From: Hylemonella sp.
Lineage (GTDB): Bacteria > Pseudomonadota > Gammaproteobacteria > Burkholderiales > Burkholderiaceae_C
NCBI RefSeq assembly: GCF_027532185.1
Contig: NZ_JAPZSV010000002.1
Coordinates: forward strand, 1 to 64,000
Direction of reading: 5' to 3'
DNA length: 64,000 nt
The notes beneath the pieces are model-generated. The model was not told the origin of the DNA. It did not search any database and was given only the letters and a program-made list of their open reading frames with translations. The translations under genes and the position numbers were made by a program. This document shows, one piece after another, positions 1 through 64,000 of the stretch. Each line of letters starts with the position of its first letter. Within the stretch, counting starts at the first letter, position 1.

Positions 1-150
1 GAGCCAGGGCGTGGCGCAGATCGGCGAGGCCGTGACGAACATGGACCAGGCCACGCAGCAGAACGCTGCGCTGGTGGAGGAGATGGCGGCGGCCGCCAGC
101 AGCCTGCGCAGTCAGGCGCAGGAGCTGGTGCAGGCCGTGGCCGTGTTCCG
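1..150 (+). repeat. Near-identical direct repeat (copy 1) shared by two chemoreceptor 3' ends
   Basis: Bases 1-150 match 3059-3208 with only about four or five differences, mostly synonymous. Similarity stops abruptly where the two proteins diverge into different tails. This is coding sequence of the signalling domain. Confidence 0.9.
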
Positions 151-361
151 ACTGGATGCGCAGGCGGCGGTTGCCGCTCCCGCCCCGCGTCCCGCGCCCG
201 CGGTGTCTGCGGCACCGCCGCGGGCCCGACCTGCACCGGCGCCTGCGCCCCGGGCTTTGGCCAGCGCGCCACCTGTGCCCAAGTCCGCGGTGCCCGCCGC
301 AGTGGCCAAGCCTGCCCCGGCATCGAAGTCGGCTGACGACGGCGAATGGGAAAGCTTCTGA
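2..361 (+). CDS. Methyl-accepting chemotaxis protein, C-terminal fragment (5' end outside window)
   Basis: This is the last 119 residues of a chemoreceptor whose start lies before the window. The first part ([20 protein letters not shown]) is the distal end of the cytoplasmic signalling coiled coil. A roughly 60-residue Ala/Pro-rich linker follows, and the protein ends in GEWESF. That ending resembles the NWETF-type pentapeptide which tethers the methylation enzymes CheR/CheB in high-abundance receptors; the first position is Glu, not Asn. The first 150 nt are nearly identical to the corresponding part of the chemoreceptor at 1692-3254, but that paralog ends without linker or pentapeptide. 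A strong terminator follows directly. The MCP identity is firm; the ligand is unknown because the sensor half is not in view. Confidence 0.93.
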   Translation, partial: SQGVAQIGEAVTNMDQATQQNAALVEEMAAAASSLRSQAQELVQAVAVFRLDAQAAVAAPAPRPAPAVSAAPPRARPAPAPAPRALASAPPVPKSAVPAAVAKPAPASKSADDGEWESF

Positions 362-382
362 GCCTCTGATCAGCGGACCACG

Positions 383-406
383 ACGGCGCCTTCGGGCGCC
401 GTTTTT
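383..406 (+). terminator. Rho-independent terminator after the first chemoreceptor gene
   Basis: An 8-bp perfect stem (ACGGCGCC / GGCGCCGT) closes on a TTCG tetraloop and is followed by a run of five T. It starts 22 bases after the stop codon at 359-361. Confidence 0.92.
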
Positions 407-453
407 CATGGTGCGGAGGAGGGTGGCGCTATGCTCTGAGTCCAGGAGCATCC

Positions 454-1392
454 ATGAGCAACACACTCGATCGCAAGGCCCAGGGCGTCTATCTCATCAC
501 CGTCACCCCCTTCACCGACAGCGGTGCGCTGGACCTGGCCAGCACCGACCGCATGGTGGATTTCTGTCTGGAAAAAGGCGTGACCGGCCTCACCGTGCTG
601 GGCATCATGGGCGAGGCACCCAAGCTCACGATGGAGGAGTCCCGCCTTTTTGTCAGACAGGTGCTGGCGCGTGTGAACGGGCGCGTGCCCGTGGTGGTCG
701 GTGCCTCGGCCCCGGGCTTCGCGCCCATGAAGGAGCTCACGCAGAGCGTCATGGAGCTGGGCGCCGCCGGCGTCATGGTGGCGCCACCGTCCACCGTGCG
801 CACAGACGACCAGATCACGGCCTACTTCGACATGGTCAACGAGACCCTGGGCCCGGACGTGCCCTGGGTCTTGCAGGACCACCCCGTGGCGACGGGCGTA
901 CAGATGTCCACGGCGGTGGTCCTCAAGATCCTCAAAAACTCACCCCGCTGCGTGATGCTCAAGCACGAAGACTGCCCGGGTCTGGCCAAGCTTTCCGCCA
1001 TCCGTGCGGCCAGCGACCGGGGCGAGCTGCCGCGCGTTTCCATCCTCACGGGCAATGGCGGCGGCCTGTTCCTGCCCGAAGAGCTCACGCGCGGTGCGGA
1101 TGGCGCGATGACGGGCTTTGCCTACCCCGAGATGATGGTGGACGTCTGCGCTGCCCATGCACGCGGCGACGTCGAGCGCGCCCACGATCTCTTCGACGCC
1201 TACCTGCCGCTGGCGCGCTACGAGCAGCAGGCCGGCATTGGCCTGGCTGTGCGCAAGCATCTCCTGCTCAAGCGCGGCGTCATCGCCAGCGAGGCCGTGC
1301 GCAAGCCAGGCCCGAAGCTCTCGGCGCAGGACGTGGCCGACATCGCGCGCCTGGTCGCGCGGCAGGACAGGCGCCTCGCGGCGCTGGCCTAG
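454..1392 (+). CDS. Dihydrodipicolinate synthase/N-acetylneuraminate lyase superfamily protein, noncanonical active site
   Basis: A 312-residue (alpha/beta)8-barrel aldolase of the DapA/NanA superfamily. An AGGAG ribosome site (444-448) precedes the ATG. The G-x-x-G-E carboxylate-binding motif is GIMGE at residues 50-54. The Schiff-base lysine is K170 in VMLKHEDCPG. The tyrosine usually found in the Y-N-x-P segment is absent: the aligned stretch reads LQDHP, with Q141 in its place. The C-terminal helices and overall length are normal for the family. It is not a housekeeping DapA. Members with this Q-D-H-P variation probably act on another 2-oxo-acid or hydroxy-acid substrate, which I cannot name. 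It is monocistronic, between a terminator and a long untranslated gap. Confidence 0.85.
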   Translation: MSNTLDRKAQGVYLITVTPFTDSGALDLASTDRMVDFCLEKGVTGLTVLGIMGEAPKLTMEESRLFVRQVLARVNGRVPVVVGASAPGFAPMKELTQSVMELGAAGVMVAPPSTVRTDDQITAYFDMVNETLGPDVPWVLQDHPVATGVQMSTAVVLKILKNSPRCVMLKHEDCPGLAKLSAIRAASDRGELPRVSILTGNGGGLFLPEELTRGADGAMTGFAYPEMMVDVCAAHARGDVERAHDLFDAYLPLARYEQQAGIGLAVRKHLLLKRGVIASEAVRKPGPKLSAQDVADIARLVARQDRRLAALA

Positions 1393-1691
1393 CTCCTGTC
1401 CTAGACAGCAGGGGCGGCAACTCGCTGCTCGGGGCGTCCCGCCCCCGAAAGATGCCGAGCCTCTGCGCCGTGATGGTGCATGCCGAAGCGGATGTCGCAC
1501 GGACGTCGGAGCCGGCAATTTCTAAGCGTCTCTGATGAGGAAAAATTCCTTAGCGCTTCGTGCGGGAAGCCCGGAGAATGGAAACCGGATCCCGGTGCAG
1601 TGCCACACTGCGCCTGTCCTCCCATCCTCAAGTGGCCCGTCGCCGTTGAGCGCCCAGGGTCGCCGTGTCCATATCGAGAGAGCCTGCCCAA
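1393..1691. other. 299-bp intergenic gap upstream of a chemoreceptor gene
   Basis: No open frame here looks protein-like. Small inverted repeats are visible: CTGTC/GACAG near 1397-1409, GGGGCG-tcc-CGCCCC at 1431-1445 without a T-run, and the palindrome AGGAA-aaa-TTCCT at 1538-1550. The last may be an operator in the chemoreceptor promoter region. I could not identify a convincing sigma-28 or sigma-70 promoter. Confidence 0.4.
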
Positions 1692-3254
1692 GTGAAAATC
1701 AGTCTTCGTCTGCCGCTGACCATCGTTGTCATCATCAGCCTGCTGCTGGCCACTTCCGCTTTCGGAACCCTGCTCATGTACCGCTCCCTGCAGACCTTCG
1801 AGGTCGGGGTGCTCAGTGCCGTGTCCCACGAGCGGCAGGTCGCTTCCATGCTCTCGACCTTCAAGACCCAGGTCCAGGAATGGAAGAACGTGTTGCTGCG
1901 CGGCGCCGACGAGAAGCAGCTGGACCGCTTCTGGACCAGTTTCGTCAAGAACGAGCAGGAAGTCGCCAAGCAGGGTCGACAGCTTCTCGCCGAGCTGCCG
2001 AACGGCGAGGCCAGGACGCTGCTGGAGCGTTTCCTCAAGGAGCACGCCACACTCGGCGAAGGTTACCGGCGCGGCCTGGAAGCCTACAAGAGCTCCGGCT
2101 TCAGCCACACGGCCGGAGACAAGGCCGTCAGCGGTATCGACCGGGCGTCCGCCAAACTGCTCGTTGACATCGAGGTCGTGATCGCCAAGGAGGCCGAAGC
2201 GATGGCCGAGCGCGCCCAGAGTCAGGGCGAGCAGGCCATGATGATCGGCACCATCCTCGTGGTGATCATCTGCGCGATCAGTGCCGTACTCGCGCTCAGC
2301 CTGACCCGCGCGGTGGTGCGGCCCATCCAGCTCGCCGTGACGACCACGAACGAGATCTCCCAAGGCAATCTGTCGGTCGACATACCGGTCCAGGGACGTG
2401 ACGAGTTGGCAGAGTTGCTGCGATCCATGTCCCGGATGCGAGACAACCTCGCGCACATGGTCATCCAGGTGCGTCAAAGCTCCGAATCCGTGTCGACGGC
2501 CAGCGCCGAGATTGCCCAGGGCAACCAGGACCTGAGTGCGCGCACCGAAAGCCAGGCCAGTGCGCTGGAGGAAACCGCGGCTTCCATGGAAGAGCTGGGC
2601 TCCACGGTGAAGCAGAACGCCGACAACGCGCGCCAGGCCAACCAGCTGGCGCAGAGCGCGAGCACCGTGGCCGTGCAGGGCGGCGAGGTGGTAGCCCAGG
2701 TGGTGGATACCATGAAGGGCATCAACGACAGCTCACGCAAGATCGCCGACATCATCAGCGTGATCGACGGCATCGCCTTCCAGACCAACATCCTGGCGCT
2801 CAACGCGGCGGTGGAAGCCGCGCGGGCGGGTGAACAAGGCCGCGGCTTTGCCGTGGTGGCCGGCGAGGTGCGTACCCTGGCCAGCCGCAGTGCGGAGGCG
2901 GCCAAGGAGATCAAGGCCCTGATCACGGACAGCGTGCAGCGCGTCGAGCAAGGCAGCGCCCAGGTGGATCAGGCCGGCAAAACCATGGACGAAGTCGTGG
3001 CCAGCATCCGGCGTGTGACCGACATCATGGGCGAGATCAGTGCCGCCAGCACCGAACAGAGCCAGGGCGTGGCGCAGATCGGCGAGGCGGTGACGAACAT
3101 GGACCAGGCCACGCAGCAGAACGCTGCGCTGGTGGAGGAGATGGCCGCCGCCGCCAGCAGCCTGCGCAGTCAGGCGCAGGAGCTGGTGCAGGCCGTGGCC
3201 GTGTTCCGGCTCAAAAGCGAAGCGCCGCAGCTGCTGACGCTGAGCCGTGGGTGA
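1692..3254 (+). CDS. Methyl-accepting chemotaxis protein
   Basis: A transmembrane chemoreceptor of 520 residues from the GTG at 1692, chosen because GAGAGA lies about 10 bases upstream and the protein then starts with a normal membrane anchor ([12 protein letters not shown]). TM1 is about residues 7-30. A periplasmic helical-bundle ligand domain of about 150 residues follows, then TM2 (about 184-206), a HAMP linker, and the signalling coiled coil. The conserved hairpin [18 protein letters not shown] lies at residues 380-397. It passes ligand occupancy to CheA/CheW. An in-frame GTG at 1665 would add nine unlikely residues. It ends in LLTLSRG without a CheR-binding pentapeptide, unlike the neighbouring receptor, so its adaptation may depend on other receptors. 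Confidence 0.93.
3059..3208 (+). repeat. Near-identical direct repeat (copy 2) in chemoreceptor 3' end
   Basis: Pairs with bases 1-150 at an offset of 3058. It covers the signalling-domain segment from [11 protein letters not shown] to QAVAVFRL. Confidence 0.9.
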
Positions 3255-3364
3255 CTGGGGGAAAAGTTCACGTTTCCAGGATTTCCTGGCCATCCGCGGA
3301 GCGTGGATGTGTGGCACTGGCGTAGCATAGGGGCGCAGATCCCCTGCCAACCGGCTCAACTTGC

Positions 3365-5590
3365 ATGAGTGCCCTCAACGCCCAGGTCATCTTCCGAGAG
3401 GAACCCGCGTCGACCGAGACCGGGCAGCCGCCGTGGCGCATCCTGGTGGTGGACGACGATCCCGAGGTGCACCAGGCCACGGGCTTTGCGCTGGCCCACC
3501 TGCAGGTGGCAGACCGGCCGCTGGAACTGCTGCACGCCTATTCCAGCGCCGAGGCCCTGCGCCTGCTGGCCGTGGAGCCCGATATCGCCGTGGTGCTGCT
3601 CGACGTGGTCATGGAGACGCCGACCGCGGGCCTGGACATCATCGCCCGCATCCGTGGCGAGCTCGGTCTTTCCTGCACCCGCATCATCCTGCGCACCGGC
3701 CAGCCCGGTTACGCGCCCGAGATCGACACCATCCGCCGCTACGAGATCAACGACTACAAGGCCAAGAGCGAGCTGACCCAGACCAAGCTCTACGCGGCGC
3801 TGTCGGTCGCACTGCGCACCTACGCCCAGCTGTGCCAGGCGAATCAGGCCCGCGAAAGCCTGCAGAAGATCATCGACAGCGGGCGGCGCATCAAGTCCTA
3901 TGCGGGCGAAGGGCGCATCCCCGATGCCAGCGATCTGCTGCTCATGCTGGCCGCCTATTTCGGTGTGCCTCCCGACGGCTTCCTCGTCGAGCGCGCCGGT
4001 GTCGACGCGCCGCTGCTGCTGCAGGCCGCCGCCGGGCGCTACACGGACGCGCCCGGTCACACCGGTCTGCCGGCGGACGTGGGTACGCCGGTGCGTGAGC
4101 AGCTGGAGCGCTGCCTGCAGGCACGTCACTGCCTGGCCGGTGCCGAGGGCATGGCCCTGTACCTGCGGCATGCGCAGGGCGGCGAGATGGCCGCCTTCCT
4201 GCACATGCCACCGGCCCGCATGCACGACGTGGACCTGCACATGCTCGACGTCTTCTGCGCCCACATGACCCTGGAGTGGCAGAACCTGCGCCTGCTCGAT
4301 CGCTTGCACCATGCTGCCTACAGCGATGCGCTCACCGGCTTGCACAACCGCACGTCCCTGGTCCAGCAGCTCGAGGATTGCCGCAGTGACACCGCCTGCA
4401 TGGACACGACCGTGCTCGCGCTGATCGACATCGACCACTTCTCGGGCATCAACGACATGTTCGGCCATGCCTACGGCGATCGCCTGCTGCAGATCGCGGC
4501 CCGGCGCCTGCAGCATGCCCTGCCACCACCCACGGTGCTGGCCCGTGTCAGCAACGACACCTTCGCGGTCTGGGGCGCCGAGTCCGTGGTGCAGCCGGCG
4601 GCGCTGCGCCACCTGTTCGCGCAGAGCTTCGTCTTCGACGACGCAGCGCACGTGGTCAGCGTGTCCATCGGCGCGGTGCGCTTGCACGAGGCCCAGGGTG
4701 TGACAGGCGCGGACCTGCTCAAGGAAGCCTGGATCGCACTCAAGCGCGCCAAGATGGGCGGCCATGGCCAGGACGCCTGGTACACGCAGTCCTCGGCGCG
4801 CGAGACGCGGGAGCACACCCGCCTGCTGCACGCGCTGCGCCACGCCTTCCAGCGCGAGCGCCTGTTTCTCGTCTACCAGCCCCAGGTAGCGCTGGACACG
4901 GGCCGCGTGACCGGCGTCGAGGCGCTGCTGCGCTGGCGTGCCGAGGATGGCCGCTACATCCCACCCGACCGCTTCCTGCCGATTGCCGAGAGCTCGGGGC
5001 TCATCGTCGAGCTGGGTGCCTGGGTGCTGCGCGATGCCCTGCGGGCGTTGCAGACGATACGCAGCCGGGGCCACGAGGGGCTGCGCATGTCGGTCAACGT
5101 CTCGGCCCAGCAGTTTTCGCACCCGGACTTCGCGGCCGATCTCGAAGCCGCGCTCGCGCAGGAGCCGGGCAGTGCCGGGCTGCTGGAGTTGGAGATCACC
5201 GAATCGGTGGCCATCATGGGTTCTGACCAGGTCGAGCCACTGCTGCAGCGCATTCGCGAACGCGGTGTCAGCATCGCCATTGACGACTTCGGCACCGGCT
5301 ACTCCTCGCTGGCCTATCTGGACCGCCTGCCCGTGGACCGTCTCAAGATCGACCGCTCCTTCGTGCAGGTGCTCAACACCCAGACCCGCGGCGCGCGCAT
5401 CGCCGAGCTGGTGATTCCGCTGGGCCAGCAACTGGGCCTGAGAGTTTTGGCGGAGGGCGTAGAGACACGTGAGCAGGCCGACTACCTGCGAAGTCTCGGC
5501 TGCCACGAAGCCCAGGGTTATCTCTACGCGCAGCCCATGCCGCTTGAGGCCCTCCTTGACTGGCTGGCGGCCAGCGGGGGGCGGCCATGA
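3365..5590 (+). CDS. REC-DUF3369-GGDEF(degenerate)-EAL response regulator, probable cyclic-di-GMP phosphodiesterase
   Basis: A 741-residue output protein. An N-terminal receiver domain (about 25-160) has phospho-acceptor D80 in VVLLDVVME. A DUF3369 segment follows (about 165-310), typical of such regulators. The GGDEF-like domain (about 315-470) has SNDTF at 396-400 in place of the catalytic loop, so it should not make cyclic-di-GMP. The EAL domain (about 485-735) looks intact: EALLRW starting at E519, SVNVSAQQF, LEITES, DDFGTGYSSL (D640/D641), LKIDRSFV and AEGVET. The most likely activity is phosphorylation-controlled hydrolysis of cyclic-di-GMP in the cytosol. Its TGA overlaps the ATG of the next gene (ATGA), which ties it to the binding protein and kinase downstream. 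Confidence 0.92.
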   Translation: MSALNAQVIFREEPASTETGQPPWRILVVDDDPEVHQATGFALAHLQVADRPLELLHAYSSAEALRLLAVEPDIAVVLLDVVMETPTAGLDIIARIRGELGLSCTRIILRTGQPGYAPEIDTIRRYEINDYKAKSELTQTKLYAALSVALRTYAQLCQANQARESLQKIIDSGRRIKSYAGEGRIPDASDLLLMLAAYFGVPPDGFLVERAGVDAPLLLQAAAGRYTDAPGHTGLPADVGTPVREQLERCLQARHCLAGAEGMALYLRHAQGGEMAAFLHMPPARMHDVDLHMLDVFCAHMTLEWQNLRLLDRLHHAAYSDALTGLHNRTSLVQQLEDCRSDTACMDTTVLALIDIDHFSGINDMFGHAYGDRLLQIAARRLQHALPPPTVLARVSNDTFAVWGAESVVQPAALRHLFAQSFVFDDAAHVVSVSIGAVRLHEAQGVTGADLLKEAWIALKRAKMGGHGQDAWYTQSSARETREHTRLLHALRHAFQRERLFLVYQPQVALDTGRVTGVEALLRWRAEDGRYIPPDRFLPIAESSGLIVELGAWVLRDALRALQTIRSRGHEGLRMSVNVSAQQFSHPDFAADLEAALAQEPGSAGLLELEITESVAIMGSDQVEPLLQRIRERGVSIAIDDFGTGYSSLAYLDRLPVDRLKIDRSFVQVLNTQTRGARIAELVIPLGQQLGLRVLAEGVETREQADYLRSLGCHEAQGYLYAQPMPLEALLDWLAASGGRP

Positions 5591-6708
5591 TGTCCGGGTC
5601 TGCGGGACTACGCCGCCGTCTGATGCTCGGTACCGCGTTGGCGCCGGTGCTCAGCGCCTGCGGGCCGGCACCGGTGCTGCGCATCGGTTTACTGGGTGGG
5701 CTCAGTGGCAGCGTCGCCGACCTGGGCGAGGCAGCGCGAGCGGGGGCCCAGCTGGCGATGGAGCAGGCCAATGCCGCAGGTGGCGTGAACGGACGTGCGG
5801 TCGAGCTGCTGCCGCGCGACGACGCCCAGGATCCCGAGCGCGCGCGTGCCGCCCTGGCCGCTTTCATCAGCGAGGGCGTGGCCGCGGTGATCGGGCCCAT
5901 GACGAGCGCCATGGCCGAGGCGGTGCTGCCGCTGAGCATGCAGTCGGGCCTGGTGCTGATCAGTCCCACGGTGTCAGCCAGCCGCCTGCAGGGCCGGGAC
6001 GACACCCTGTTCATGGCGCTGACCTCCACGCGTCATAACGCCAGCCAGGCGGCGCACTACCATCAGAGCCGAGGCTATCGTCGTGTGGCGGCCTTCTACG
6101 ACACGCGCAATCTCGCGTTCACGCAGGACTGGCTGGGCACCTACCGCGAGTCCGTGCGCAACCACGGGGGCCGCGTGGTGCAGGCGCTGCCGTTCGCCTC
6201 CGGCCAGCAGGACAGCTATCTGGAGGCGGTGCGCCAGCTGCAGGGTCGCGCGGCCGACGCGGTGCTCTACCTGGCCAACGCGGTGGACACGGTGCGCCTG
6301 CTGCTGCTGGTACGCCAGGCTGGCTGGCGCATGCCCGCCCTGGGCGTGACCTGGTCGGCCACCGGCCAGTTGCTCGAGCTCGGAGGGCGCGAGGTCGAGG
6401 GCATGTCCTCGATCCAGCTCTTCGATCGCGAGTTGATGACCCCGCGCTACCAGGCCTTTCTGCGCGCCTACCGTGAGCGCTTTACGCAGGAACCGGGTTT
6501 TGCCAGCATCGCCGCCTACGACACGGCCCAGGCCCTGATCCAGGCCCTGCGTGCCCGCCAGCCGGACCAGAACGTCAAGCAGGCACTCCTCCAAGCCGGT
6601 CCCTACGAGGGCTTGCAGGAGCGCTGGAACTTCGATGTCTATGGCGACGTGCAACGCCGCCAGTACGTCAGCGTCGTCAAGGATGGCCGCTTCGTCACGG
6701 TCAACTGA
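5587..6708 (+). CDS. Type-I periplasmic-binding lipoprotein (LivJ/Peripla_BP_6 family) in a signalling operon
   Basis: A 373-residue substrate-binding protein. The start RRRLMLGTALAPVLSAC ends in a lipobox with C25, so it should be a membrane-tethered lipoprotein. The RRR stretch could alternatively direct Tat export. The mature part has the two-lobed LivJ-like fold signature (LRIGLLGGLSGS, a GGVNGRAVELLPRDD segment, VIGPMTSA). No permease or ATPase lies nearby. Instead it is translationally coupled (ATGA, 4-nt overlap) to the EAL regulator upstream and sits 6 nt before a histidine kinase. I infer that it is a ligand-sensing partner of the kinase, as TorT is for TorS, and not a transport component. 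The ligand is unknown; this family binds branched-chain amino acids, amides or aromatic acids. Confidence 0.87.
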   Translation: MMSGSAGLRRRLMLGTALAPVLSACGPAPVLRIGLLGGLSGSVADLGEAARAGAQLAMEQANAAGGVNGRAVELLPRDDAQDPERARAALAAFISEGVAAVIGPMTSAMAEAVLPLSMQSGLVLISPTVSASRLQGRDDTLFMALTSTRHNASQAAHYHQSRGYRRVAAFYDTRNLAFTQDWLGTYRESVRNHGGRVVQALPFASGQQDSYLEAVRQLQGRAADAVLYLANAVDTVRLLLLVRQAGWRMPALGVTWSATGQLLELGGREVEGMSSIQLFDRELMTPRYQAFLRAYRERFTQEPGFASIAAYDTAQALIQALRARQPDQNVKQALLQAGPYEGLQERWNFDVYGDVQRRQYVSVVKDGRFVTVN

Positions 6709-6714
6709 GCTCTC

Positions 6715-9444
6715 ATGCGTACCCTCCGCCTGCGGACCTTCCTGGCCCTGCTGCTGACCTCGGCGGCGTTGCTGAGTTTCGGGATCGTCGCCACGCTGGT
6801 GCTGCTGGTGCGGCTGCCCCAGGTGGAGCAGCGCGCGCGCGACCAGGCGCAGATCACGGCCCAGGAAACCAATCGCCTGCTCGACCGCTACACCGAGTCG
6901 GTCGAACACCAGATCGAGCCTTTGCTGCATGCCCTTCGCGTCGGGCGCGCAGCGCCCGATCTGCAGTTCCTGCTCGATGCCATCGTGGGCGAGGGCGTCA
7001 CCTTCGATGCGCTGACGCTGGTGGGGCCTGACGGACGCGTCCAGGCCTACGGTCTGCCGCGCGCTCGCGGCGCTGCCAGGGGCATGGCCCTGCGCGGTCT
7101 GGACCTGTCGGCCAACCGGCTCTACCGTGCGCAGCGTGCCCTGCAGCGCCCCGACGCCACGGCCCCGGCGCCGCTGTGGAGCGACACCTACCTGTCGGTG
7201 CTCAGCGGCCAGATGACGGTGGGCGTGGCCATGGCGGCCGGCCCGTACATGGTCATTGGCGAACTCTCGCAGGCGCGCATGCTGACCATCATGCAGAACA
7301 TCGGCTACACGGACCAGGCCACCGTCCTCGTGCTGGACCGCCGCGGCAAGCGACTGGCCAGCTCCAGCGCAAACGCTCCGACCGTGATGGACTACGGTGG
7401 CTATCCGGCGTTTCAGGCCATCTCCCGGTCGCAGGCGCCACCGCCTTACTTCGAGGTGCTGGGTCAGCGCCTGCTGGTGGGGGGCGTGGTATCGCCCAAG
7501 CTGGGCTGGGTCGTGCTGGCCACATTGCCCGCCGGCATGGACCTGTACAGCTACCGGCTCACGGTGCTGGTCGTGCTGCTGGGCTATGGCGGCGCGCTGC
7601 TCATCAGTCTGGCTTTGGCGCCGGTCTGGGCGACGCGCCTGAGCCGCCCCTTCCGGGCGCTGGCCCTCAAGGCCAGCCGTATCGCCCAGGGCGTACGCGC
7701 CACCGACGAGGAGGACCCGGGCCGAGTGGTGGAGTTCCGCCAGCTGGCCGCCGATCTGGACGACATGGCGGCTGCCATCCAGGAGCGTCAGACCGCCTTG
7801 CGCCGCAGCGAGGCCCGCCTCAAAGCGACACTGGAGCACACGCCGTCGGTCGCGGTGCAGTGGTACGACCGTGAAGGCACCGTCCTCTACTGGAACCCCG
7901 CCTCGGCCGAGATGTACGGTATCCCCGCCGAGCGGGCGATCGGCGTGAAGATCACCGAGGACACGCTGGGCTTCTACGAGAGCAGGGAGCAGGCGGCCGC
8001 CTTCGTCCAGACCCTGCAGGAGATCGAGCGCAGCGGACAGCCGGTCGGTCCCGTCGAGTTCGCGATGCGGCACGCCGACGGCCGCCCCATCACCATCCTG
8101 GCCAGCACCTTCGCCATCCCCGGCGATGGCGGTCAATCCGTCTTCGTCTGCATGGACGTGGACATCACCCAGCGTAAGCTGGCCGAGCAGGCGCTGCGCG
8201 ACAACGAGCTCAAGCTCGAGGCCATCTTCCACGCCTCGCCCGCGCCCATGTCGGTGTCCGACGTGCGTCAGTCGTATCGGGTGATCAATGTCAACCGCGC
8301 CTGGGAGCAGCTCTACCAGCGCAGCCGCGCCGAGGTGATGGGCCGCAACGGGCAGGAGTTCGGCATCTGGGCTGAACCGGCTGATCGCCTGCGCTACCTG
8401 CAGTTGCTGGAGGCCGATGGCCGGGTCGACGGCTTCGAGACCTGGTGCCTGGACGGGAAGGGGCGTTCCATCCTGTGTCGGCTCTCGGCGCTGATCACCG
8501 AGATCGGTGACGAACGCCTGGTGCTCATGATGACGGTGGACATCACCGAGCAGCGTCGCATCGAGCGCGAGCTGCAGCAACTCAACGCCGAGCTGGAGCA
8601 GCGGGTCGAGACGCGTACCGAAGAGCTGCGCCTGGCCAACCAGCGCCTGGAGAGCACCGTGCTCAACCTGCAGCGTGCCCAGGAGCAGCTGGTCGAGTCG
8701 GAGAAGCTTGCCGCGCTCGGCAATCTGGTCGCCGGTGTGGCCCATGAGCTCAACACGCCCATCGGCAACGGCGTCATGGCGATCACCACGCTCGACGAGC
8801 GACTGCGGGCCTTCCGCGCTGTGCCGCGTGATGCGATGCGCTACTCGGACCTGCAGGGCTTCGCCGAGGCGGTGGAGATGGCCTGCTCGATCAGTCTGCG
8901 CAACATGCAGCGCGCCGCCGCGCTGGTCAGCAGCTTCAAGCAGGTGGCGGTGGACCAGACCAGCGCGCAGCGCCGCCGCTTTGAGTTGCGCGAGGTGGTG
9001 GACGAGGTGCTGCTGACCCTGCAGCCCACACTGCGCGGGACGCCGTACCGCATCGAGCTGCAGGTACCCGAGGCCCTGGTGCTGGACAGCTACCCCGGCG
9101 CGCTCGGCCAGGTGCTGACCAATCTGATCGGCAACGCCGTCATGCACGCCTTCGATGGCCGCGAAGGCGGCATCATCACCATCCAGGCCGCGGTGGGTGA
9201 GGGAGACGAGATTGTGTTCAGCGTCGCCGACAACGGCCGGGGCATCCCTGAGGCGCTGCAGAAAAAGGTCTTCGAGCCCTTCTTCACCACCAAGCTCGGC
9301 CAGGGCGGTACCGGCCTAGGGCTGCACATCGTCTTCAACGCGGTCACCCATGTGCTGGGCGGGCAGGTCAGCCTGCGCAGCCCGCCGGGCCAGGGCACGG
9401 TCTTCGAGCTGCGCATCCCGCGCGTGGCGCCGGCCGCGGGCTGA
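6715..9444 (+). CDS. Membrane sensor histidine kinase with two PAS domains
   Basis: A 909-residue kinase. TM1 is about residues 7-33. A large periplasmic sensor region of about 240 residues follows, then TM2 (about 281-303), a HAMP-like linker, two PAS domains (about 375-490 and 500-620) and a coiled coil. The dimerisation helix carries H677 in VAHELNTPIGN. The ATPase domain has the N box (GQVLTNLIGNAVMHAF), G1 (VADNGRGIP), F box (FEPFFTTK) and G2 (GGTGLGL). It should autophosphorylate H677 and pass phosphate to D80 of the receiver-EAL protein, the only response regulator in the operon. It is not hybrid, lacking its own receiver. The gene ends immediately before the convergent argA. Confidence 0.92.
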   Translation: MRTLRLRTFLALLLTSAALLSFGIVATLVLLVRLPQVEQRARDQAQITAQETNRLLDRYTESVEHQIEPLLHALRVGRAAPDLQFLLDAIVGEGVTFDALTLVGPDGRVQAYGLPRARGAARGMALRGLDLSANRLYRAQRALQRPDATAPAPLWSDTYLSVLSGQMTVGVAMAAGPYMVIGELSQARMLTIMQNIGYTDQATVLVLDRRGKRLASSSANAPTVMDYGGYPAFQAISRSQAPPPYFEVLGQRLLVGGVVSPKLGWVVLATLPAGMDLYSYRLTVLVVLLGYGGALLISLALAPVWATRLSRPFRALALKASRIAQGVRATDEEDPGRVVEFRQLAADLDDMAAAIQERQTALRRSEARLKATLEHTPSVAVQWYDREGTVLYWNPASAEMYGIPAERAIGVKITEDTLGFYESREQAAAFVQTLQEIERSGQPVGPVEFAMRHADGRPITILASTFAIPGDGGQSVFVCMDVDITQRKLAEQALRDNELKLEAIFHASPAPMSVSDVRQSYRVINVNRAWEQLYQRSRAEVMGRNGQEFGIWAEPADRLRYLQLLEADGRVDGFETWCLDGKGRSILCRLSALITEIGDERLVLMMTVDITEQRRIERELQQLNAELEQRVETRTEELRLANQRLESTVLNLQRAQEQLVESEKLAALGNLVAGVAHELNTPIGNGVMAITTLDERLRAFRAVPRDAMRYSDLQGFAEAVEMACSISLRNMQRAAALVSSFKQVAVDQTSAQRRRFELREVVDEVLLTLQPTLRGTPYRIELQVPEALVLDSYPGALGQVLTNLIGNAVMHAFDGREGGIITIQAAVGEGDEIVFSVADNGRGIPEALQKKVFEPFFTTKLGQGGTGLGLHIVFNAVTHVLGGQVSLRSPPGQGTVFELRIPRVAPAAG

Positions 9445-10791
9445 TCAGAGTTTCTTGACCAGCACCTGGGACTTGCGGTCCCAGTTGTACTTGCGCTTGC
9501 GGGCTTCGGGCAGCCAGTCCGGGTCCACGTTCTGGAAGCCGCGCTTGATGAACCAGTGCATGGTGCGCGTGGTCAGCACGAAGATGCTCTCCAGACCCAT
9601 GGCCTTGGCGCGCTGCTCGACGCGCTTCAAGACCTTCTCGCCATCGCCCTGGCCCTGGGATTCGGGCGAGACGGTCAGGGCGGCCATCTCGGCCGTCTTG
9701 GCCTCGGGATAGGGATAGAGCGCGGCGCAGGCGAAGATCACGCCGTCGTGCTCGACGATGGTGTAGTTGCCGATGTCGCGCTCGATCTCGGTGCGGCTGC
9801 GCTTGACCAGGGTGCCGTCCTTCTCGAAGGGCTCGATCAGCTGCAGGATGCCGCCCACATCGTCGGCCGTGGCCTCGCGCAGCTCTTCGAGCTTTTCGTC
9901 CACCACCATGGTGCCGATGCCGTCGTGCACATAGATCTCCAGCAGCAGCGCGCCGTCCACCGCGAAGGGAATGATGTGGCTGCGCTCCACGCCGCCCTTG
10001 CAGGCCTTGACGCAGTGCTGCAGGTAGAAGGCCGTGTCCGTGGGCAGCGCGGCCGCGGGCAGGGTGGCCAGCATCTTCTCGGCCGCGGCCAGGGGCAGCT
10101 CGGTGTCGATGGGGTTGTCTTCGGACTCGGGCTGGGTCGGGTCCATGCGGATGCCCGGGATCTCGGTCACGAAGATCAGCTTGTCGGCGTGCAGGGCCAT
10201 GGCCACGCTGGTGGCGACTTCTTCCATGGTCAGGTTGAAGGCCTCGCCCGTGGGCGAAAAGCCGAAGGGCGAAAGCAGCACCATGGCGCCCATGTCCAGC
10301 GTGCGGTTGATGCCCGCCACGTCCACCTTGCGCACCAGGCCCGAGTGCTGGAAGTCCACGCCGTCCATGATGCCCACCGGGCGTGCCGTGATGAAGTTGC
10401 CCGAGAGCACGCGCACCGTGGCGCCGGCCATGGGCGTGTTGGGCAGGCCCTGGCTGAAGGCCGCCTCGATCTCGTAGCGCAGCTGGCCCGCGGCCTCCTG
10501 CGCGCAATCCAGCGCCACCTCGTCGGTGATGCGGATGCCGTGGGAGTACTTGGGCGTGTGGCCCTTGGCCTTGAGCTGTTCGTTCACCTGCGGGCGAAAG
10601 CCATGCACCAGCACGATCTTCACGCCCATGCTCTGGATCAGCGCCAGATCCTGCGCCAGATGCGGCAGCTTGCCCGCCGCGATCGCCTCGCCACACACGC
10701 CCACCACGAAGGTCTGGTTGCGGAACTTGTGGATATAGGGCGCCACCGAACGGAACCAGGGCACGAAGGTGAAATTGAAGACGGCGGACAT
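9445..10791 (-). CDS. argA: Amino-acid N-acetyltransferase (N-acetylglutamate synthase)
   Basis: Catalyses the first step of arginine synthesis, acetyl-CoA + glutamate to N-acetylglutamate, in the cytosol. The product is 448 residues (E. coli ArgA is 443). It has an N-terminal amino-acid-kinase-like domain (VKIVLVHGFRPQVNEQL, LPNTPMAGATVRVLSGNF, then FGFSPTGEAFNLTMEEVA), which in this family carries the arginine feedback site. A C-terminal GNAT domain (about 300-448) follows, with the acetyl-CoA loop SPESQGQGDGEK. I start it at MSAVFNFTF; the upstream in-frame extension runs into hrpA and has no family resemblance. It diverges from hrpA and converges with no gap on the histidine kinase gene. 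Confidence 0.95.
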   Translation of the reverse strand: MSAVFNFTFVPWFRSVAPYIHKFRNQTFVVGVCGEAIAAGKLPHLAQDLALIQSMGVKIVLVHGFRPQVNEQLKAKGHTPKYSHGIRITDEVALDCAQEAAGQLRYEIEAAFSQGLPNTPMAGATVRVLSGNFITARPVGIMDGVDFQHSGLVRKVDVAGINRTLDMGAMVLLSPFGFSPTGEAFNLTMEEVATSVAMALHADKLIFVTEIPGIRMDPTQPESEDNPIDTELPLAAAEKMLATLPAAALPTDTAFYLQHCVKACKGGVERSHIIPFAVDGALLLEIYVHDGIGTMVVDEKLEELREATADDVGGILQLIEPFEKDGTLVKRSRTEIERDIGNYTIVEHDGVIFACAALYPYPEAKTAEMAALTVSPESQGQGDGEKVLKRVEQRAKAMGLESIFVLTTRTMHWFIKRGFQNVDPDWLPEARKRKYNWDRKSQVLVKKL

Positions 10792-10820
10792 GCTGGGTCG
10801 GAAGAAGGGGGCTGGCGGGC

Positions 10821-10829
10821 TGGGATAAT
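10821..10829 (+). promoter_or_regulatory. Putative extended -10 element of hrpA
   Basis: TGGGATAAT reads as an extended -10 (TG-n-GATAAT) about 27 bases before the TTG at 10856. The -35 region (near 10801-10806) is poor, as is usual for extended -10 promoters. Any start near 10829 would lie inside this element. Confidence 0.45.
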
Positions 10830-10855
10830 TGCGGATTGTCCAGCATGTTAGACCC

Positions 10856-13800
10856 TTGAGTTCCGCCCCCCTGAAAATCGAGTTTCCCGAAGCGCTGCCG
10901 GTGTCGGCCAAACGCGACGAGATCATGGCCGCCCTGCAGGCGCACCAGGTCATCATCGTTTGCGGCGAGACGGGTTCCGGCAAGACCACCCAGCTGCCCA
11001 AGATCGCGCTGGCACTCGGCCGCGGCAAGTGCAACTACCCGGCGGGCCAGCGCGGCCGGCTCATTGGCCACACCCAGCCCCGCCGTATCGCTGCCTCCAG
11101 CGTGGCCAAGCGCATTGCCGAAGAACTGAACACGCCTTTGGGCGAGGTGGTGGGCTACAAGGTGCGTTTCAACGACCGACTGGGCAAGGACGCCTCCGTC
11201 AAGCTCATGACCGACGGCATCCTGCTGGCCGAGACGCAGACCGACCCGCTGCTGCAGGCCTACGACACGATCATCATCGACGAGGCCCACGAGCGCAGCC
11301 TCAACATCGACTTCCTGCTGGGCTACCTGCGCCAGATCCTGCCGCGCCGGCCTGACCTCAAGATCGTGGTCACCTCGGCCACCATCGATGCGGACCGGTT
11401 CGCCCAGCACTTTGCCAGCGCCAAGGGCCCGGCGCCGGTCATCATGGTCTCGGGTCGCACCTACCCGGTGGAGCAGCGCTACCGCCCCTTCGAGGAAAGC
11501 CGCGAGTACGACCTCAACGACGCCATCGCCGACGGGGTGGACGAGCTTTGGCGTGAGCCGGGGCAGCAGGGCGACATCCTGGTCTTCCTGCCAGGTGAGC
11601 GCGAGATCCGCGAGGCCGCCGACCACCTGCGCAAGCATCTGAGCCACAACCCCATCACGCGCAACGCCGAGGTGCTGCCCCTGTTCGCGCGCCTGAGCCA
11701 AGCCGAGCAGGACCGCGTCTTCGACGGCCACACGGGCCGGCGCATCGTGCTGGCCACCAACGTGGCCGAGACCTCGCTCACCGTGCCCGGCATCCGCTAC
11801 GTGATCGACGCGGGCACGGCCCGCGTCAAGCGCTACAGTTTCCGTAGCAAGGTGGAGCAGCTGCTGGTCGAGCCCGTGAGCCAGGCCGCGGCCAACCAGC
11901 GGGCCGGTCGCTGCGGCCGTGTGGCCAACGGCATCTGCATCCGCCTCTACGACGAAAAGGACTTTGCGGGCCGCGACCGTTTCACCACGCCGGAAATCCT
12001 GCGCTCCTCCTTGGCCGGCGTCATCCTGCGCATGAAATCGCTCCACCTGGGCATCGTGGAGGACTTTCCTTTCCTCGAAGCGCCCTCGGGCCGCGCCATT
12101 GCCGACGGCTACCAGCTGCTGGCCGAGCTCGGCGCCGTGGACGAGCAAAACGAACTCACGCCCATCGGCCGCGAACTCGCCAAGCTGCCGCTGGACCCGC
12201 GTGTGGGCCGCATGATCCTGGAAGCCAAGGCCCGCGGCGCGCTGGACGAGGTGTTGGTCATCGCCAGCGCACTGAGCGTGCAGGACGTGCGCGACCGCCC
12301 CATGGAAGCCCAGGCCCAGGCCGACCAGGCCCACGCCAAGTTCGACGACGAGAAAAGCGAGTTCACAGGCTACCTGAAGCTCTGGAAGTGGATCAACGAC
12401 GCACGTGGCGGCCATGGGGAGCACAAGCTGTCCAATCGCCAGTACGAGCAGCTGCTGCGCCAGAACTTCGTCAACATCCGCCGCGTGCGCGAATGGCGCG
12501 ACATCCACAGTCAGTTGCTGACGGTGGTCACCGAACACAAGTGGCAGATCAACAGCACGCCGGCTTCTTATGAGCAGCTGCACCTGTCCATGCTGGCCGG
12601 CCTGCTGGGCAATGTGGGTTGCAAGCTCGAGGAAGAGGCCAGCGCCGGTGAGTACCTGGGCGCGCGCGGCATCAAGTTCTTCCGCCACCCGGGCGCGCAC
12701 CTGAGCAAACGCCCGGGCCGCTGGATCGTGGTGGCCGAACTGGTGGAGACCACGCGCCTCTTCGGCCGTGGCATCGCCGCCATCGAACCGCAGTGGATCG
12801 AGCAGGTGGCCGGCCACCTGCTCAAGAAGCAGCTGCTGGACCCGCACTGGGAAAAGAAGGCGGCCGAGGTGGTGGCGCTGGAGCGCGCCACGCTCTACGG
12901 CATCGTGGTCTACAGCGGCCGGCGTGCGAACTACGGCAAGGTGGACCCGGTGGCCGCGCGCGAGATATTCATCCGCGAGGGACTGGTGGCCGGCGAGTGG
13001 GAGACCAAGCTGCCTTTCCTCGCGGCCAACCAGAAGCTGATCCGCCAGGTCGAGGAGTTGGAGCACAAGTCGCGCCGGCAGGACGTGCTGGTCGACGACG
13101 AGCTGATCTACGCCTATTACGACCAGCAGCTGCCGCAGGACATCTGCAGCGGCTTTGAATGCGAGCGCTGGTACCGTGAAGAGAGCAAGAAGCAGCCCAA
13201 CCTGCTCAAGCTCACGCGCGAGGAGCTCATGCGCCACGAGGCCGCGGGCATCACCACCAGCGCCTTCCCCAAGACCGTGCGCCTGGGCGGCGTGGACTGC
13301 GCCGCCACCTATCTGCACGAGCCGGGCGATGCGCGCGACGGCATCACCGTCACCGTGCCGCTCTTTGTGCTCAACCAGGTCAGTGAGGAGCGCTGTGAGT
13401 GGCTGGTGCCCGGCATGCTCAAGGACAAGATCCAGGCCCTGCTCAAGAGCCTGCCGCAAAGGCCACGCAGCCGCTTCGTGCCGCTGCCGGAGTCGGCCGC
13501 GAAGCTCGCCGAGGTGTTGGGGACGGAGGAGGCCTTCGGCCGCGGTGGCCTGACCGACGCGCTGCTCAAACAGGTGCGCGACATCACCAGCCTGGACGTC
13601 AAGCGCGCGGACTTCAAGCTCGACATGCTCAGCCCCCATCTGTTCATGAACTTCCGCGTGGTGGACGAGCACGGCCGCCAGCTCGGCACGGGCCGCAACC
13701 TCGGTGCGCTCAAGGCGGAGCTCGGCGCCCAGGCGCGCGGTGCCTTCCAGGCCCTGGCCGGGCTCAAGCTCGCGCCGCAGGCCGCGGCACCCGCCCCATC

Positions 13801-14716
13801 GGCCAAGGCGGACGCTGCGCCGCCGAAAGGTGGCAAGCCTGCACCCGCCGCACCATCGGTACCGGCTGAGCAGCGCTACACCGCCTGGACCTTTGGCGAG
13901 CTGCCCGAGCTCATGGAGATCCGCAAGGGCGGGCAGACCTTGATCGGTTTCCCTGCGCTGATCGACCAGAACGATGCGGTGAGCATCGAAGTCTTCGACG
14001 AGCCCGAGGTGGCCGCGGCCAAACACCGTGGCGGCCTGCGCCGCCTGTTCGCGCTGCAGATCAGGGACGCGCTCAAGTACCTCGAGAAGAACATCCCCGA
14101 TCTGCAGAAGATGGCGGTGGCCTATATGCCGCTGGGCACGATGGAAGAGCTGCGCGCGCAGATCCTGGACGTGGCGCTGGACCGCGCCTTCCTGCTGGAG
14201 CCGCTGCCCGCTGACGAGTTCGACTTCAAGAAACGGCTGGAGGAGGGCCGGGGCCGGCTCACCTTGATCGCCAACGAGGTCGCGCGCCTCGCCGGCGTCA
14301 TCCTCACCGAATACGCCGCCGCCGCCCGCAAGATCAAGGACACGAAAAACGCGCCCGAGGCCGCGGCGGACTGCACGCAGCAGCTGCAGCGCCTGTGCCC
14401 CAAGCGCTTCCTCGCCCAGACCCCTTGGCCGCAGCTGCAGCACTACGCGCGCTACCTCAAGGCCATCACGCTGCGCCTGGACAAATACCGTGCCGATCCC
14501 GCGCGCGATGCCGCGCGCCTGGCCGAGATCAAGCCCCAGGAGCAGCGCTATTGGCGCCTGGTGGCTGAACGCAAAGGCGTCATGGACGAGCGCCTGCAGG
14601 AATTCCGCTGGCTGCTCGAAGAGCTGCGCGTGAGCTTCTTTGCGCAGGAGCTGCGCACACCGCAGCCGGTGAGCATCAAACGATTGGACAAAGCATGGCA
14701 GCAGCTGAACAGCTGA
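10856..14716 (+). CDS. hrpA: ATP-dependent RNA helicase HrpA
   Basis: A DEAH-box RNA helicase of about 1286 residues, close to the usual 1300. It has Walker A GETGSGKTT at 37-45, DEAH at 142-145, motif III SATID, motif VI QRAGRCGR, then winged-helix/HA2 and OB-like regions and the long HrpA C-terminal domain (DUF3418). An Ala/Pro-rich insertion near residues 965-1000 separates parts of the C-terminal domain. In E. coli the enzyme rescues stalled ribosomes and processes daa fimbrial mRNA. I prefer the TTG at 10856 (SSAPLKIEFPEALPVS matches the family's usual start). A TTG at 10829 would add nine residues but overlaps a probable -10 element. It is transcribed divergently from argA. Confidence 0.94.
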   Translation: MSSAPLKIEFPEALPVSAKRDEIMAALQAHQVIIVCGETGSGKTTQLPKIALALGRGKCNYPAGQRGRLIGHTQPRRIAASSVAKRIAEELNTPLGEVVGYKVRFNDRLGKDASVKLMTDGILLAETQTDPLLQAYDTIIIDEAHERSLNIDFLLGYLRQILPRRPDLKIVVTSATIDADRFAQHFASAKGPAPVIMVSGRTYPVEQRYRPFEESREYDLNDAIADGVDELWREPGQQGDILVFLPGEREIREAADHLRKHLSHNPITRNAEVLPLFARLSQAEQDRVFDGHTGRRIVLATNVAETSLTVPGIRYVIDAGTARVKRYSFRSKVEQLLVEPVSQAAANQRAGRCGRVANGICIRLYDEKDFAGRDRFTTPEILRSSLAGVILRMKSLHLGIVEDFPFLEAPSGRAIADGYQLLAELGAVDEQNELTPIGRELAKLPLDPRVGRMILEAKARGALDEVLVIASALSVQDVRDRPMEAQAQADQAHAKFDDEKSEFTGYLKLWKWINDARGGHGEHKLSNRQYEQLLRQNFVNIRRVREWRDIHSQLLTVVTEHKWQINSTPASYEQLHLSMLAGLLGNVGCKLEEEASAGEYLGARGIKFFRHPGAHLSKRPGRWIVVAELVETTRLFGRGIAAIEPQWIEQVAGHLLKKQLLDPHWEKKAAEVVALERATLYGIVVYSGRRANYGKVDPVAAREIFIREGLVAGEWETKLPFLAANQKLIRQVEELEHKSRRQDVLVDDELIYAYYDQQLPQDICSGFECERWYREESKKQPNLLKLTREELMRHEAAGITTSAFPKTVRLGGVDCAATYLHEPGDARDGITVTVPLFVLNQVSEERCEWLVPGMLKDKIQALLKSLPQRPRSRFVPLPESAAKLAEVLGTEEAFGRGGLTDALLKQVRDITSLDVKRADFKLDMLSPHLFMNFRVVDEHGRQLGTGRNLGALKAELGAQARGAFQALAGLKLAPQAAAPAPSAKADAAPPKGGKPAPAAPSVPAEQRYTAWTFGELPELMEIRKGGQTLIGFPALIDQNDAVSIEVFDEPEVAAAKHRGGLRRLFALQIRDALKYLEKNIPDLQKMAVAYMPLGTMEELRAQILDVALDRAFLLEPLPADEFDFKKRLEEGRGRLTLIANEVARLAGVILTEYAAAARKIKDTKNAPEAAADCTQQLQRLCPKRFLAQTPWPQLQHYARYLKAITLRLDKYRADPARDAARLAEIKPQEQRYWRLVAERKGVMDERLQEFRWLLEELRVSFFAQELRTPQPVSIKRLDKAWQQLNS

Positions 14717-14812
14717 TCCCACGCCGTATAGCGCAAGGTCGCATTTGCCGGAAGGGCATCTACGCCGCAGCCCCCAGGCCTGGCAACAGCTCAGCCGCTG
14801 AGCACTGATCTC

Positions 14813-15754
14813 ATGCGCGCCAAACGACAGCTTCAACGTAAACCCCACCGCAGCCCCTGGCGGCGGCGGCTGGATCTCACGCGGCACCGCGCGCACCGGC
14901 TGGACGACACGGTCAAGGGCCTGCTCTGGTCGGTCGCGGCCGGCCTGTGCTTCGTGCTGCTCAACACCACCACGCGCTACCTCACCACCCAACTGCCGCC
15001 CATGCAGTCGCAGTTCCTGCGCTACCTCTGTGGCGTGCTCGTGCTGCTGCCCCTGGTGCTGCGCGGCGGCCTGGCGGCCTGGATGCCGCGCGACATCAAG
15101 GGACAGTTCGTGCGCGGCGTGGTCCACACCACGGCGCTGGCCATCTGGTTCACGGCCATCCCGCACATCTCCCTCTCAGACACCACGGCCATGGGCTTCA
15201 CCACGCCCATCTTCATCATGATCGGCGCCTGGCTCTTCCTGCGCGAACCCATGCGCTGGGAGCGCTGGCTGGCCGCGGGCATCGGCTTTGCCGGCGTGCT
15301 CATCGTCGTGGGGCCCAATCTCACGGGGCAGGGCGGCTGGTGGAACCTGGTCATGCTGTCCACGGCGCCCATGTTCGCGGCCTCCTTCCTGATCAGCAAG
15401 GCGCTCACGCGCTATGAATCGGCCGGCGTCATCGTTCTTTGGCAGTCCATCACTGTCACGCTGCTGAGCCTGCCGCTGGCGCTGGTGGTCTGGCAGCCGG
15501 TCTCGGGGCCGCAGTGGGCGGGCTATCTGCTCTGTGGCTTGCTGGGCAGCGGCGCGCACTACCTGCTGATGCGCTCCTATGCCGTGGCCGACATCTCGGC
15601 CACCCAGTCGGTCAAGTTTCTGGACCTGCTCTGGGCCGCGGCCCTGGGCTGGCTGGTGTTTGGCGACGTGCCCACGAGCCACTCGCTGATTGGCGGCGTC
15701 ATCATTGCTGGCGCCACCGTGTGGATCGCGCGACGCGAATCGCGTCGCGGCTGA
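14813..15754 (+). CDS. EamA/DMT-family inner-membrane transporter
   Basis: A 313-residue protein with about ten membrane helices in two EamA repeats (roughly 35-165 and 175-305). A very basic 30-residue N-terminus (KRQLQRKPHRSPWRRR) should lie in the cytosol. Typical segments are ALAIWFTAIPHISLSDTTA and the closing SATQSVKFLDLLWAA. DMT carriers export metabolites or take up small solutes, and the substrate cannot be read from sequence. It stands alone, 96 bp after hrpA on the same strand. A shorter start within the basic stretch is possible. Confidence 0.88.
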   Translation: MRAKRQLQRKPHRSPWRRRLDLTRHRAHRLDDTVKGLLWSVAAGLCFVLLNTTTRYLTTQLPPMQSQFLRYLCGVLVLLPLVLRGGLAAWMPRDIKGQFVRGVVHTTALAIWFTAIPHISLSDTTAMGFTTPIFIMIGAWLFLREPMRWERWLAAGIGFAGVLIVVGPNLTGQGGWWNLVMLSTAPMFAASFLISKALTRYESAGVIVLWQSITVTLLSLPLALVVWQPVSGPQWAGYLLCGLLGSGAHYLLMRSYAVADISATQSVKFLDLLWAAALGWLVFGDVPTSHSLIGGVIIAGATVWIARRESRRG

Positions 15755-15772
15755 ATCCGGGCATCCCCGCGC

Positions 15773-15801
15773 TTGACGGGCCCGGGGCACACCGATAAAT
15801 T
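15773..15801 (+). promoter_or_regulatory. Putative sigma-70 promoter of the Rieske protein gene
   Basis: TTGACG (15773-15778) is followed after 17 bases by TAAATT (15796-15801). The RNA would start near 15808, about 45 bases before the ATG at 15853. Confidence 0.5.
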
Positions 15802-15852
15802 GGTCTGCATCCGGCCATCCTGCCGGACGTGCTTCATGTGCAAGGAGCCCGA

Positions 15853-16557
15853 ATGGATCGCCGCCAGTTTGTCGAAACCTGTTCCACCAGCGTGGTGTGT
15901 CTCACCGCCGCCGCCGCCCTGCCGGCCTTCGCGGCCGATGCCAAGCCCAAGAATTACGCCCGCGTGCTGCTGACCAACGAGTACGGCGACCCGCTCAAGG
16001 CCAGTCAGCTCAAGGCCCAGACCAATTACGTCTTCCACTACCCCTTTGAAGCCACCCCCGTCTTCCTGCTCAAGCTCGACAAGCCCGCGGCACCGCAGCC
16101 GCTGAGTACCAAGAGCAAGGACAGCTATGTGTGGCCCGGCGGCGTGGGGCCGCAGCGCAATCTGGTGGCCTTCAGCGCCATCTGCGCGCACCAGCTGGTC
16201 TATCCCACGCAGCAGGTGAGCTTCATCAGCTTTCGCAAGAGCAAGGCGCAAAAAGGCGTGGCCGACAACCTGATCCACTGCTGCGCCGACCACAGCCAGT
16301 ACGACCCCGCCAAAGGCGCCCAGGTGCTCGGCGGCCCGGCCGAGCAGCCGCTGTGCGCCGTGCTGCTGGAGCACGACCCCAAGGCCGACACCCTGACGGC
16401 GTATGCCACGCTGGGTGGCGAGCTGTTCGACGAGTTCTTCCGCAAGTACGAGTTCAAGCTGAGCCTGGACGTGGGGCCGAAGGCCAAGAACGCGGTGGCG
16501 GGCAAGGCGACGGTGCGGGAGCTGGAGAAGTTCTGTCGGAATCCGATTCAGTGTTGA
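15853..16557 (+). CDS. Tat-exported Rieske [2Fe-2S] protein
   Basis: A 234-residue exported iron-sulfur protein. It begins MDRRQFVETC with a twin-arginine motif, a hydrophobic stretch and a likely cut after PAFAA (about residue 29). The Rieske ligands are C111-x-H113 (CAH) and C144-x2-H147 (CCADHSQYD). The 30-residue gap between them is longer than in cytochrome bc1 subunits. AAGGAG at 15842-15847 supports the ATG at 15853. It should be a periplasmic one-electron carrier. No partner oxidase or cytochrome b is adjacent, so its partner is unknown. It could be a small subunit of a molybdenum enzyme or of a photosynthesis/sulfur-type electron chain encoded elsewhere. Confidence 0.85.
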   Translation: MDRRQFVETCSTSVVCLTAAAALPAFAADAKPKNYARVLLTNEYGDPLKASQLKAQTNYVFHYPFEATPVFLLKLDKPAAPQPLSTKSKDSYVWPGGVGPQRNLVAFSAICAHQLVYPTQQVSFISFRKSKAQKGVADNLIHCCADHSQYDPAKGAQVLGGPAEQPLCAVLLEHDPKADTLTAYATLGGELFDEFFRKYEFKLSLDVGPKAKNAVAGKATVRELEKFCRNPIQC

Positions 16558-16684
16558 ATAGCGGATTTCGGCCAACCCAGAAATGAGAAAAACCAGTAAT
16601 CGAACGTCCACTTCAGTCGAAATCAGACTTCCCCATTCCCGACCGGCGGAACTACAGTGCGCCGTACGATCAAGGAGTTTTCCT

Positions 16685-17503
16685 ATGAAAGAAGTGTCGT
16701 CCGGGGTAGTTGTCGAAAGCCGAATGGAGCACCGCGCAGTACCCAAGCACTGGGGGGAAAGCGAACTCACGAAATTCTTGGCACACTTAGAACGGCAGAT
16801 ACTCGGATCGTTCGCGGGTCTTCCCGAATGGTTTGGCATCTTGATTCGGATAGACCAATCTGTCACAGAGAAGGCCCCCACCTTTTTTCATGAGATCGAT
16901 CCGCTGCGGCGAACCTCAGTGAGGCTCTTTATGCGCTGCTTCGCGACGTACCGTGCGGCAGTTCGACTTTCCGTTAGCGGCCAGCTATTCGAGGCAACCG
17001 TCCTTATGAGATCTCTTCTCGAAAGCGCTGTCTACGCGTGGGTATGCAGCGCGTCAGACAAGCACAGAAAGGCATGGGAGGAAAGGGGTGATGGCGACGC
17101 AGAGCGGAAGATGTCCAGAAAGCTCTTTTCGTGGGTAGATTTATTGAAGCTTCTAGAAGGTGCCAACAAGGTCTTGGCGGAAAGGATTTCCGTCGAATAT
17201 GAGCAGCTTATTGACTATGGCGCCCATCCGAATGTGGACGGACTCGCACTGAGTTCAGATGTCAGGCAATTGGATCATGACAAATACGAGATCATCACTG
17301 TGTTTGCTCACGGCCGCGAAGCTGTACTGCTAGCCATACTCGATCTGCTTAGGTGCATGCACTATGTGTGTCAATTGCTGTTCATGGTAATCAAGGAGCG
17401 TCTTCAGATTTTGGGCTTGGATACCGAATTTCTGAAAACGTCAGAATTAATTCATGAGTTGATCGGCAAGCTTGAAGCCGAACAGAGAATGAAAGTGGCT
17501 TAG
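16685..17503 (+). CDS. Orphan helical protein of unknown function, low-GC
   Basis: A 272-residue protein, started at the ATG at 16685 because AGGAG (16673-16677) sits 7 bases upstream. It is cytosolic and mostly helical with no signal or clear membrane segment. The stretch FEATVLMRSLLESAVYAW recalls the R-x3-E helix of DUF5677-like/HEPN-fold helical families, but that is a weak resemblance and I do not assign a function. Base composition and codon use (TTCGGCATCTT, AATTAATTCATGAG and similar) are clearly more AT-rich than in flanking genes, which suggests recent acquisition. It has no operon partner: the next gene is convergent. Confidence 0.75.
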   Translation: MKEVSSGVVVESRMEHRAVPKHWGESELTKFLAHLERQILGSFAGLPEWFGILIRIDQSVTEKAPTFFHEIDPLRRTSVRLFMRCFATYRAAVRLSVSGQLFEATVLMRSLLESAVYAWVCSASDKHRKAWEERGDGDAERKMSRKLFSWVDLLKLLEGANKVLAERISVEYEQLIDYGAHPNVDGLALSSDVRQLDHDKYEIITVFAHGREAVLLAILDLLRCMHYVCQLLFMVIKERLQILGLDTEFLKTSELIHELIGKLEAEQRMKVA

Positions 17504-17618
17504 GTCATTCGTCCTCTTTCGACGGCCACTTCCCCTACGGAGTGGGCACTCGGCCTGAAGCAGCGGGTATCGGAAATCGGGCGAGAGCGTACTGAAGCTT
17601 TGTCCTGCCCTGTATTGA

Positions 17619-18080
17619 TCAATAGACCCAAGGCACAAACCGCTTGGTCTGCTCGCGGTAATGCGCATAACCCGGATGCTGCGCCAGCATCCAGCGCTCT
17701 TCCAACCCCGACTTGATCCACAGCACCAGCAGCAGTGCCCCCCAGGCCAGCCAGGCCGTTTCGGAATCCGCCGTGCGTACCAGTGCCAGGGCGCCGAGCA
17801 GGAAGGATGTGTACATGGGGTGGCGGATCCAGCCGTAAGGACCGCTGGTGACCAGCGCGCCGCCCACGCGCGGGCGGGGGTGGATGTTGAAGTTGCCCGG
17901 GCGGTTGGCCCGCAGGGCCCAGCCGGCCAGCAGCAGGGCAGAGCCGGCCATGGGCCAGGCGGCCAGCGGGATGGCGCCGTGTTCCAGGACAGGCCAGGCC
18001 AGCAGGGCCAGTACCGCAAGTAGGCCGAACTGCAGCAGCACCAGCACGGAGCCGGTCCAGAGGCGCTGCCGTTCGTTCAT
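17619..18080 (-). CDS. ICMT/PEMT-family integral membrane methyltransferase-like protein
   Basis: A 153-residue inner-membrane protein with about four helices. The C-terminal core GPYGWIRHPMYTSF followed by LEERWMLAQHPGYAHYREQ is the signature of the isoprenylcysteine carboxyl methyltransferase / phospholipid methyltransferase superfamily, which binds S-adenosylmethionine. Bacterial members rarely have a known substrate. An ATG at 18080 gives the full first helix. It is GC-rich like core genes, in contrast to the gene on its other side. It is 121 bp downstream of the CPBP protease gene on the same strand and might be read from the same RNA. Confidence 0.82.
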   Translation of the reverse strand: MNERQRLWTGSVLVLLQFGLLAVLALLAWPVLEHGAIPLAAWPMAGSALLLAGWALRANRPGNFNIHPRPRVGGALVTSGPYGWIRHPMYTSFLLGALALVRTADSETAWLAWGALLLVLWIKSGLEERWMLAQHPGYAHYREQTKRFVPWVY

Positions 18081-18201
18081 CGTGGGCCTCAGAGTTTGGT
18101 GAGTCGTTCCTGCGCAGTGTGCAGCGTTTTGTTCTTATTGGCAATGCAGGCGCGCCTTGGCGGCGTGTTCCCTTTGACTGGTCTGCGATGGTGCCGGTGG
18201 C

Positions 18202-18972
18202 TCATCCCAGCCAGCGCGCCGCACCGAAGACGAGATGGGTGCAGGCATGTGAGGTCATGGCGCACTCCAGGCTGCGGCGCCAGAACAGCCATCCGTAGAC
18301 GGCGCCAGCCAAGACGTTCATCAGCATCGACTGCGCCACGACGACCGGGCTCGGTTCGACCAGTAGGGCGAGTGCCGGGTAGTGGCTCACGGCGAAGATC
18401 AGCGCTGATACGCCGATGCTGGACCAAGCGATTACATCCGTCACCTGAGTCTCTCCACGAGACAGACGGCCGAATGTCCAAGCGAGGCCGCATGCGGCAA
18501 GGCTCATCACACCCCAGCGCATGATGATCTCCTCTGCGATGCCGCCGTAGAGTACGCCGGTAACAAGCATGGTCCAAGATTGTGACGCGACAGCCGACGA
18601 GAGGTGTGGGGCCGATGCCGCCAGCAGGGGCTCGGGGAACAGCTTGTCCAGGAGCACCAGCGCCAGTCCCACCATCATGCCGGCGAGCAGCCCGAGTCGG
18701 AGGTCGGGCCGTGCGCCAGCGTCTCCCGCCAGCGCGCTGCGAAAGCCGACCCTGTGCGCACATGCAACGCCGGCCGCGGCCATGCAGATGACGAGCACGG
18801 CCGGGCCTGCCGCCAGGAGCAGGCGCAGGACCCAGTCGGGGAGCGCATGCAACTGTGGCTCCCGATCCAGCAGGGCCGCCGGAGGCTCCTGAAGCATCAG
18901 TCCCATGAGGCCGATCATGCCGACGCCACACAGCGAAAAGAAACGGCGCGCATGCTTATGAACTGAGGGCAT
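18202..18972 (-). CDS. CPBP-family intramembrane glutamic endopeptidase
   Basis: A 256-residue polytopic membrane protein of the CAAX protease/bacteriocin-processing (Abi/CPBP) family. The catalytic motif is E147-E148-x3-R152 (EEIIMR). The second motif, F-x3-H, is FAVSH with H197, and the third has H242/H246 in SHACTHLVFG. All expected catalytic residues are present. An AGGAAC ribosome site precedes the ATG on the minus strand. Family members mature or confer immunity to bacteriocins, or process prenylated proteins. Here it follows, after a 164-bp gap, an operon encoding a secreted Cys-rich protein and a condensation-domain enzyme, so a processing or immunity role for that product is possible but unproved. 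Confidence 0.85.
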   Translation of the reverse strand: MPSVHKHARRFFSLCGVGMIGLMGLMLQEPPAALLDREPQLHALPDWVLRLLLAAGPAVLVICMAAAGVACAHRVGFRSALAGDAGARPDLRLGLLAGMMVGLALVLLDKLFPEPLLAASAPHLSSAVASQSWTMLVTGVLYGGIAEEIIMRWGVMSLAACGLAWTFGRLSRGETQVTDVIAWSSIGVSALIFAVSHYPALALLVEPSPVVVAQSMLMNVLAGAVYGWLFWRRSLECAMTSHACTHLVFGAARWLG

Positions 18973-19003
18973 ATCTGGTTCCTACTTAGGAGGTGACGAG
19001 CAA

Positions 19004-19048
19004 GTGATCCTGCGTCCCCGTACGGCCTCGCAGACGGGCTGTGGGTAA
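19004..19048 (+). other. 14-codon open frame behind a perfect Shine-Dalgarno sequence
   Basis: AGGAGGTGA (18988-18996) is the full anti-16S complement and lies 7 bases before a GTG that opens 14 codons (MILRPRTASQTGCG). It runs antisense to the gap between the GNAT and CPBP genes. It may be a small peptide, a decayed gene start, or chance. Confidence 0.2.
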
Positions 19049-19136
19049 GAGGGCTCTGGGTCCAAGCTTCCGCGTCTGGCTGGTGCGCGTCATGGAAGTA
19101 CCGGCGTTGGTCCTGGTTGGACGGTCTGGACGGAAC

Positions 19137-19589
19137 TCACGTTCTAAAGGTGTAGCTCAGAAACTCCGTCTCACGGACGAAGCCCAGCCGTTCATAGAGT
19201 TGCCGTGCCTGATGGTTGGCGGCGGCCGTCTCCAGGGTGATGAAATCCACGCCGTGCGCCCGCGCCATCTGTATTGCGTGATTGATCAATTCGGTGGCAA
19301 CGCCACGGCCGCGTTCCGCGGCCACAACGTAAAGGTCGTTGAGGATCCAGGCGTGTTTGCAGCGCACGGAGGAGTACGTCGGGTAGATTTGCGCAAAACC
19401 CAAGGCCGAGCCCTGCTTGTCCAGGGCAAGCAGAACAGTCGACTCGTGACGGCTCAGGCGTTCGAAAAGGAAGTCGCGTCCGCGTGCGGTATCCGACGCC
19501 TGCCCGTAGAAACGGCGGTAGGCGTCAAAGAGGGGGACGAGCTGTGGGAGGTCCTGGACGGTCGCTTGGCGTAGGGTGATCGCGCTCAT
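19137..19589 (-). CDS. GNAT-family N-acetyltransferase
   Basis: A 150-residue acetyl-CoA-dependent acetyltransferase covering the whole GNAT fold. The acetyl-CoA loop is AAERGRGVATEL (Q/R-x-x-G-x-G/A type), followed by FITLETAAANHQARQLYERLGF. I start at MSAITLRQ (19589), which has GAGGA upstream, rather than an earlier in-frame ATG that would overlap the preceding gene. The GC content is somewhat below the core genes. It is the last gene of a tight minus-strand run, 8 bp behind the membrane protein gene, so it may acetylate the product of, or a precursor for, the condensation-domain enzyme. It could also be an unrelated amine acetyltransferase. Confidence 0.88.
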   Translation of the reverse strand: MSAITLRQATVQDLPQLVPLFDAYRRFYGQASDTARGRDFLFERLSRHESTVLLALDKQGSALGFAQIYPTYSSVRCKHAWILNDLYVVAAERGRGVATELINHAIQMARAHGVDFITLETAAANHQARQLYERLGFVRETEFLSYTFRT

Positions 19590-19597
19590 TTCTGTCC

Positions 19598-20392
19598 TCA
19601 ACGTGCGTGCAGCCATTGCGTCTGGTGCACTTGTGGCTGGCCTTTGGCGAGCAGGAGTCTATCGATCGCGACTTTCTCCAGCACAGCGGCGTGGGTATCA
19701 CCCATCAATCGGGCCTCCGCCAGTGCGCCTAGAGCGAGCGCGAGGTCGTCCTCCTTGCTGCTGTGCAGTAACACGAGACCGGCGTCTCTCAGGGCGCTGA
19801 CCGGCAAGGTCTCGCTCTCTTCGAGTGCCGTCTTGACGGTGTCCCGGCGCTTGGCGTCGCGCTGTGGGTTGAAAACAAAGCAGGCGGTGCGTCGGTCTTC
19901 CTGGTCCGTTCTCACTGCCCAGTCGATCCGCTCGTGGGCAGGCAGCTGGTGGACTATCGTGATGTCGGCGCAACTTGCCGGGCCCACCAGCGTTAGCAGA
20001 CTGCCGAGCGCAGCGACGGTGGCGAGCGACATGGCTGCAAGCCCGGTACGAACTGCGGTTGGAATCAGGGCCAAGAGGCTGCCGAGCAGAAAAGTGAGCA
20101 GGGTGATCGGAAGCAGCAGGAGCGCCAGCAGTCCGATCCACGGCACCAGCCCGAGGGGGATGAGGGCCGCGTACACCAGCATGGCAAGCGGTCTGGGCGA
20201 GCCATGCAAGAGCCACGTGGTCAGCATTGCCCAGCACAACAGCAAGGACCATGTCAGCCGGGCACCATACTGGCTCATGACCTGTCCGCTCCAGTCCGCG
20301 GCGGCCAGGAGACCTAGTATCAAAAGTAGCCCGACGGCCAGGGCATGCACCCCTGCTCCGGGCACCCGTTGCGTTGGCTGCACAGTCTTCAT
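19598..20392 (-). CDS. Membrane protein of unknown function with a C-terminal soluble domain
   Basis: A 264-residue protein I do not recognise. Residues 1-140 form about five or six hydrophobic helices (GLLLILGLLAAADW; PLGLVPWIGLLALLLLPITLL; GLAAMSLATVAALGSLLTL). Residues 141-264 form a soluble domain (ADITIVHQLPAHERIDWAVR ... LALALGALAEARLMGDTHAA). Its ATG overlaps the stop of the condensation-domain gene by 4 nt, implying coupled translation. The 3' end is 8 bp from the GNAT start. It is not an ABC or MFS transporter by any motif. It could be a membrane anchor for the neighbouring enzymes or an immunity/export factor. Confidence 0.78.
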   Translation of the reverse strand: MKTVQPTQRVPGAGVHALAVGLLLILGLLAAADWSGQVMSQYGARLTWSLLLCWAMLTTWLLHGSPRPLAMLVYAALIPLGLVPWIGLLALLLLPITLLTFLLGSLLALIPTAVRTGLAAMSLATVAALGSLLTLVGPASCADITIVHQLPAHERIDWAVRTDQEDRRTACFVFNPQRDAKRRDTVKTALEESETLPVSALRDAGLVLLHSSKEDDLALALGALAEARLMGDTHAAVLEKVAIDRLLLAKGQPQVHQTQWLHAR

Positions 20393-21717
20393 GCAGTCTC
20401 CAGGCAGGACTTGGGCAAGCCACTCGCAAGGCGCCCGTGTGCGTTCAGTCTCTCGGTTAAGCCCCTAGCGAAGTGATGCAGGATCGCGCCCGCGCCTGCG
20501 GCATGTCGGGTGTGCAGCTGGAGATGACTGCGTCCCGCTAGATCGATGCGTGTGAGCACCGCTAGCTGGCCTGGAAGTGGCTGGACGGTGAGTCCGGTCT
20601 GAGTAACGGCATCACATATCCCATGCCACTCCCGGTCGACGGCCCCAAGATCACTGATCACGAGGTAGGACGGCGCGGATGCCATCGCGAGACGGGCTGC
20701 ATCAACGTCGGCCGCATGATCGCCGGCTTGACCGAGCCACGGCAGCACGTTGAGTAACCAGGCGGGAAAGGCGCAGTCGAGACCCGCCTGGACCTGGGTA
20801 TGAACGTCGACCGCGACGGTCGATGGGCAGTCGTTGTTGGAGATCCTGTGTCGACCGAGCAACAGGCCGGCGCGACAGGCCAGCACCGGCGGGGTCGCCT
20901 CGAAGCGCCGCATGTCAACGGCATGGCTGAGCGCAACTGAGACGTCTCCCACGCCCATCGCGTCCCTCAATGCGAGCAGCGCATGGCCTGAGAGCATGGC
21001 ATGCGTGCTCACGCCCAGCGCCTGCGACTCCGCCCGAAGCTTGGTGTGGCTGCCGGTGCCGAGGGTGATGCTTTGGATGGTTGGCAGGCAGGGCGCGGTG
21101 TCGTCGGGGCTGAGCGGGAGGCGCACTGACCTCTGGATCGCATGCATCTCCTGCATCCACCTCCTGCTCGCGGCTCGAACACGCTCGTTCGAAACTACCG
21201 GCTCGAAAGCGGATGCGAAGGGCTGCGGGCCGTACTTTGCTGGCACGCCGAGGGTAAGCCGCAGGAGGTCACCCATCAGCGCGACTGCGCCGCGTCCGTC
21301 CATGATCGCATGGTGGAAGACTAACGCGATTCGTTCGATACGTCCTCGATGGCCAACCAGAAGGCACCGCACGCCTGGGCTCCCGCTCATGTCGAGCGAG
21401 AGCGCATGGTTGCGCAGGTATTCCCAGTCTGGACCGCATAGGCAAGGGTCGCCGGCACGCATTGGGATGGTGGTCAGGCAGTGGCCAACCCCCGGGCTGA
21501 TGCCGGGCACGGTCCGCAGGGACTCGTGCATGGAGACCAAGCAACTAAAGGCAAGTCGTACCTTCGTCTCGTCTAGCGGTTGGCGAAGACGGACGTGGAT
21601 CGTAAAGTTCTGTCTCTGGATAGCGTCAAGCGCGAAGAAGAAGCGTTCGACACGGTCAAGAGATCGCCTTGGGTGATCGGAGTTGCCGTGAGCCGTGGGC
21701 GTAAGCTGATATGTCAT
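20389..21717 (-). CDS. Stand-alone condensation-domain (CoA/ACP-dependent acyltransferase-like) protein
   Basis: A 442-residue enzyme of the condensation-domain/PapA/wax-ester-synthase superfamily. The catalytic motif HHAIMDG is at residues 135-141 (H135, H136, D140, G141). The protein spans one full pseudo-dimeric condensation fold: the N-half starts at DRVERFFFALDAI and the C-half includes SHAVDMRRF and YLVISDLGAVD. No adenylation, carrier or thioesterase domain is fused or adjacent, so it is not a classical NRPS module. It should form an ester or amide using a carrier- or CoA-bound acyl donor supplied elsewhere. It lies 43 bp behind the Cys-rich protein gene and overlaps the membrane protein gene, which makes a four-gene operon with the GNAT. 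Confidence 0.82.
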   Translation of the reverse strand: MTYQLTPTAHGNSDHPRRSLDRVERFFFALDAIQRQNFTIHVRLRQPLDETKVRLAFSCLVSMHESLRTVPGISPGVGHCLTTIPMRAGDPCLCGPDWEYLRNHALSLDMSGSPGVRCLLVGHRGRIERIALVFHHAIMDGRGAVALMGDLLRLTLGVPAKYGPQPFASAFEPVVSNERVRAASRRWMQEMHAIQRSVRLPLSPDDTAPCLPTIQSITLGTGSHTKLRAESQALGVSTHAMLSGHALLALRDAMGVGDVSVALSHAVDMRRFEATPPVLACRAGLLLGRHRISNNDCPSTVAVDVHTQVQAGLDCAFPAWLLNVLPWLGQAGDHAADVDAARLAMASAPSYLVISDLGAVDREWHGICDAVTQTGLTVQPLPGQLAVLTRIDLAGRSHLQLHTRHAAGAGAILHHFARGLTERLNAHGRLASGLPKSCLETA

Positions 21718-21760
21718 TGGTCAGGGGGGAGTCCGTTGGGTTGGCACTTGCGCGCCAGCG

Positions 21761-22138
21761 TCATTCCTTGAGCAACTGGCAGTTGGATCGATGAGCGTGG
21801 ACGCATCCTTCACTGCAGACCGCGTCTCCGTAGCGGTTGATGGCTGCACGTCCCCCGGGCATGGACGAGCACATCACTTCACCCCGAGCGTCGGTGACGC
21901 AGCGGCCAATCCCACAGGTCGGCTGCGAATAGCGGTCCAGAACGGCTCCGCCGCCAGGACCTGCACAGTGCCAGTCACCGTACCTGTCTTTCACACACTG
22001 GGCCCTGGGGGGAGGGCAGAGCGTGTTCCCGTGTCGGTCAACGACACAGTCCTGATTTGCGAGGGAAATTCCTGGGGCCAGGAGCGCATGGCAGAGGGCC
22101 AGCTTCAGGGCGATACAGAAGATTTGTAGCGTTCTCAT
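21761..22138 (-). CDS. Secreted cysteine-rich protein with five 17-residue repeats
   Basis: A 125-residue protein with a signal peptide (about 1-27, MRTLQIFCIALKLALCHALL, cut near SLA|NQ). The mature part has ten cysteines (31, 41, 48, 58, 75, 80, 90, 108, 112, 120). A motif x-D/N-R-x-x-x-x-x-C recurs at residues 33-41, 50-58, 67-75, 82-90 and 100-108 (for example KDRYGDWHC, INRYGDAVC), a period of about 17 residues. This suggests a small disulfide-rich solenoid in the periplasm or outside the cell. I do not recognise the family. It is the first gene of the minus-strand operon containing the condensation-domain enzyme, and it diverges from the MocR-type regulator. Confidence 0.8.
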   Translation of the reverse strand: MRTLQIFCIALKLALCHALLAPGISLANQDCVVDRHGNTLCPPPRAQCVKDRYGDWHCAGPGGGAVLDRYSQPTCGIGRCVTDARGEVMCSSMPGGRAAINRYGDAVCSEGCVHAHRSNCQLLKE

Positions 22139-22166
22139 GTTTTCTGTTCATAAGTTTCTTGGTTGT

Positions 22167-22180
22167 GGTCTGTGCAGACC
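22167..22180. promoter_or_regulatory. Palindrome in the divergent regulator/Cys-rich protein promoter region
   Basis: GGTCTG-TG-CAGACC is a perfect 6+6 inverted repeat in the 179-bp region between the divergent starts at 22138 and 22318. It is 28 bp upstream of the Cys-rich gene and is a candidate operator. Confidence 0.4.
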
Positions 22181-22317
22181 GATGTCGGCGATTTCGAGAC
22201 CCTTGGACCTATTCGAATGCGGCCCTGATCTATGTCTGTGCCGGAATCAATGGGTGTGATTGCGCCCGAAGCGGGAATGATTCACTAGAATTGGACTGAC
22301 GAAAAGAACCGGTTTTC

Positions 22318-23856
22318 ATGAAACAATCAGACCAGTTGGCGACCTTGTTCGCGCACGCGATCTGGCGGCTCGATCCGGACGCAGGCTCACTGCGTGTGCA
22401 GATGTATAGGCAACTGCGGGACGCGGTGACCGAGGGGCGTGTGGCTCCCGGGACCGTATTGCCGTCGACACGCGATCTCGCGGCTGTGCTCGGCGTCTCG
22501 CGTAGCACGGTCGTCGAGGCGCTGGATCAGCTGCGCATGGAGGGCTATCTGGTCACGCGACAGGGTGCTGCCACGCGCATAGCCGCCCTGGACCCCATCC
22601 ACCTGAATAATGTCGCCAAGCGTCCCACCGCGACCGAGCAGCACTGGGAGCAAGCGGACGGATCGCCGACTTTGGGAGTCCAGCACTGGCTTCAGGACGA
22701 TCCCCCAACTCCCGTGACGATCAGGGCGTTTCGTCCGGGACTACCCGATATCCGAGCCTTTCCCGCACAGGTCTGGGCCACCCATCTAGGGCGGCGCGCG
22801 CGTCAGCCCGCTAGCCATGACTTGAGTTACGTGGGGCATGCCGGAGTTTCCAGCCTGCGTGAGCAGATCGTTCGCCACATCGCGGAGACTCGCCATGTTG
22901 TTGCCCGACCAGAGCAGGTGATCGTTCTACCCTCGGCGCAGACCGCGTTTGATGTCGCGATGCGGTGCACCCTGCGGGAGGGGGATACTGCATGGGTGGA
23001 GGATCCCGGTTATCCGGGCATACGGACCCTGTTGCGTGCGCACAAGGCTCGAATCGAGCCCGTGCCAGTGGATGTCGAGGGACTGTGCCCAGCCGGGCAG
23101 CGTTCACGGCCGCGGCTCATCTACCTCACACCCTCTCATCAGTACCCGACCGGCACGATGCTGTCGCTCGCGCGTCGCCTGGAACTACTTGAAGTGGCGC
23201 GAGCGCATGGTGCGGTGATCATCGAGGATGATTTCGACAGCGAGTTCCAGGCTCATGGGCAACCTGTGGCCAGCCTCCAGGGCTTGGACCGGAATGGGGT
23301 CGTGATGTATGTCGGTACGTTTTCCAAGTCACTCGCACCAGGCTTGCGGATCGCATATTTGGTTGTTCCGCCTGCCTACGTCGGCCTGGCGGAGACGATC
23401 GTATCGGGAACGGGTATCGGCGTTTCAATCCATGTTCAGCTGGCGATGGCTGATTTCATGGCCTATGGTGAGCTGCGACGCCATATACATCGCATGAATG
23501 TTGAGTACTCGAAGCGGCTAAGAACCTTGCATCGGATTCTCAGCGGAGCAGGTTATGAGCTGATCCTTCCCAGCAAGCTCCTCGGGGGCTTGCAGTTGTG
23601 CATCGGCCTTCCGGAACCCCTGATCGATCTGGACGTAGTGAGCGAACTGCAGTCACGGGGCCTTGTGGCGCTACCGCTGTCCGCGCTATGCCACGGGCAA
23701 GAGTGGCGAGGACGTCAGGGGCTCCTGCTTGGCGTAGGTCTCGTGCCAACCGATGAGGTCGAGCCAGCCGCCCGAACATTGTGTGCCGCACTGGAGCAAT
23801 GTAGCGAAACCGTGGCTCGCAGGGCAGCCCGTCGCGCCAGGCGCACTCCGCAATAG
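22318..23856 (+). CDS. MocR/PdxR-type GntR-family regulator with aminotransferase domain
   Basis: A 512-residue transcription factor. The N-terminal GntR winged helix (about 20-90) contains GTVLPSTRDLAAVLGVSRST. A linker leads to a fold-type I aminotransferase-like domain (about 120-490) with the PLP lysine K337 in VGTFSKSLAPGLR and the IIEDDFDSEF segment. Members sense pyridoxal phosphate or an amino-acid adduct and control pdx, GABA, taurine or other genes. No pdx gene lies nearby. The gene diverges from the operon of Cys-rich protein, condensation enzyme, membrane protein and GNAT, which is therefore its most likely target. GC is a little below the core genes. Confidence 0.9.
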   Translation: MKQSDQLATLFAHAIWRLDPDAGSLRVQMYRQLRDAVTEGRVAPGTVLPSTRDLAAVLGVSRSTVVEALDQLRMEGYLVTRQGAATRIAALDPIHLNNVAKRPTATEQHWEQADGSPTLGVQHWLQDDPPTPVTIRAFRPGLPDIRAFPAQVWATHLGRRARQPASHDLSYVGHAGVSSLREQIVRHIAETRHVVARPEQVIVLPSAQTAFDVAMRCTLREGDTAWVEDPGYPGIRTLLRAHKARIEPVPVDVEGLCPAGQRSRPRLIYLTPSHQYPTGTMLSLARRLELLEVARAHGAVIIEDDFDSEFQAHGQPVASLQGLDRNGVVMYVGTFSKSLAPGLRIAYLVVPPAYVGLAETIVSGTGIGVSIHVQLAMADFMAYGELRRHIHRMNVEYSKRLRTLHRILSGAGYELILPSKLLGGLQLCIGLPEPLIDLDVVSELQSRGLVALPLSALCHGQEWRGRQGLLLGVGLVPTDEVEPAARTLCAALEQCSETVARRAARRARRTPQ

Positions 23857-23899
23857 CGCAATTTCTCTGGATCACTGAGGTGGGTTGCGTCGCCTCACC

Positions 23900-25057
23900 C
23901 TACAGTCGTGCCAGGCGTTCGAGCGCCGTCTTCAGCGTCTCATCCTTCTTGGCGAAGCAGAAACGCACGACCTTCTGATCAAAGCCGTTGCCGTAGAAGG
24001 CCGAGAGCGGGATGGCGGCCACGCCGATTTCGGTGGTGAGCCATTTGCAGAAGTCGGCTTCATTGAGGTCACTCACGGCCGAGATGTCCACGCACTGGAA
24101 GTAGGTGCCCTGGCCGGGCAGCATGCGGAACTTGGTTTTCTTCAAACCTTCGCGGAACAGGTCGCGCTTGCGCTGGTAGAAGGCGGGCAGGTCCAGGTAA
24201 GGCCGCGGGTCGGCCATGAAGTTGGCCAGGCCGTGCTGCACCGGGGTGTTGACGGTGAAGACGTTGAACTGGTGCACCTTGCGGAACTCGGCCGTCAGCG
24301 GCGCGGGCGCGGCGACGTAGCCCACCTTCCAGCCGGTGACGTGGTAGGTCTTGCCGAAGCTGCTGACGATGAAGCTGCGCGCGGCGAGCGCCGGAAACCG
24401 CGCGGCGCTTTCGTGCTGCTGGCCGTCGAACACCATGTGTTCGTAGACCTCGTCGGAAATCACGAGGATGTCCGTCGGGTCCAGCAGCGCCTGCAGCTGC
24501 AGCATTTCCTCTTTCGTCCAGACCATGCCGCTGGGGTTGTGTGGGCTGTTGATGAGGATGGCGCGGGTCTTGGGTGTGATGGCGGCAGCGATCTTCGAAA
24601 AATCAGGGCGGAAGGTGCCGGGTGTGAGCGGCACGCGCACGACCACGCCGCCGGCCAGCTCGATGTTGGGCACATAGCTGTCGTAGCAGGGCTCGAGCAC
24701 GATGACTTCGTCGCCCGGGTGCACGATGGCCAGGATGGCGGTGAGGATGGCCTGGGTGGCGCCGGCGGTGATGGTGATCTCGGTGTTGGCGTCGTAGCGG
24801 TGGCCGTAGATGGCCTCGACCTTCTTGGCGATGGCTTCGCGCAGCGCGGGCACGCCCGTCATGGGCGGGTACTGGTTGAGGCCACCCTTCATGGCGCCAG
24901 TCACCGCGTCCACCAGGCGCGGATCGCCCTCGAAGTCCGGGAAGCCCTGGCCCAGGTTGACGGCACCGCGTTCGGTGGCGAGGGCGGACATGACGGTGAA
25001 GATGGTGGTGCCGACCTTGGGCAGGCGGCTCTGGAGGGCAGGAGTGGTCGGATTCAT
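23900..25057 (-). CDS. PLP-dependent aminotransferase, YbdL-like (methionine/aromatic 2-oxo acids)
   Basis: A 385-residue fold-type I class-I aminotransferase. The substrate end has AVNLGQGFPDFEGDPRL, then AGATQAILTAILAIVHPGDEV and INSPHNPSG. The PLP lysine is in SSFGKTYHVTGWK and the carboxylate-binding arginine near VVRFCFAKK. It is closest to YbdL-type methionine aminotransferases and kynurenine/glutamine transaminase-like enzymes. It probably transaminates methionine or an aromatic amino acid, recycling 2-oxo-4-methylthiobutyrate. It is downstream of the CysB-like regulator on the same strand, separated by a dispersed repeat. That is consistent with, but does not prove, sulfur-linked control. 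Confidence 0.88.
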   Translation of the reverse strand: MNPTTPALQSRLPKVGTTIFTVMSALATERGAVNLGQGFPDFEGDPRLVDAVTGAMKGGLNQYPPMTGVPALREAIAKKVEAIYGHRYDANTEITITAGATQAILTAILAIVHPGDEVIVLEPCYDSYVPNIELAGGVVVRVPLTPGTFRPDFSKIAAAITPKTRAILINSPHNPSGMVWTKEEMLQLQALLDPTDILVISDEVYEHMVFDGQQHESAARFPALAARSFIVSSFGKTYHVTGWKVGYVAAPAPLTAEFRKVHQFNVFTVNTPVQHGLANFMADPRPYLDLPAFYQRKRDLFREGLKKTKFRMLPGQGTYFQCVDISAVSDLNEADFCKWLTTEIGVAAIPLSAFYGNGFDQKVVRFCFAKKDETLKTALERLARL

Positions 25058-25124
25058 GCGGAGAGGATACGCAAAGTTTGTAGGGTTCTACTAAGGCGCT
25101 GGGCGGGGCTTTTACCAGGGCTCC

Positions 25125-25211
25125 CGTGGAACCGGCTTCGCCGGGCCACTGGGAGCGTCCCCCCGCCACCGCAGGATGAGCGGGGGGAAGGCGCGCAGCG
25201 CCTCAGGGGGG
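25125..25211. repeat. Dispersed hairpin repeat, copy A
   Basis: It begins CGTGGAACCGGCTTCGCCGG (inner hairpin CCGGCTTCGCCGG) and ends in a C-run/G-run hairpin and CCTCAGGGGGG. The same block recurs at 62486-62562 and, inverted, at 51327-51411. All three copies are intergenic. Confidence 0.8.
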
Positions 25212-26165
25212 CTAGAGTTCATAGTCTGTGTGTTCGCCACGCATCACACGCGCCACCAGCTCACGCTGCAGGCGGTCACTCAGCAGCTCGGCGAATTCGT
25301 AGACGAAGTTGCGCAGGTAGGCGCCCTTCTTGAATGCCACGCGCGTGACGTTCTTGCCGAAGAGGTGGCCCAGGGGGCGCACCACCAGCTCCTCGGTGCC
25401 GGCCAGCACCGGCATATTGCGCACGGCCATCTCGGCCACCAGGCCCAGGCCCATGCCGAGCTTGACGTAGGTGGTGATCACGTCCGAGTCGATGGCTTCG
25501 AGCACGATGCGCGGCGCGAGCTTGCGCTGGGCAAAGGCCGTGTCGATGCGCGTGCGGCCTGTGAAGGTGGGGTGGTAGGTGATGAGGGGCTCGGCGGCCA
25601 GGTCCTCGAGGCTCAGGCGCTCCTTGCCGGCCAGGGGGTGGCTGGCAGGCAGCACCAGCACGTGCTGCCATTCGTAGCAGGGCAGGGTGACGAGTTCGTC
25701 GTAGTCTGCCAGCGATTCGGTGGCGATGCCGATCTCGGCCACCTCGTCGATGAGCATGCGCGCCACCTGGTCCGGGTTGCCCTGGTGCAGCGAGAGATTG
25801 ACCTTGGGCCAGGCTGCGCGCAGCTTGGCCACCGGCTCGGGCAGCACATAGCGCGCCTGGGTGTGGGTGGTGGCGATGGAGAGGGTGCCGCTGTCCTGCT
25901 TGCTGTACTGCTCGCCGATGCGCTTGAGGTTGCCGACCTCGCGCATGATGAGTTCGATGCTCTTGAGCACCTGCTGCCCGGGCTCGGTGATGCGCTTGAG
26001 GCGTTTGCCGTGGCGGGCGAAGATGTCGATGCCCAGCTCTTCCTCGAGTTCGATGATGGCTTTGGACACGCCGGGCTGCGAGGTGTGCAGGGCCTTGGCC
26101 GCCTCCGTGAGGTTCAGTCCCTGGCGGGCGGCCTCCTGGACGAAGCGGAACTGGTGCAAATTCAT
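25212..26165 (-). CDS. cysB: CysB/Cbl-type LysR-family transcriptional regulator
   Basis: A 317-residue regulator. An N-terminal winged helix (residues 1-60, MNLHQFRFVQEAARQGLNLT ... HTSQPGVSKAI) is followed by the two-lobed effector domain with the CysB hallmark TTHTQARYVLP (about 100-110), which binds sulfate, thiosulfate or O-acetylserine/N-acetylserine. I start at MNLHQFRF, as CysB starts MKLQQLRY. An upstream in-frame ATG at 26216 would add 17 atypical residues. It should control sulfate assimilation or sulfonate use. No cys genes are adjacent. A copy of the dispersed repeat abuts its stop codon. Confidence 0.9.
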   Translation of the reverse strand: MNLHQFRFVQEAARQGLNLTEAAKALHTSQPGVSKAIIELEEELGIDIFARHGKRLKRITEPGQQVLKSIELIMREVGNLKRIGEQYSKQDSGTLSIATTHTQARYVLPEPVAKLRAAWPKVNLSLHQGNPDQVARMLIDEVAEIGIATESLADYDELVTLPCYEWQHVLVLPASHPLAGKERLSLEDLAAEPLITYHPTFTGRTRIDTAFAQRKLAPRIVLEAIDSDVITTYVKLGMGLGLVAEMAVRNMPVLAGTEELVVRPLGHLFGKNVTRVAFKKGAYLRNFVYEFAELLSDRLQRELVARVMRGEHTDYEL

Positions 26166-26310
26166 GGCGAATTCCGGATAAAGAAGGCTTTTATTATGCC
26201 TCTTAGTGTCTATCAAGAGGCTCTTTCCTGCCTGGGACGTCGATCCTTGGCTGCCAATAGCCCTAGCTTCCAGTCAAGGTCTGGCCCTGCCTGGTTCAAG
26301 AGTTCCTGAG

Positions 26311-26330
26311 TTTTCAGAAAATACTGAAAA
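26311..26330. promoter_or_regulatory. Inverted repeat, probable operator of the GbsR-cydAB operon
   Basis: TTTTCAG-AAAATA-CTGAAAA is a perfect 7+7 palindrome ending 16 bp before the regulator ATG, with a third half-site (TTCAGAAA) just after. A weak -35/-10 pair (TTCAAG 26295-26300, AATACT 26320-26325) would overlap it, fitting autorepression. Confidence 0.6.
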
Positions 26331-26346
26331 TTCAGAAAGGACAGGC

Positions 26347-26937
26347 ATGAAGCTTCCACCCCTCACGCAGCGTTTCGTGCTGCATTTCGGTGAGATGGGC
26401 AGCCGCTGGGGCATCAACCGGACCGTCGGGCAGATCTATGCGCTGCTCTATGTGTCGGCCCAGCCGCTGAACGCGGACGAGATCGGGGAGGCGCTGGCCT
26501 TTTCCCGCTCCAATGTCAGCATGGGGCTCAAGGAGCTGCAATCCTGGAACCTGGTGCGCCTGATACACCGGCCCAACGACCGGCGCGAGTATTTCCAGGC
26601 GCCTGAAGACGTGTGGGCCATCTTCCGCACCCTGGCCAATGAACGGCGCAAGCGCGAGGTGGACCCCACGCTGTCGATGCTGCGCGAGGCGCTGATGGAG
26701 CAGCCGGGCACGGCCGAAGACATCCACGCGCAGGAACGCATGAAGCAGATGCACAGCTTCATCGAGCTCATGACCAACTGGCTCGACGATGTGCAGAAGA
26801 TGGACTCCGAGACCCTGGCCAGCCTGATGCAGATGGGGGCCAAGGTGCAGAAGCTGCTGGAGATGAAGGAACGCGTGAAGAACGTCTTCAGTCCGGCCAA
26901 GGCCCAGAAGGAGGAGAGCGACCATGGACAGTCTTGA
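26347..26937 (+). CDS. GbsR/MarR-family transcriptional regulator of the cytochrome bd operon
   Basis: A 196-residue cytosolic winged-helix regulator. ATG 26347 is chosen because AAAGGA lies 7-10 bases upstream and the family core begins PPLTQRFVLHFGEMGSRWG. The helix-turn-helix is LNADEIGEALAFSRSNVSMGLKELQ, followed by a wing (LIHRPNDRREYF) and a long C-terminal helical dimerisation tail with no obvious metal or heme ligands. Its 3' end overlaps cydA by 14 nt, so the three genes are coupled. It probably represses the bd oxidase through the palindrome at 26311-26330. The signal (oxygen, redox or NO) cannot be read. Confidence 0.88.
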   Translation: MKLPPLTQRFVLHFGEMGSRWGINRTVGQIYALLYVSAQPLNADEIGEALAFSRSNVSMGLKELQSWNLVRLIHRPNDRREYFQAPEDVWAIFRTLANERRKREVDPTLSMLREALMEQPGTAEDIHAQERMKQMHSFIELMTNWLDDVQKMDSETLASLMQMGAKVQKLLEMKERVKNVFSPAKAQKEESDHGQS

Positions 26938-28249
26938 CCCGGTGGTGCTGGCGCGCATCCAGTTCGCGGCCAACATCAGCTTCCACATCCTTTTTCCCAC
27001 CATCAGCATCGGCATGGGCTGGGTGCTGCTGTTCTTCAAGCTGCGTTTCAATGCCACGGGGCTGTCGCACTGGATGGACGCCTACCAGTTCTGGGTCAAG
27101 GTCTTTGCGCTGACCTTTGCGTTGGGCGTGGTCAGCGGCATCACCATGAGTTTCCAGTTCGGCACCAACTGGCCGGATTTTATGAACACCGTGGGCAATG
27201 TGGCCGGGCCGCTGCTGGCCTATGAGGTGCTGACGGCCTTCTTCCTCGAGGCGACGATGCTGGGCATCATGCTTTTCGGGCGTGGCCGGGTGAGCGAAAG
27301 GGTGCACACCCTGGCCACCTTCCTGGTCGCCGCGGGGACCACGGCCTCGGCCTTCTGGATCCTGGCGCTCAACTCGTGGATGCACACGCCGGCAGGCTTC
27401 GAGATGATCGACGGCAAGGCGCATGTGACCAGCTGGTTCGAGGTGATCTTCAACCCGTCCTTTCCCTACCGCATGACGCACATGCTGCTGGCCTCGGGCC
27501 TGACGGTGGCTTTTTTGCTGGCGGGCTTGAGTGCCTACCGCTGGCTCAAGGGCGACCGGGGTGCAACGGTGCAGGCCAGCCTGCGCACCGGCCTTTATGT
27601 TGCGGCGTTTCTGATACCGCTGCAGATCTGGGTGGGCGACATGCACGGCCTGAACACGCTCAAGCACCAGCCGGCCAAGCTGGCCGCCATGGAAGGCATC
27701 TGGGACACACAGAAGGGCGCACCCGCGGTACTGTTTGCCTTGCCGGACCAGGCGACGCAGAGCAACAAATACGAGCTGGCCATTCCCAAGCTGGCGTCGC
27801 TGTACCTGACGCACGACTGGGACGGCGAGGTCAAGGGCATCAAGGATTTCGGACCCGACCATCCGCCCGTGGCGCCGGTGTTCTGGGCCTTCCGCACCAT
27901 GGTGGGCGTGGGTCTGCTGATGTTGGTGGTGAGCTGGCTGGGCGTGTGGCAGGTGCGCAAGCGCGGCCTGCAGCCCTGGCTGGCGCGCGCGCTGGTGGGG
28001 ATGACGTTCTCGGGCTGGGTGGCGTTGCTGGCCGGCTGGTACGTGACCGAGATCGGCCGTCAGCCCTGGCTGGTGCAGGGCGTGCTCAAGACCGCGCAAG
28101 CTGCATCACAGGTACCGGCGCACAACATCGCCTTCACGCTGGGGATGTACCTGGTGCTCTACGCTGCGTTGCTGGCGGCCTATGTGAGCGTGGTGTTCTA
28201 TCTGGCGCGCAAGGCCGCCAAAACCGAGCTGGAGGTGAGCCATGCTTGA
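26924..28249 (+). CDS. cydA: Cytochrome bd-type (cyanide-insensitive) quinol oxidase subunit I
   Basis: The 441-residue catalytic subunit oxidises ubiquinol and reduces O2 to water in the inner membrane. It has nine hydrophobic segments. Heme ligands are visible: H21 in SFHILFP (E. coli H19), H186 in RMTHMLLAS, and a Met in the VGVGLLM helix. The C-terminal GWYVTEIGRQPW motif is present. The periplasmic Q-loop is short, and the length (441 versus 522 in E. coli CydA) places it in the CIO (cyanide-insensitive) subfamily. It overlaps the regulator gene by 14 nt and cydB by 8 nt. No CydX-like micropeptide follows cydB. Confidence 0.96.
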   Translation: MDSLDPVVLARIQFAANISFHILFPTISIGMGWVLLFFKLRFNATGLSHWMDAYQFWVKVFALTFALGVVSGITMSFQFGTNWPDFMNTVGNVAGPLLAYEVLTAFFLEATMLGIMLFGRGRVSERVHTLATFLVAAGTTASAFWILALNSWMHTPAGFEMIDGKAHVTSWFEVIFNPSFPYRMTHMLLASGLTVAFLLAGLSAYRWLKGDRGATVQASLRTGLYVAAFLIPLQIWVGDMHGLNTLKHQPAKLAAMEGIWDTQKGAPAVLFALPDQATQSNKYELAIPKLASLYLTHDWDGEVKGIKDFGPDHPPVAPVFWAFRTMVGVGLLMLVVSWLGVWQVRKRGLQPWLARALVGMTFSGWVALLAGWYVTEIGRQPWLVQGVLKTAQAASQVPAHNIAFTLGMYLVLYAALLAAYVSVVFYLARKAAKTELEVSHA

Positions 28250-29291
28250 TGCCATGAATGTGCTGACCCTGCCCGACCTGAGCCAGCCCGCGGGCTGGCT
28301 GCCCCTGGTGTTCGCGCTGGTGATGGCCCTGGCCATGCTGGCCTATGTGATCCTGGACGGCTACGACCTGGGCGTGGGTGTGCTGCTGCGCCGCGCCGAC
28401 GACGAGGCGCAGAAGGACATGATGATCGCGAGCATCGGCCCTTTCTGGGACGCCAACGAGACCTGGCTGGTGCTGGGTGTGGGCGTGCTGCTGGTGGCTT
28501 TTCCGCTGGCGCACGGCGTAATCCTGGGCGCCCTCTATCTGCCGGTGGCGCTGATGCTGGTGGCGCTGACGCTGCGCGGCGTGGCCTTTGACTTCCGCGT
28601 GAAGGCACGGGCCGAACACAAGCATCTGTGGGACCGGGCCTTCTATGTGGGCTCCACGCTGGCGTCCTGGTCGCAAGGTTTCATGCTGGGCAGCCTGGTG
28701 ACGGGTTTTGCCACCGACTGGGGCAGCCGGGCCTTTGCGGCGCTGATCGGCCTGTGCCTGATCGCGGCTTACGGCTTGCTGGGCGCCGGCTGGCTGATCA
28801 TGAAGACCGAGGGCGCGCTGCAGCGCAAGGCCGTGCGCTGGGCGCAGGGCAGCCTGTGGCTGACGGCGGCGGGCATTGCAGCGATTTCGCTCGCCACGCC
28901 CTGGGTCAGCGAACGCATCTTCGACAAGTGGTTCAGCTTTCCCAATGTGGTGCTGCTGCTGCCGATTCCGGCCGTGACCGTGGCCTTGTTTGTGGTGATC
29001 GCGCGCAGCCTCAAGCGCCTGCCCCTGCGCCTGGACCAGGGCAACCAGTACGGCGCGGCCGTGCCTTTCGCCTGCACAGTGGGCATTTTCCTGCTGGCGT
29101 TTTATGGCCTGGGCTACAGCCTCTATCCCTGGCTGGTCGTGGACAAGCTCACGATCTGGCAGGGCGCGAGTTCGCCCGAGGCGCTGCTGGTGATCTTCTA
29201 CGGCGTGGCGGTGGTGCTGCCGGTGATCATCGGCTACACGGTCTATGCTTACCGCGTGTTCTGGGGCAAGAGCACGGCACTGAAGTACTGA
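28242..29291 (+). CDS. cydB: Cytochrome bd-type quinol oxidase subunit II
   Basis: A 349-residue polytopic partner of CydA. The N-terminal helix contains YVILDGYDLGVGVLL, followed by SIGPFWDANETWLVLGVG, both hallmarks of the family. It ends in GYTVYAYRVFWGKS. It stabilises the di-heme active site in the membrane. The start overlaps cydA by 8 nt. The intergenic stretch after the stop holds a good sigma-70 promoter for the next gene, so transcription units probably separate here. The cydDC assembly exporter is not in the window. Confidence 0.95.
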   Translation: MLDAMNVLTLPDLSQPAGWLPLVFALVMALAMLAYVILDGYDLGVGVLLRRADDEAQKDMMIASIGPFWDANETWLVLGVGVLLVAFPLAHGVILGALYLPVALMLVALTLRGVAFDFRVKARAEHKHLWDRAFYVGSTLASWSQGFMLGSLVTGFATDWGSRAFAALIGLCLIAAYGLLGAGWLIMKTEGALQRKAVRWAQGSLWLTAAGIAAISLATPWVSERIFDKWFSFPNVVLLLPIPAVTVALFVVIARSLKRLPLRLDQGNQYGAAVPFACTVGIFLLAFYGLGYSLYPWLVVDKLTIWQGASSPEALLVIFYGVAVVLPVIIGYTVYAYRVFWGKSTALKY

Positions 29292-29309
29292 AGGGCGCGA
29301 CCGGTCTCG

Positions 29310-29338
29310 TCGACAATCCCATGCCGCCGGTTTATAAA
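29310..29338 (+). promoter_or_regulatory. Strong sigma-70 promoter ahead of the GFA-domain genes
   Basis: TCGACA (29310-29315) and TATAAA (29333-29338) match consensus at five of six positions each, with 17-bp spacing. The start of RNA is expected near 29345, about 23 bases before the ATG at 29368. The -10 lies within a CCGGTTTA/TAAAgCCGG inverted repeat. Confidence 0.7.
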
Positions 29339-29367
29339 GCCGGTTCAATTGTCTGAAAGGCTGGGCG

Positions 29368-29769
29368 ATGTACCAAGGTAGCTGCCTGTGTGGCGCGGTG
29401 AAGTATGAAATCGATGGCGAGCTCGGCGCCGCCGCCTATTGCCATTGCTCGCGCTGCCGCAAGGTCAACGGCTCGGTGTTCGCAGCCAACGCCACCGTGA
29501 AGGAAAGCGAGTTTCGCCTGCTGCAAGGGGGTGATGCGCTCAAGACCTACAGCACGGCGGCGGGCGTGCACCGGGTGTTTTGCGGGCAATGCGGCGCACC
29601 GGTCTACAGCAAGCGCGACAGCGGCCCGGGTTTCCTGCGCCTGCGTCTGGGCCTGCTGGACACGCCCTTGAAGCAGGGGCCGCAGCAGCACATCTTCGTG
29701 GGCTCGAAGGCGCCCTGGTACGAAATCCATGATGGACTGCCGCAGCACGCGGAGCGTGCACCGGTCTGA
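29368..29769 (+). CDS. GFA (CENP-V/glutathione-dependent formaldehyde-activating) domain protein
   Basis: A 133-residue zinc-binding protein with the mss4-like beta fold. Zinc ligands are in GSCLCGAVKYE (C6, C8), YCHCSRCRK and VFCGQCGAP. Despite the family name, most small members are not proven formaldehyde-activating enzymes, so I leave the reaction open. AAGG precedes the ATG. It is followed 14 bp later by a second member of the same fold with clearly different sequence, an old tandem pair and not a recent duplication. Confidence 0.88.
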   Translation: MYQGSCLCGAVKYEIDGELGAAAYCHCSRCRKVNGSVFAANATVKESEFRLLQGGDALKTYSTAAGVHRVFCGQCGAPVYSKRDSGPGFLRLRLGLLDTPLKQGPQQHIFVGSKAPWYEIHDGLPQHAERAPV

Positions 29770-29783
29770 AGGGCGTGAAGGCG

Positions 29784-30194
29784 ATGACCACCATGCTCAA
29801 GACCTACCGGGGCAGCTGCCATTGCGGCACCGTCCAGTTCGAGGCGGATCTGGACCTCACACAAAGCACCTACCGCTGCAACTGTTCGATCTGCCGGCGC
29901 ACGCGCTTCTGGCCAGCCGTGGCGCGTGAGGGCGGTTTTCGCCTGTTGGCCGGTGAAGGGGAGCTCACGAAGTACCTGTTCAACACACGCAAGAACGAGC
30001 ACTACTTCTGCCGGCACTGTGGCGTGCGCGCCTTCGGCATCGGCACCGAGACGCCGATCGGCAAGATGTATGGCGTGAACCTCGGTTGCATCGACGCACT
30101 TGATGAGGAGGCGCTGTCTCGTCTTCCCATCACCTACGTCGATGGCCGTGCGGACCGCTGGGACACTGCGCCGGCGTTCTGCAGTCACCTCTGA
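29784..30194 (+). CDS. Second GFA-domain protein
   Basis: A 136-residue paralog of the preceding gene, started at ATG 29784 (GTG 29775 and ATG 29793 are alternatives in the same frame). Cysteine sets are GSCHCGTVQFE, RCNCSICRR and YFCRHCGVRAF, as expected for the two zinc sites. Identity to the upstream GFA protein is low outside these motifs. The pair is probably co-transcribed from the promoter at 29310. The gene converges with the solute-binding protein gene, 40 bp away. Specific function is unknown. Confidence 0.88.
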   Translation: MTTMLKTYRGSCHCGTVQFEADLDLTQSTYRCNCSICRRTRFWPAVAREGGFRLLAGEGELTKYLFNTRKNEHYFCRHCGVRAFGIGTETPIGKMYGVNLGCIDALDEEALSRLPITYVDGRADRWDTAPAFCSHL

Positions 30195-30234
30195 GCCGGC
30201 CCAGGCACCGGGGCCTGTCTGCCCCCGACACCGG

Positions 30235-31347
30235 TTACTGCACGAAGCGGTTGCCGCGCGAGAGGATGGTGAGTTCCACCCAGCTGCTGCCGTGGCGCTG
30301 GCCCGGGCCAAAGTTCAGGCTGAAGCCCTTGAGGTCGACGCGGCCCAGGTTGCCCATGGCCTGCAGCAGGCTGGCGCGCGTGACCTGGGGGCCGGCCTTC
30401 TTGAGGGCCTCGACCAGCACCTTGGCACCGATGCAGGATTCCAGCGAGGTGTAGTTCAGGCGCGCCCCGTTGAGGGCATTGAGCGCCTCGGCACATTCCT
30501 TCATGAGCGGCAACGAGATCTGGTTGGCGCTGCGCGGCGAGGGCATGACCTGGGCCACGACGGTGCCACGCGCGAGGTTGCCCACGGATTCCACGAGCTC
30601 GTCCGGGTTGACGAAGGAGAGCGCAGCCACAGGAACGGTGGAGCCCTTGTCGTTGGCGATCTTGAGAAACTCGCCGACCACATTGAACTGGGTCGTGGCC
30701 AGCACGTAGTGCGGGCTGTCCTTGACGATGGCGTCGACCACCGAAGCGTCGACCGCAGCGCCCCCGCGCTTGACGGCCACGCCGCGCGGGCGCTCCATGC
30801 CCTGGTCGGCAAAGGTGCCGGCTACAGCCTCGTAGTTGCTGCGCCCCACCTCGTCGTCGTAGTAGACCACCACCGTCTTGTTGGCGCCGACCGAGCGCTT
30901 GGATTCGAGGATCTTGAGCGTCTCGTCCTTGTAGGAGGCGCGGATGGTGTAGACGTTGGGGTGATTGCGCAGGCTCATCGAACCACTGAAGGGCGCGAAG
31001 AAGAGCATCGTGTTCTGCGCCACCAGGGGCAGGGCGTCCACGCTGTTGGTGGCCGAGTTGTAGCCGAACAGGGCCACGGCGCCCTGGCTCACGAGCTGTT
31101 GCGAGTTTTCTGCAGCCCGCTGGCGGTTGTTCGCATTGTCCAGCGTCACGAGCTGGATCTTGCGCCCGCCCAGTTGGTTGCTGGCGTTGAACTTGTTGAA
31201 GATGGCCAAGGCACCGTCGCGCATGTCGCGGCCGATGTCGGCGTTGGAGCCGCTCAGCGGCACCGACTGGCCGATGACGATATCCTGGGACCAGGCGGAC
31301 TGCACGCCCAACAGGGTGCAGAGGACCGCTGCGAGAACTTTGCTCAT
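30235..31347 (-). CDS. Branched-chain amino-acid-type ABC transporter substrate-binding protein
   Basis: A 370-residue periplasmic binding protein of the LivJ/Peripla_BP_6 family. A signal peptide spans residues 1-20 (MSKVLAAVLCTLLGVQSAWS|QD). The mature start is DIVIGQSVPLSGSNADIGRD, with VTLDNANNRQRAAENSQQLV and the hinge region further on. An AAGGAG ribosome site precedes the ATG. No permease or ATPase genes are beside it, so it either serves a transporter encoded elsewhere or has become a receptor. Ligand unknown; amides, branched-chain amino acids and aromatic acids are common in this family. It has no lipobox, unlike the binding proteins at 5587 and 40455. Confidence 0.9.
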   Translation of the reverse strand: MSKVLAAVLCTLLGVQSAWSQDIVIGQSVPLSGSNADIGRDMRDGALAIFNKFNASNQLGGRKIQLVTLDNANNRQRAAENSQQLVSQGAVALFGYNSATNSVDALPLVAQNTMLFFAPFSGSMSLRNHPNVYTIRASYKDETLKILESKRSVGANKTVVVYYDDEVGRSNYEAVAGTFADQGMERPRGVAVKRGGAAVDASVVDAIVKDSPHYVLATTQFNVVGEFLKIANDKGSTVPVAALSFVNPDELVESVGNLARGTVVAQVMPSPRSANQISLPLMKECAEALNALNGARLNYTSLESCIGAKVLVEALKKAGPQVTRASLLQAMGNLGRVDLKGFSLNFGPGQRHGSSWVELTILSRGNRFVQ

Positions 31348-31478
31348 GTTGTCTCCTTCGTCGTTGGAACGCGGGATGTGGCGAACATCCTCTGACGGGA
31401 TGTCCTGGACACGAGTCCATTCTAGGGAGACGAACGCTGCGTCGACTTATGAAAAATCGACGTTTGGCTTATGGCTTC

Positions 31479-32123
31479 TCAGGCGCGCGGCCAGGGACGT
31501 TCGCGGTACCAGGCCTGCCGGGCCAGCCGCAGCATGGGGTGGTCTCCGGCCGTGTCCCCATAGGCGTGCAGCTCGGGCTGCGTTTCGCCGTACTGTTGTG
31601 CCAGCCAGGCCCGCAGGCGACGCACTTTCTCCTCGCCGTGGCAGTTGGGCGTGGCCATCTTGCCGCTGTAGCGGCCATCGATCACTTCCATCTCGGTGCA
31701 GAGCACCGCGTCGACACCCAGACCTGCACCGACCAGATGCATGTAGAGGCTGGTCGAGGCGCTGACGAGCACGCAGCGGTGCCCCTGCTTCTGGTGTGCG
31801 ACCAAGCGCTGCAGCGCCCAGGGCCGCCATTGCAGGGGCAGGTCTTGCTGCACATAGGCCCGTGCGCAGCGCGCCACCTCGTCGACAGGTCGGCCCGCCA
31901 GCGCGGCCTGCAGCAGCTTGGCCTTGGCGCGGTGGTTGCTGGTGAGGCGCAGCACAAAGGCGATCAGCCAGGGGCTGCAGGCGAAGAGCAGCCAGAGGTA
32001 GCCCGGCGTGCCGAGCAGGCGACGCAGAAAGGGGCCCAGGGTGTCGCGCCAGGTCAGGGTGCCGTCGAAGTCGAAAGCCGCGACCACCGGTGGCGCTGCG
32101 CCATCGTTCACGGTTTCGGACAT
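31479..32123 (-). CDS. HAD-IB family phosphatase
   Basis: A 214-residue haloacid-dehalogenase-type phosphatase. Motif I is DFDGT with D18 and D20, motif II VLVSAST, the lysine comes in the EEKVRRLRAW region, and motif III is GDTAGDHPML. A hydrophobic segment after motif I (TPGYLWLLFACSPWLIAF) suggests membrane association, as in phosphatases acting on lipid-linked phosphates. It is the last gene of a leftward operon and overlaps the GT39 gene by 16 nt. In that setting it could dephosphorylate the polyprenyl-phosphate-linked pentose phosphate made by the UbiA-like enzyme. A SerB-like or PgpC-like role is the alternative. Confidence 0.87.
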   Translation of the reverse strand: MSETVNDGAAPPVVAAFDFDGTLTWRDTLGPFLRRLLGTPGYLWLLFACSPWLIAFVLRLTSNHRAKAKLLQAALAGRPVDEVARCARAYVQQDLPLQWRPWALQRLVAHQKQGHRCVLVSASTSLYMHLVGAGLGVDAVLCTEMEVIDGRYSGKMATPNCHGEEKVRRLRAWLAQQYGETQPELHAYGDTAGDHPMLRLARQAWYRERPWPRA

Positions 32124-33643
32124 CGCACTTGGCCGCAGTAGCGCACGCAGTAGGGGCAGCCTGTCATGGGCAGCCAGGAGGGGATGTTGTAGTAACGCCG
32201 GAAGACCTCACCGAGCACGCCCTGGCGATAGGCCTCGTAGTTGAAGTTCTGGCCTTCGACGACGTGGAAGGTCACGCCGCTTTGCTGCACCGTGAAGGTC
32301 CGTACGTTCTCGAAGTAAGGGCTGTAGTCGGCCAGGGTGGGCGCGTCGGCCATGAGCACGCGGATGGTCTTGCCCTGGTAGACGGCGTAGTCGACGAGCT
32401 GGTCGTCCTGGCGCGCGTGGAACTTGCCGGGGCCGAAGACGGGCACGTACTGCTGCAGCACATAGCCGTAGACCGCGGCGGGCGAGTAGGCATTGGCCAT
32501 GAGCACGCTGTCGGGCGTGCGCACCTGGGCCAGCAACTCGGGGGTTCGGAAGGCACGCACAAAGCTGGTGTAGCCGGGCTTGCCGGCCCACTGCTCCAGT
32601 GTGGTGAAGGAGATGCCCAGCACCAGCACGACGTGCGCACCCGTGAACCAGGCCAGGCCCTTGGCCGCCGACTTCAGAGCGGCTTCGGGGAGGGCCAGCG
32701 CGAACAGGGCGAAGGCGAAGGGGTAGAAGGACAGCACCCAGTGCAGGCCCACGACCTTCTTGAACGAGAGCAGGGCGAAGAAGATGAGCGGCACCACGAG
32801 CAGCAGGGCCAGCAGGCGCTGGCGGCGCGCGGTCTCACGCAGCGCGCTGCGGTGCTTCCAGCCGAGCCAGAGCAGCGCCGGCGTCAGCAGATAGGCCAGC
32901 ATGCCCAGGTACATGACGGGCTTGCGCGCTTCGAAGGCGGCGTCTTCGTTGCGGTTGATCGCGTTGAACATGATGTTGGACCAGCCGTGGTCCATGTTCC
33001 ACGCGATGTTGATCGCCGGTCCGGGCAGGACACAGACGACAAGCAGCACGAAGGCCTTCCAGCGCTCGCGCCGGTAAAGCGCGAAGTACACCAGATAGGC
33101 CAGGCCCAGCACCACGGAGAAGTACTTGGAGAGGAAGGCGCAGCCCAGCGCCAGGCCAGACAGGGCGTACAGGCCCAGGGTGCCGCTGTCGACCTGCGCA
33201 CGTCGCTCGGCGCGCAGCAGCAGGGCCGCTGAGAGCACGGACCAGAAGATCAGCGGCGTGTCGGTGGTGATCAGCGCGGTGATCCAGTTCAGCGGGGCCA
33301 GCCAGATGAGCAGGGCAGCCCAGGCGGCACGTTCACGGTCCAGCGGCTTGAAGGCCCACCAGATCAGGCCGCCGACGGCCAGGGGCAAGAGCACGATGGG
33401 CAGGCGGATGGCCCAGGTCGCCTCGCCGAAGAGCATGCGCATCAGCCAGATCAGCCAGCCCACCATGGGCGGGTGGTCGGAGTAGCCCCAGTCGGGGTAG
33501 ACGCCCCACCAGTAGAAGAAAGCCTCGTCGCCCGTGATGGGCAGGGCGACGGCGATCCACAGGCGCAGGGCCAGGGCGCCCAGCGCGGTGAAGAGCAGCC
33601 AGCGCGGCAGGTTCAGGGAGGAGTCTTGGGACGGGAGGGTCAT
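32108..33643 (-). CDS. GT39-family (ArnT/PMT-like) polyprenyl-phosphate-sugar glycosyltransferase
   Basis: A 511-residue GT-C membrane glycosyltransferase. The first loop carries the catalytic acidic pair in GDEAFFYWW (D39, E40) and the downstream SDHPP (55-59), as in ArnT and protein O-mannosyltransferases. About ten membrane helices follow, then a periplasmic C-terminal domain. It should move a sugar from a polyprenyl phosphate onto an acceptor (lipid A, glycan or protein) at the outer face of the inner membrane. The extreme C-terminus has four cysteines (496, 499, 503, 508 in CPYCVRYCGQVRC), unusual for the family. Its ATG shares a base with the stop of the flippase gene. Confidence 0.88.
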   Translation of the reverse strand: MTLPSQDSSLNLPRWLLFTALGALALRLWIAVALPITGDEAFFYWWGVYPDWGYSDHPPMVGWLIWLMRMLFGEATWAIRLPIVLLPLAVGGLIWWAFKPLDRERAAWAALLIWLAPLNWITALITTDTPLIFWSVLSAALLLRAERRAQVDSGTLGLYALSGLALGCAFLSKYFSVVLGLAYLVYFALYRRERWKAFVLLVVCVLPGPAINIAWNMDHGWSNIMFNAINRNEDAAFEARKPVMYLGMLAYLLTPALLWLGWKHRSALRETARRQRLLALLLVVPLIFFALLSFKKVVGLHWVLSFYPFAFALFALALPEAALKSAAKGLAWFTGAHVVLVLGISFTTLEQWAGKPGYTSFVRAFRTPELLAQVRTPDSVLMANAYSPAAVYGYVLQQYVPVFGPGKFHARQDDQLVDYAVYQGKTIRVLMADAPTLADYSPYFENVRTFTVQQSGVTFHVVEGQNFNYEAYRQGVLGEVFRRYYNIPSWLPMTGCPYCVRYCGQVRCPKP

Positions 33644-34551
33644 CAGCGCAGGGAGATGTCGCGGGAAACAGCCGCACTATAGAGGAGAGCGAGCGCGCCC
33701 AGGGCCACGGCCAGCCAGAGGGTGAGCAGGCGGGCCAGTACCGTGATGGCCAGCGCAGCGGCCAGACCCGCGCCGTGCAGCACGAGCAGGCCGGTCAGCA
33801 GGGCTTCGGTGCCGCCCAGGCCGGCGGGCAGCAGAGAGAGCGCGCCGCCCACCATGGCCAGGGCATAGAAGCCGGTGGCCAGCTCCGGGGGGATCGGCAC
33901 ACCGAGCTCCAGGCAGAGCAGCCACAGGGCCAAGCCCTGCGCGGCCCAGGCCACCAGGGTCTGGGCCAGCCAGAGCCAAGGTCGGTGGGCCAGGCAGTGC
34001 CAGGCCGACTGCAGCCAGGGCAGGCGTGCGAACAGGGTGTGGCGCTGGCGGTAGAGCACCGCGGCCAGCAGCAGGCCGGCGAAGAGCAGGCTCAGGATCA
34101 GCGGCCATTGCCAGGCGGCGGCTTCGGGACGCTGGAGCAGCCACCAGAGTCCGGGCAGTGTCAGCAGCAGCAGGGCCAGCAGATCGGCCACGCGTTCGGC
34201 GCCGAAGACAGCCAGGCTGTCGGCCGTGCGCAGGGGCTCGCGCAGCAGCAGGCCGCGCGCGGCCTCGCCCACATTGCCGGGCGTGGGGGTGAAGGTGTAG
34301 CCCGCGAGGTAGAGGCGCAGGCCGCGCCGCACGCCAAAGCGTCGGCCGTAGTGCGCCATCCAGCCGCGCCAGCGCAGGCCGCGCAGGCCGTAGTTGAGCA
34401 GGCACAGGGTCGTGGCCGCGGCCCCTACCGGGGTCCAGAGCGCCTGGCCGAGCTGCGCCAGCGGCGCCTCACCCGTGAGCAGCAGCAGCACGGCGTAGAC
34501 GGTGGCGGCGCCACCGATGACGAGCAGCAGGGGCTTGAGCGGGAGCTTCAC
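33643..34551 (-). CDS. UPF0104/lysylphosphatidylglycerol-synthase-TM-type membrane protein, possible flippase
   Basis: A 302-residue protein with about eight membrane helices of the UPF0104 / MprF-flippase-like family. Conserved segments are RGLRWRGWMAHYG, the TPTPGNVGEAARGLLL loop and SLLPAGLGGTEALL. Related proteins flip aminoacyl-phosphatidylglycerol or are linked to archaeal and bacterial glycosylation. Here it stands between a UbiA-type prenyl-phosphate transferase and a GT39 transferase, so moving a lipid-linked sugar across the inner membrane is a reasonable inference. The TGATG overlap with the GT39 gene indicates coupling. Confidence 0.85.
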   Translation of the reverse strand: MKLPLKPLLLVIGGAATVYAVLLLLTGEAPLAQLGQALWTPVGAAATTLCLLNYGLRGLRWRGWMAHYGRRFGVRRGLRLYLAGYTFTPTPGNVGEAARGLLLREPLRTADSLAVFGAERVADLLALLLLTLPGLWWLLQRPEAAAWQWPLILSLLFAGLLLAAVLYRQRHTLFARLPWLQSAWHCLAHRPWLWLAQTLVAWAAQGLALWLLCLELGVPIPPELATGFYALAMVGGALSLLPAGLGGTEALLTGLLVLHGAGLAAALAITVLARLLTLWLAVALGALALLYSAAVSRDISLR

Positions 34552-34565
34552 GCGCTTGGGTGGCG

Positions 34566-35438
34566 TCAGCGCCAGAGCCGCGTGGCGAGAAAAATGGCGA
34601 GCCAGGCGAGGCCGGCGGCGACGATCCAGGGGTCGCGCAGCAGATCGCGCGAGACATCCTCACCGCGGCCGCGGTGCACCTGGTAGGTGTAGCGCAGCAG
34701 GCCAAAGACCACCAGGGGCACGGTGTAGATCAGGCGCCCGCCGTGCTGCTGCAGGGCTTCGATGCTGGTGGCGTAGAGGCCGTAGGTGATGACGGTGGCC
34801 GTCATGGTGGCGGCCATGAAGGTGTCGAGCAGGGCCGGGGGGTAGTGCTCGAGCACGGCGCGCTGCTGGTCGGGGGCGTGGAAGGTTTCGGCCTTGCGCT
34901 TGGAGAAGCCCAGGAAGAGCGCGATGAACAGGCCGGTGAGCAGCAGCCAGCGCGAGGGCGGAATGCCCACGGCCACGGTGCCGGCCAGCAGGCGCAGCAT
35001 GAAGCCGCTGGCGATGATGGAGACGTCGACCACCGGCACGTGTTTGAGCTTCCAGCTGTAGGCGAGGTTGAGCGCCACGTAGCAGCCCAGCAGGAGCAGC
35101 AGCACGTTCTGGCCCCAGGCCAGCCCGATCGCGAGCAGGGCCAGTACCGCAGCCAGGCCCAGCGCGGCCTGGGGACTCACCGCACCGCTGGCGAGCGGGC
35201 GCAGGCGCTTGGTGGGGTGCTGGGCATCGGCCGCACGGTCGCGCCAGTCGTTGAGGATGTAGACCAGGCTGGAGGCAGCGCAGAAGGCCAGGAAGGCCCA
35301 GAGCACCTGCTCGACCAGCGGGCCGCGGTGCCAGGTCTGGCTGAACATCAGGCCGGCGAAGACGAAGACGTTCTTGAGCCACTGGTGCGGGCGCATCAGG
35401 CGCAGCAGGGCCAGCGGCATGGAGGTCTGGAAGCTCAT
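34566..35438 (-). CDS. UbiA-superfamily prenyltransferase, decaprenyl-phosphate phosphoribosyltransferase-like
   Basis: A 290-residue polytopic enzyme. It starts with RPHQWLKN (16-23), typical of the decaprenyl-phosphate 5-phosphoribosyltransferase (Rv3806c/NoeC-like) branch and not of UbiA/CyoE. The Mg-binding motif is N63-D64-x2-D67-x3-D71 (NDWRDRAAD), followed by QHPTKRLRPLASG. The second polar loop is YSWKLKHVPVVDV. By family it would join phosphoribosyl pyrophosphate to a polyprenyl phosphate in the inner membrane. Downstream flippase, GT39 and HAD phosphatase genes would complete a lipid-linked pentose pathway. The DprE1/DprE2-type epimerase genes that would make arabinose are not in this window. 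Confidence 0.87.
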   Translation of the reverse strand: MSFQTSMPLALLRLMRPHQWLKNVFVFAGLMFSQTWHRGPLVEQVLWAFLAFCAASSLVYILNDWRDRAADAQHPTKRLRPLASGAVSPQAALGLAAVLALLAIGLAWGQNVLLLLLGCYVALNLAYSWKLKHVPVVDVSIIASGFMLRLLAGTVAVGIPPSRWLLLTGLFIALFLGFSKRKAETFHAPDQQRAVLEHYPPALLDTFMAATMTATVITYGLYATSIEALQQHGGRLIYTVPLVVFGLLRYTYQVHRGRGEDVSRDLLRDPWIVAAGLAWLAIFLATRLWR

Positions 35439-35468
35439 GTTGCGCGCGATTGTAGGCAGGCGCAGGCC

Positions 35469-35828
35469 TCAGGCCAGTGCAATGCGCGCCAGCATGTCGA
35501 CCACGCGCTCGTCTTCCCCGATGGCCGGGCGCAGCTGGAAGCGCACCTGCGGGTGATCGCGGCGCAGCTGTTCCACCAGCAGGGGCAGATCTTCGCGTGC
35601 ATGGCGGCCGACGCCCAGGAACATGGGCACGATGGTGATCTCCTGCAGCCCCTCGGCGGCCAGCGTGGCGGCGCAGGCGGGCAGGTCGGGCTCCATCAGC
35701 TCCAGGTAGGCACAGGCCACGCGGGCCTGCGGGTCCAGCGCGGCGGCGCGAGCGGCCACGGCCTCCATGGGGGCGCGCCACTGCGGGTCACGCGAGCCGT
35801 GGGCAAAGAGAATGAGGCCTTGGGTCAT
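35469..35828 (-). CDS. cbiX: CbiX-type sirohydrochlorin/cobaltochelatase family protein
   Basis: A 119-residue small CbiX-fold protein (class II chelatase, half-size). It has the N-terminal metal-site histidine in LFAHGSRDPQW and the second in FLGVGRHAREDLP. Such proteins dimerise and insert Co(II), Ni(II) or Fe(II) into sirohydrochlorin for B12, F430 or siroheme. No other corrin or siroheme genes are nearby. It lies 4 bp downstream of lptG and 30 bp before the UbiA-like gene, so it is probably a passenger in that transcript. Confidence 0.88.
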   Translation of the reverse strand: MTQGLILFAHGSRDPQWRAPMEAVAARAAALDPQARVACAYLELMEPDLPACAATLAAEGLQEITIVPMFLGVGRHAREDLPLLVEQLRRDHPQVRFQLRPAIGEDERVVDMLARIALA

Positions 35829-35832
35829 AAGA

Positions 35833-36945
35833 TTACCTGCGCAGGACGAGCCAGCCGAAAGCGGCCAGCGAGATCAGCATGAAGATGAAGCCGGGTGCGG
35901 CAGCGGTGATCCAGGGCGTCCAGCGCTGCAGCTCGCCGATGTAGCCGAACATATTGTTGAGGAAGAAGAAGCTGATGCCGGCCATGACGCCGCCGAAGAC
36001 GTAGAGCGAGATGCCTTCGCTGCGGAAGTGCAGGTAGGCAAAGGGCAGGGCCATCATGACCATGACCAGGCAGGACAGGGGATAGAAGACCTTCTTCCAG
36101 AATTCGATCTCGTAGCGCTCGGCGCTCTGGGCGTTGGCCTTGAGATGGCGGATGTACTGGAACAGGTCGACGGCGCTCATGCGGTCGGGCTTGAGCACGG
36201 CGGCCGAGATCATCTCGGCCGAGATGGCCGTGGGCCAGCGGAAGACGGGCACGGTCGTGCGTTCGATGCGGCTGAGCTGGGCGCCGCCGGCGTTGAACTC
36301 GGTGCGTTCGACGTTCTCGAGCAGCCAGGCCTCGTCTTCGGTGAAACGTGCCACCGGCGCCTGCATCATGGAGACCAGCGAGCTCTGGTTGTCGAACTCG
36401 AAGATGCGCACATCGCGCATGGAACCGTCGGGCGCGAGCGAGCCGACGTTGACGCCGTACTGCGCATAGGGTTCGCGCTCGCGCAGCCAGGCGCCGGTCT
36501 GGCCCACGGTCAGGATGCGGCCCTGGTAGTGTGCGCGCAGCAGCTGGCCCGTGCGGTCCGCCCAGGGCGTGAGGTAGTCACCGATCACGAAGGTCAGCAG
36601 GGCGAAGGTGAAGCCCGCGGCCAGCAACATGCGCAGCGCGCGCCAGGGCCCCAGGCCGCTGGTGCGCAGGATGGTGAACTCCGAGCTTTGCGCCAGCCGC
36701 GTCATCACATAGATGGTACCGATGAGCACGGTGATGGGCAGCAGTTCGTAGAGGTGGCTGGGCACGAGCAGCAGCACATAGAGCGCGGCCTGCGGGATCT
36801 GGTAGCCCGGCATGTTCGGACGGCCCACCGAGGCGAGCTGGTCGACGAAGTCGAAGAAGGCGAACAGGGCCAGGAAGCCCAGGGTGACGTAGACCACCGC
36901 GGTGAAGATCTCGCGGTGCAGCAGGCGGCGGATGGTGTGCATCAT
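35833..36945 (-). CDS. lptG: LPS export ABC transporter permease LptG
   Basis: A 370-residue inner-membrane permease of the LptB2FG complex, which extracts lipopolysaccharide from the inner membrane and feeds it to the LptC-A-D bridge. It has three N-terminal helices, a periplasmic beta-jellyroll (about 130-265) and three C-terminal helices. The start MMHTIRRLLHREIF (36945) forms an ATGA overlap with the lptF stop; in-frame upstream codons are rejected for that reason. Typical family segments are EFTILRTSGLGPWRALRMLL and FWKKVFYPLSCLVMVMMALPF. Confidence 0.94.
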   Translation of the reverse strand: MMHTIRRLLHREIFTAVVYVTLGFLALFAFFDFVDQLASVGRPNMPGYQIPQAALYVLLLVPSHLYELLPITVLIGTIYVMTRLAQSSEFTILRTSGLGPWRALRMLLAAGFTFALLTFVIGDYLTPWADRTGQLLRAHYQGRILTVGQTGAWLREREPYAQYGVNVGSLAPDGSMRDVRIFEFDNQSSLVSMMQAPVARFTEDEAWLLENVERTEFNAGGAQLSRIERTTVPVFRWPTAISAEMISAAVLKPDRMSAVDLFQYIRHLKANAQSAERYEIEFWKKVFYPLSCLVMVMMALPFAYLHFRSEGISLYVFGGVMAGISFFFLNNMFGYIGELQRWTPWITAAAPGFIFMLISLAAFGWLVLRR

Positions 36946-38063
36946 GCTGGTCGGCCCCCGATGTTCTGTGTTGGGGCTGCTGCGCGTTGGCGCGTGGGCC
37001 ACCAGTTCCAGTTGTAGTGGCGCTTGGCCAGCCAGAGCAGACCGGCGCTGAGCATGCCCCCATGCAGTAGCACGTTGAAGACCGCGAAGCTGACCTGGCC
37101 GCGCGCGATCCAGTTCTGGCCCAGGATCAGCAGGTTCAGATAGACCTGGAACAGCAGCAGCGAGAACAGCAGGTTGCCGGTACGGCTCACGCGTGGGTTG
37201 ATGCGGGTGGCCGCCAGGGCGAAGATGATGAGATTGAGCGAGGCGATGGCGTAGCCGATGCGCATGGTGAGCTCGCCGAGGTTCTCACCGGTGGGCTGTC
37301 GGATCAGCTCCAGCGTGGGGCGGCTGTTGAGCGAATCCATGGCGCTGCGCACCAGTGGGTCGCGCGCGACCAGCATGCGGTAGGACTCGAACTCGCTGAC
37401 CTTGACACCCGTCTCGCCGGTCTGGCTTTCCAGGCGCTGGCCACGTTCGAGCACCAGGAAGCGGTCGCCGTCGACCAGTTCGGTGTAGCCGCTGCGCGCG
37501 GAAATCACGGTGCGTTTGTCGGGTTCGGTCGTAGCGACAAAGACGTTGCCGGCCTTGAGCTCTTCGATGTCGCCCTTTTCCACGAAGAAGACGCGCGAGC
37601 CGTCGGCGGACTCCTGGAACTGGCCGGGCTGGACGCGCTCCAGGTCACCGCGGCGCTCGTACTGGGCGCGCATCTCGTCGATCTGGTCCTTGGCCCAGGG
37701 CCGCACGAGGAGAGCGAGCACGCCGATGGCCAGCAGCACCGGCCAAGCAAAACGCAGCAGGGGCTTGAGCAGGCTGCCCAGGCCGACACGGCTGGAGAAC
37801 CAGATCACCATCTCGCTGTCGGCGTACAGACGCGACAGCGTCATGACCACGGCGACGAAGAGGCCCAGGTTCATGAGGTTGGGCAGGTAGGTCAGCACCG
37901 TGTAGCCCATCACGAGCATCACGTCCGAGGGGTTGAAGCTGCCGCGCGAGGCCAGGCCCAGGGCGCGGATCAGGGTCATGGTCATGACCACCGTGACGAG
38001 CACGATGAGCGTGGCGCCAAAGCTGCGCGCCAGCTCCTTGCGGATGGAGGAATCGAATAACAT
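36942..38063 (-). CDS. lptF: LPS export ABC transporter permease LptF
   Basis: A 373-residue partner of LptG, starting MLFDSSIRKELARSFGATL at 38063. An upstream in-frame ATG (within MAFSFRAMLF) would run into the pepA start and is unlikely. It has six helices with a periplasmic jellyroll (about 135-260) and the C-terminal ATRINPRVSRTGNLLFSLLLFQ. It is the first gene of a seven-gene leftward run. Only 22 bp separate its start from pepA, so the divergent promoters must overlap the coding starts. Confidence 0.94.
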   Translation of the reverse strand: MLFDSSIRKELARSFGATLIVLVTVVMTMTLIRALGLASRGSFNPSDVMLVMGYTVLTYLPNLMNLGLFVAVVMTLSRLYADSEMVIWFSSRVGLGSLLKPLLRFAWPVLLAIGVLALLVRPWAKDQIDEMRAQYERRGDLERVQPGQFQESADGSRVFFVEKGDIEELKAGNVFVATTEPDKRTVISARSGYTELVDGDRFLVLERGQRLESQTGETGVKVSEFESYRMLVARDPLVRSAMDSLNSRPTLELIRQPTGENLGELTMRIGYAIASLNLIIFALAATRINPRVSRTGNLLFSLLLFQVYLNLLILGQNWIARGQVSFAVFNVLLHGGMLSAGLLWLAKRHYNWNWWPTRQRAAAPTQNIGGRPA

Positions 38064-38085
38064 TGCTCGGAAGGAAAACGCCATT

Positions 38086-39555
38086 ATGAACTTTGAACTG
38101 CTCACCCTGGACCTCGCCGGCGCCGCCAAACAGCCGGCCGACGCCCTCATCGTGCTCATTCCCGCTGATTTCAAGCCTGGCAAGGAAGGCTTGGCGGCCC
38201 TGGTGGCCCAGGCGCTCAAGGCCGGTGACCTGGAGACCAAGACCGGCAAGCTGTTGGCGCTGTACCGCCCGGCCCAGGCCAAGGCACCGCGGGTGCTGCT
38301 GGTGGGCGTGGGTGAGGGCACGGTGCGCCAGACTCGCCAGGCCGTGAGCGCGGCGCTGGGTGCCTTGCGCAGCGGTGGGCCGGCAGTGAAGAGACTGGCG
38401 CTGTGCTTTGGCGCCGCGCCCCAGGCCGGCGCGCTGCGCGCGGCCGTGCAGACCGTGGCCGACGGCAGCTACGTCTACACCACGACCAAATCCAAGGCCG
38501 AGGGCCGCAGCCTGACGCGCGTGACCCTAGGCGTGCCCAAGGCGGCGCCGCTGCAGGCCGAGTTCGCCCAGGCCACGGCTGCCGTGGCGGGCATCGAGCT
38601 GGCCAAGGAATGGGCCAACCGGCCCGCCAACCACGCCACACCCAGCCATCTGGCCGAGGCGGCACGCGGCCTGGCCAAGTTGCCCAAGATCAGCTGCCAG
38701 GTGCTGGGCCCGCGTGAGGTGGCCAAGCTCAAGATGGGGTCCTTCATGGCCGTGGCCCAGGGCTCGGAGCAGCCCCTGCGCTTCATCGTGCTGCAGTATC
38801 AGGGCGCGGCCAAGACCCAGGCCCCCACGGTGCTCGTGGGCAAGGGCATCACCTTCGACACGGGCGGGATTTCCATCAAGCCGGCCGCCGAGATGGACGA
38901 GATGAAGTACGACATGGGGGGCGCCGCCAGCGTGCTGGGCGTGTTCCGTGCGCTGGGCGAGCTCAAGCCCGCGATCAATGTGGTGGGCCTGATCCCGAGC
39001 TGCGAGAACATGCCCGACGGCAAGGCCGTCAAGCCCGGCGATGTGGTGACCAGCATGAGCGGGCAGACCATCGAGATCCTGAACACCGATGCCGAGGGCC
39101 GTCTCATCCTCTGCGACGCGTTGAGCTATGCCGAGCGCTTCAAGCCCGCGGCCGTGGTGGACATCGCCACGCTGACCGGCGCCTGCGTGATTGCCCTGGG
39201 TGGGGTGCGCAGCGGCCTGTTCAGCACCGACGATGCCCTGGCCCAGCGCCTGCTCGCCGCCGGCGAGGCCGCGCAGGACTTGGCCTGGCGCATGCCGCTG
39301 GACGAGGACTACGCCGAGGGCCTGAAGAGCAATTTTGCCGACGTGGCCAACGTCGCCGGCCGTGCCGGTGGCGCCATCACGGCGGCCAAGTTCCTGCAGC
39401 GCTTCACCACCAAGTTCCCCTGGGCTCACCTGGACATCGCGGGCACGGCCTGGAAGAGCGGGGCGGCCAAGGGCGCCACGGGCCGACCCGTGGGCCTGCT
39501 GCTGGAATTCCTGCTGGCGCAGGCCCAGGGCGGTCCGCGCGCGCGCAAGGCCTGA
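38086..39555 (+). CDS. pepA: Leucyl aminopeptidase
   Basis: A 489-residue M17 cytosolic aminopeptidase. AAGGA precedes the ATG at 38086. The two-metal active site is visible: the metal-binding lysine in GKGITFDTGGISIKP, MKYDMGGAASVLG, and NTDAEGRLIL, with DIATLTGACVIALG following. It removes N-terminal residues from peptides, and in some bacteria doubles as a DNA-binding factor in Xer recombination or carAB control. The order lptF / pepA-holC is a common proteobacterial arrangement. holC follows after 15 bp. Confidence 0.95.
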   Translation: MNFELLTLDLAGAAKQPADALIVLIPADFKPGKEGLAALVAQALKAGDLETKTGKLLALYRPAQAKAPRVLLVGVGEGTVRQTRQAVSAALGALRSGGPAVKRLALCFGAAPQAGALRAAVQTVADGSYVYTTTKSKAEGRSLTRVTLGVPKAAPLQAEFAQATAAVAGIELAKEWANRPANHATPSHLAEAARGLAKLPKISCQVLGPREVAKLKMGSFMAVAQGSEQPLRFIVLQYQGAAKTQAPTVLVGKGITFDTGGISIKPAAEMDEMKYDMGGAASVLGVFRALGELKPAINVVGLIPSCENMPDGKAVKPGDVVTSMSGQTIEILNTDAEGRLILCDALSYAERFKPAAVVDIATLTGACVIALGGVRSGLFSTDDALAQRLLAAGEAAQDLAWRMPLDEDYAEGLKSNFADVANVAGRAGGAITAAKFLQRFTTKFPWAHLDIAGTAWKSGAAKGATGRPVGLLLEFLLAQAQGGPRARKA

Positions 39556-39570
39556 GCCGCGATCGTAGCC

Positions 39571-40005
39571 ATGACCGAGGTCGCCTTCCATTTCAATGCG
39601 CCGGACAAACTGGCCTATGCCTGCCGCCTGTTGCGCAAGGCGGTGGCCGGTGGCGCCCGGGTGGTGGTGACCGCCCCCGCCGAGGCCCTGGCCCGGCTGG
39701 ACGCCTTGCTGTGGACCTTCTCGCAGACCGACTTCATCGCCCACGCCCGCGCGCCCGGCGACGCGGAGCTGCTGGCGGCGTCGCCCGTGGTGCTGACCGA
39801 AACCCCGGCGGCGGCAGGTTTGCCGCACCACCAGGTGCTGGTCAATCTGGGCCCGGAGCTGCCCGGTGGCTTCGAGCGGTACCAGCGTGTGATCGAGGTG
39901 GTGAGCCTGGACGAGGACGACCGCCAGCAGGCCCGCGGCCGCTGGAAGCACTACACCGAGCGCGGCTACGCCATCCAGCGCCACGATCTGAATCTCAAGA
40001 CCTGA
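39571..40005 (+). CDS. holC: DNA polymerase III chi subunit
   Basis: A 144-residue protein of the clamp-loader accessory pair chi-psi, linking the gamma complex to SSB at the replication fork. Family segments are the N-terminal VAFHFNAPDKLAYACRLLRK, DALLWTFSQTDFIAHA, then VLVNLGPELPGGFERYQRVIEVV and RWKHYTERGY. Length is normal. It is co-transcribed with pepA and the small gene after it. Confidence 0.93.
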   Translation: MTEVAFHFNAPDKLAYACRLLRKAVAGGARVVVTAPAEALARLDALLWTFSQTDFIAHARAPGDAELLAASPVVLTETPAAAGLPHHQVLVNLGPELPGGFERYQRVIEVVSLDEDDRQQARGRWKHYTERGYAIQRHDLNLKT

Positions 40006-40018
40006 AAGGGTGCCTGCC

Positions 40019-40327
40019 ATGCCTGCCCTGTCCAAGAAGATCATGCGCAGCCTGCCCACCCTCACCGAAGTGGTGCCCGCCCAGGCGCCGGCAGCGGCGC
40101 CCCAGGCGAACGGCCCCTCCCTGGACGAGGAGGCCCTGACGCAGCGCGTGCTGCAGCGCCTGGAGCTGACGCTGGACGAGCAGGTGCGACAGGTCGTGGC
40201 CACGGTGCTGGACGAGCAGATGAAGGAGCTGGCGCCGCGTATCCGTCAGCGCGTGGATGCCGCCGTGCGCAAGGCCGTGACCCAGGCCGTGGCCGGCGAA
40301 CTCAAGCTGCCACCGTCCCTGCGCTGA
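40019..40327 (+). CDS. Small helical protein of unknown function downstream of holC
   Basis: A 102-residue protein. ATG 40019 is chosen because GAAAGGG lies about 8 bases upstream; a GTG at 40010 would add three residues. An Ala/Pro-rich N-terminal third is followed by an amphipathic helical region with many Glu/Arg/Gln heptads (LTQRVLQRLELTLDEQVRQV). No signal peptide or enzyme motif is seen. The position, 13 bp after holC, suggests a DNA-replication link such as a psi-like (HolD) partner, but the sequence does not show it. Confidence 0.75.
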   Translation: MPALSKKIMRSLPTLTEVVPAQAPAAAPQANGPSLDEEALTQRVLQRLELTLDEQVRQVVATVLDEQMKELAPRIRQRVDAAVRKAVTQAVAGELKLPPSLR

Positions 40328-40454
40328 CGCCGACCGTCGCGCCGGCGCCGCATTTGTCTCTCACGCCGCTGGGGGTATGTGCCGGGGCACGAAATTTGCT
40401 GTAGTCTTGCGGTCGCAGTTTTGACCTGCTCAATTCAATAATCTGGAGTTCACC

Positions 40455-41636
40455 ATGCGTCTGAAACAAGTGAATCGTGTCCTGGCCATCGTGGCCGCCG
40501 CAGCCCTGCTGGCTGCCTGCGGCAAGAAGGAGGAGGCCGCCGCCCCTGGCGCCGCCGCACCGATGCCCGTCGTGAAGGTCGGCCATGTGGGGCCGGTCAG
40601 CGGTCCCATCGCCCACCTGGGCAAGGACAACGAGCTGGGCGCACGCATGGCGATCGACGAGCTCAACGCGGCCGGCGTCGTGATCAACGGCCAGAAGGTC
40701 AAGCTCGAGCTCATGGCCGAGGACGACGGTGCCGATCCCAAGCAGGGCACGGCCGTCGCCCAGAAGCTGGTCGATGCCAAGGTGGTCGGCGTGATCGGCC
40801 ACCTGAACTCGGGCACCACGATCCCGGCCTCCAAGATCTACAGCGACGCCGGCGTCCCGCAGATCTCGCCTTCCGCGACCAACCCCAAGTACACCCGCCA
40901 GGGCTACAAGACGGCCTTCCGCGTGGTGGCTGACGACGTGCACCTGGGCAGCACCCTGGGCAAGTACGCTGTCAACACCCTCAAGGCCAAGAACGTGGCC
41001 GTGATCGACGACCGCACGGCCTATGGCCAGGGTGTGGCCGAGGAGTTCACCAAGGCCGCCGAGGCCGCGGGCGCCAAAATCGTGGCCAAGGAATTCACCA
41101 CCGACAAGGCCACCGACTTCAATGCCATCCTGACCAGCATCAAGGGCAAGAAGCCCGACGTGGTCTTCTTCGGCGGCATGGACGCTGTGGGCGGCCCCAT
41201 GCTCAAGCAGATGAAGTCGCTTGGTATCACGGCCAAGTTCATGGGCGGTGACGGCATCTGCACGGCCGAGCTCAGCAAGCTGGCGGGCGACGCCATTGGC
41301 AGCGAGCTGGTCTTCTGCGCCGAGGCCGGTGGTGTCGAGGGCGAGGCCAAGGCTGGCATGGACAAGTTCCGCGCCGACTTCAAGGCCAAGTTCAACGTCG
41401 ACGTGCAGCTCTACGCCCCCTACGTCTACGACGCCACCAAGGTCATGGTCGCCGCGATGGTCAAGGCCGGTTCCTCTGACCCCGCCAAGTACCTGCCGGT
41501 GCTGGCTGCCACTTCCGACTACAAGGGCGTGACCGGCCCGATCGCCTTCGACGAGAAGGGCGACATCAAGAACGGCGCGCTGACCCTGTTCACCTACAAG
41601 GATGGCAAGCGCGAGCAACTGGCCGTGATCCGCTGA
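40455..41636 (+). CDS. LivK-type branched-chain amino-acid-binding lipoprotein
   Basis: A 393-residue type-I binding protein. A lipoprotein signal ends LLAAC with C22, followed by a KKEEAAAPGAAAP tether. The mature domain has VGHVGPVSGPIAHLGKDNE, DDGADPKQGTAVAQKLVD, GHLNSGTTIPASKIY and FRVVADDVHLG, as in LivJ/LivK proteins. It should bind leucine/isoleucine/valine or related acids in the periplasm. No livHMGF genes adjoin it, and it ends in a strong terminator, so it is transcribed alone. Its permease must be elsewhere. GGAG (about 9 bases upstream) supports the ATG. Confidence 0.92.
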   Translation: MRLKQVNRVLAIVAAAALLAACGKKEEAAAPGAAAPMPVVKVGHVGPVSGPIAHLGKDNELGARMAIDELNAAGVVINGQKVKLELMAEDDGADPKQGTAVAQKLVDAKVVGVIGHLNSGTTIPASKIYSDAGVPQISPSATNPKYTRQGYKTAFRVVADDVHLGSTLGKYAVNTLKAKNVAVIDDRTAYGQGVAEEFTKAAEAAGAKIVAKEFTTDKATDFNAILTSIKGKKPDVVFFGGMDAVGGPMLKQMKSLGITAKFMGGDGICTAELSKLAGDAIGSELVFCAEAGGVEGEAKAGMDKFRADFKAKFNVDVQLYAPYVYDATKVMVAAMVKAGSSDPAKYLPVLAATSDYKGVTGPIAFDEKGDIKNGALTLFTYKDGKREQLAVIR

Positions 41637-41653
41637 TCTCTGCCTGACGCCGG

Positions 41654-41684
41654 AAAAAGCGCCCTGCGGGCGCTTTTTCTTTTT
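41654..41684 (+). terminator. Rho-independent terminator of the LivK-type gene
   Basis: A perfect 11-bp stem (AAAAAGCGCCC / GGGCGCTTTTT) with a 3-base loop, followed by a T-rich tail. Confidence 0.93.
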
Positions 41685-41737
41685 CCGTCTCCCATGGCCG
41701 CCAGGAGGGCTCTGGCTCGGTTACAATGGCGGGCTCC

Positions 41738-41828
<91 letters not shown>

Positions 41829-41833
41829 AAAAC

Positions 41834-41865
41834 AAAACCCCGCCTCGGCGGGGTTTTCGTTTTTT
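41834..41865 (+). terminator. Terminator of tRNA-Ser
   Basis: The stem AAAACCCCGCC / GGCGGGGTTTT (41834-41857), then CG and a T6 run, directly follows the tRNA. Confidence 0.9.
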
Positions 41866-41882
41866 GTGGGTTGGGCAGGTGA

Positions 41883-41983
41883 GAACCCTCGCTCGGGTTC
41901 GGTCAAGAACAGTCCGGGGGACTGTTCTTGGACGCGCGTAGCGCGGGGGCGCAGCCCCGAGAAATTCGCGCAAGACGAATTTC
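41883..41983. repeat. Array of five consecutive perfect hairpins downstream of tRNA-Ser
   Basis: In order: GAACCC/GGGTTC (41883-41900); a 12-bp stem CAAGAACAGTCC/GGACTGTTCTTG with a GGG loop (41904-41930); CGCGC/GCGCG (41933-41945); GGGGC/GCCCC (41946-41958); and GAAATTCG/CGAATTTC (41961-41983). No coding potential. It looks like a compound palindromic repeat element of the REP/BIME kind. It occupies most of the gap between the tRNA and the nuclease gene. Confidence 0.75.
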
Positions 41984-42026
41984 GAGCAATCCCGCCTTGC
42001 TGGCAGACATAACGTCGTTGGTGTTC

Positions 42027-42584
42027 ATGCAGACAAGCATTCGTTGGGACGCAGCGGAGATTCCTCTGCGTGTGCAGACATGGTTCCGCAAGACAGCTGC
42101 CCTCGCGGCCCTCCTGCTCGCCTGCCTTTGCCCGCCCGCCCTCTCTGCCACCTACACCGGCCGCGTGGTGGCCATCTCGGACGGCGACACGCTTACCGTG
42201 CTCGACGCCAAACAGCGCCAGCACAAAATCCGCCTCGCCGGCATCGACGCACCGGAGAAGCGCCAGGCCTGGGGCCAGCGGGCGCAGCAGTTCCTGGGCG
42301 AACGCGTGTTCCAGAGGGTGGTCCGCGTCGAGGTCAGCAAGACGGACCGCTACGGGCGCGAGATTGGCAAGGTGTTGCTCGATGGCGATGACATCAACCT
42401 GGAGCTGGTGCGCGCGGGCCTGGCCTGGCATTACCGTGCCTACGAACGCGAGCAGCCGGCCGATGAGCGCGAGCAGTATGCCGAGGCTGAACAGCGGGCG
42501 CGCGAGCGTCGGCAGGGTTTGTGGAGCGATACGCAACCGGTCGCGCCCTGGGACTTCCGCCGCCGCGGGCGATCAGGTTCCTGA
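42027..42584 (+). CDS. Secreted thermonuclease-family (SNase-like) nuclease
   Basis: A staphylococcal-nuclease-fold protein of 185 residues from ATG 42027. A GTG at 42072 is a good alternative because it gives a compact signal peptide (QTWFRKTAALAALLLACLCP ... ALSA). Catalytic features are DGDTLTV (calcium site), KIRLAGIDAPE with the Arg and Glu, and DRYGREIGKV with the second Arg. It should cut DNA/RNA in the periplasm or medium. The C-terminal 40 residues are Arg/Glu-rich. It lies after the hairpin array and converges with rarD. Confidence 0.88.
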   Translation: MQTSIRWDAAEIPLRVQTWFRKTAALAALLLACLCPPALSATYTGRVVAISDGDTLTVLDAKQRQHKIRLAGIDAPEKRQAWGQRAQQFLGERVFQRVVRVEVSKTDRYGREIGKVLLDGDDINLELVRAGLAWHYRAYEREQPADEREQYAEAEQRARERRQGLWSDTQPVAPWDFRRRGRSGS

Positions 42585-42596
42585 GACGCAAAACAC

Positions 42597-43475
42597 TCAG
42601 CGCCGACGCAGGCGGCGCAACCCTTCGATGAGCAACAGGCCCACGGCGAGCCAGATCGGCCCATAGGTCCAGACCTGGCCGGTGGCGATGCGTTCACCCA
42701 GCAGCAGGGCCACGGCCACCAGCAACATGGGCTCGACGTAACCCAGCAGACCGAACAGGCCCAGTGGCAGCAGGCGGCTGGACAGGATGTAGCTCACCAG
42801 CGCGCTGGCGCTGATGATCCCGAGCAGGGGCACCAGCAGGCCTAGCAAGGGGCGCTGCATATAGACGCCGATGCCTTCGGCCGACAGCGCGAACGCGGTG
42901 GCGGGTGGCAGCATGAAGAGCAGGTCGAACCAGAGGCCGCCCAGATGATCCGTGCGGTAATGCCGACGCAGCAGGAAGTACAGCGGATAGCCGATCACGA
43001 CCACCGCCGCAGGCCAGGAGAACTGCGCGACGCGCCAGAGCTCGTGCAGCACACCCGCAGCGGCGCAGCCCACGGCCAGCTGCTGCAGGCGCGTGAGCCG
43101 CTCGCCGTAAACCCAGCGGCCGGCCAGCACCATGGACAGCGGCAGCATGAAGTAGCCCAGCGAGACTTCGAGCGCACGCCCGTTGGGCGGCGCCCAGAGA
43201 AAGAGCCACAGCTGCACGCCCAGCAGGGCAGCCGAGGCCGGTAGCACCAGCCAGAGTACGGGCTCATGGCGCAGCCGCTCGGTGGTGGCACGCACAAGCT
43301 GCCAGTCGCCGCTCCAGCGCAGGAAGAGCGCGAGCAGGGGCACCGTCAGCAGCATGCGCCAGCCGAAGATCTGCTCGCCGCTCAGCGGCGCGAGCAGGGC
43401 ACTGAGGTAATACATCGCCCCGAACAACACGGAGGCGAGCACCGACAGGGCCACGCCCCGGGCGACGGGCGACAC
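42597..43475 (-). CDS. rarD: RarD-type EamA-family permease
   Basis: A 292-residue, ten-helix DMT carrier of the RarD branch (named for chloramphenicol sensitivity in Pseudomonas). Typical features are the start RGVALSVLASVLFGAMYYLS, NGRALEVSLGYFMLPL and VYGERLTRLQ, then the second half ending ILSSRLLPLGLFGLLGYVEP. Transport substrate unknown. It is 6 bp downstream of the SPFH gene on the same strand and may be in its operon. Confidence 0.88.
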   Translation of the reverse strand: MSPVARGVALSVLASVLFGAMYYLSALLAPLSGEQIFGWRMLLTVPLLALFLRWSGDWQLVRATTERLRHEPVLWLVLPASAALLGVQLWLFLWAPPNGRALEVSLGYFMLPLSMVLAGRWVYGERLTRLQQLAVGCAAAGVLHELWRVAQFSWPAAVVVIGYPLYFLLRRHYRTDHLGGLWFDLLFMLPPATAFALSAEGIGVYMQRPLLGLLVPLLGIISASALVSYILSSRLLPLGLFGLLGYVEPMLLVAVALLLGERIATGQVWTYGPIWLAVGLLLIEGLRRLRRR

Positions 43476-43481
43476 GGGGAC

Positions 43482-44399
43482 TTATTTGCTGGCGCCACCC
43501 TGGCGTACCAGGGTCATGGCCGAGCCGATCAAGGCGGAGACCTCGCTCATATTGCCGGGCACGATGAGGGTGGTGGTGGCATCCGCGGCCACGTTGGCAT
43601 AGGCATCGACGGCCTTCTCGGCCACCTTGAGCTGTACGGCCTGCTCACCACCGGGCTGGCGGATGGCGCTGGCCACGCGCTCGATGGCCTCGGCCGTGGC
43701 CTGGGCGACGGCACGGATGGACTCGGCCTCGCCCTGGGCCTTGTTGATCGCCGCCTGCTTCTCGCCCTCGGAGCGGGCGATGAAGGCCTCGCGTTCACCG
43801 GTGGCGATGTTGATCTGCTCCTGGCGCCGGCCTTCAGAGGCGGCGATCAGGGCGCGCTTCTCGCGCTCGGCCGTGATCTGCTGCTGCATGGCGTGCAGGA
43901 TTTCCTTCGGCGGCGTCAGGTCCTTGATCTCGTAGCGCAGCACCTTGACGCCCCAGTTCAGCGCCGCCTCGTCGATGGCCTGGACCACCTGGGCGTTGAT
44001 GATGTCGCGTTCCTCGAAGGTCTTGTCGAGTTCCAGCTTGCCGATCACGCTGCGCAGCGTGGTCTGGGCCAGCTGGGTCACGGCCACGATGTAGTTGGAG
44101 GAGCCGTAGCTCGCACGCATGGGGTCGGTGACCTGGAAGTAGAGGATGCCGTCGACCTGCAGCTGCGTGTTGTCGCGCGTGATGCAGACCTGGCTGGGCA
44201 CGTCGAGCGGGATTTCCTTGAGGCTGTGCTTGTAGGCCACCTTGTCGATGAAGGGGAAGATGAAGTTCAGGCCTGGCGTCAGCGCACCGTGGTACTTGCC
44301 CAAGCGCTCGATCACCCAGGCGTTCTGCTGGGGCACGACCTTGACGGAGCGGGTGATGAAGATGACGGCAATGACGAGCAGGACGATGGCGATTTCCAT
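43482..44399 (-). CDS. qmcA: SPFH/stomatin-like membrane scaffold protein (QmcA-like)
   Basis: A 305-residue band-7 protein. An N-terminal membrane anchor (MEIAIVLLVIAVIFI) is followed by the SPFH domain (about 20-190, VVPQQNAWVIERLGKYHGAL ... YRYEIKDLTPP region) and a long C-terminal coiled coil rich in Ala, Glu and Arg (ITAEREKRALIAASEGRRQ). Such proteins form membrane microdomain cages and often control proteases. The upstream gene encodes an NfeD-type partner with 23 bp between, the usual pairing. ATG 44399 is chosen because upstream codons overlap nfeD. Confidence 0.92.
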   Translation of the reverse strand: MEIAIVLLVIAVIFITRSVKVVPQQNAWVIERLGKYHGALTPGLNFIFPFIDKVAYKHSLKEIPLDVPSQVCITRDNTQLQVDGILYFQVTDPMRASYGSSNYIVAVTQLAQTTLRSVIGKLELDKTFEERDIINAQVVQAIDEAALNWGVKVLRYEIKDLTPPKEILHAMQQQITAEREKRALIAASEGRRQEQINIATGEREAFIARSEGEKQAAINKAQGEAESIRAVAQATAEAIERVASAIRQPGGEQAVQLKVAEKAVDAYANVAADATTTLIVPGNMSEVSALIGSAMTLVRQGGASK

Positions 44400-44422
44400 G
44401 AAGGTCTCCCCAGGATTGGTTT

Positions 44423-44857
44423 TCAGGCGGTGATCTTGGCCACGAGCAGCTGGCTGCCGCGCACCTCGACGATACGATACGCGCCGCTGTCTGCGGCCGG
44501 CTGGCCGGGTGCGGGCAGGGCGGTCCACTGGGCGCCGCGGTACTTCACGCTGGCCGTGCCGTCAGGGCTCCAGGCCGCGATGTGCACCGTCTCGCCCACG
44601 TCGAGGTTGACGTCGGGGTTGGCGTTGGCCGGCGCAGCGTCCTTGGGCCGGCGGCGCAGCAGATGCCAGGCCAGCACGGCGCCTCCCCCGACGAGGGCGG
44701 CCGCCACCACCTGCAGCGCGCTGCCCAGTCCCAGGTGCGCCGCCACGGCCCCAGCAGCCAGGCCCAGGGCCAGCATGAGCAAATAGAAGGTGCCGGTGAC
44801 GAGCTCGGCCGCCACCAGGATGCCGGCGGCCAGCCACCAGAGGGTCGTGTCGGCCAT
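44423..44857 (-). CDS. NfeD-family membrane protein, partner of the SPFH protein
   Basis: A 144-residue short-form NfeD. Three or so hydrophobic helices (LWWLAAGILVAAELVTGTFY, LMLALGLAAGAVAA and the next) are followed by an OB-fold domain (about 85-144, VGETVHIAAWSPDGTASVKYR ... GAYRIVEVRGSQLLVAKI). It lacks the N-terminal ClpP-like protease of long NfeDs. An AAGGAGAGG ribosome site lies upstream of ATG 44857. A MITE-like element begins only 13 bp upstream of the start codon, so the native promoter has been displaced or is supplied by that element. Confidence 0.9.
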   Translation of the reverse strand: MADTTLWWLAAGILVAAELVTGTFYLLMLALGLAAGAVAAHLGLGSALQVVAAALVGGGAVLAWHLLRRRPKDAAPANANPDVNLDVGETVHIAAWSPDGTASVKYRGAQWTALPAPGQPAADSGAYRIVEVRGSQLLVAKITA

Positions 44858-44870
44858 GTGTCCTCTCCTT

Positions 44871-45137
44871 GGGGTCTGTTCACACCCATTTCTCAAGTGC
44901 GAACGAGGTTAAAACAGCGCCAATCTAGGCGCGCGACGATGCCCAGGCTGCCGCCTGGGCGAGGAGTGCAACAACGAGTGGCACTGTTTTAACCCCGTTC
45001 CCTCCGGGTTGCGGCCAAAAAAGCCATGCGGGGTGTTGCGTAGCCTTGCCGGAGGTTACTCCGGCTGCGACTACGCGCCTACCGCATGGCATTTTTGATC
45101 CGCAACGCACCTTGAGAAATGGGTGTGAACAGACCCC
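44871..45137. mobile_element. 267-bp MITE-like element with 27-bp perfect terminal inverted repeats
   Basis: Bases 44871-44897 (starting GGGGTCTGTTCACACCC) are the exact reverse complement of 45111-45137. Nested inside are GGTTAAAACAG (44907-44917) / CTGTTTTAACC (44984-44994); the hairpin GCCCAGG/CCTGGGC (44941-44960); an imperfect 24-bp pair 45008-45031 / 45082-45106 (GTTGCGG...GCCATGCGG); GCGTAG/CTACGC (45038-45043/45071-45076); and GCCGGAG-gtta-CTCCGGC (45048-45065). No open frame is large enough for a transposase. A target-site duplication is not clear. With flanks it fills the 411-bp gene-free gap 44858-45268. Confidence 0.82.
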
Positions 45138-45268
45138 TCCTATGAAGCGTTGTGTTCCAATTGCGACATTCTGCGGCAAATCCCGCGACAGTCTGAGGTC
45201 CGTCCGGGATTAATTCGTACACTTCGCGCTCATTTTTCTTTTTCCCATTCCTGCCCGGGGCCTGGTCC

Positions 45269-47545
45269 ATGAAATTTCGTTTTCCCATCGTCATCATCGA
45301 CGAAGACTTCCGTTCCGAGAACACTTCAGGCTTGGGTATCCGGGCCATGGCCCAGGCCATCGAAGCCGAGGGCTTCGAGGTGGTGGGGGTGACCAGCTAC
45401 GGCGACCTGTCGCAGTTCGCCCAGCAGCAGAGCCGCGCGAGCGCCTTCATCCTCTCCATCGACGATGAGGAGTTCACCCCCGGCCCCGACCTGGACCCCG
45501 CGGTGCTGAACCTGCGCACCTTCATCGAGGAAGTGCGCCGCAAGAACGCCGATGTGCCGATCTACATCTACGGCGAGACCAAGACCAGCCGCCACCTGCC
45601 CAACGACATCCTGCGTGAGCTGCACGGCTTCATCCACATGTTCGAAGACACGCCGGAGTTCGTGGCGCGTCACATCATCCGCGAGGCCAAGAGCTATCTG
45701 GAGGGCGTGCAACCGCCGTTCTTCAAGGCCCTGCTCGATTACGCCGAGGACGGCTCCTACTCCTGGCACTGCCCGGGGCACTCGGGTGGCGTGGCCTTCC
45801 TCAAGAGCCCGGTGGGTCAGATGTACCACCAGTTCTATGGCGAGAACATGCTGCGCGCCGACGTCTGCAATGCGGTGGAGGAACTGGGCCAGCTGCTGGA
45901 CCACAATGGCGCCATCGGCGAGAGCGAACGCAATGCGGCGCGCATCTTCAACGCCGACCACTGCTACTTCGTGACCAATGGCACCAGCACCTCGAACAAG
46001 ATGGTCTGGCACCACGCGGTCGCGCCGGGAGATGTGGTGGTGGTGGACCGCAACTGCCACAAGTCCATCCTGCACGCCATCATCATGACGGGGGCCATCC
46101 CCGTCTTCCTCAAGCCCACGCGTAACCACTTCGGCATCATCGGCCCGATCCCGCAGAGCGAGTTCGAGCCCGCGGCCATCGAGGCCAAGATCAAGGCCAA
46201 CCCCCTGCTCAAGGGCGTGGACCCCAAGAAGGTCAAGCCGCGCATCCTCACCATCACGCAGTCGACCTACGATGGTGTGCTCTACAACACCGAGACCATC
46301 AAGGGCCTGCTCGACGGCTACGTCGACAACCTGCACTTCGACGAGGCCTGGCTGCCGCACGCGGCCTTCCACCCCTTCTATGGCCGCTACCACGCCATGG
46401 GCAAGAAGCGCGCACGGCCCAAGAGCTCCATGGTCTATGCCACTCAGTCCATCCACAAGCTGCTGGCCGGCATCAGCCAGGCCAGCCATGTGCTGGTGCA
46501 GGACTCGGAGAACACGAAGCTGGACCACCACCTCTTCAATGAGGCCTACCTGATGCACACCAGCACCAGCCCGCAGTACAGCATCATTGCCAGCTGCGAC
46601 GTGGCCGCTGCCATGATGGAGCCGCCCGGCGGCACCGCGCTGGTGGAAGAGAGCATCATGGAGTCGCTCAACTTCCGCCGTGCCATGCGCAAGGTGGCCG
46701 AGGAGTACGGCAAGGATTGGTGGTTCAAGGTCTGGGGCCCGGACAAGCTGGTCGAGGAGGGCGTGGGCGCGGCCGAGGACTGGATCATCCGCAGCGACGG
46801 CCGCAGCACCAAGAACGGCAGCAAGTGGCACGGTTTCGGTCAGCTGGCCGACGGCTTCAACATGCTGGATCCGATCAAGGCCACCATCGTGACGCCCGGC
46901 CTGAACCTGGACGGCAAGTTCGACAAGACCGGCATCCCGGCCTCCATCGTGACCAAGTTCCTCGCGGAGCACGGCGTGGTGGTGGAGAAGACGGGCCTGT
47001 ACAGCTTCTTCATCATGTTCACCATCGGCATCACCAAGGGCCGCTGGAACACGCTGCTGACCGCGCTGCAGCAGTTCAAGGACGACTACGACAAGAACCA
47101 GCCCATGTGGCGCATCATGCCGGAGTTCTGCAAGAAGCAGCCCAAGTACGAGCGCATGGGCCTGCGTGACCTGTGCCAGTTCATCCACGAGATGTACGCC
47201 AAGTACGACATCGCGCGTCTGACCACCGAGATGTACCTGAGCGATCTCAAACCGGCCATGAACCCCAGCGAGGCCTATTCGCACATCGCGCACCGCAAGA
47301 CCGAGCGGGTGGAGATCGACCAGCTCGAAGGCCGCATCACCGTGGGCCTGGTCACACCTTACCCGCCGGGCATCCCGCTGCTGATCCCTGGCGAGGTCTT
47401 CAACCGCAAGATTGTGGATTACCTCAAGTTCGCGCGCGAGTTCAATGCCCAGTGCCCGGGCTTCGAGACCGACATCCACGGCCTGGTGGAAGAGACTGGC
47501 GCGGATGGCAAGAAGCACTACTACGCGGATTGCGTGAAGGTCTGA
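45269..47545 (+). CDS. Orn/Lys/Arg decarboxylase (PLP, fold type I, biodegradative type)
   Basis: A 758-residue enzyme of the CadA/AdiA/SpeF class. An N-terminal receiver-like wing domain (about 1-130) precedes a large PLP domain with the lysine K397 in YATQSIHKLLAG. Further motifs are WHCPGHSGGVAF, FVTNGTSTSNK and HFDEAWLPHAAFHPFY. The C-terminal domain ends ITVGLVTPYPPGIPLLIPGE. It converts lysine, ornithine or arginine to the diamine (or agmatine) plus CO2. The motifs do not settle which substrate; arginine or lysine is most likely from length. No antiporter (CadB/AdiC) is adjacent. The upstream region is occupied by the MITE-like element. Confidence 0.9.
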   Translation: MKFRFPIVIIDEDFRSENTSGLGIRAMAQAIEAEGFEVVGVTSYGDLSQFAQQQSRASAFILSIDDEEFTPGPDLDPAVLNLRTFIEEVRRKNADVPIYIYGETKTSRHLPNDILRELHGFIHMFEDTPEFVARHIIREAKSYLEGVQPPFFKALLDYAEDGSYSWHCPGHSGGVAFLKSPVGQMYHQFYGENMLRADVCNAVEELGQLLDHNGAIGESERNAARIFNADHCYFVTNGTSTSNKMVWHHAVAPGDVVVVDRNCHKSILHAIIMTGAIPVFLKPTRNHFGIIGPIPQSEFEPAAIEAKIKANPLLKGVDPKKVKPRILTITQSTYDGVLYNTETIKGLLDGYVDNLHFDEAWLPHAAFHPFYGRYHAMGKKRARPKSSMVYATQSIHKLLAGISQASHVLVQDSENTKLDHHLFNEAYLMHTSTSPQYSIIASCDVAAAMMEPPGGTALVEESIMESLNFRRAMRKVAEEYGKDWWFKVWGPDKLVEEGVGAAEDWIIRSDGRSTKNGSKWHGFGQLADGFNMLDPIKATIVTPGLNLDGKFDKTGIPASIVTKFLAEHGVVVEKTGLYSFFIMFTIGITKGRWNTLLTALQQFKDDYDKNQPMWRIMPEFCKKQPKYERMGLRDLCQFIHEMYAKYDIARLTTEMYLSDLKPAMNPSEAYSHIAHRKTERVEIDQLEGRITVGLVTPYPPGIPLLIPGEVFNRKIVDYLKFAREFNAQCPGFETDIHGLVEETGADGKKHYYADCVKV

Positions 47546-47560
47546 GCCATAGGCCCCATG

Positions 47561-47599
47561 CCATAAAAAACGCCCCGCGATGCGGGGCGTTTTTTATGG
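47561..47599. terminator. Bidirectional terminator between the decarboxylase gene and fabI
   Basis: An 18-bp perfect stem (CCATAAAAAACGCCCCGC, 47561-47578, with its complement 47582-47599) and a GAT loop, with A-run and T-run at the outer ends. It can serve both convergent genes. Confidence 0.93.
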
Positions 47600-47611
47600 G
47601 GCCGGTGCGGC

Positions 47612-48406
47612 TTATTCGACGATGGCCACGGCCGTCTGGCTGAAGCCGCCATCCACATAGGTGATCTCGGCGGTCACCCCCGCGGCCAGGTCGCTCATCA
47701 GGAAGGCGGCCACATTGCCCACGTCCTCGATGGTCACGTTGCGGCGCAGGGGCGAGGCATTGGCCACCACGCCCAGCAGCTTGGAGAAGTCCTTGATGCC
47801 GCTCGCGGCCAGGGTCTTGATGGGGCCGGCGCTGATGCCGTTGGCGCGCATGCTGCGACCATCGGGCAGCTTGCCCACGGCTTCGGCCAGGTAACGCACC
47901 GAGGCTTCCAGGCTGGCCTTGGCCAGGCCCATGGTGTTGTAGTTGGGGATGGCACGCAGGGCGCCCAGGTAGCTCAGGGTCAGCAGGGCCGACTTGTCGT
48001 TCAGGTAGGGCAGGGCGGCCTTGGCCATGGCCGGGAAGCTGTAGGCGCTGATGTCGTGGGCGATGCGAAAGCCCTCGCGTGTCAGGCCATCGAGGAAGTT
48101 GCCGGCAATGGCTTCGCGCGGTGCGAAACCAATGCTGTGTACAAAACCGTCGAAGGTGGGCCAGTGGGCCGACAGGTCCTCGAACAGCTTCTCGATCTGG
48201 GCGTCATCACCGACGTCGCAGTCGAAGACCAGCTTGGAGTTGAAGTCGGCGGCGAACTCGGTGATGCGGTCCTTGAAACGCTCGCCCACATAGCTGAAGG
48301 CCAGCTCGGCACCCTGCTCGTGGCAGGCCTTGGCGATGCCGTAGGCGATGGAGCGGTTGCTCAGCACGCCGGTGATCAGAAACTTCTTGCCGGTCAGGAA
48401 TCCCAT
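47612..48406 (-). CDS. fabI: Enoyl-[acyl-carrier-protein] reductase (NADH), FabI
   Basis: A 264-residue divergent short-chain dehydrogenase catalysing the last reduction in each fatty-acid elongation cycle; the target of triclosan. It starts [19 protein letters not shown] (48406) with the NAD-binding G-x5-S-I-A-x-G pattern ([10 protein letters not shown]). The FabI-type catalytic Y-x6-K is YNTMGLAK, with LTLSYLGA ahead of it. Length matches E. coli FabI (262). In-frame upstream codons extend into yejA and are rejected. It is divergent from yejA with only 38 bp between the two starts. Confidence 0.96.
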
Positions 48407-48444
48407 GTTTTTCTCGGTAGTCAATTTACGGGCAGAATTGTCGC

Positions 48445-50277
48445 ATGCGGATGCGTGCTTTCCTGCTGGTCCTGGCCGGCCTGTGTGGGGCTTTGCCCAC
48501 GTGGGCGGCCCATGCCTATGCACAGTTCGGCGACATCAAGTACCCGCCGGGCTTCGCCCATTTCGATTACGTCAACCCGAACGCGCCCAAGGGCGGCGTG
48601 ATCACCCTGGTGCCGCCCACGCGCCTGTCCAATTTCGACAAGTACAACCCCTACACGCTCAAGGGCAGCGCGCCACCCGCGCTCAACGGCCTGGTCTTCG
48701 AAAGCCTGCTGACCGGCACGCTGGACGAGCCCACCACGGCCTACGGCCTGCTGGCCCAGGACGTGACGGTGTCGCCGGACAAGTTGTCCGCCGTCTTCAC
48801 GCTCAATCCCAAGGCGCGTTTCCACAATGGCGACCCGGTGTTGGCGGTCGACGTCAAGCACTCCTTTGACAAGCTGGTGTCCAAGGAGGCGGCGCCGCAG
48901 TTCCGCACCATCTTCGGCGAGATCCGCGGCGTGACCATCCTGGGTGAGCGCCAGGTGCGCTTCGACTTCAAACGCGTGAATGCCGAGCTCCCGCTGATCG
49001 CGGGCAGCTTGCCGGTCTTCAGCCGCAAATGGGGCGAGGGCAAGCCGATGGACCAGATCGTCACCGACACGCCCATTGGCAGCGGGCCCTACCGCATCGG
49101 CAAGGTCAACTTCGGCAAAGACATCACGTACGAGCGTGATCCGGACTACTGGGCCCGCGACCTCAATGTGCGGCGCGGCATGTTCAACTTCGACCGCATC
49201 AGCTACAAGATCTACAAGGACAACACGGCGCAGCTGGAAGCCTTCAAGGCCGGCGAGTTCGATTACATCCAGGCCTTCATCGCACGCGAATGGGCACGCG
49301 CCTACACGGGCAAACAGTTCGAGCGTGGCCAACTCATCAAGAAGGAGCTGCAGCATGGCAATGCCGGCGACTTCCAGGGCTTTCTCTTCAATCTGCGGCG
49401 CGACAAGTTCAAGGACGTGCGTGTGCGCCAGGCCATCGCCCTGGCCATGGACTACGAGTGGATGAACCGCCAGCTCTTTTACAACGCCTACACCCGGGTG
49501 CGCGGCTATTTCGTCGGCAGCGACTTCGAGGCCAAGGGCAAGCCGACGCCCGAGGAGCTGGCCGTGCTGGAGCCGCTGCGCCGCCAGCTGCCGCCCGAGG
49601 TCTACACCGAGGAGGTGCCGCTGCCGCCGTACACCAGCCTGGACCCGGCCTCGGGCCAGACCCTGCGTGACAACCTGCGGCGCGCGCGCGACCTGCTGGC
49701 TGCCGCTGGCTGGACCTACCGTGACGGTGCGCTGCGCAACGCCAAGGGTGAGCCCTTCACCATCGAGTTCCTCGACAACTCGGGCTCCATGAGCCGCGTG
49801 GTCACGCCTTATGCGCGCAATCTGGAGAAGCTCGGCATACGCGTCAACACCAAGGTGATCGACTTCGCCATCCTGCAAAAACGCATGGATGTGTTCGACT
49901 TCGAGATCATCAGCAACCGCCTCATCGGCAGCGAGGCACCGGGCACCGAGCTGCTGGAGCGTTACGGCTCCAAGGCCGCCGACGTCGAGGGCTCCAGCAA
50001 CGTGATCGGGATCAAGGACCCGGCGGTCGATGCCATCCTGGACGAGGTCATCTCCGCCCGCACACGCCCCGAGCTGGTGGCGCGCCTGCGCGCCCTGGAC
50101 CGCGTGCTGCGCCATGGCCACTATGCGGTTCCGCACTGGTACAGCGGCGTGCATCGGGTGGCCTGGCGGGCCGGCCGCTTCGAGCAGCCGGCCGTGACGC
50201 CGCGTTATTACCAGCCCGAGTCGTGGGTGACCTCGGTCTGGTGGGCTACGCCTCCGAATCTGGCGGGAGGGAGATAA
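48445..50277 (+). CDS. yejA: Oligopeptide ABC transporter substrate-binding protein YejA
   Basis: A 610-residue family-5 solute-binding protein (SBP_bac_5). A signal peptide spans about residues 1-21 ([22 protein letters not shown]). Then come [22 protein letters not shown] and [26 protein letters not shown], the YejA-specific opening. In E. coli YejABEF imports peptides and is the entry route for microcin C. It heads the yejABEF operon, with yejB 3 bp downstream. Confidence 0.93.
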
Positions 50278-50280
50278 GCC

Positions 50281-51315
50281 ATGCCCGCCTACATCCTCAA
50301 GCGTCTGCTGCTGATGATCCCCACGCTGTTCGGGATCCTGCTGCTGACCTTCGTGGTCATCCAGTTCGTACCCGGCGGGCCGGTGGAGCAGATGGTGGCC
50401 CAGCTTCAGGGGCGCGACACGGGAGGCGAGGGCTCCGCAGCAGGTGGCGCTGGTTACCGCGGTCGACAGGGCGTGGACGCCAAGCGCATCGAGGAGATCC
50501 GCACGCTCTACGGCTTCGACAAGCCGGCCCACGAGCGCTTCTGGCAGATGCTGGGTCAGTACGCACGCTTCGACCTGGGCAAGAGCTTCTACTATCCCAA
50601 GAGTGTCTGGGAGCTGGTCAAGGAGAAGCTGCCTGTGTCCATCAGCCTCGGCCTGTGGACCTTCTTCCTGAGCTACCTGATCTCGGTGCCCCTGGGCATT
50701 GCCAAGGCGGTGCGCGCGGGCACGCGTTTCGATACGCTGACCAGTCTGATCGTGCTCATCGGCTACGCGATACCGGGTTTCGTGCTCGGCGTGGCCCTGC
50801 TCGTGATCTTTGGCGGTCAGCTGCAATGGTTCCCCTTGCGGGGCTTGACGTCGAGCAACTGGGAGAGCCTGAGTTGGGGCGCCAGGATCGTGGACTATCT
50901 CTGGCACATCACCTTGCCGGTCACGGCCAGCGTGCTGGGGGCCTTTGCGGTCACCACCATGCTGACCAAGAACGCCTTCCTCGAGGAGATCCGCAAGCAA
51001 TACGTGCTGACGGCGCGCGCCAAGGGGCTGAGCGAACGCACCGTGCTCTGGAAGCATGTGTTTCGCAACGCGCTCATCCCCATCGTCACCGGTTTCCCGG
51101 CGGCCTTCATCGGCGCTTTCTTCGCGGGCTCGCTGCTGATCGAGACCCTGTTCTCGCTCGACGGCCTGGGGCTGTTGTCCTACGAGTCGGTCATGCGACG
51201 TGACTACCCCGTGGTACTGGGCACGCTCTACCTGTTCACGCTGATCGGTCTGGTGACCAAGCTGATCTCCGACCTCTGCTATGTCTGGGTTGATCCCAGG
51301 GTGAAGTTCGACTGA
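50281..51315 (+). CDS. yejB: Oligopeptide ABC transporter permease YejB
   Basis: A 344-residue inner-membrane permease of the DppB/OppB type. TM1 is in YILKRLLLMIPTLFGILLLT. A polar loop with a Gly-rich insertion follows (about 45-65, GRDTGGEGSAAGGAGYRGRQ), as YejB proteins have. The EAA coupling motif lies in VLTARAKGLSERTVLWKHVF. It pairs with YejE to form the membrane pore for peptide uptake. It ends 138 bp before yejE, an unusually wide gap for this operon, occupied by a dispersed repeat. Confidence 0.93.
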   Translation: MPAYILKRLLLMIPTLFGILLLTFVVIQFVPGGPVEQMVAQLQGRDTGGEGSAAGGAGYRGRQGVDAKRIEEIRTLYGFDKPAHERFWQMLGQYARFDLGKSFYYPKSVWELVKEKLPVSISLGLWTFFLSYLISVPLGIAKAVRAGTRFDTLTSLIVLIGYAIPGFVLGVALLVIFGGQLQWFPLRGLTSSNWESLSWGARIVDYLWHITLPVTASVLGAFAVTTMLTKNAFLEEIRKQYVLTARAKGLSERTVLWKHVFRNALIPIVTGFPAAFIGAFFAGSLLIETLFSLDGLGLLSYESVMRRDYPVVLGTLYLFTLIGLVTKLISDLCYVWVDPRVKFD

Positions 51316-51326
51316 GACTATGGAAC

Positions 51327-51411
51327 ACCCCCAGGCTCCGCGCACTGCGTGTCGCTCCGCCACCCCCCTTGCGGGGGGCAACGCCAGTGGCCCGGCCAAG
51401 CCGGTTCCACG
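51327..51411. repeat. Dispersed hairpin repeat, copy B (inverted), between yejB and yejE
   Basis: On the minus strand it reads CGTGGAACCGGCTTGGCCGG and onward, matching copies at 25125 and 62486. It interrupts an otherwise tightly packed operon and could form a hairpin in the mRNA. Confidence 0.8.
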
Positions 51412-51453
51412 GCGTTTCCCGACCAGACGCCATCAATCGCTGGGGCGTGTTGC

Positions 51454-52484
51454 ATGAGCACGGTATCGTTGTCTCCCTCGCGTCGCGCGTGGCAGCGTTT
51501 CCGGCGCAACCGGCTGGGCTACTGGAGTCTGCTGATCTTCTGCGTGCTCTTCGTGCTGAGTCTGGGCGCCGAGCTGATCTCCAACGACAAGCCGCTGATC
51601 GCGCGCCACCATGGGCAGTGGTATTTCCCCATCCTGCACAACGTGCCCGAGACGCATTTCGGCGGTGACTTTGAGACCCCGACCGATTACCTCGACCCCT
51701 TCATCCAGCAACAGTTCGCGCAGCCGGGCAACTTCGCGCTCTATCCGCTCAACCCCTACCACCACAGCACCATCAACTACTTTGCCAAGGAGCCCAATCC
51801 ATCGGCGCCGTCGGCCGACAACTGGCTGGGCACGGACGACCGCGGGCGCGACGTGGCGGCGCGCCTGCTCTACGGTTTTCGCATCTCCGTGCTGTTTGCA
51901 CTGGCGCTGACCATCATTGGCGTGCTGCTGGGCGTGATCACGGGCGCGATCCAGGGCTTTTTCGGCGGCAAGACCGATCTCTGGTTCCAGCGCTTCATCG
52001 AGATCTGGGGCTCCATGCCCGAGCTCTACCTGCTCATCATCTTCTCGGCCATGTTCGACCCCAGCGTGGCCCTGCTGCTGATCCTGCTCAGCCTCTTCGG
52101 CTGGATGGGCCTGTCGGACTATGTGCGGGCCGAGTTCCTGCGCAACCGCCAGCTCGACTATGTGCGCGCCGCGCGCGCCATGGGCCTGTCCAACGGGCAG
52201 ATCATCTGGCGCCACATCCTGCCCAACAGCCTGACGCCCGTGGTGACCTTCCTGCCCTTCCGCATGAGTGCTGCCATCCTGGCGCTGACCTCGCTCGATT
52301 TCCTCGGCCTGGGCGTGCCGCCGGGCACGCCCTCGCTGGGGGAGCTGCTGGCCCAGGGCAAGAACAACATCGACGCCTGGTGGATCTCGTTGTCGACCTT
52401 TGCGGTGCTGGTCATCACCTTGTTGCTACTGACCTTCATGGGCGACGCGCTGCGCGACGCACTCGACCCCAGGAAGGCCGAAAA

Positions 52485-52488
<4 letters not shown>
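51454..52488 (+). CDS. yejE: Oligopeptide ABC transporter permease YejE
   Basis: A 344-residue DppC/OppC-type permease. I start at MSTVSLSPSRRAWQRFRRNR (51454); the in-frame extension upstream lies inside the dispersed repeat and is not protein-like. It has the long YejE periplasmic loop after TM1 (SNDKPLIARHHGQWYFPILH ... NYFAKEPNPSAPSADNWLGT), then TGTDDRGRDV-like and the EAA motif YVRAARAMGLSNGQIIWRHI. Its stop overlaps the yejF start (ATGA). Confidence 0.93.
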
Positions 52489-54083
<1,595 letters not shown>

Positions 54084-54089
54084 AACTGT

Positions 54090-54151
54090 CCGAAAAACGG
54101 CGGTTTCAGGCTCGAATCGCCTTGAAAATCAAGGCCCTAGCCGTTTTTTGG
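54090..54151 (+). terminator. Possible terminator at the end of yejABEF
   Basis: CCGAAAAACGGC (54090-54101) pairs, with one mismatch, with GCCGTTTTTTGG (54140-54151), enclosing a second hairpin GCCTTG-aaaat-CAAGGC (54119-54135). A T6 run lies in the distal arm. The long loop makes it a weaker call than a simple hairpin. Confidence 0.5.
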
Positions 54152-54178
54152 ATTACAATAACGGCGATCTTGACCAGA

Positions 54179-54204
54179 GGGGCGGATACCAACCGCCCCT
54201 TTTT
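54179..54204 (+). promoter_or_regulatory. Terminator-like leader hairpin (possible attenuator) upstream of rimP
   Basis: GGGGCGG (54179-54185), loop ATACCAA, CCGCCCC (54193-54199) and T5 form an intrinsic-terminator shape between a TACAAT -10-like hexamer (54154-54159) and the rimP start at 54244. Being inside the leader, it would end or attenuate rimP-nusA-infB transcription unless antiterminated. Confidence 0.6.
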
Positions 54205-54243
54205 CATGGTCGAACGCTTTTTGATGGACAGGGAAGGGTAACG

Positions 54244-54831
54244 TTGGCACTGCAGCAGATCGTTGAACAAACCGTGACCGGTTTTGGTTACGACCTCGTG
54301 GAGATCGAACGCTCCGCCGGGGGACTGCTGCGTGTGACGATCGATCTGCCCTGGGATCCTCAGGCCGGCGAGCGGTTCATCAATGTCGAGGACTGCGAGA
54401 AGGTCACGCGCCAGCTGCAGTATGCGCTGGAGGTCGAGGGTATCGAATACAAGCGGCTCGAGGTGTCCTCGCCGGGCATCGATCGCCCGCTGCGACACGA
54501 ACAGGATTTCGAGCGTTTTGCCGGCCAGGTGGTCGACATCACGCTCAAGGCGCCGCTCGGGGCGGCCGCTGGCGGCCAGGTGGCGGCCAACCGCAAGAAG
54601 TTCCGCGGCACGCTCGAGCGCGTGAGCGCTGCTGACGGCACGCCGGGCTGGCAGATCGTCTGGAGCGACGAGCCGCCCGCCAAGCCGGGTCAGAAGGTGA
54701 GCAAGAAACGTGCGCCCGTGCCGCTGCAGGCACTGGGTTTCACGCTGGATGAGTTGCGTGAGGCGCGTCTGGCGCCTATTGTGAATTTCAAGGGCCGTGG
54801 GGATGCCAATCCCGCGGCTGCAGGTGATTGA
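54244..54831 (+). CDS. rimP: Ribosome maturation factor RimP
   Basis: A 195-residue 30S assembly factor acting on the 16S/S12 region. The start is TTG 54244 ([20 protein letters not shown]), with AGGGAAGGG about 6-14 bases upstream. In-frame upstream codons lie in the leader hairpin. Core motifs are [28 protein letters not shown] and [27 protein letters not shown]. The Ala/Gly-rich insertion in the C-terminal SH3-like domain ([14 protein letters not shown]) makes it longer than E. coli RimP (about 150). First gene of the rimP-nusA-infB unit. Confidence 0.92.
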
Positions 54832-54851
54832 AGGTACTGGAGGTGAGTAGC

Positions 54852-56357
54852 ATGAATCGCGAACTGTTGATGCTGGTGGAAGCCATCTCGCGCGAGAAGA
54901 ACGTCGAGCGTGACGTGGTCTTCGGCGCCGTCGAGGCGGCGCTGGCGCAGGCGACCAAGAAGCTGTACGAAGGCGACGTGGACATCCGCGTGGCGATCGA
55001 CCGCGACACCGGTGTGTACGAAACCTTCCGCCGCTGGCATGTGGTGCCCGACGAGGCCGGCCTGCAGCTGCCCGACCAGGAAATCCTGCTGTTCGAAGCC
55101 AAGGAGCAGATCCCCGACATCGAGGTCGACGAGTACATCGAGGAGCCGGTGGAGTCCGTGCCGATCGGCCGCATCGGCGCCATGGCCGCCAAGCAGGTCA
55201 TCCTGCAGAAGATCCGCGACGCGGAGCGTGAGATGCTGCTCAATGACTTCATGTCGCGCGGCGAGAAGATCTTCGTGGGCACCGTCAAGCGCATGGACAA
55301 GGGCGACATCATCGTGGAAAGCGGGCGCGTCGAGGGTCGTCTGCGCCGCGGCGAGATGATTCCCAAGGAAAACCTGCGTACCGGCGACCGCGTGCGCGCC
55401 ATGATCATGGAGGTGGACCTGACGCTGCGTGGCGCGCCCATCATCCTCTCGCGCTCGGCCCCCGAGTTCATGATCGAACTCTTCCGCCAGGAAGTGCCCG
55501 AGATCGAGCAGGGCCTGCTGGAGATCAAGAGCTGCGCCCGTGACCCCGGTTCGCGCGCCAAGATCGCCGTGCTCTCGCACGACAAGCGTGTCGACCCCAT
55601 CGGTACCTGCGTGGGCGTGCGCGGCACCCGCGTCAACGCCGTGACCAACGAGCTCGCCGGCGAGCGCGTGGACATCGTGCTCTGGAGCGAAGACCCGGCC
55701 CAGTTCGTGATCGGCGCGCTGGCCCCGGCCAACGTGCAGTCCATCGTGGTCGATGAAGAGAAGCACGCCATGGACGTGGTGGTCGACGAAGAAAACCTCG
55801 CCATCGCGATCGGCCGCGGCGGCCAGAACGTGCGCCTGGCCTCCGACCTGACGGGATGGAAGATCAACATCATGGACGCGGCCGAGTCGGCCCAGAAGCA
55901 GGCCGACGAGACCGGCACGCTGCGCAAGCTGTTCATGGAAAAGCTCGATGTGGACGAGGAGATCGCCGACATCCTGATCGCCGAGGGCTTCACCAGCCTG
56001 GAAGAGGTGGCCTATGTGCCGCTGCAGGAGATGCTGGAGATCGAGTCCTTCGACGAAGACACCGTCAACGAGCTGCGCGCCCGCGCCAAGGATGCGCTGC
56101 TGACGCTGGAGATCGCCCGCGAGGAGAGCGTCGAGGAAGTCTCGCAGGATTTGCGCGACCTCCAGGGTCTGACCCCCGATCTGATCGCCAAGCTGGCGGA
56201 GGCCGGTGTGCAGACGCTCGACGATCTGGCCGATCTGGCCGTCGACGAGCTGACCGAGATCACCGGCCAGTCGGAAGACGAAGCCAAGGCACTCATCATG
56301 AAGGCGCGCGAGCATTGGTTCACCAGTGAAGCCGCTACGCAAGAGTCCACGTCATGA
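54852..56357 (+). CDS. nusA: Transcription termination/antitermination factor NusA
   Basis: A 501-residue RNA-polymerase-associated factor. A strong GGAGGTGAG site precedes ATG 54852. Domains in order: N-terminal RNAP-binding (1-130), S1 (about 135-200, [20 protein letters not shown]), KH1 and KH2 (about 230-345, with [15 protein letters not shown] and [14 protein letters not shown]), and two acidic C-terminal helix-hairpin repeats (about 365-495). It modulates pausing, termination and antitermination, and its position behind the rimP leader hairpin suits autogenous control. Confidence 0.96.
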
Positions 56358-56375
56358 AAAAATAAGTTCAGTCGC

Positions 56376-56408
56376 GGCAGGCCATTTTCCCCACGGGGTG
56401 GCCATGCC
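56376..56408 (+). other. Hairpin in the nusA-infB gap
   Basis: GGCAGGCCA pairs with TGGCC-A-TGCC around an inner CCCC-ac-GGGG stem, about 22 bases before the infB ATG. There is no T-run, so it is more likely an mRNA structure than a terminator. Confidence 0.35.
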
Positions 56409-56430
56409 CTAGCTAAAGGTTCCATCACAA

Positions 56431-59286
56431 ATGTCCAGTACGACCGTCGCCGAGTTTGCAACCGAACTCAAGAAGTCAACCGATACCCTGCTCGAGCAGC
56501 TCAAGTCCGCCGGCGTGGCCAAGGCCTCCGCGGCTGACACCCTGACCGACGCTGACAAGCAGAAGCTCCTGGGGTATCTGCAGGCCAGCCATGGCACTGC
56601 CACGGCCGAGCGCAAGAAGATCACGCTGACCAAGAAATCGACCACCGAGATCAAGCAGGCCGACGCCAGTGGCAAGGCCCGCACCATCCAGGTCGAGGTT
56701 CGCAAGAAGCGTACCTTCATCCGCCGTGAAGACGGTAGCGATGGGGTCGAGACGGGGACGGTCGAGCGGGCGGAAGAGGCGCCAGTGGCCGCTCCGGCCG
56801 CTCCCGCAGTGGACAACGCCGAACTGGTGCGTCGCGAGGAAGAGGCACGCCGCCAGGCCGAGCTGATCCGTCGCCAGGAGGAAGACCTGGCCGAGAAGCG
56901 TCGTCAGCGCGAGGAAGCCGAAAAGCGCGAGCGTGAAGCCGAAGAGCGTGCCGCCAGCTACGCCGCGACCGAAGACCAGAAGAAGGCCCAGGCGTCGACC
57001 AGCAAGGCCGAGGCCAGCGCCGAGGCGGCTGAAGCCGCCGCCGCCCGTGTGGCCGCGCAGGCTGAAGCCCGCGAGAAGGTCGCCGCCGAGTCGAAGGCTC
57101 GTGCGGATGAAGAGGCTGCCCGTGCGCTGGACCTGAATGACCGCCGCCGCAAGGCCGAGGCCGAAGCCGCCGCCATCCGGTCCATGATGGCGACCCCGGC
57201 CAAGAAGGCCCCGCCGCCGCCCGCCAAGGAAGAGCCCAAGGCGCCGATCAAGGGCACCCTGCACAAACCGGCGGCCGGTAGCACGGTGGCCAAACCCGCC
57301 AAACCGGCAGGCAGCGGTACTGCGGCACCGGCGGGCGCGGGCAAGGAAGTCAAGTCGGCCAAGCTCTCGTCGAGCTGGGCGGGTGATCCGGCCAAGAAGA
57401 AGGCCATCCCGACGCGCGGCGACGCCAGTGGTGGCGTGGGCCGTGGCAGCTGGCGCAGCGGTCCCAAGGGCCGTCGCGGCCATGACCGCGACGAGCAGCA
57501 GGTCCAGGCCGCACCGGTCGAGGCCCGTGTGATCGAGGTCCATGTGCCCGAGACCATCACCGTGGCCGAGCTGGCGCACAAGATGGCGGTCAAGGCCTCC
57601 GAGGTCATCAAGCAGCTGATGAAGCTGGGCCAGATGGTCACCATCAACCAGCCGCTGGACCAGGACACGGCCATGATCGTGGTCGAGGAAATGGGCCACA
57701 AGGCCATCATCGCCGCGCTGGACGATCCGGAAGCCTTCACCGAAGAGGAAGTGCAGGCCGCCCATGCCGCCGAGGCTCTGTCGCGCGCGCCTGTGGTCAC
57801 CGTCATGGGTCACGTCGACCACGGCAAGACCTCGCTGCTGGACTACATCCGTCGAACCAAGGTGGCGGCGGGCGAAGCCGGTGGTATCACCCAGCACATC
57901 GGCGCCTACCACGTGGACACCCCGCGCGGCATGGTGACCTTCCTGGACACGCCGGGTCACGAGGCCTTCACGGCCATGCGTGCCCGTGGCGCCCAGGCTA
58001 CCGACATCGTGATCCTGGTCTGCGCAGCCGACGACGGCGTGATGCCCCAGACCAAGGAAGCCATCAAGCATGCCAAGGCGGCGGGTGTGCCCATCGTGGT
58101 GGCTATGACGAAGGCTGACAAGCCCGAAGCCAATATCGAGCGTGTCAAGAGCGAACTCGTGGCCGAGGAAGTGGTGCCCGAGGACTTTGGCGGCGACTCG
58201 CCCTTCGTGGCCGTGTCTTCCAAGACAGGCATGGGCGTGGACGAACTGCTGGAGCAGGTGCTGCTGCAGGCCGAGGTGCTGGAGCTCAAGGCCCCGGTGG
58301 ACGCCGCAGCCAAGGGCCTGGTCATTGAAGCCAAGCTGGACAAGGGCCGCGGCCCCGTGGCCACCGTGCTGGTGCAGTCGGGCACGCTCAAGACGGGCGA
58401 CGTGGTGCTGGCCGGCCAGACCTATGGCCGCGTGCGTGCCATGCTGGACGAGAACGGCCGCAAGATCGAGGCGGCCGGTCCGTCCATTCCGGTGGAAATC
58501 CAGGGCATGACCGAGGTGCCGCAGGCCGGTGATGACTTCATGGTCATGGCCGACGAGCGCCGCGCGCGCGAGATCGCCACCTACCGTGCCGGCAAGTTCC
58601 GCAACACCAAGCTGGCCAAGCAGCAGGCCGCCAAGCTGGAGAACATGTTCTCCGACATGGCTGCCGGCGAGGTCAAGACCCTGCCCATCATCGTCAAGGC
58701 CGATGTGCAAGGCTCGCAGGAGGCACTGGCGGCCTCGCTGCTCAAGCTCTCGACCGGCGAGGTCAAGGTGCAGCTGGTCTATGCCGGCGTGGGTGGCATC
58801 AGCGAGTCCGACGTCAACCTGGCCATCGCCTCCAAGGCGGTGATCATCGGCTTCAACACGCGCGCCGACGCCGGTGCGCGCAAGCTGGCCGAAGGCAACG
58901 GCATCGACATCCGCTACTACAACATCATCTACGACGCCGTGGACGAGTTGAAGGCGGCCATGTCGGGCATGCTGGCACCCGAGAAGAAGGAAGAGGTCAT
59001 CGGTATGGCCGAGATCCGCACCGTCTTCGTGGCGTCCAAGATCGGCACCGTGGCGGGCTGTATGGTCACTGCCGGTTTTGTCACCCGCAGCGCGCATTTC
59101 CGTCTGCTGCGCGACAACGTGGTGATCTACACCGGCGAGCTCGACTCCCTCAAGCGCATGAAGGACGATGTGCGCGAGGTCAAGGAAGGCTTCGAGTGCG
59201 GTATCAAGCTCAAGAACTACAACGACATCAAGGAAGGCGACCAGCTCGAATTCTTCGAAGTCAAGGAAATCGCCCGGACCCTGTAA
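56431..59286 (+). CDS. infB: Translation initiation factor IF-2
   Basis: A 951-residue GTPase that brings fMet-tRNA to the 30S subunit. It has an N-terminal IF2_N subdomain (1-55), a long Ala/Lys/Glu-rich linker (about 60-300), a Gly/Arg-rich stretch ([16 protein letters not shown]) and a second IF2_N (about 365-420). The G domain has G1 GHVDHGKTS (460-468), GGITQHIG and DTPGHEAF. The usual N-K-x-D base-recognition motif reads TKAD (T560-D563). Domains II, III and C2 complete it (ending [10 protein letters not shown]). An internal short isoform is known in enterobacteria; I see no obvious internal ribosome site. Confidence 0.96.
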
Positions 59287-59289
59287 ACC

Positions 59290-59664
59290 ATGCCGGCCAA
59301 GAAATCATCAGCTCCGAACCGCGGCTTCAAGGTCGCTGATCAGATCCAGCGTGATCTGACGGAGCTGATCGCGCGCGAGTTGAAGGATCCGCGCGTGGGC
59401 ATGGTGACGCTGCAGTCGGTCGAGGTCACGCCCGACTACGCGCACGCCAAGGTCTACTTCAGCGTGCTCGTGGGCGACCCGCAGGAAACCCAGGACGCGC
59501 TGAACCAGGCCGCGGGCTTCCTGCGCAACGGCCTGTTCAAGCGACTGCACATCCACACCGTGCCGACCTTGCATTTCCTGTTCGACCGTACCACCGAGCG
59601 TGCGGCCGACATGAATGCGCTGATCGCGCAGGCCGTTGCATCGCGTTCCAAAAACGAGGATTGA
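59290..59664 (+). CDS. rbfA: Ribosome-binding factor A
   Basis: A 124-residue KH-fold 30S maturation factor. Motifs are [40 protein letters not shown] and [11 protein letters not shown], with [20 protein letters not shown] at the C-terminus. It starts 3 bp after infB, as part of the same transcript. Confidence 0.95.
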
Positions 59665-59666
59665 AG

Positions 59667-60631
59667 ATGCACGCGCCACGCACCAGGGTGCAACGGCGCC
59701 CTGTGCATGGGGTGTTGTTGCTCGACAAGCCGCTGGGACTCTCCAGCAACCAGGCGCTGCAGAAGGCCAAGTGGCTGCTGCGCGCTGAAAAAGCCGGCCA
59801 TACGGGGACGCTGGACCCGCTGGCCACGGGCGTGCTGCCCCTGTGTTTCGGGGCCGCGACCAAGTTCAGCCAGCTGCATCTGGACGCCGACAAGACTTAC
59901 GAGACCACGGTGCGCCTCGGTGTTCGCACCAGCACAGCCGATGCCGAGGGTGAGGTCATCCAAACCCGGCCCGTGGACTGCACGCCAGGCCAGGTGGTCG
60001 AGGTGCTGGACCGTTTCATGGGGCCCCTTCAGCAGGTCCCCCCCATGCACAGCGCCCTGAAGAAGGACGGCAAGGCCCTGTACGAATACGCCCGTGAAGG
60101 CGAGACCGTGGAACGTGAGCCGCGTGACGTAGTCATCCATGAATTGGAGCTGCTGGACATGCAACTGCAGGGCGAGGCGCCGTTTCTGCGCCTGCGTGTG
60201 CACTGCAGCAAGGGCACCTACATCCGCACCCTGGGCGAGGACATCGCCGAGGCGCTGGGCTGTGGCGGCCACCTCACGGCCCTGCGTCGCGTCGCGACCG
60301 GTCCGTTTGCAGAGCAAGACTGCCTGTCGCTGGCGGCGCTGGAGGCCATGGACGAGCCGCAGCGTCTGCGCCAGCTTCGGCCGGTCGAGGTCCTGCTCGA
60401 CGGACACGAGGCCGTCACGCTGGACGGTGACAATGCCGGCCGTTTCCTCAGCGGTCTGCGCCGTCGCGGCCGCTGGCATGACACCGAGCGGGCCGCCGTC
60501 TACGGCCCTTCGACAAGCCCAGAACAGGCTGCCCGCAGCCTGCTGGGCACGGCCCACGTCAAGGCCGGTGAACTGATACCCGGGCGCCTGTTGAGCCCAA
60601 TCGAAATCCAACAAATCCTGGAAAGTCAACC

Positions 60632-60635
<4 letters not shown>
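59667..60635 (+). CDS. truB: tRNA pseudouridine(55) synthase TruB
   Basis: A 322-residue enzyme that makes the T-loop pseudouridine of elongator tRNAs. ATG 59667 follows GAGGA; a TTG at 59661 is the alternative. Key motifs are [28 protein letters not shown] with the catalytic D50, the [10 protein letters not shown] segment, and [16 protein letters not shown]-like C-terminal region is present. It overlaps typA by 4 nt (ATGA). Confidence 0.95.
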
Positions 60636-62461
<1,826 letters not shown>

Positions 62462-62485
62462 GGCCTGAACCCCCACGTGGGACGC

Positions 62486-62562
62486 CGTGGAACCGGCTTC
62501 GCCGGGCCACTGGCGTCGTCCCCCTTCAAGGGGGAAGGCGGCCGCAGGCCGACTCAGGGGGC
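62486..62562. repeat. Dispersed hairpin repeat, copy C
   Basis: CGTGGAACCGGCTTCGCCGG, then TCCCCCTTCAAGGGGGA (a C5/G5 hairpin) and GACTCAGGGGG. It matches copies at 25125 and 51327 (inverted). It lies between typA and the EamA gene, ending 9 bp before the ATG at 62572. Confidence 0.8.
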
Positions 62563-62571
62563 CTTCTGTCC

Positions 62572-63447
62572 ATGAAACTCACGCACCGGCGCGCGGTCTG
62601 GTTGATGGTGGCGGTGACCCTCATGTGGTCCATCGCCGGCGTCGTCACACGCCAGCTCGAGGCGGCGCGCAGCTTCGAGGTCACGTTCTGGCGCAGCTTC
62701 TTCACGGCGCTGGCGCTGCTCGTGATCCTGCCGCTGTGGCGCGGGCCGGGGCAGGTCTGGCGCCAGTTGCGCACGGCGCCGGCCGCGCTCTGGTGGTCAG
62801 GCCTGTGCTGGAGCTTCATGTTCACCTCCTTCATGCTGGCGCTCACCATGACCAGCGTGGCGGCGGTGCTCGTGATCTCTGCGCTCAACCCCTTGTTCAC
62901 GGCTCTGCTGTCCTGGATCCTCCTGCGCCAGCGCATCGCAGCCCACACCTGGGTGGCCATCGTGCTGGCCGGGCTCGGCATGGCCTGGATGTTCGGCGGC
63001 CAGCTCGCCGGTGAGGGTGGGGTGGGCCTGCTGGTAGCCCTGTGCGTGCCGCTGAGCGCCGCCGTGAACTGGATCGTGGTGCAGCATGCCCATGCCCAGG
63101 GCGAGGATGTGGATCTCATTCCCTCGGTGCTGGTCGGCGGTGCCCTGTCCGCCCTGCTGACCCTGCCGCTGGCGCTGCCGCTGCAGGCCACGGCCCACGA
63201 TGTCGGCCTGCTGGCCCTGCTGGGGGTGGTGCAGCTGGCCTTGCCCTGTACGCTGCTGGTGGTCTGCGCGCGGGCGCTCAAGGCGCCCGAGATCTCGCTG
63301 CTGGCGCAACTGGAGATCCTGTTCGGCATCCTGCTGGTCTGGATCTTCGCCGGCGAACGCCCGGCCAACGCGGTGCTACAGGGCGGGGCGCTGGTGCTGC
63401 TGGCGCTGTTGATGAATGAAGGTTTGAACTGGAAGAAGAGACGATGA
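62572..63447 (+). CDS. EamA/DMT-family transporter
   Basis: A 291-residue, ten-helix inner-membrane protein with two EamA repeats (about 8-135 and 150-285). Segments include WLMVAVTLMWSIAGVVTRQL, WSFMFTSFMLALTMTSVAA and ALNPLFTALLSWILLRQRI, ending ISLLAQLEILFGILLVWIFAG. The start MKLTHRRAVWL (62572) is the first ATG outside the dispersed repeat, and any ribosome site would come from the repeat's G-run. Its stop overlaps the next gene's ATG, implying co-translation with an enoyl-CoA hydratase-type enzyme. Substrate unknown. Confidence 0.88.
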   Translation: MKLTHRRAVWLMVAVTLMWSIAGVVTRQLEAARSFEVTFWRSFFTALALLVILPLWRGPGQVWRQLRTAPAALWWSGLCWSFMFTSFMLALTMTSVAAVLVISALNPLFTALLSWILLRQRIAAHTWVAIVLAGLGMAWMFGGQLAGEGGVGLLVALCVPLSAAVNWIVVQHAHAQGEDVDLIPSVLVGGALSALLTLPLALPLQATAHDVGLLALLGVVQLALPCTLLVVCARALKAPEISLLAQLEILFGILLVWIFAGERPANAVLQGGALVLLALLMNEGLNWKKRR

Positions 63448-64000
63448 GCCTGAACCTCGCTTACACCTGTGCCGAAATCGTGACCGAAGTCCGGGGCCGC
63501 CTGGCTTGCATCACGCTGAACCGTCCGCGCGCACTCAACGCGCTGTCCCTGCCCATGATCCGCGCGCTCGCTGCAGCGCTGCTGGCCTGGCGTGACGATC
63601 CGGCGGTCGAGGCCGTGGCCATCCGGGGCATGGGCAAGGAGGGCCCGTTCGGCGCTTTCTGTGCCGGCGGTGACATCCGCTTCTTCCATCAGGCGGTGCT
63701 GCGTGGCGACGCCGAGCTGGAGGACTTTTTCACCGAGGAATACGCGCTCAACCACCTGATCCACCACTATCCCAAGCCCTACATCGCCTTCATGGACGGT
63801 GTGGTCATGGGCGGCGGCATGGGCATCAGCCAGGGCGCCCAGCTGCGCATCGTCACGTCGCGCACCAAGATGGCCATGCCGGAGACCAATATCGGTCTGT
63901 TCCCGGATGTCGGCGGTGGGTGGTTCCTGGCCCAGACGGCCGGACATGGCGGCGAGTGGCTGGCCTTGACGAGTGAGGTGATCGGGGCAGGGGACGCCCT
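63444..64000 (+). CDS. Enoyl-CoA hydratase/isomerase family protein, HIBYL-CoA hydrolase-like (3' end outside window)
   Basis: The first 185 codons of a crotonase-fold enzyme running off the window. It starts at ATG 63444, overlapping the EamA stop by 4 nt. The translation (my own reading of the frame) has ITLNRPRALNALSLPMIRAL, FCAGGDIRFF (CoA oxyanion hole) and FMDGVVMGGGMGISQGAQLR. Then come MAMPETNIGLFPDVGGGWFL, with the Glu and Asp positions of 3-hydroxyisobutyryl-CoA hydrolases. The AGGDIRFF / GLFPDVGGG combination favours the hydrolase branch of valine catabolism over a plain hydratase, but the C-terminal half is not visible. Confidence 0.85.
   Translation, partial: MSLNLAYTCAEIVTEVRGRLACITLNRPRALNALSLPMIRALAAALLAWRDDPAVEAVAIRGMGKEGPFGAFCAGGDIRFFHQAVLRGDAELEDFFTEEYALNHLIHHYPKPYIAFMDGVVMGGGMGISQGAQLRIVTSRTKMAMPETNIGLFPDVGGGWFLAQTAGHGGEWLALTSEVIGAGDA

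Follow-up and report, generated by a model that had tools for sequence, protein, structure and literature searches.

A foreign gene block beside an aminotransferase gene in Hylemonella sp. encodes a predicted stand-alone condensation-fold enzyme and a Cys-rich secreted protein

A block of foreign DNA of approximately 5.7 kb was found in the window, i.e., the whole stretch of 64,000 nucleotides of Hylemonella sp. analyzed here (contig NZ_JAPZSV010000002.1). We read it as a regulated cargo block acquired at an insertion hotspot and not as a known biosynthetic system, with an acyl-transfer operon that carries a Cys-rich protein as a passenger. We put the probability of this reading at roughly 0.45.

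Insertion site and composition of the block

The block (positions 18150 to 23890) is inserted between an aminotransferase gene (23900 to 25057) and an ICMT/PEMT-like gene (17619 to 18080). It comprises six genes, for a Cys-rich protein, a condensation enzyme, a membrane protein, a GNAT acetyltransferase, a CPBP protein and a divergent MocR regulator. The first four are on the minus strand in that order, with spacings of 43, -4, and 8 bp; the ORFs thus bear out the layout given in the earlier note. The CPBP gene starts after a gap of 164 bp from the GNAT gene, and the MocR gene lies divergently on the plus strand.

Three observations show that foreign DNA was inserted at the aminotransferase 3′ end: the site is empty in congeners, the end of the gene is duplicated, and the codon bias is distinct. 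Both flanking genes are present at 14 of the fetched congener loci, and at 8 of these they are neighbors, either overlapping or separated by up to about 45 bases. The far edge of the block, immediately before the ICMT-like gene, has a decayed duplicate of the aminotransferase 3′ end (18098 to 18155, minus strand). It is identical at 55/66 and 56/66 positions to the aminotransferase-ICMT junctions of congeners L060 and L061, respectively, a better match than that to the end of the window's own aminotransferase gene (40/60). The codon-position GC of the block genes matches coding DNA (GC1/2/3 of 0.63-0.71/0.44-0.54/0.67-0.77). The lower GC relative to core genes that had been noticed before is clearest at third positions, with values of 0.68 to 0.77 in the six island genes versus 0.85 to 0.90 in five core neighbors. 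A sixth neighbor, a DUF5677-like gene, has a GC3 of 0.57, below that of the island genes, and looks like a separate insert.

The remaining 6 congener loci carry different cargo between the two flanking genes, which defines the site as an insertion hotspot. As named from reading of the ORFs, this cargo includes VapC-like genes, an amidohydrolase gene with TctC- and LysR-like genes, and anti-sigma-like and lipoprotein-like genes; restriction-modification-like cargo is also found there in congeners. The VapC-like and restriction-modification-like genes would fit an antagonism or defense cassette. We consider such a role highly improbable for this block, as its Cys-rich, condensation, membrane, and CPBP proteins gave no PADLOC or PHROGs match and no toxin-immunity pair was recognized in it.

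A scan of positions 17400 to 24200 found no consensus sigma-70 promoter, with 1.3 expected, and four terminator-like sites, with 4.0 expected, none of which is in the gaps between the four operon genes. The four genes probably form a genuine operon, one that was acquired.

A stand-alone condensation-fold enzyme

The central enzyme of the operon (20389 to 21717, minus strand; 442 residues) appears to be a stand-alone, PapA5/AzeD-like condensation-fold protein, on the basis of an aligned motif and a predicted fold. It had been described as a carrier-free condensation enzyme with an HHAIMDG motif, and this description is upheld: the motif is at residues 135 to 141, with HHxxxDG intact, and the protein passes the Pfam PapA_C model (PF16911; 37.5 bits, cut-off 30). 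It remains below the cut-off of the Condensation model (PF00668; 22.9 bits versus 30.6). A PapA5 in the narrow sense was rejected, since the score with the NCBIfam acyltransferase PapA5 model is far below the cut-off (47.4 versus 396 bits).

The structure model (pLDDT 79.6, pTM 0.85) has a two-lobed condensation/CAT fold that resembles 8s6l (TMq 0.70) and 1q9j (TMq 0.59), with E values of about 1e-18 and about 16 to 19% identity in the fold alignments. In a sequence-profile search against solved structures, 8s6l was the best match and 1q9j the third. As 8s6l is titled a dehydratase, the predicted fold gives no guarantee of acyl transfer. Residues H135, H136, D140, G141, and R270 are identical in 32/32 aligned relatives. 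Position 356 is Asp in our enzyme versus Asn in 31 of these 32 proteins, a replacement that could alter or abolish activity.

The enzyme is similar to PapA5/AzeD-type proteins in size, in its predicted two-lobe fold, in its HHxxxDG motif and in the absence of fused adenylation or carrier domains. It differs from them in having Asp in place of the family Asn356 and in its setting, with no polyketide or peptide synthase gene beside it. With NRPS condensation domains it shares the superfamily and the catalytic motif. Unlike them it stands alone: the Pfam scan of ten genes from 16583 to 26216 revealed no NRPS adenylation or carrier domain, and the block has no thioesterase gene. RiPP partner genes were likewise absent from the stretch scanned.

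A pattern scan of approximately 85,000 genomes identified no close relative of the enzyme, the best-scoring ones being only 28 to 30% identical. None of the 45 condensation loci found in this way contains a relative of the Cys-rich, membrane, GNAT, or CPBP protein.

Regulator, membrane protein, and acetyltransferase

The MocR-type regulator gene (22318 to 23856, plus strand) encodes a GntR and an aminotransferase domain, both above the Pfam cut-offs (PF00392, 57 bits; PF00155, 85.7 bits), and the protein passes the NCBIfam PdxR model NF052282 (378.6 bits, cut-off 320). It thus shares with PdxR/PdxW-type regulators the domain pair, the divergent layout and the PdxR model. Unlike theirs, its gene has no vitamin B6 target gene adjacent to it, as seen by a Pfam scan of the neighbors, and no operator was recognized for it. 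An imperfect palindrome (GGTCTGTGCAGACC, 22167 to 22180) is present in the 179-bp divergent promoter region between the Cys-rich and MocR genes (22139 to 22317; GC 0.49), at a level that chance explains, since such a repeat occurred in 439 of 2000 shuffles.

The GNAT gene (19137 to 19589, minus strand; PF00583, 74.2 bits) was assigned its start by the spacing and a GGACAG sequence, with an ATG 8 bp past the stop of the membrane-protein gene; the start of the longer ORF, at 19616, would overlap that gene. Four loci with full-length GNAT relatives were fetched, and they contain neither a MocR match nor any other island gene.

These two genes bear on the possibility of a PLP-homeostasis or stress cassette, in which a PdxW/PdxQ-like MocR would have the GNAT gene as its main target, the other genes being riders. 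Beyond the PdxR model, this idea draws on plasmid relatives of the MocR protein, of which 12 were listed from 1380 records. The two top-scoring of these 12 by bit score, with identities of 45% and 40%, both diverge from genes of the pyridoxamine-5′-phosphate-oxidase family, and one of them also has GNAT and VOC genes nearby. In passages of PMC5320631, MocR genes are described as often divergent from their targets, and acetyltransferases are named as regulon members, RimI/RimL for PdxW and RimI for PdxQ. We nevertheless regard a PLP cassette as unlikely, because the GNAT gene is the fourth of the operon and not the first, because the block contains neither an oxidase nor a known transporter gene, and because of the lack of MocR matches at the four loci of GNAT relatives.

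The membrane protein (19598 to 20392, minus strand; 264 residues) has hydrophobic segments within approximately residues 8 to 147 and a polar C-terminal part of about 117 residues. It had been called unrecognized, in agreement with our searches, which at the thresholds used assigned it to no family of Pfam, NCBIfam, PHROGs, or PADLOC and yielded no credible relative. As no close relative of the condensation or the membrane protein was found, a joint function has no comparative support. The CPBP protein (18202 to 18972, minus strand; Rce1-like, PF02517, 40.6 bits, cut-off 22.4) is probably an intramembrane protease. Its relatives at two fetched loci lack the other island genes, except that a GNAT remnant lies approximately 0.7 kb from one of them. 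The Pfam matches thus corroborate the GNAT, downstream CPBP, and divergent MocR assignments made earlier.

The Cys-rich protein and the proposed function of the operon

The first gene of the operon (21761 to 22138, minus strand) codes for a secreted Cys-rich beta-repeat protein of 125 residues with 12 Cys in total, 10 of which are in the mature part, at residues 31 to 120, past a hydrophobic leader; the earlier description of a ten-Cys secreted protein refers to these. The Cys layout and the leader would be in keeping with disulfides in an extracytoplasmic location. Searches of Pfam, NCBIfam, PHROGs, and PADLOC gave no family at the thresholds applied, and the predicted fold has no clear match among solved structures. 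Homologues that are 44 to 55% identical were found in four congeners and one further genus. The congener proteins, with C-x-x-DRYG-x-x-x-C repeats, have the same Cys layout and secretion leader. In contrast, the neighbors of the four congener genes are not the island enzymes but, as named from reading, a gene of the VOC type and a short one of the MXKDX-repeat type. At the six loci of Cys-rich homologues, relatives of the condensation, membrane, and CPBP proteins are absent, as is a nearby GNAT gene; a weak GNAT match (E = 0.006) is about 9 kb from the homologue in locus L043.

The earlier note had proposed a modified-peptide or surface-acylation system, in which the Cys-rich protein would be acylated by the condensation enzyme and the GNAT, processed by the CPBP protein and exported. 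The gene order and spacing, and a small secreted protein as first gene, agree with this. However, the 0/6 co-occurrence argues against it, as do the lack of an NCBIfam or Pfam match for the Cys-rich protein and the features of the two proteins: the enzyme, which is similar to enzymes of small-molecule metabolism, lacks an export leader as judged by reading, whereas its supposed substrate has a leader and the Cys layout noted above. We therefore hold such a system to be quite improbable. What stands of the original interpretation is that the genes are compactly arranged, have a divergent regulator of their own, were acquired together and lack NRPS or RiPP partner genes in the scanned stretch; the Cys-rich protein as modified substrate is not supported. 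The block genes could still form a peptide-modifying unit unique to this lineage, but a new system of this kind is not shown, since several other block genes occur elsewhere on their own. The independent scattering that the note had named as its refuting result was seen for the Cys-rich, GNAT, and CPBP families, three of five.

This scattering also suggests an assembly by chance, in which the hotspot gathered unrelated cargo without a joint product and tight spacing reflects ordinary compaction. The different cargo in 6/14 congener loci, the occurrence of Cys-rich, GNAT, and CPBP relatives without the other genes, save for the one GNAT remnant, and the 0/45 condensation loci are in line with it. 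The similar GC3 of all six genes, the 4-bp overlap, the 8-bp gap and the dedicated divergent regulator point instead to joint expression. A chance assembly is thus possible but doubtful.

Under the acyl-transfer operon that we favor, the most likely function would be PLP-regulated acylation of a small metabolite. The MocR/PdxR-type regulator would sense pyridoxal phosphate and switch on the divergent operon. The condensation enzyme would then take an acyl group from CoA or acyl-carrier protein and transfer it to a small metabolite, probably a hydrophobic one, at a hydroxyl or an amine. The GNAT may acetylate this amine or a related one, and export or anchoring of the product would fall to the membrane protein. 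The Cys-rich protein would belong to the cell envelope and accompany the operon independently, without being its substrate, and the CPBP protein would be an add-on with a loose link to the operon. The block contains no PLP-related gene, which weighs against this reading. A more integrated variant, which we deem distinctly unlikely, is a lineage-specific, PLP-controlled secretion/acylation operon, with a divergent AzeD/PapA5-like enzyme (Asn-to-Asp) and a new membrane protein that make or load an acylated product working with a new-fold, disulfide-rich beta-repeat envelope protein.

The hotspot beside a housekeeping aminotransferase gene is an example of repeated uptake of foreign blocks. This block adds an orphan enzyme of the condensation fold in which a conserved position has an unusual residue. 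It also adds a family of small, secreted Cys-rich proteins, with a predicted fold that is without a clear solved counterpart. Should the operon prove to encode a single pathway, a new acylated metabolite would be its product. A PLP-controlled secretion/acylation operon, if true, would represent a novel type of small acylation system that follows neither NRPS nor RiPP logic.

The foreign block and its insertion site

The stretch at 18150-23890 is a foreign block, whose six genes were gained in one step or several. A DNA comparison of the window with 25 congeners showed that the ICMT/PEMT-like gene (17619-18080) directly adjoins the aminotransferase gene (23900-25057) in relatives; in the window, the entire block separates the two. 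Loci were then fetched from 20 of the 25 congeners, and blastn found both genes in 14 of them. The genes were adjacent in eight (L059, L060, L061, L064, L066, L067, L068 and L072) and had other sequence between them in six (L063, L065, L069, L070, L071 and L073). The aminotransferase/ICMT junction (window 17619-25057, loci L062-L073) is an insertion hotspot of the genus with varying cargo. In other congeners this includes VapC-like genes and an amidohydrolase gene accompanied by TctC- and LysR-like ones, among others, and restriction-modification-like genes occupy the site in L062, from a congener without an ICMT match; these names come from ORF reading, not from family searches.

At its far edge the block carries the aminotransferase 3′ end again, in a decayed copy that agrees with the junction of the congeners at 55-56 of 66 bases and with the end of the window's own aminotransferase gene at just 40 of 60. 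This congener-like copy shows that the insertion displaced the original end of the aminotransferase gene. One-sided homologous joining of foreign DNA, a mechanism described in the abstract of PMC3240628, would account for the displaced end if it operated at this block.

Duplicated fragments of flanking genes were observed at the junction in several congeners (L071, L072 and L073). Between the aminotransferase gene and the CysB-like one lies a repeat of about 98 bp (window 25114-25211) that is rich in GC. It occurs in at least five places in this genome and in many in congeners, with up to 97% likeness among the matches listed. It folds better than 200 of 200 shuffles (z -2.9), and an Rfam search gave no match. 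Adjoining the block, a DUF5677-like gene (16583-17503; GC 0.508) with very different codon use matches PHROG 36906, of unknown function, and resembles a further low-GC insert distinct from the block.

Layout of the probable operon and relatives of its genes

As the earlier note had claimed, the minus strand carries four tightly spaced genes between 22138 and 19137, which encode, in this order, the secreted Cys-rich protein, the condensation-fold enzyme, the membrane protein and the GNAT protein, with gaps of 43, -4 and 8 bp. The CPBP gene lies 164 bp beyond the GNAT gene, and the MocR gene diverges from 22318, both on the sides described. The lower GC content also held, with GC3 of 0.68-0.77 in the six island genes versus 0.85-0.90 in five core neighbors.

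The condensation enzyme scored above the Pfam cutoff for PapA_C and under that for Condensation. Genome searches gave no match in any congener; beyond the gene itself, weak matches (best E, 1.6e-7) were found in 7 of 148 other relatives, 13 of 397 genomes of a phylum sample and 16 of 398 of a family sample, these samples being overlapping. We scanned one genome per species for 84,980 species with patterns, which detect solely relatives that fit them: a single-sequence pattern retrieved no relative, and alignment-based ones retrieved 45 loci, the best-scoring 28-30% identical. None of the stretches fetched around these 45 loci held a relative of the Cys-rich, membrane, GNAT or CPBP genes, and one (L110) held a generic MocR match. 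Across 33 aligned proteins (the window's, L084 and 31 from the 45 loci), H135, H136, D140 and G141 never varied; position 356 is Asp in the window protein versus Asn in 31 of the 32 relatives. The predicted model (pLDDT 79.6, pTM 0.85) best matched PapA5 and an entry titled AzeD dehydratase from P. aeruginosa. Given the PapA_C score, the conserved HHxxxDG residues and the fold matches, the enzyme does belong to a known superfamily, though as a divergent member.

The membrane protein was indeed unrecognized: family searches assigned it no family, and neither the 25 congeners nor plasmids nor phages gave a match. Searching 368 other genomes of its class yielded a single weak match. Either the protein is an orphan of this lineage, or it has diverged beyond what the searches can detect.

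No Pfam or NCBIfam model matched the Cys-rich protein of the window. Of 99 other relatives searched with a two-sequence profile, five had homologues: four were among the 25 congeners, and the fifth belonged to a further genus. These homologues have 44-55% identity and a common Cys layout. The earlier note had proposed a modified-peptide or surface-acylation function, for which we found no comparative support. The five loci and a more distant one in genome G377 (12-19 kb each) contained no condensation, membrane or CPBP relative (0/6), and this independent existence of the Cys-rich gene counts against such a function. In G377, a weak GNAT match (E 0.006) lay about 9 kb from the homologue; in the second genus, the gene had a generic MocR relative some 4 kb off; and L144 gave one short, weak MocR match (E 0.004). 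In congeners the neighbors of the Cys-rich gene, labeled by reading, are a gene of VOC type and a short one of MXKDX-repeat type. One such short protein beside it (L145:8964-9227) has a leader and then nearly all MXKDX-type repeats. The C-x-x-DRYG-x-x-x-C repeats mark a small family of secreted proteins, found at L142, L143, L144, L145 and L146. The Cys-rich model that was kept, a confidently predicted beta-repeat fold, had block means of 90-97 over residues 31-120, the mature part, and no clear solved match in the PDB; among five models, mean pLDDT was near 85-87 in three and near 55 in two.

Four fetched genomes had full-length GNAT relatives (40-46% identity), and 2 of 64 other genomes had CPBP relatives (35-36%), in each case with the other island genes absent. 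The exception is G026, of another genus (L160:13519-15226), where about 0.7 kb separates the CPBP relative from a truncated GNAT relative (59% over 32 residues), a faint hint that the two genes may travel together. A chance assembly of genes at the hotspot ranks not far behind our preferred reading, a regulated operon acquired as foreign DNA that may acylate a small metabolite under PLP control.

The regulator and a possible function

The MocR regulator passed the NCBI PdxR model (378.6 versus 320 bits). Among its plasmid relatives (12 listed out of 1380 records), the two that rank first by bit score are divergent to genes of the pyridoxamine-phosphate-oxidase family; two further ones inspected were in records without annotation. 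Published MocR regulons (PMC5320631) include divergent layouts and RimI/RimL acetyltransferases. It is thus fair to suppose that the regulator would sense PLP. No operator was identified for it. The block is probably a real operon, regulated and acquired, that sits at a hotspot and includes two orphan genes, and our best guess at its function is that it may acylate a small metabolite under PLP control.
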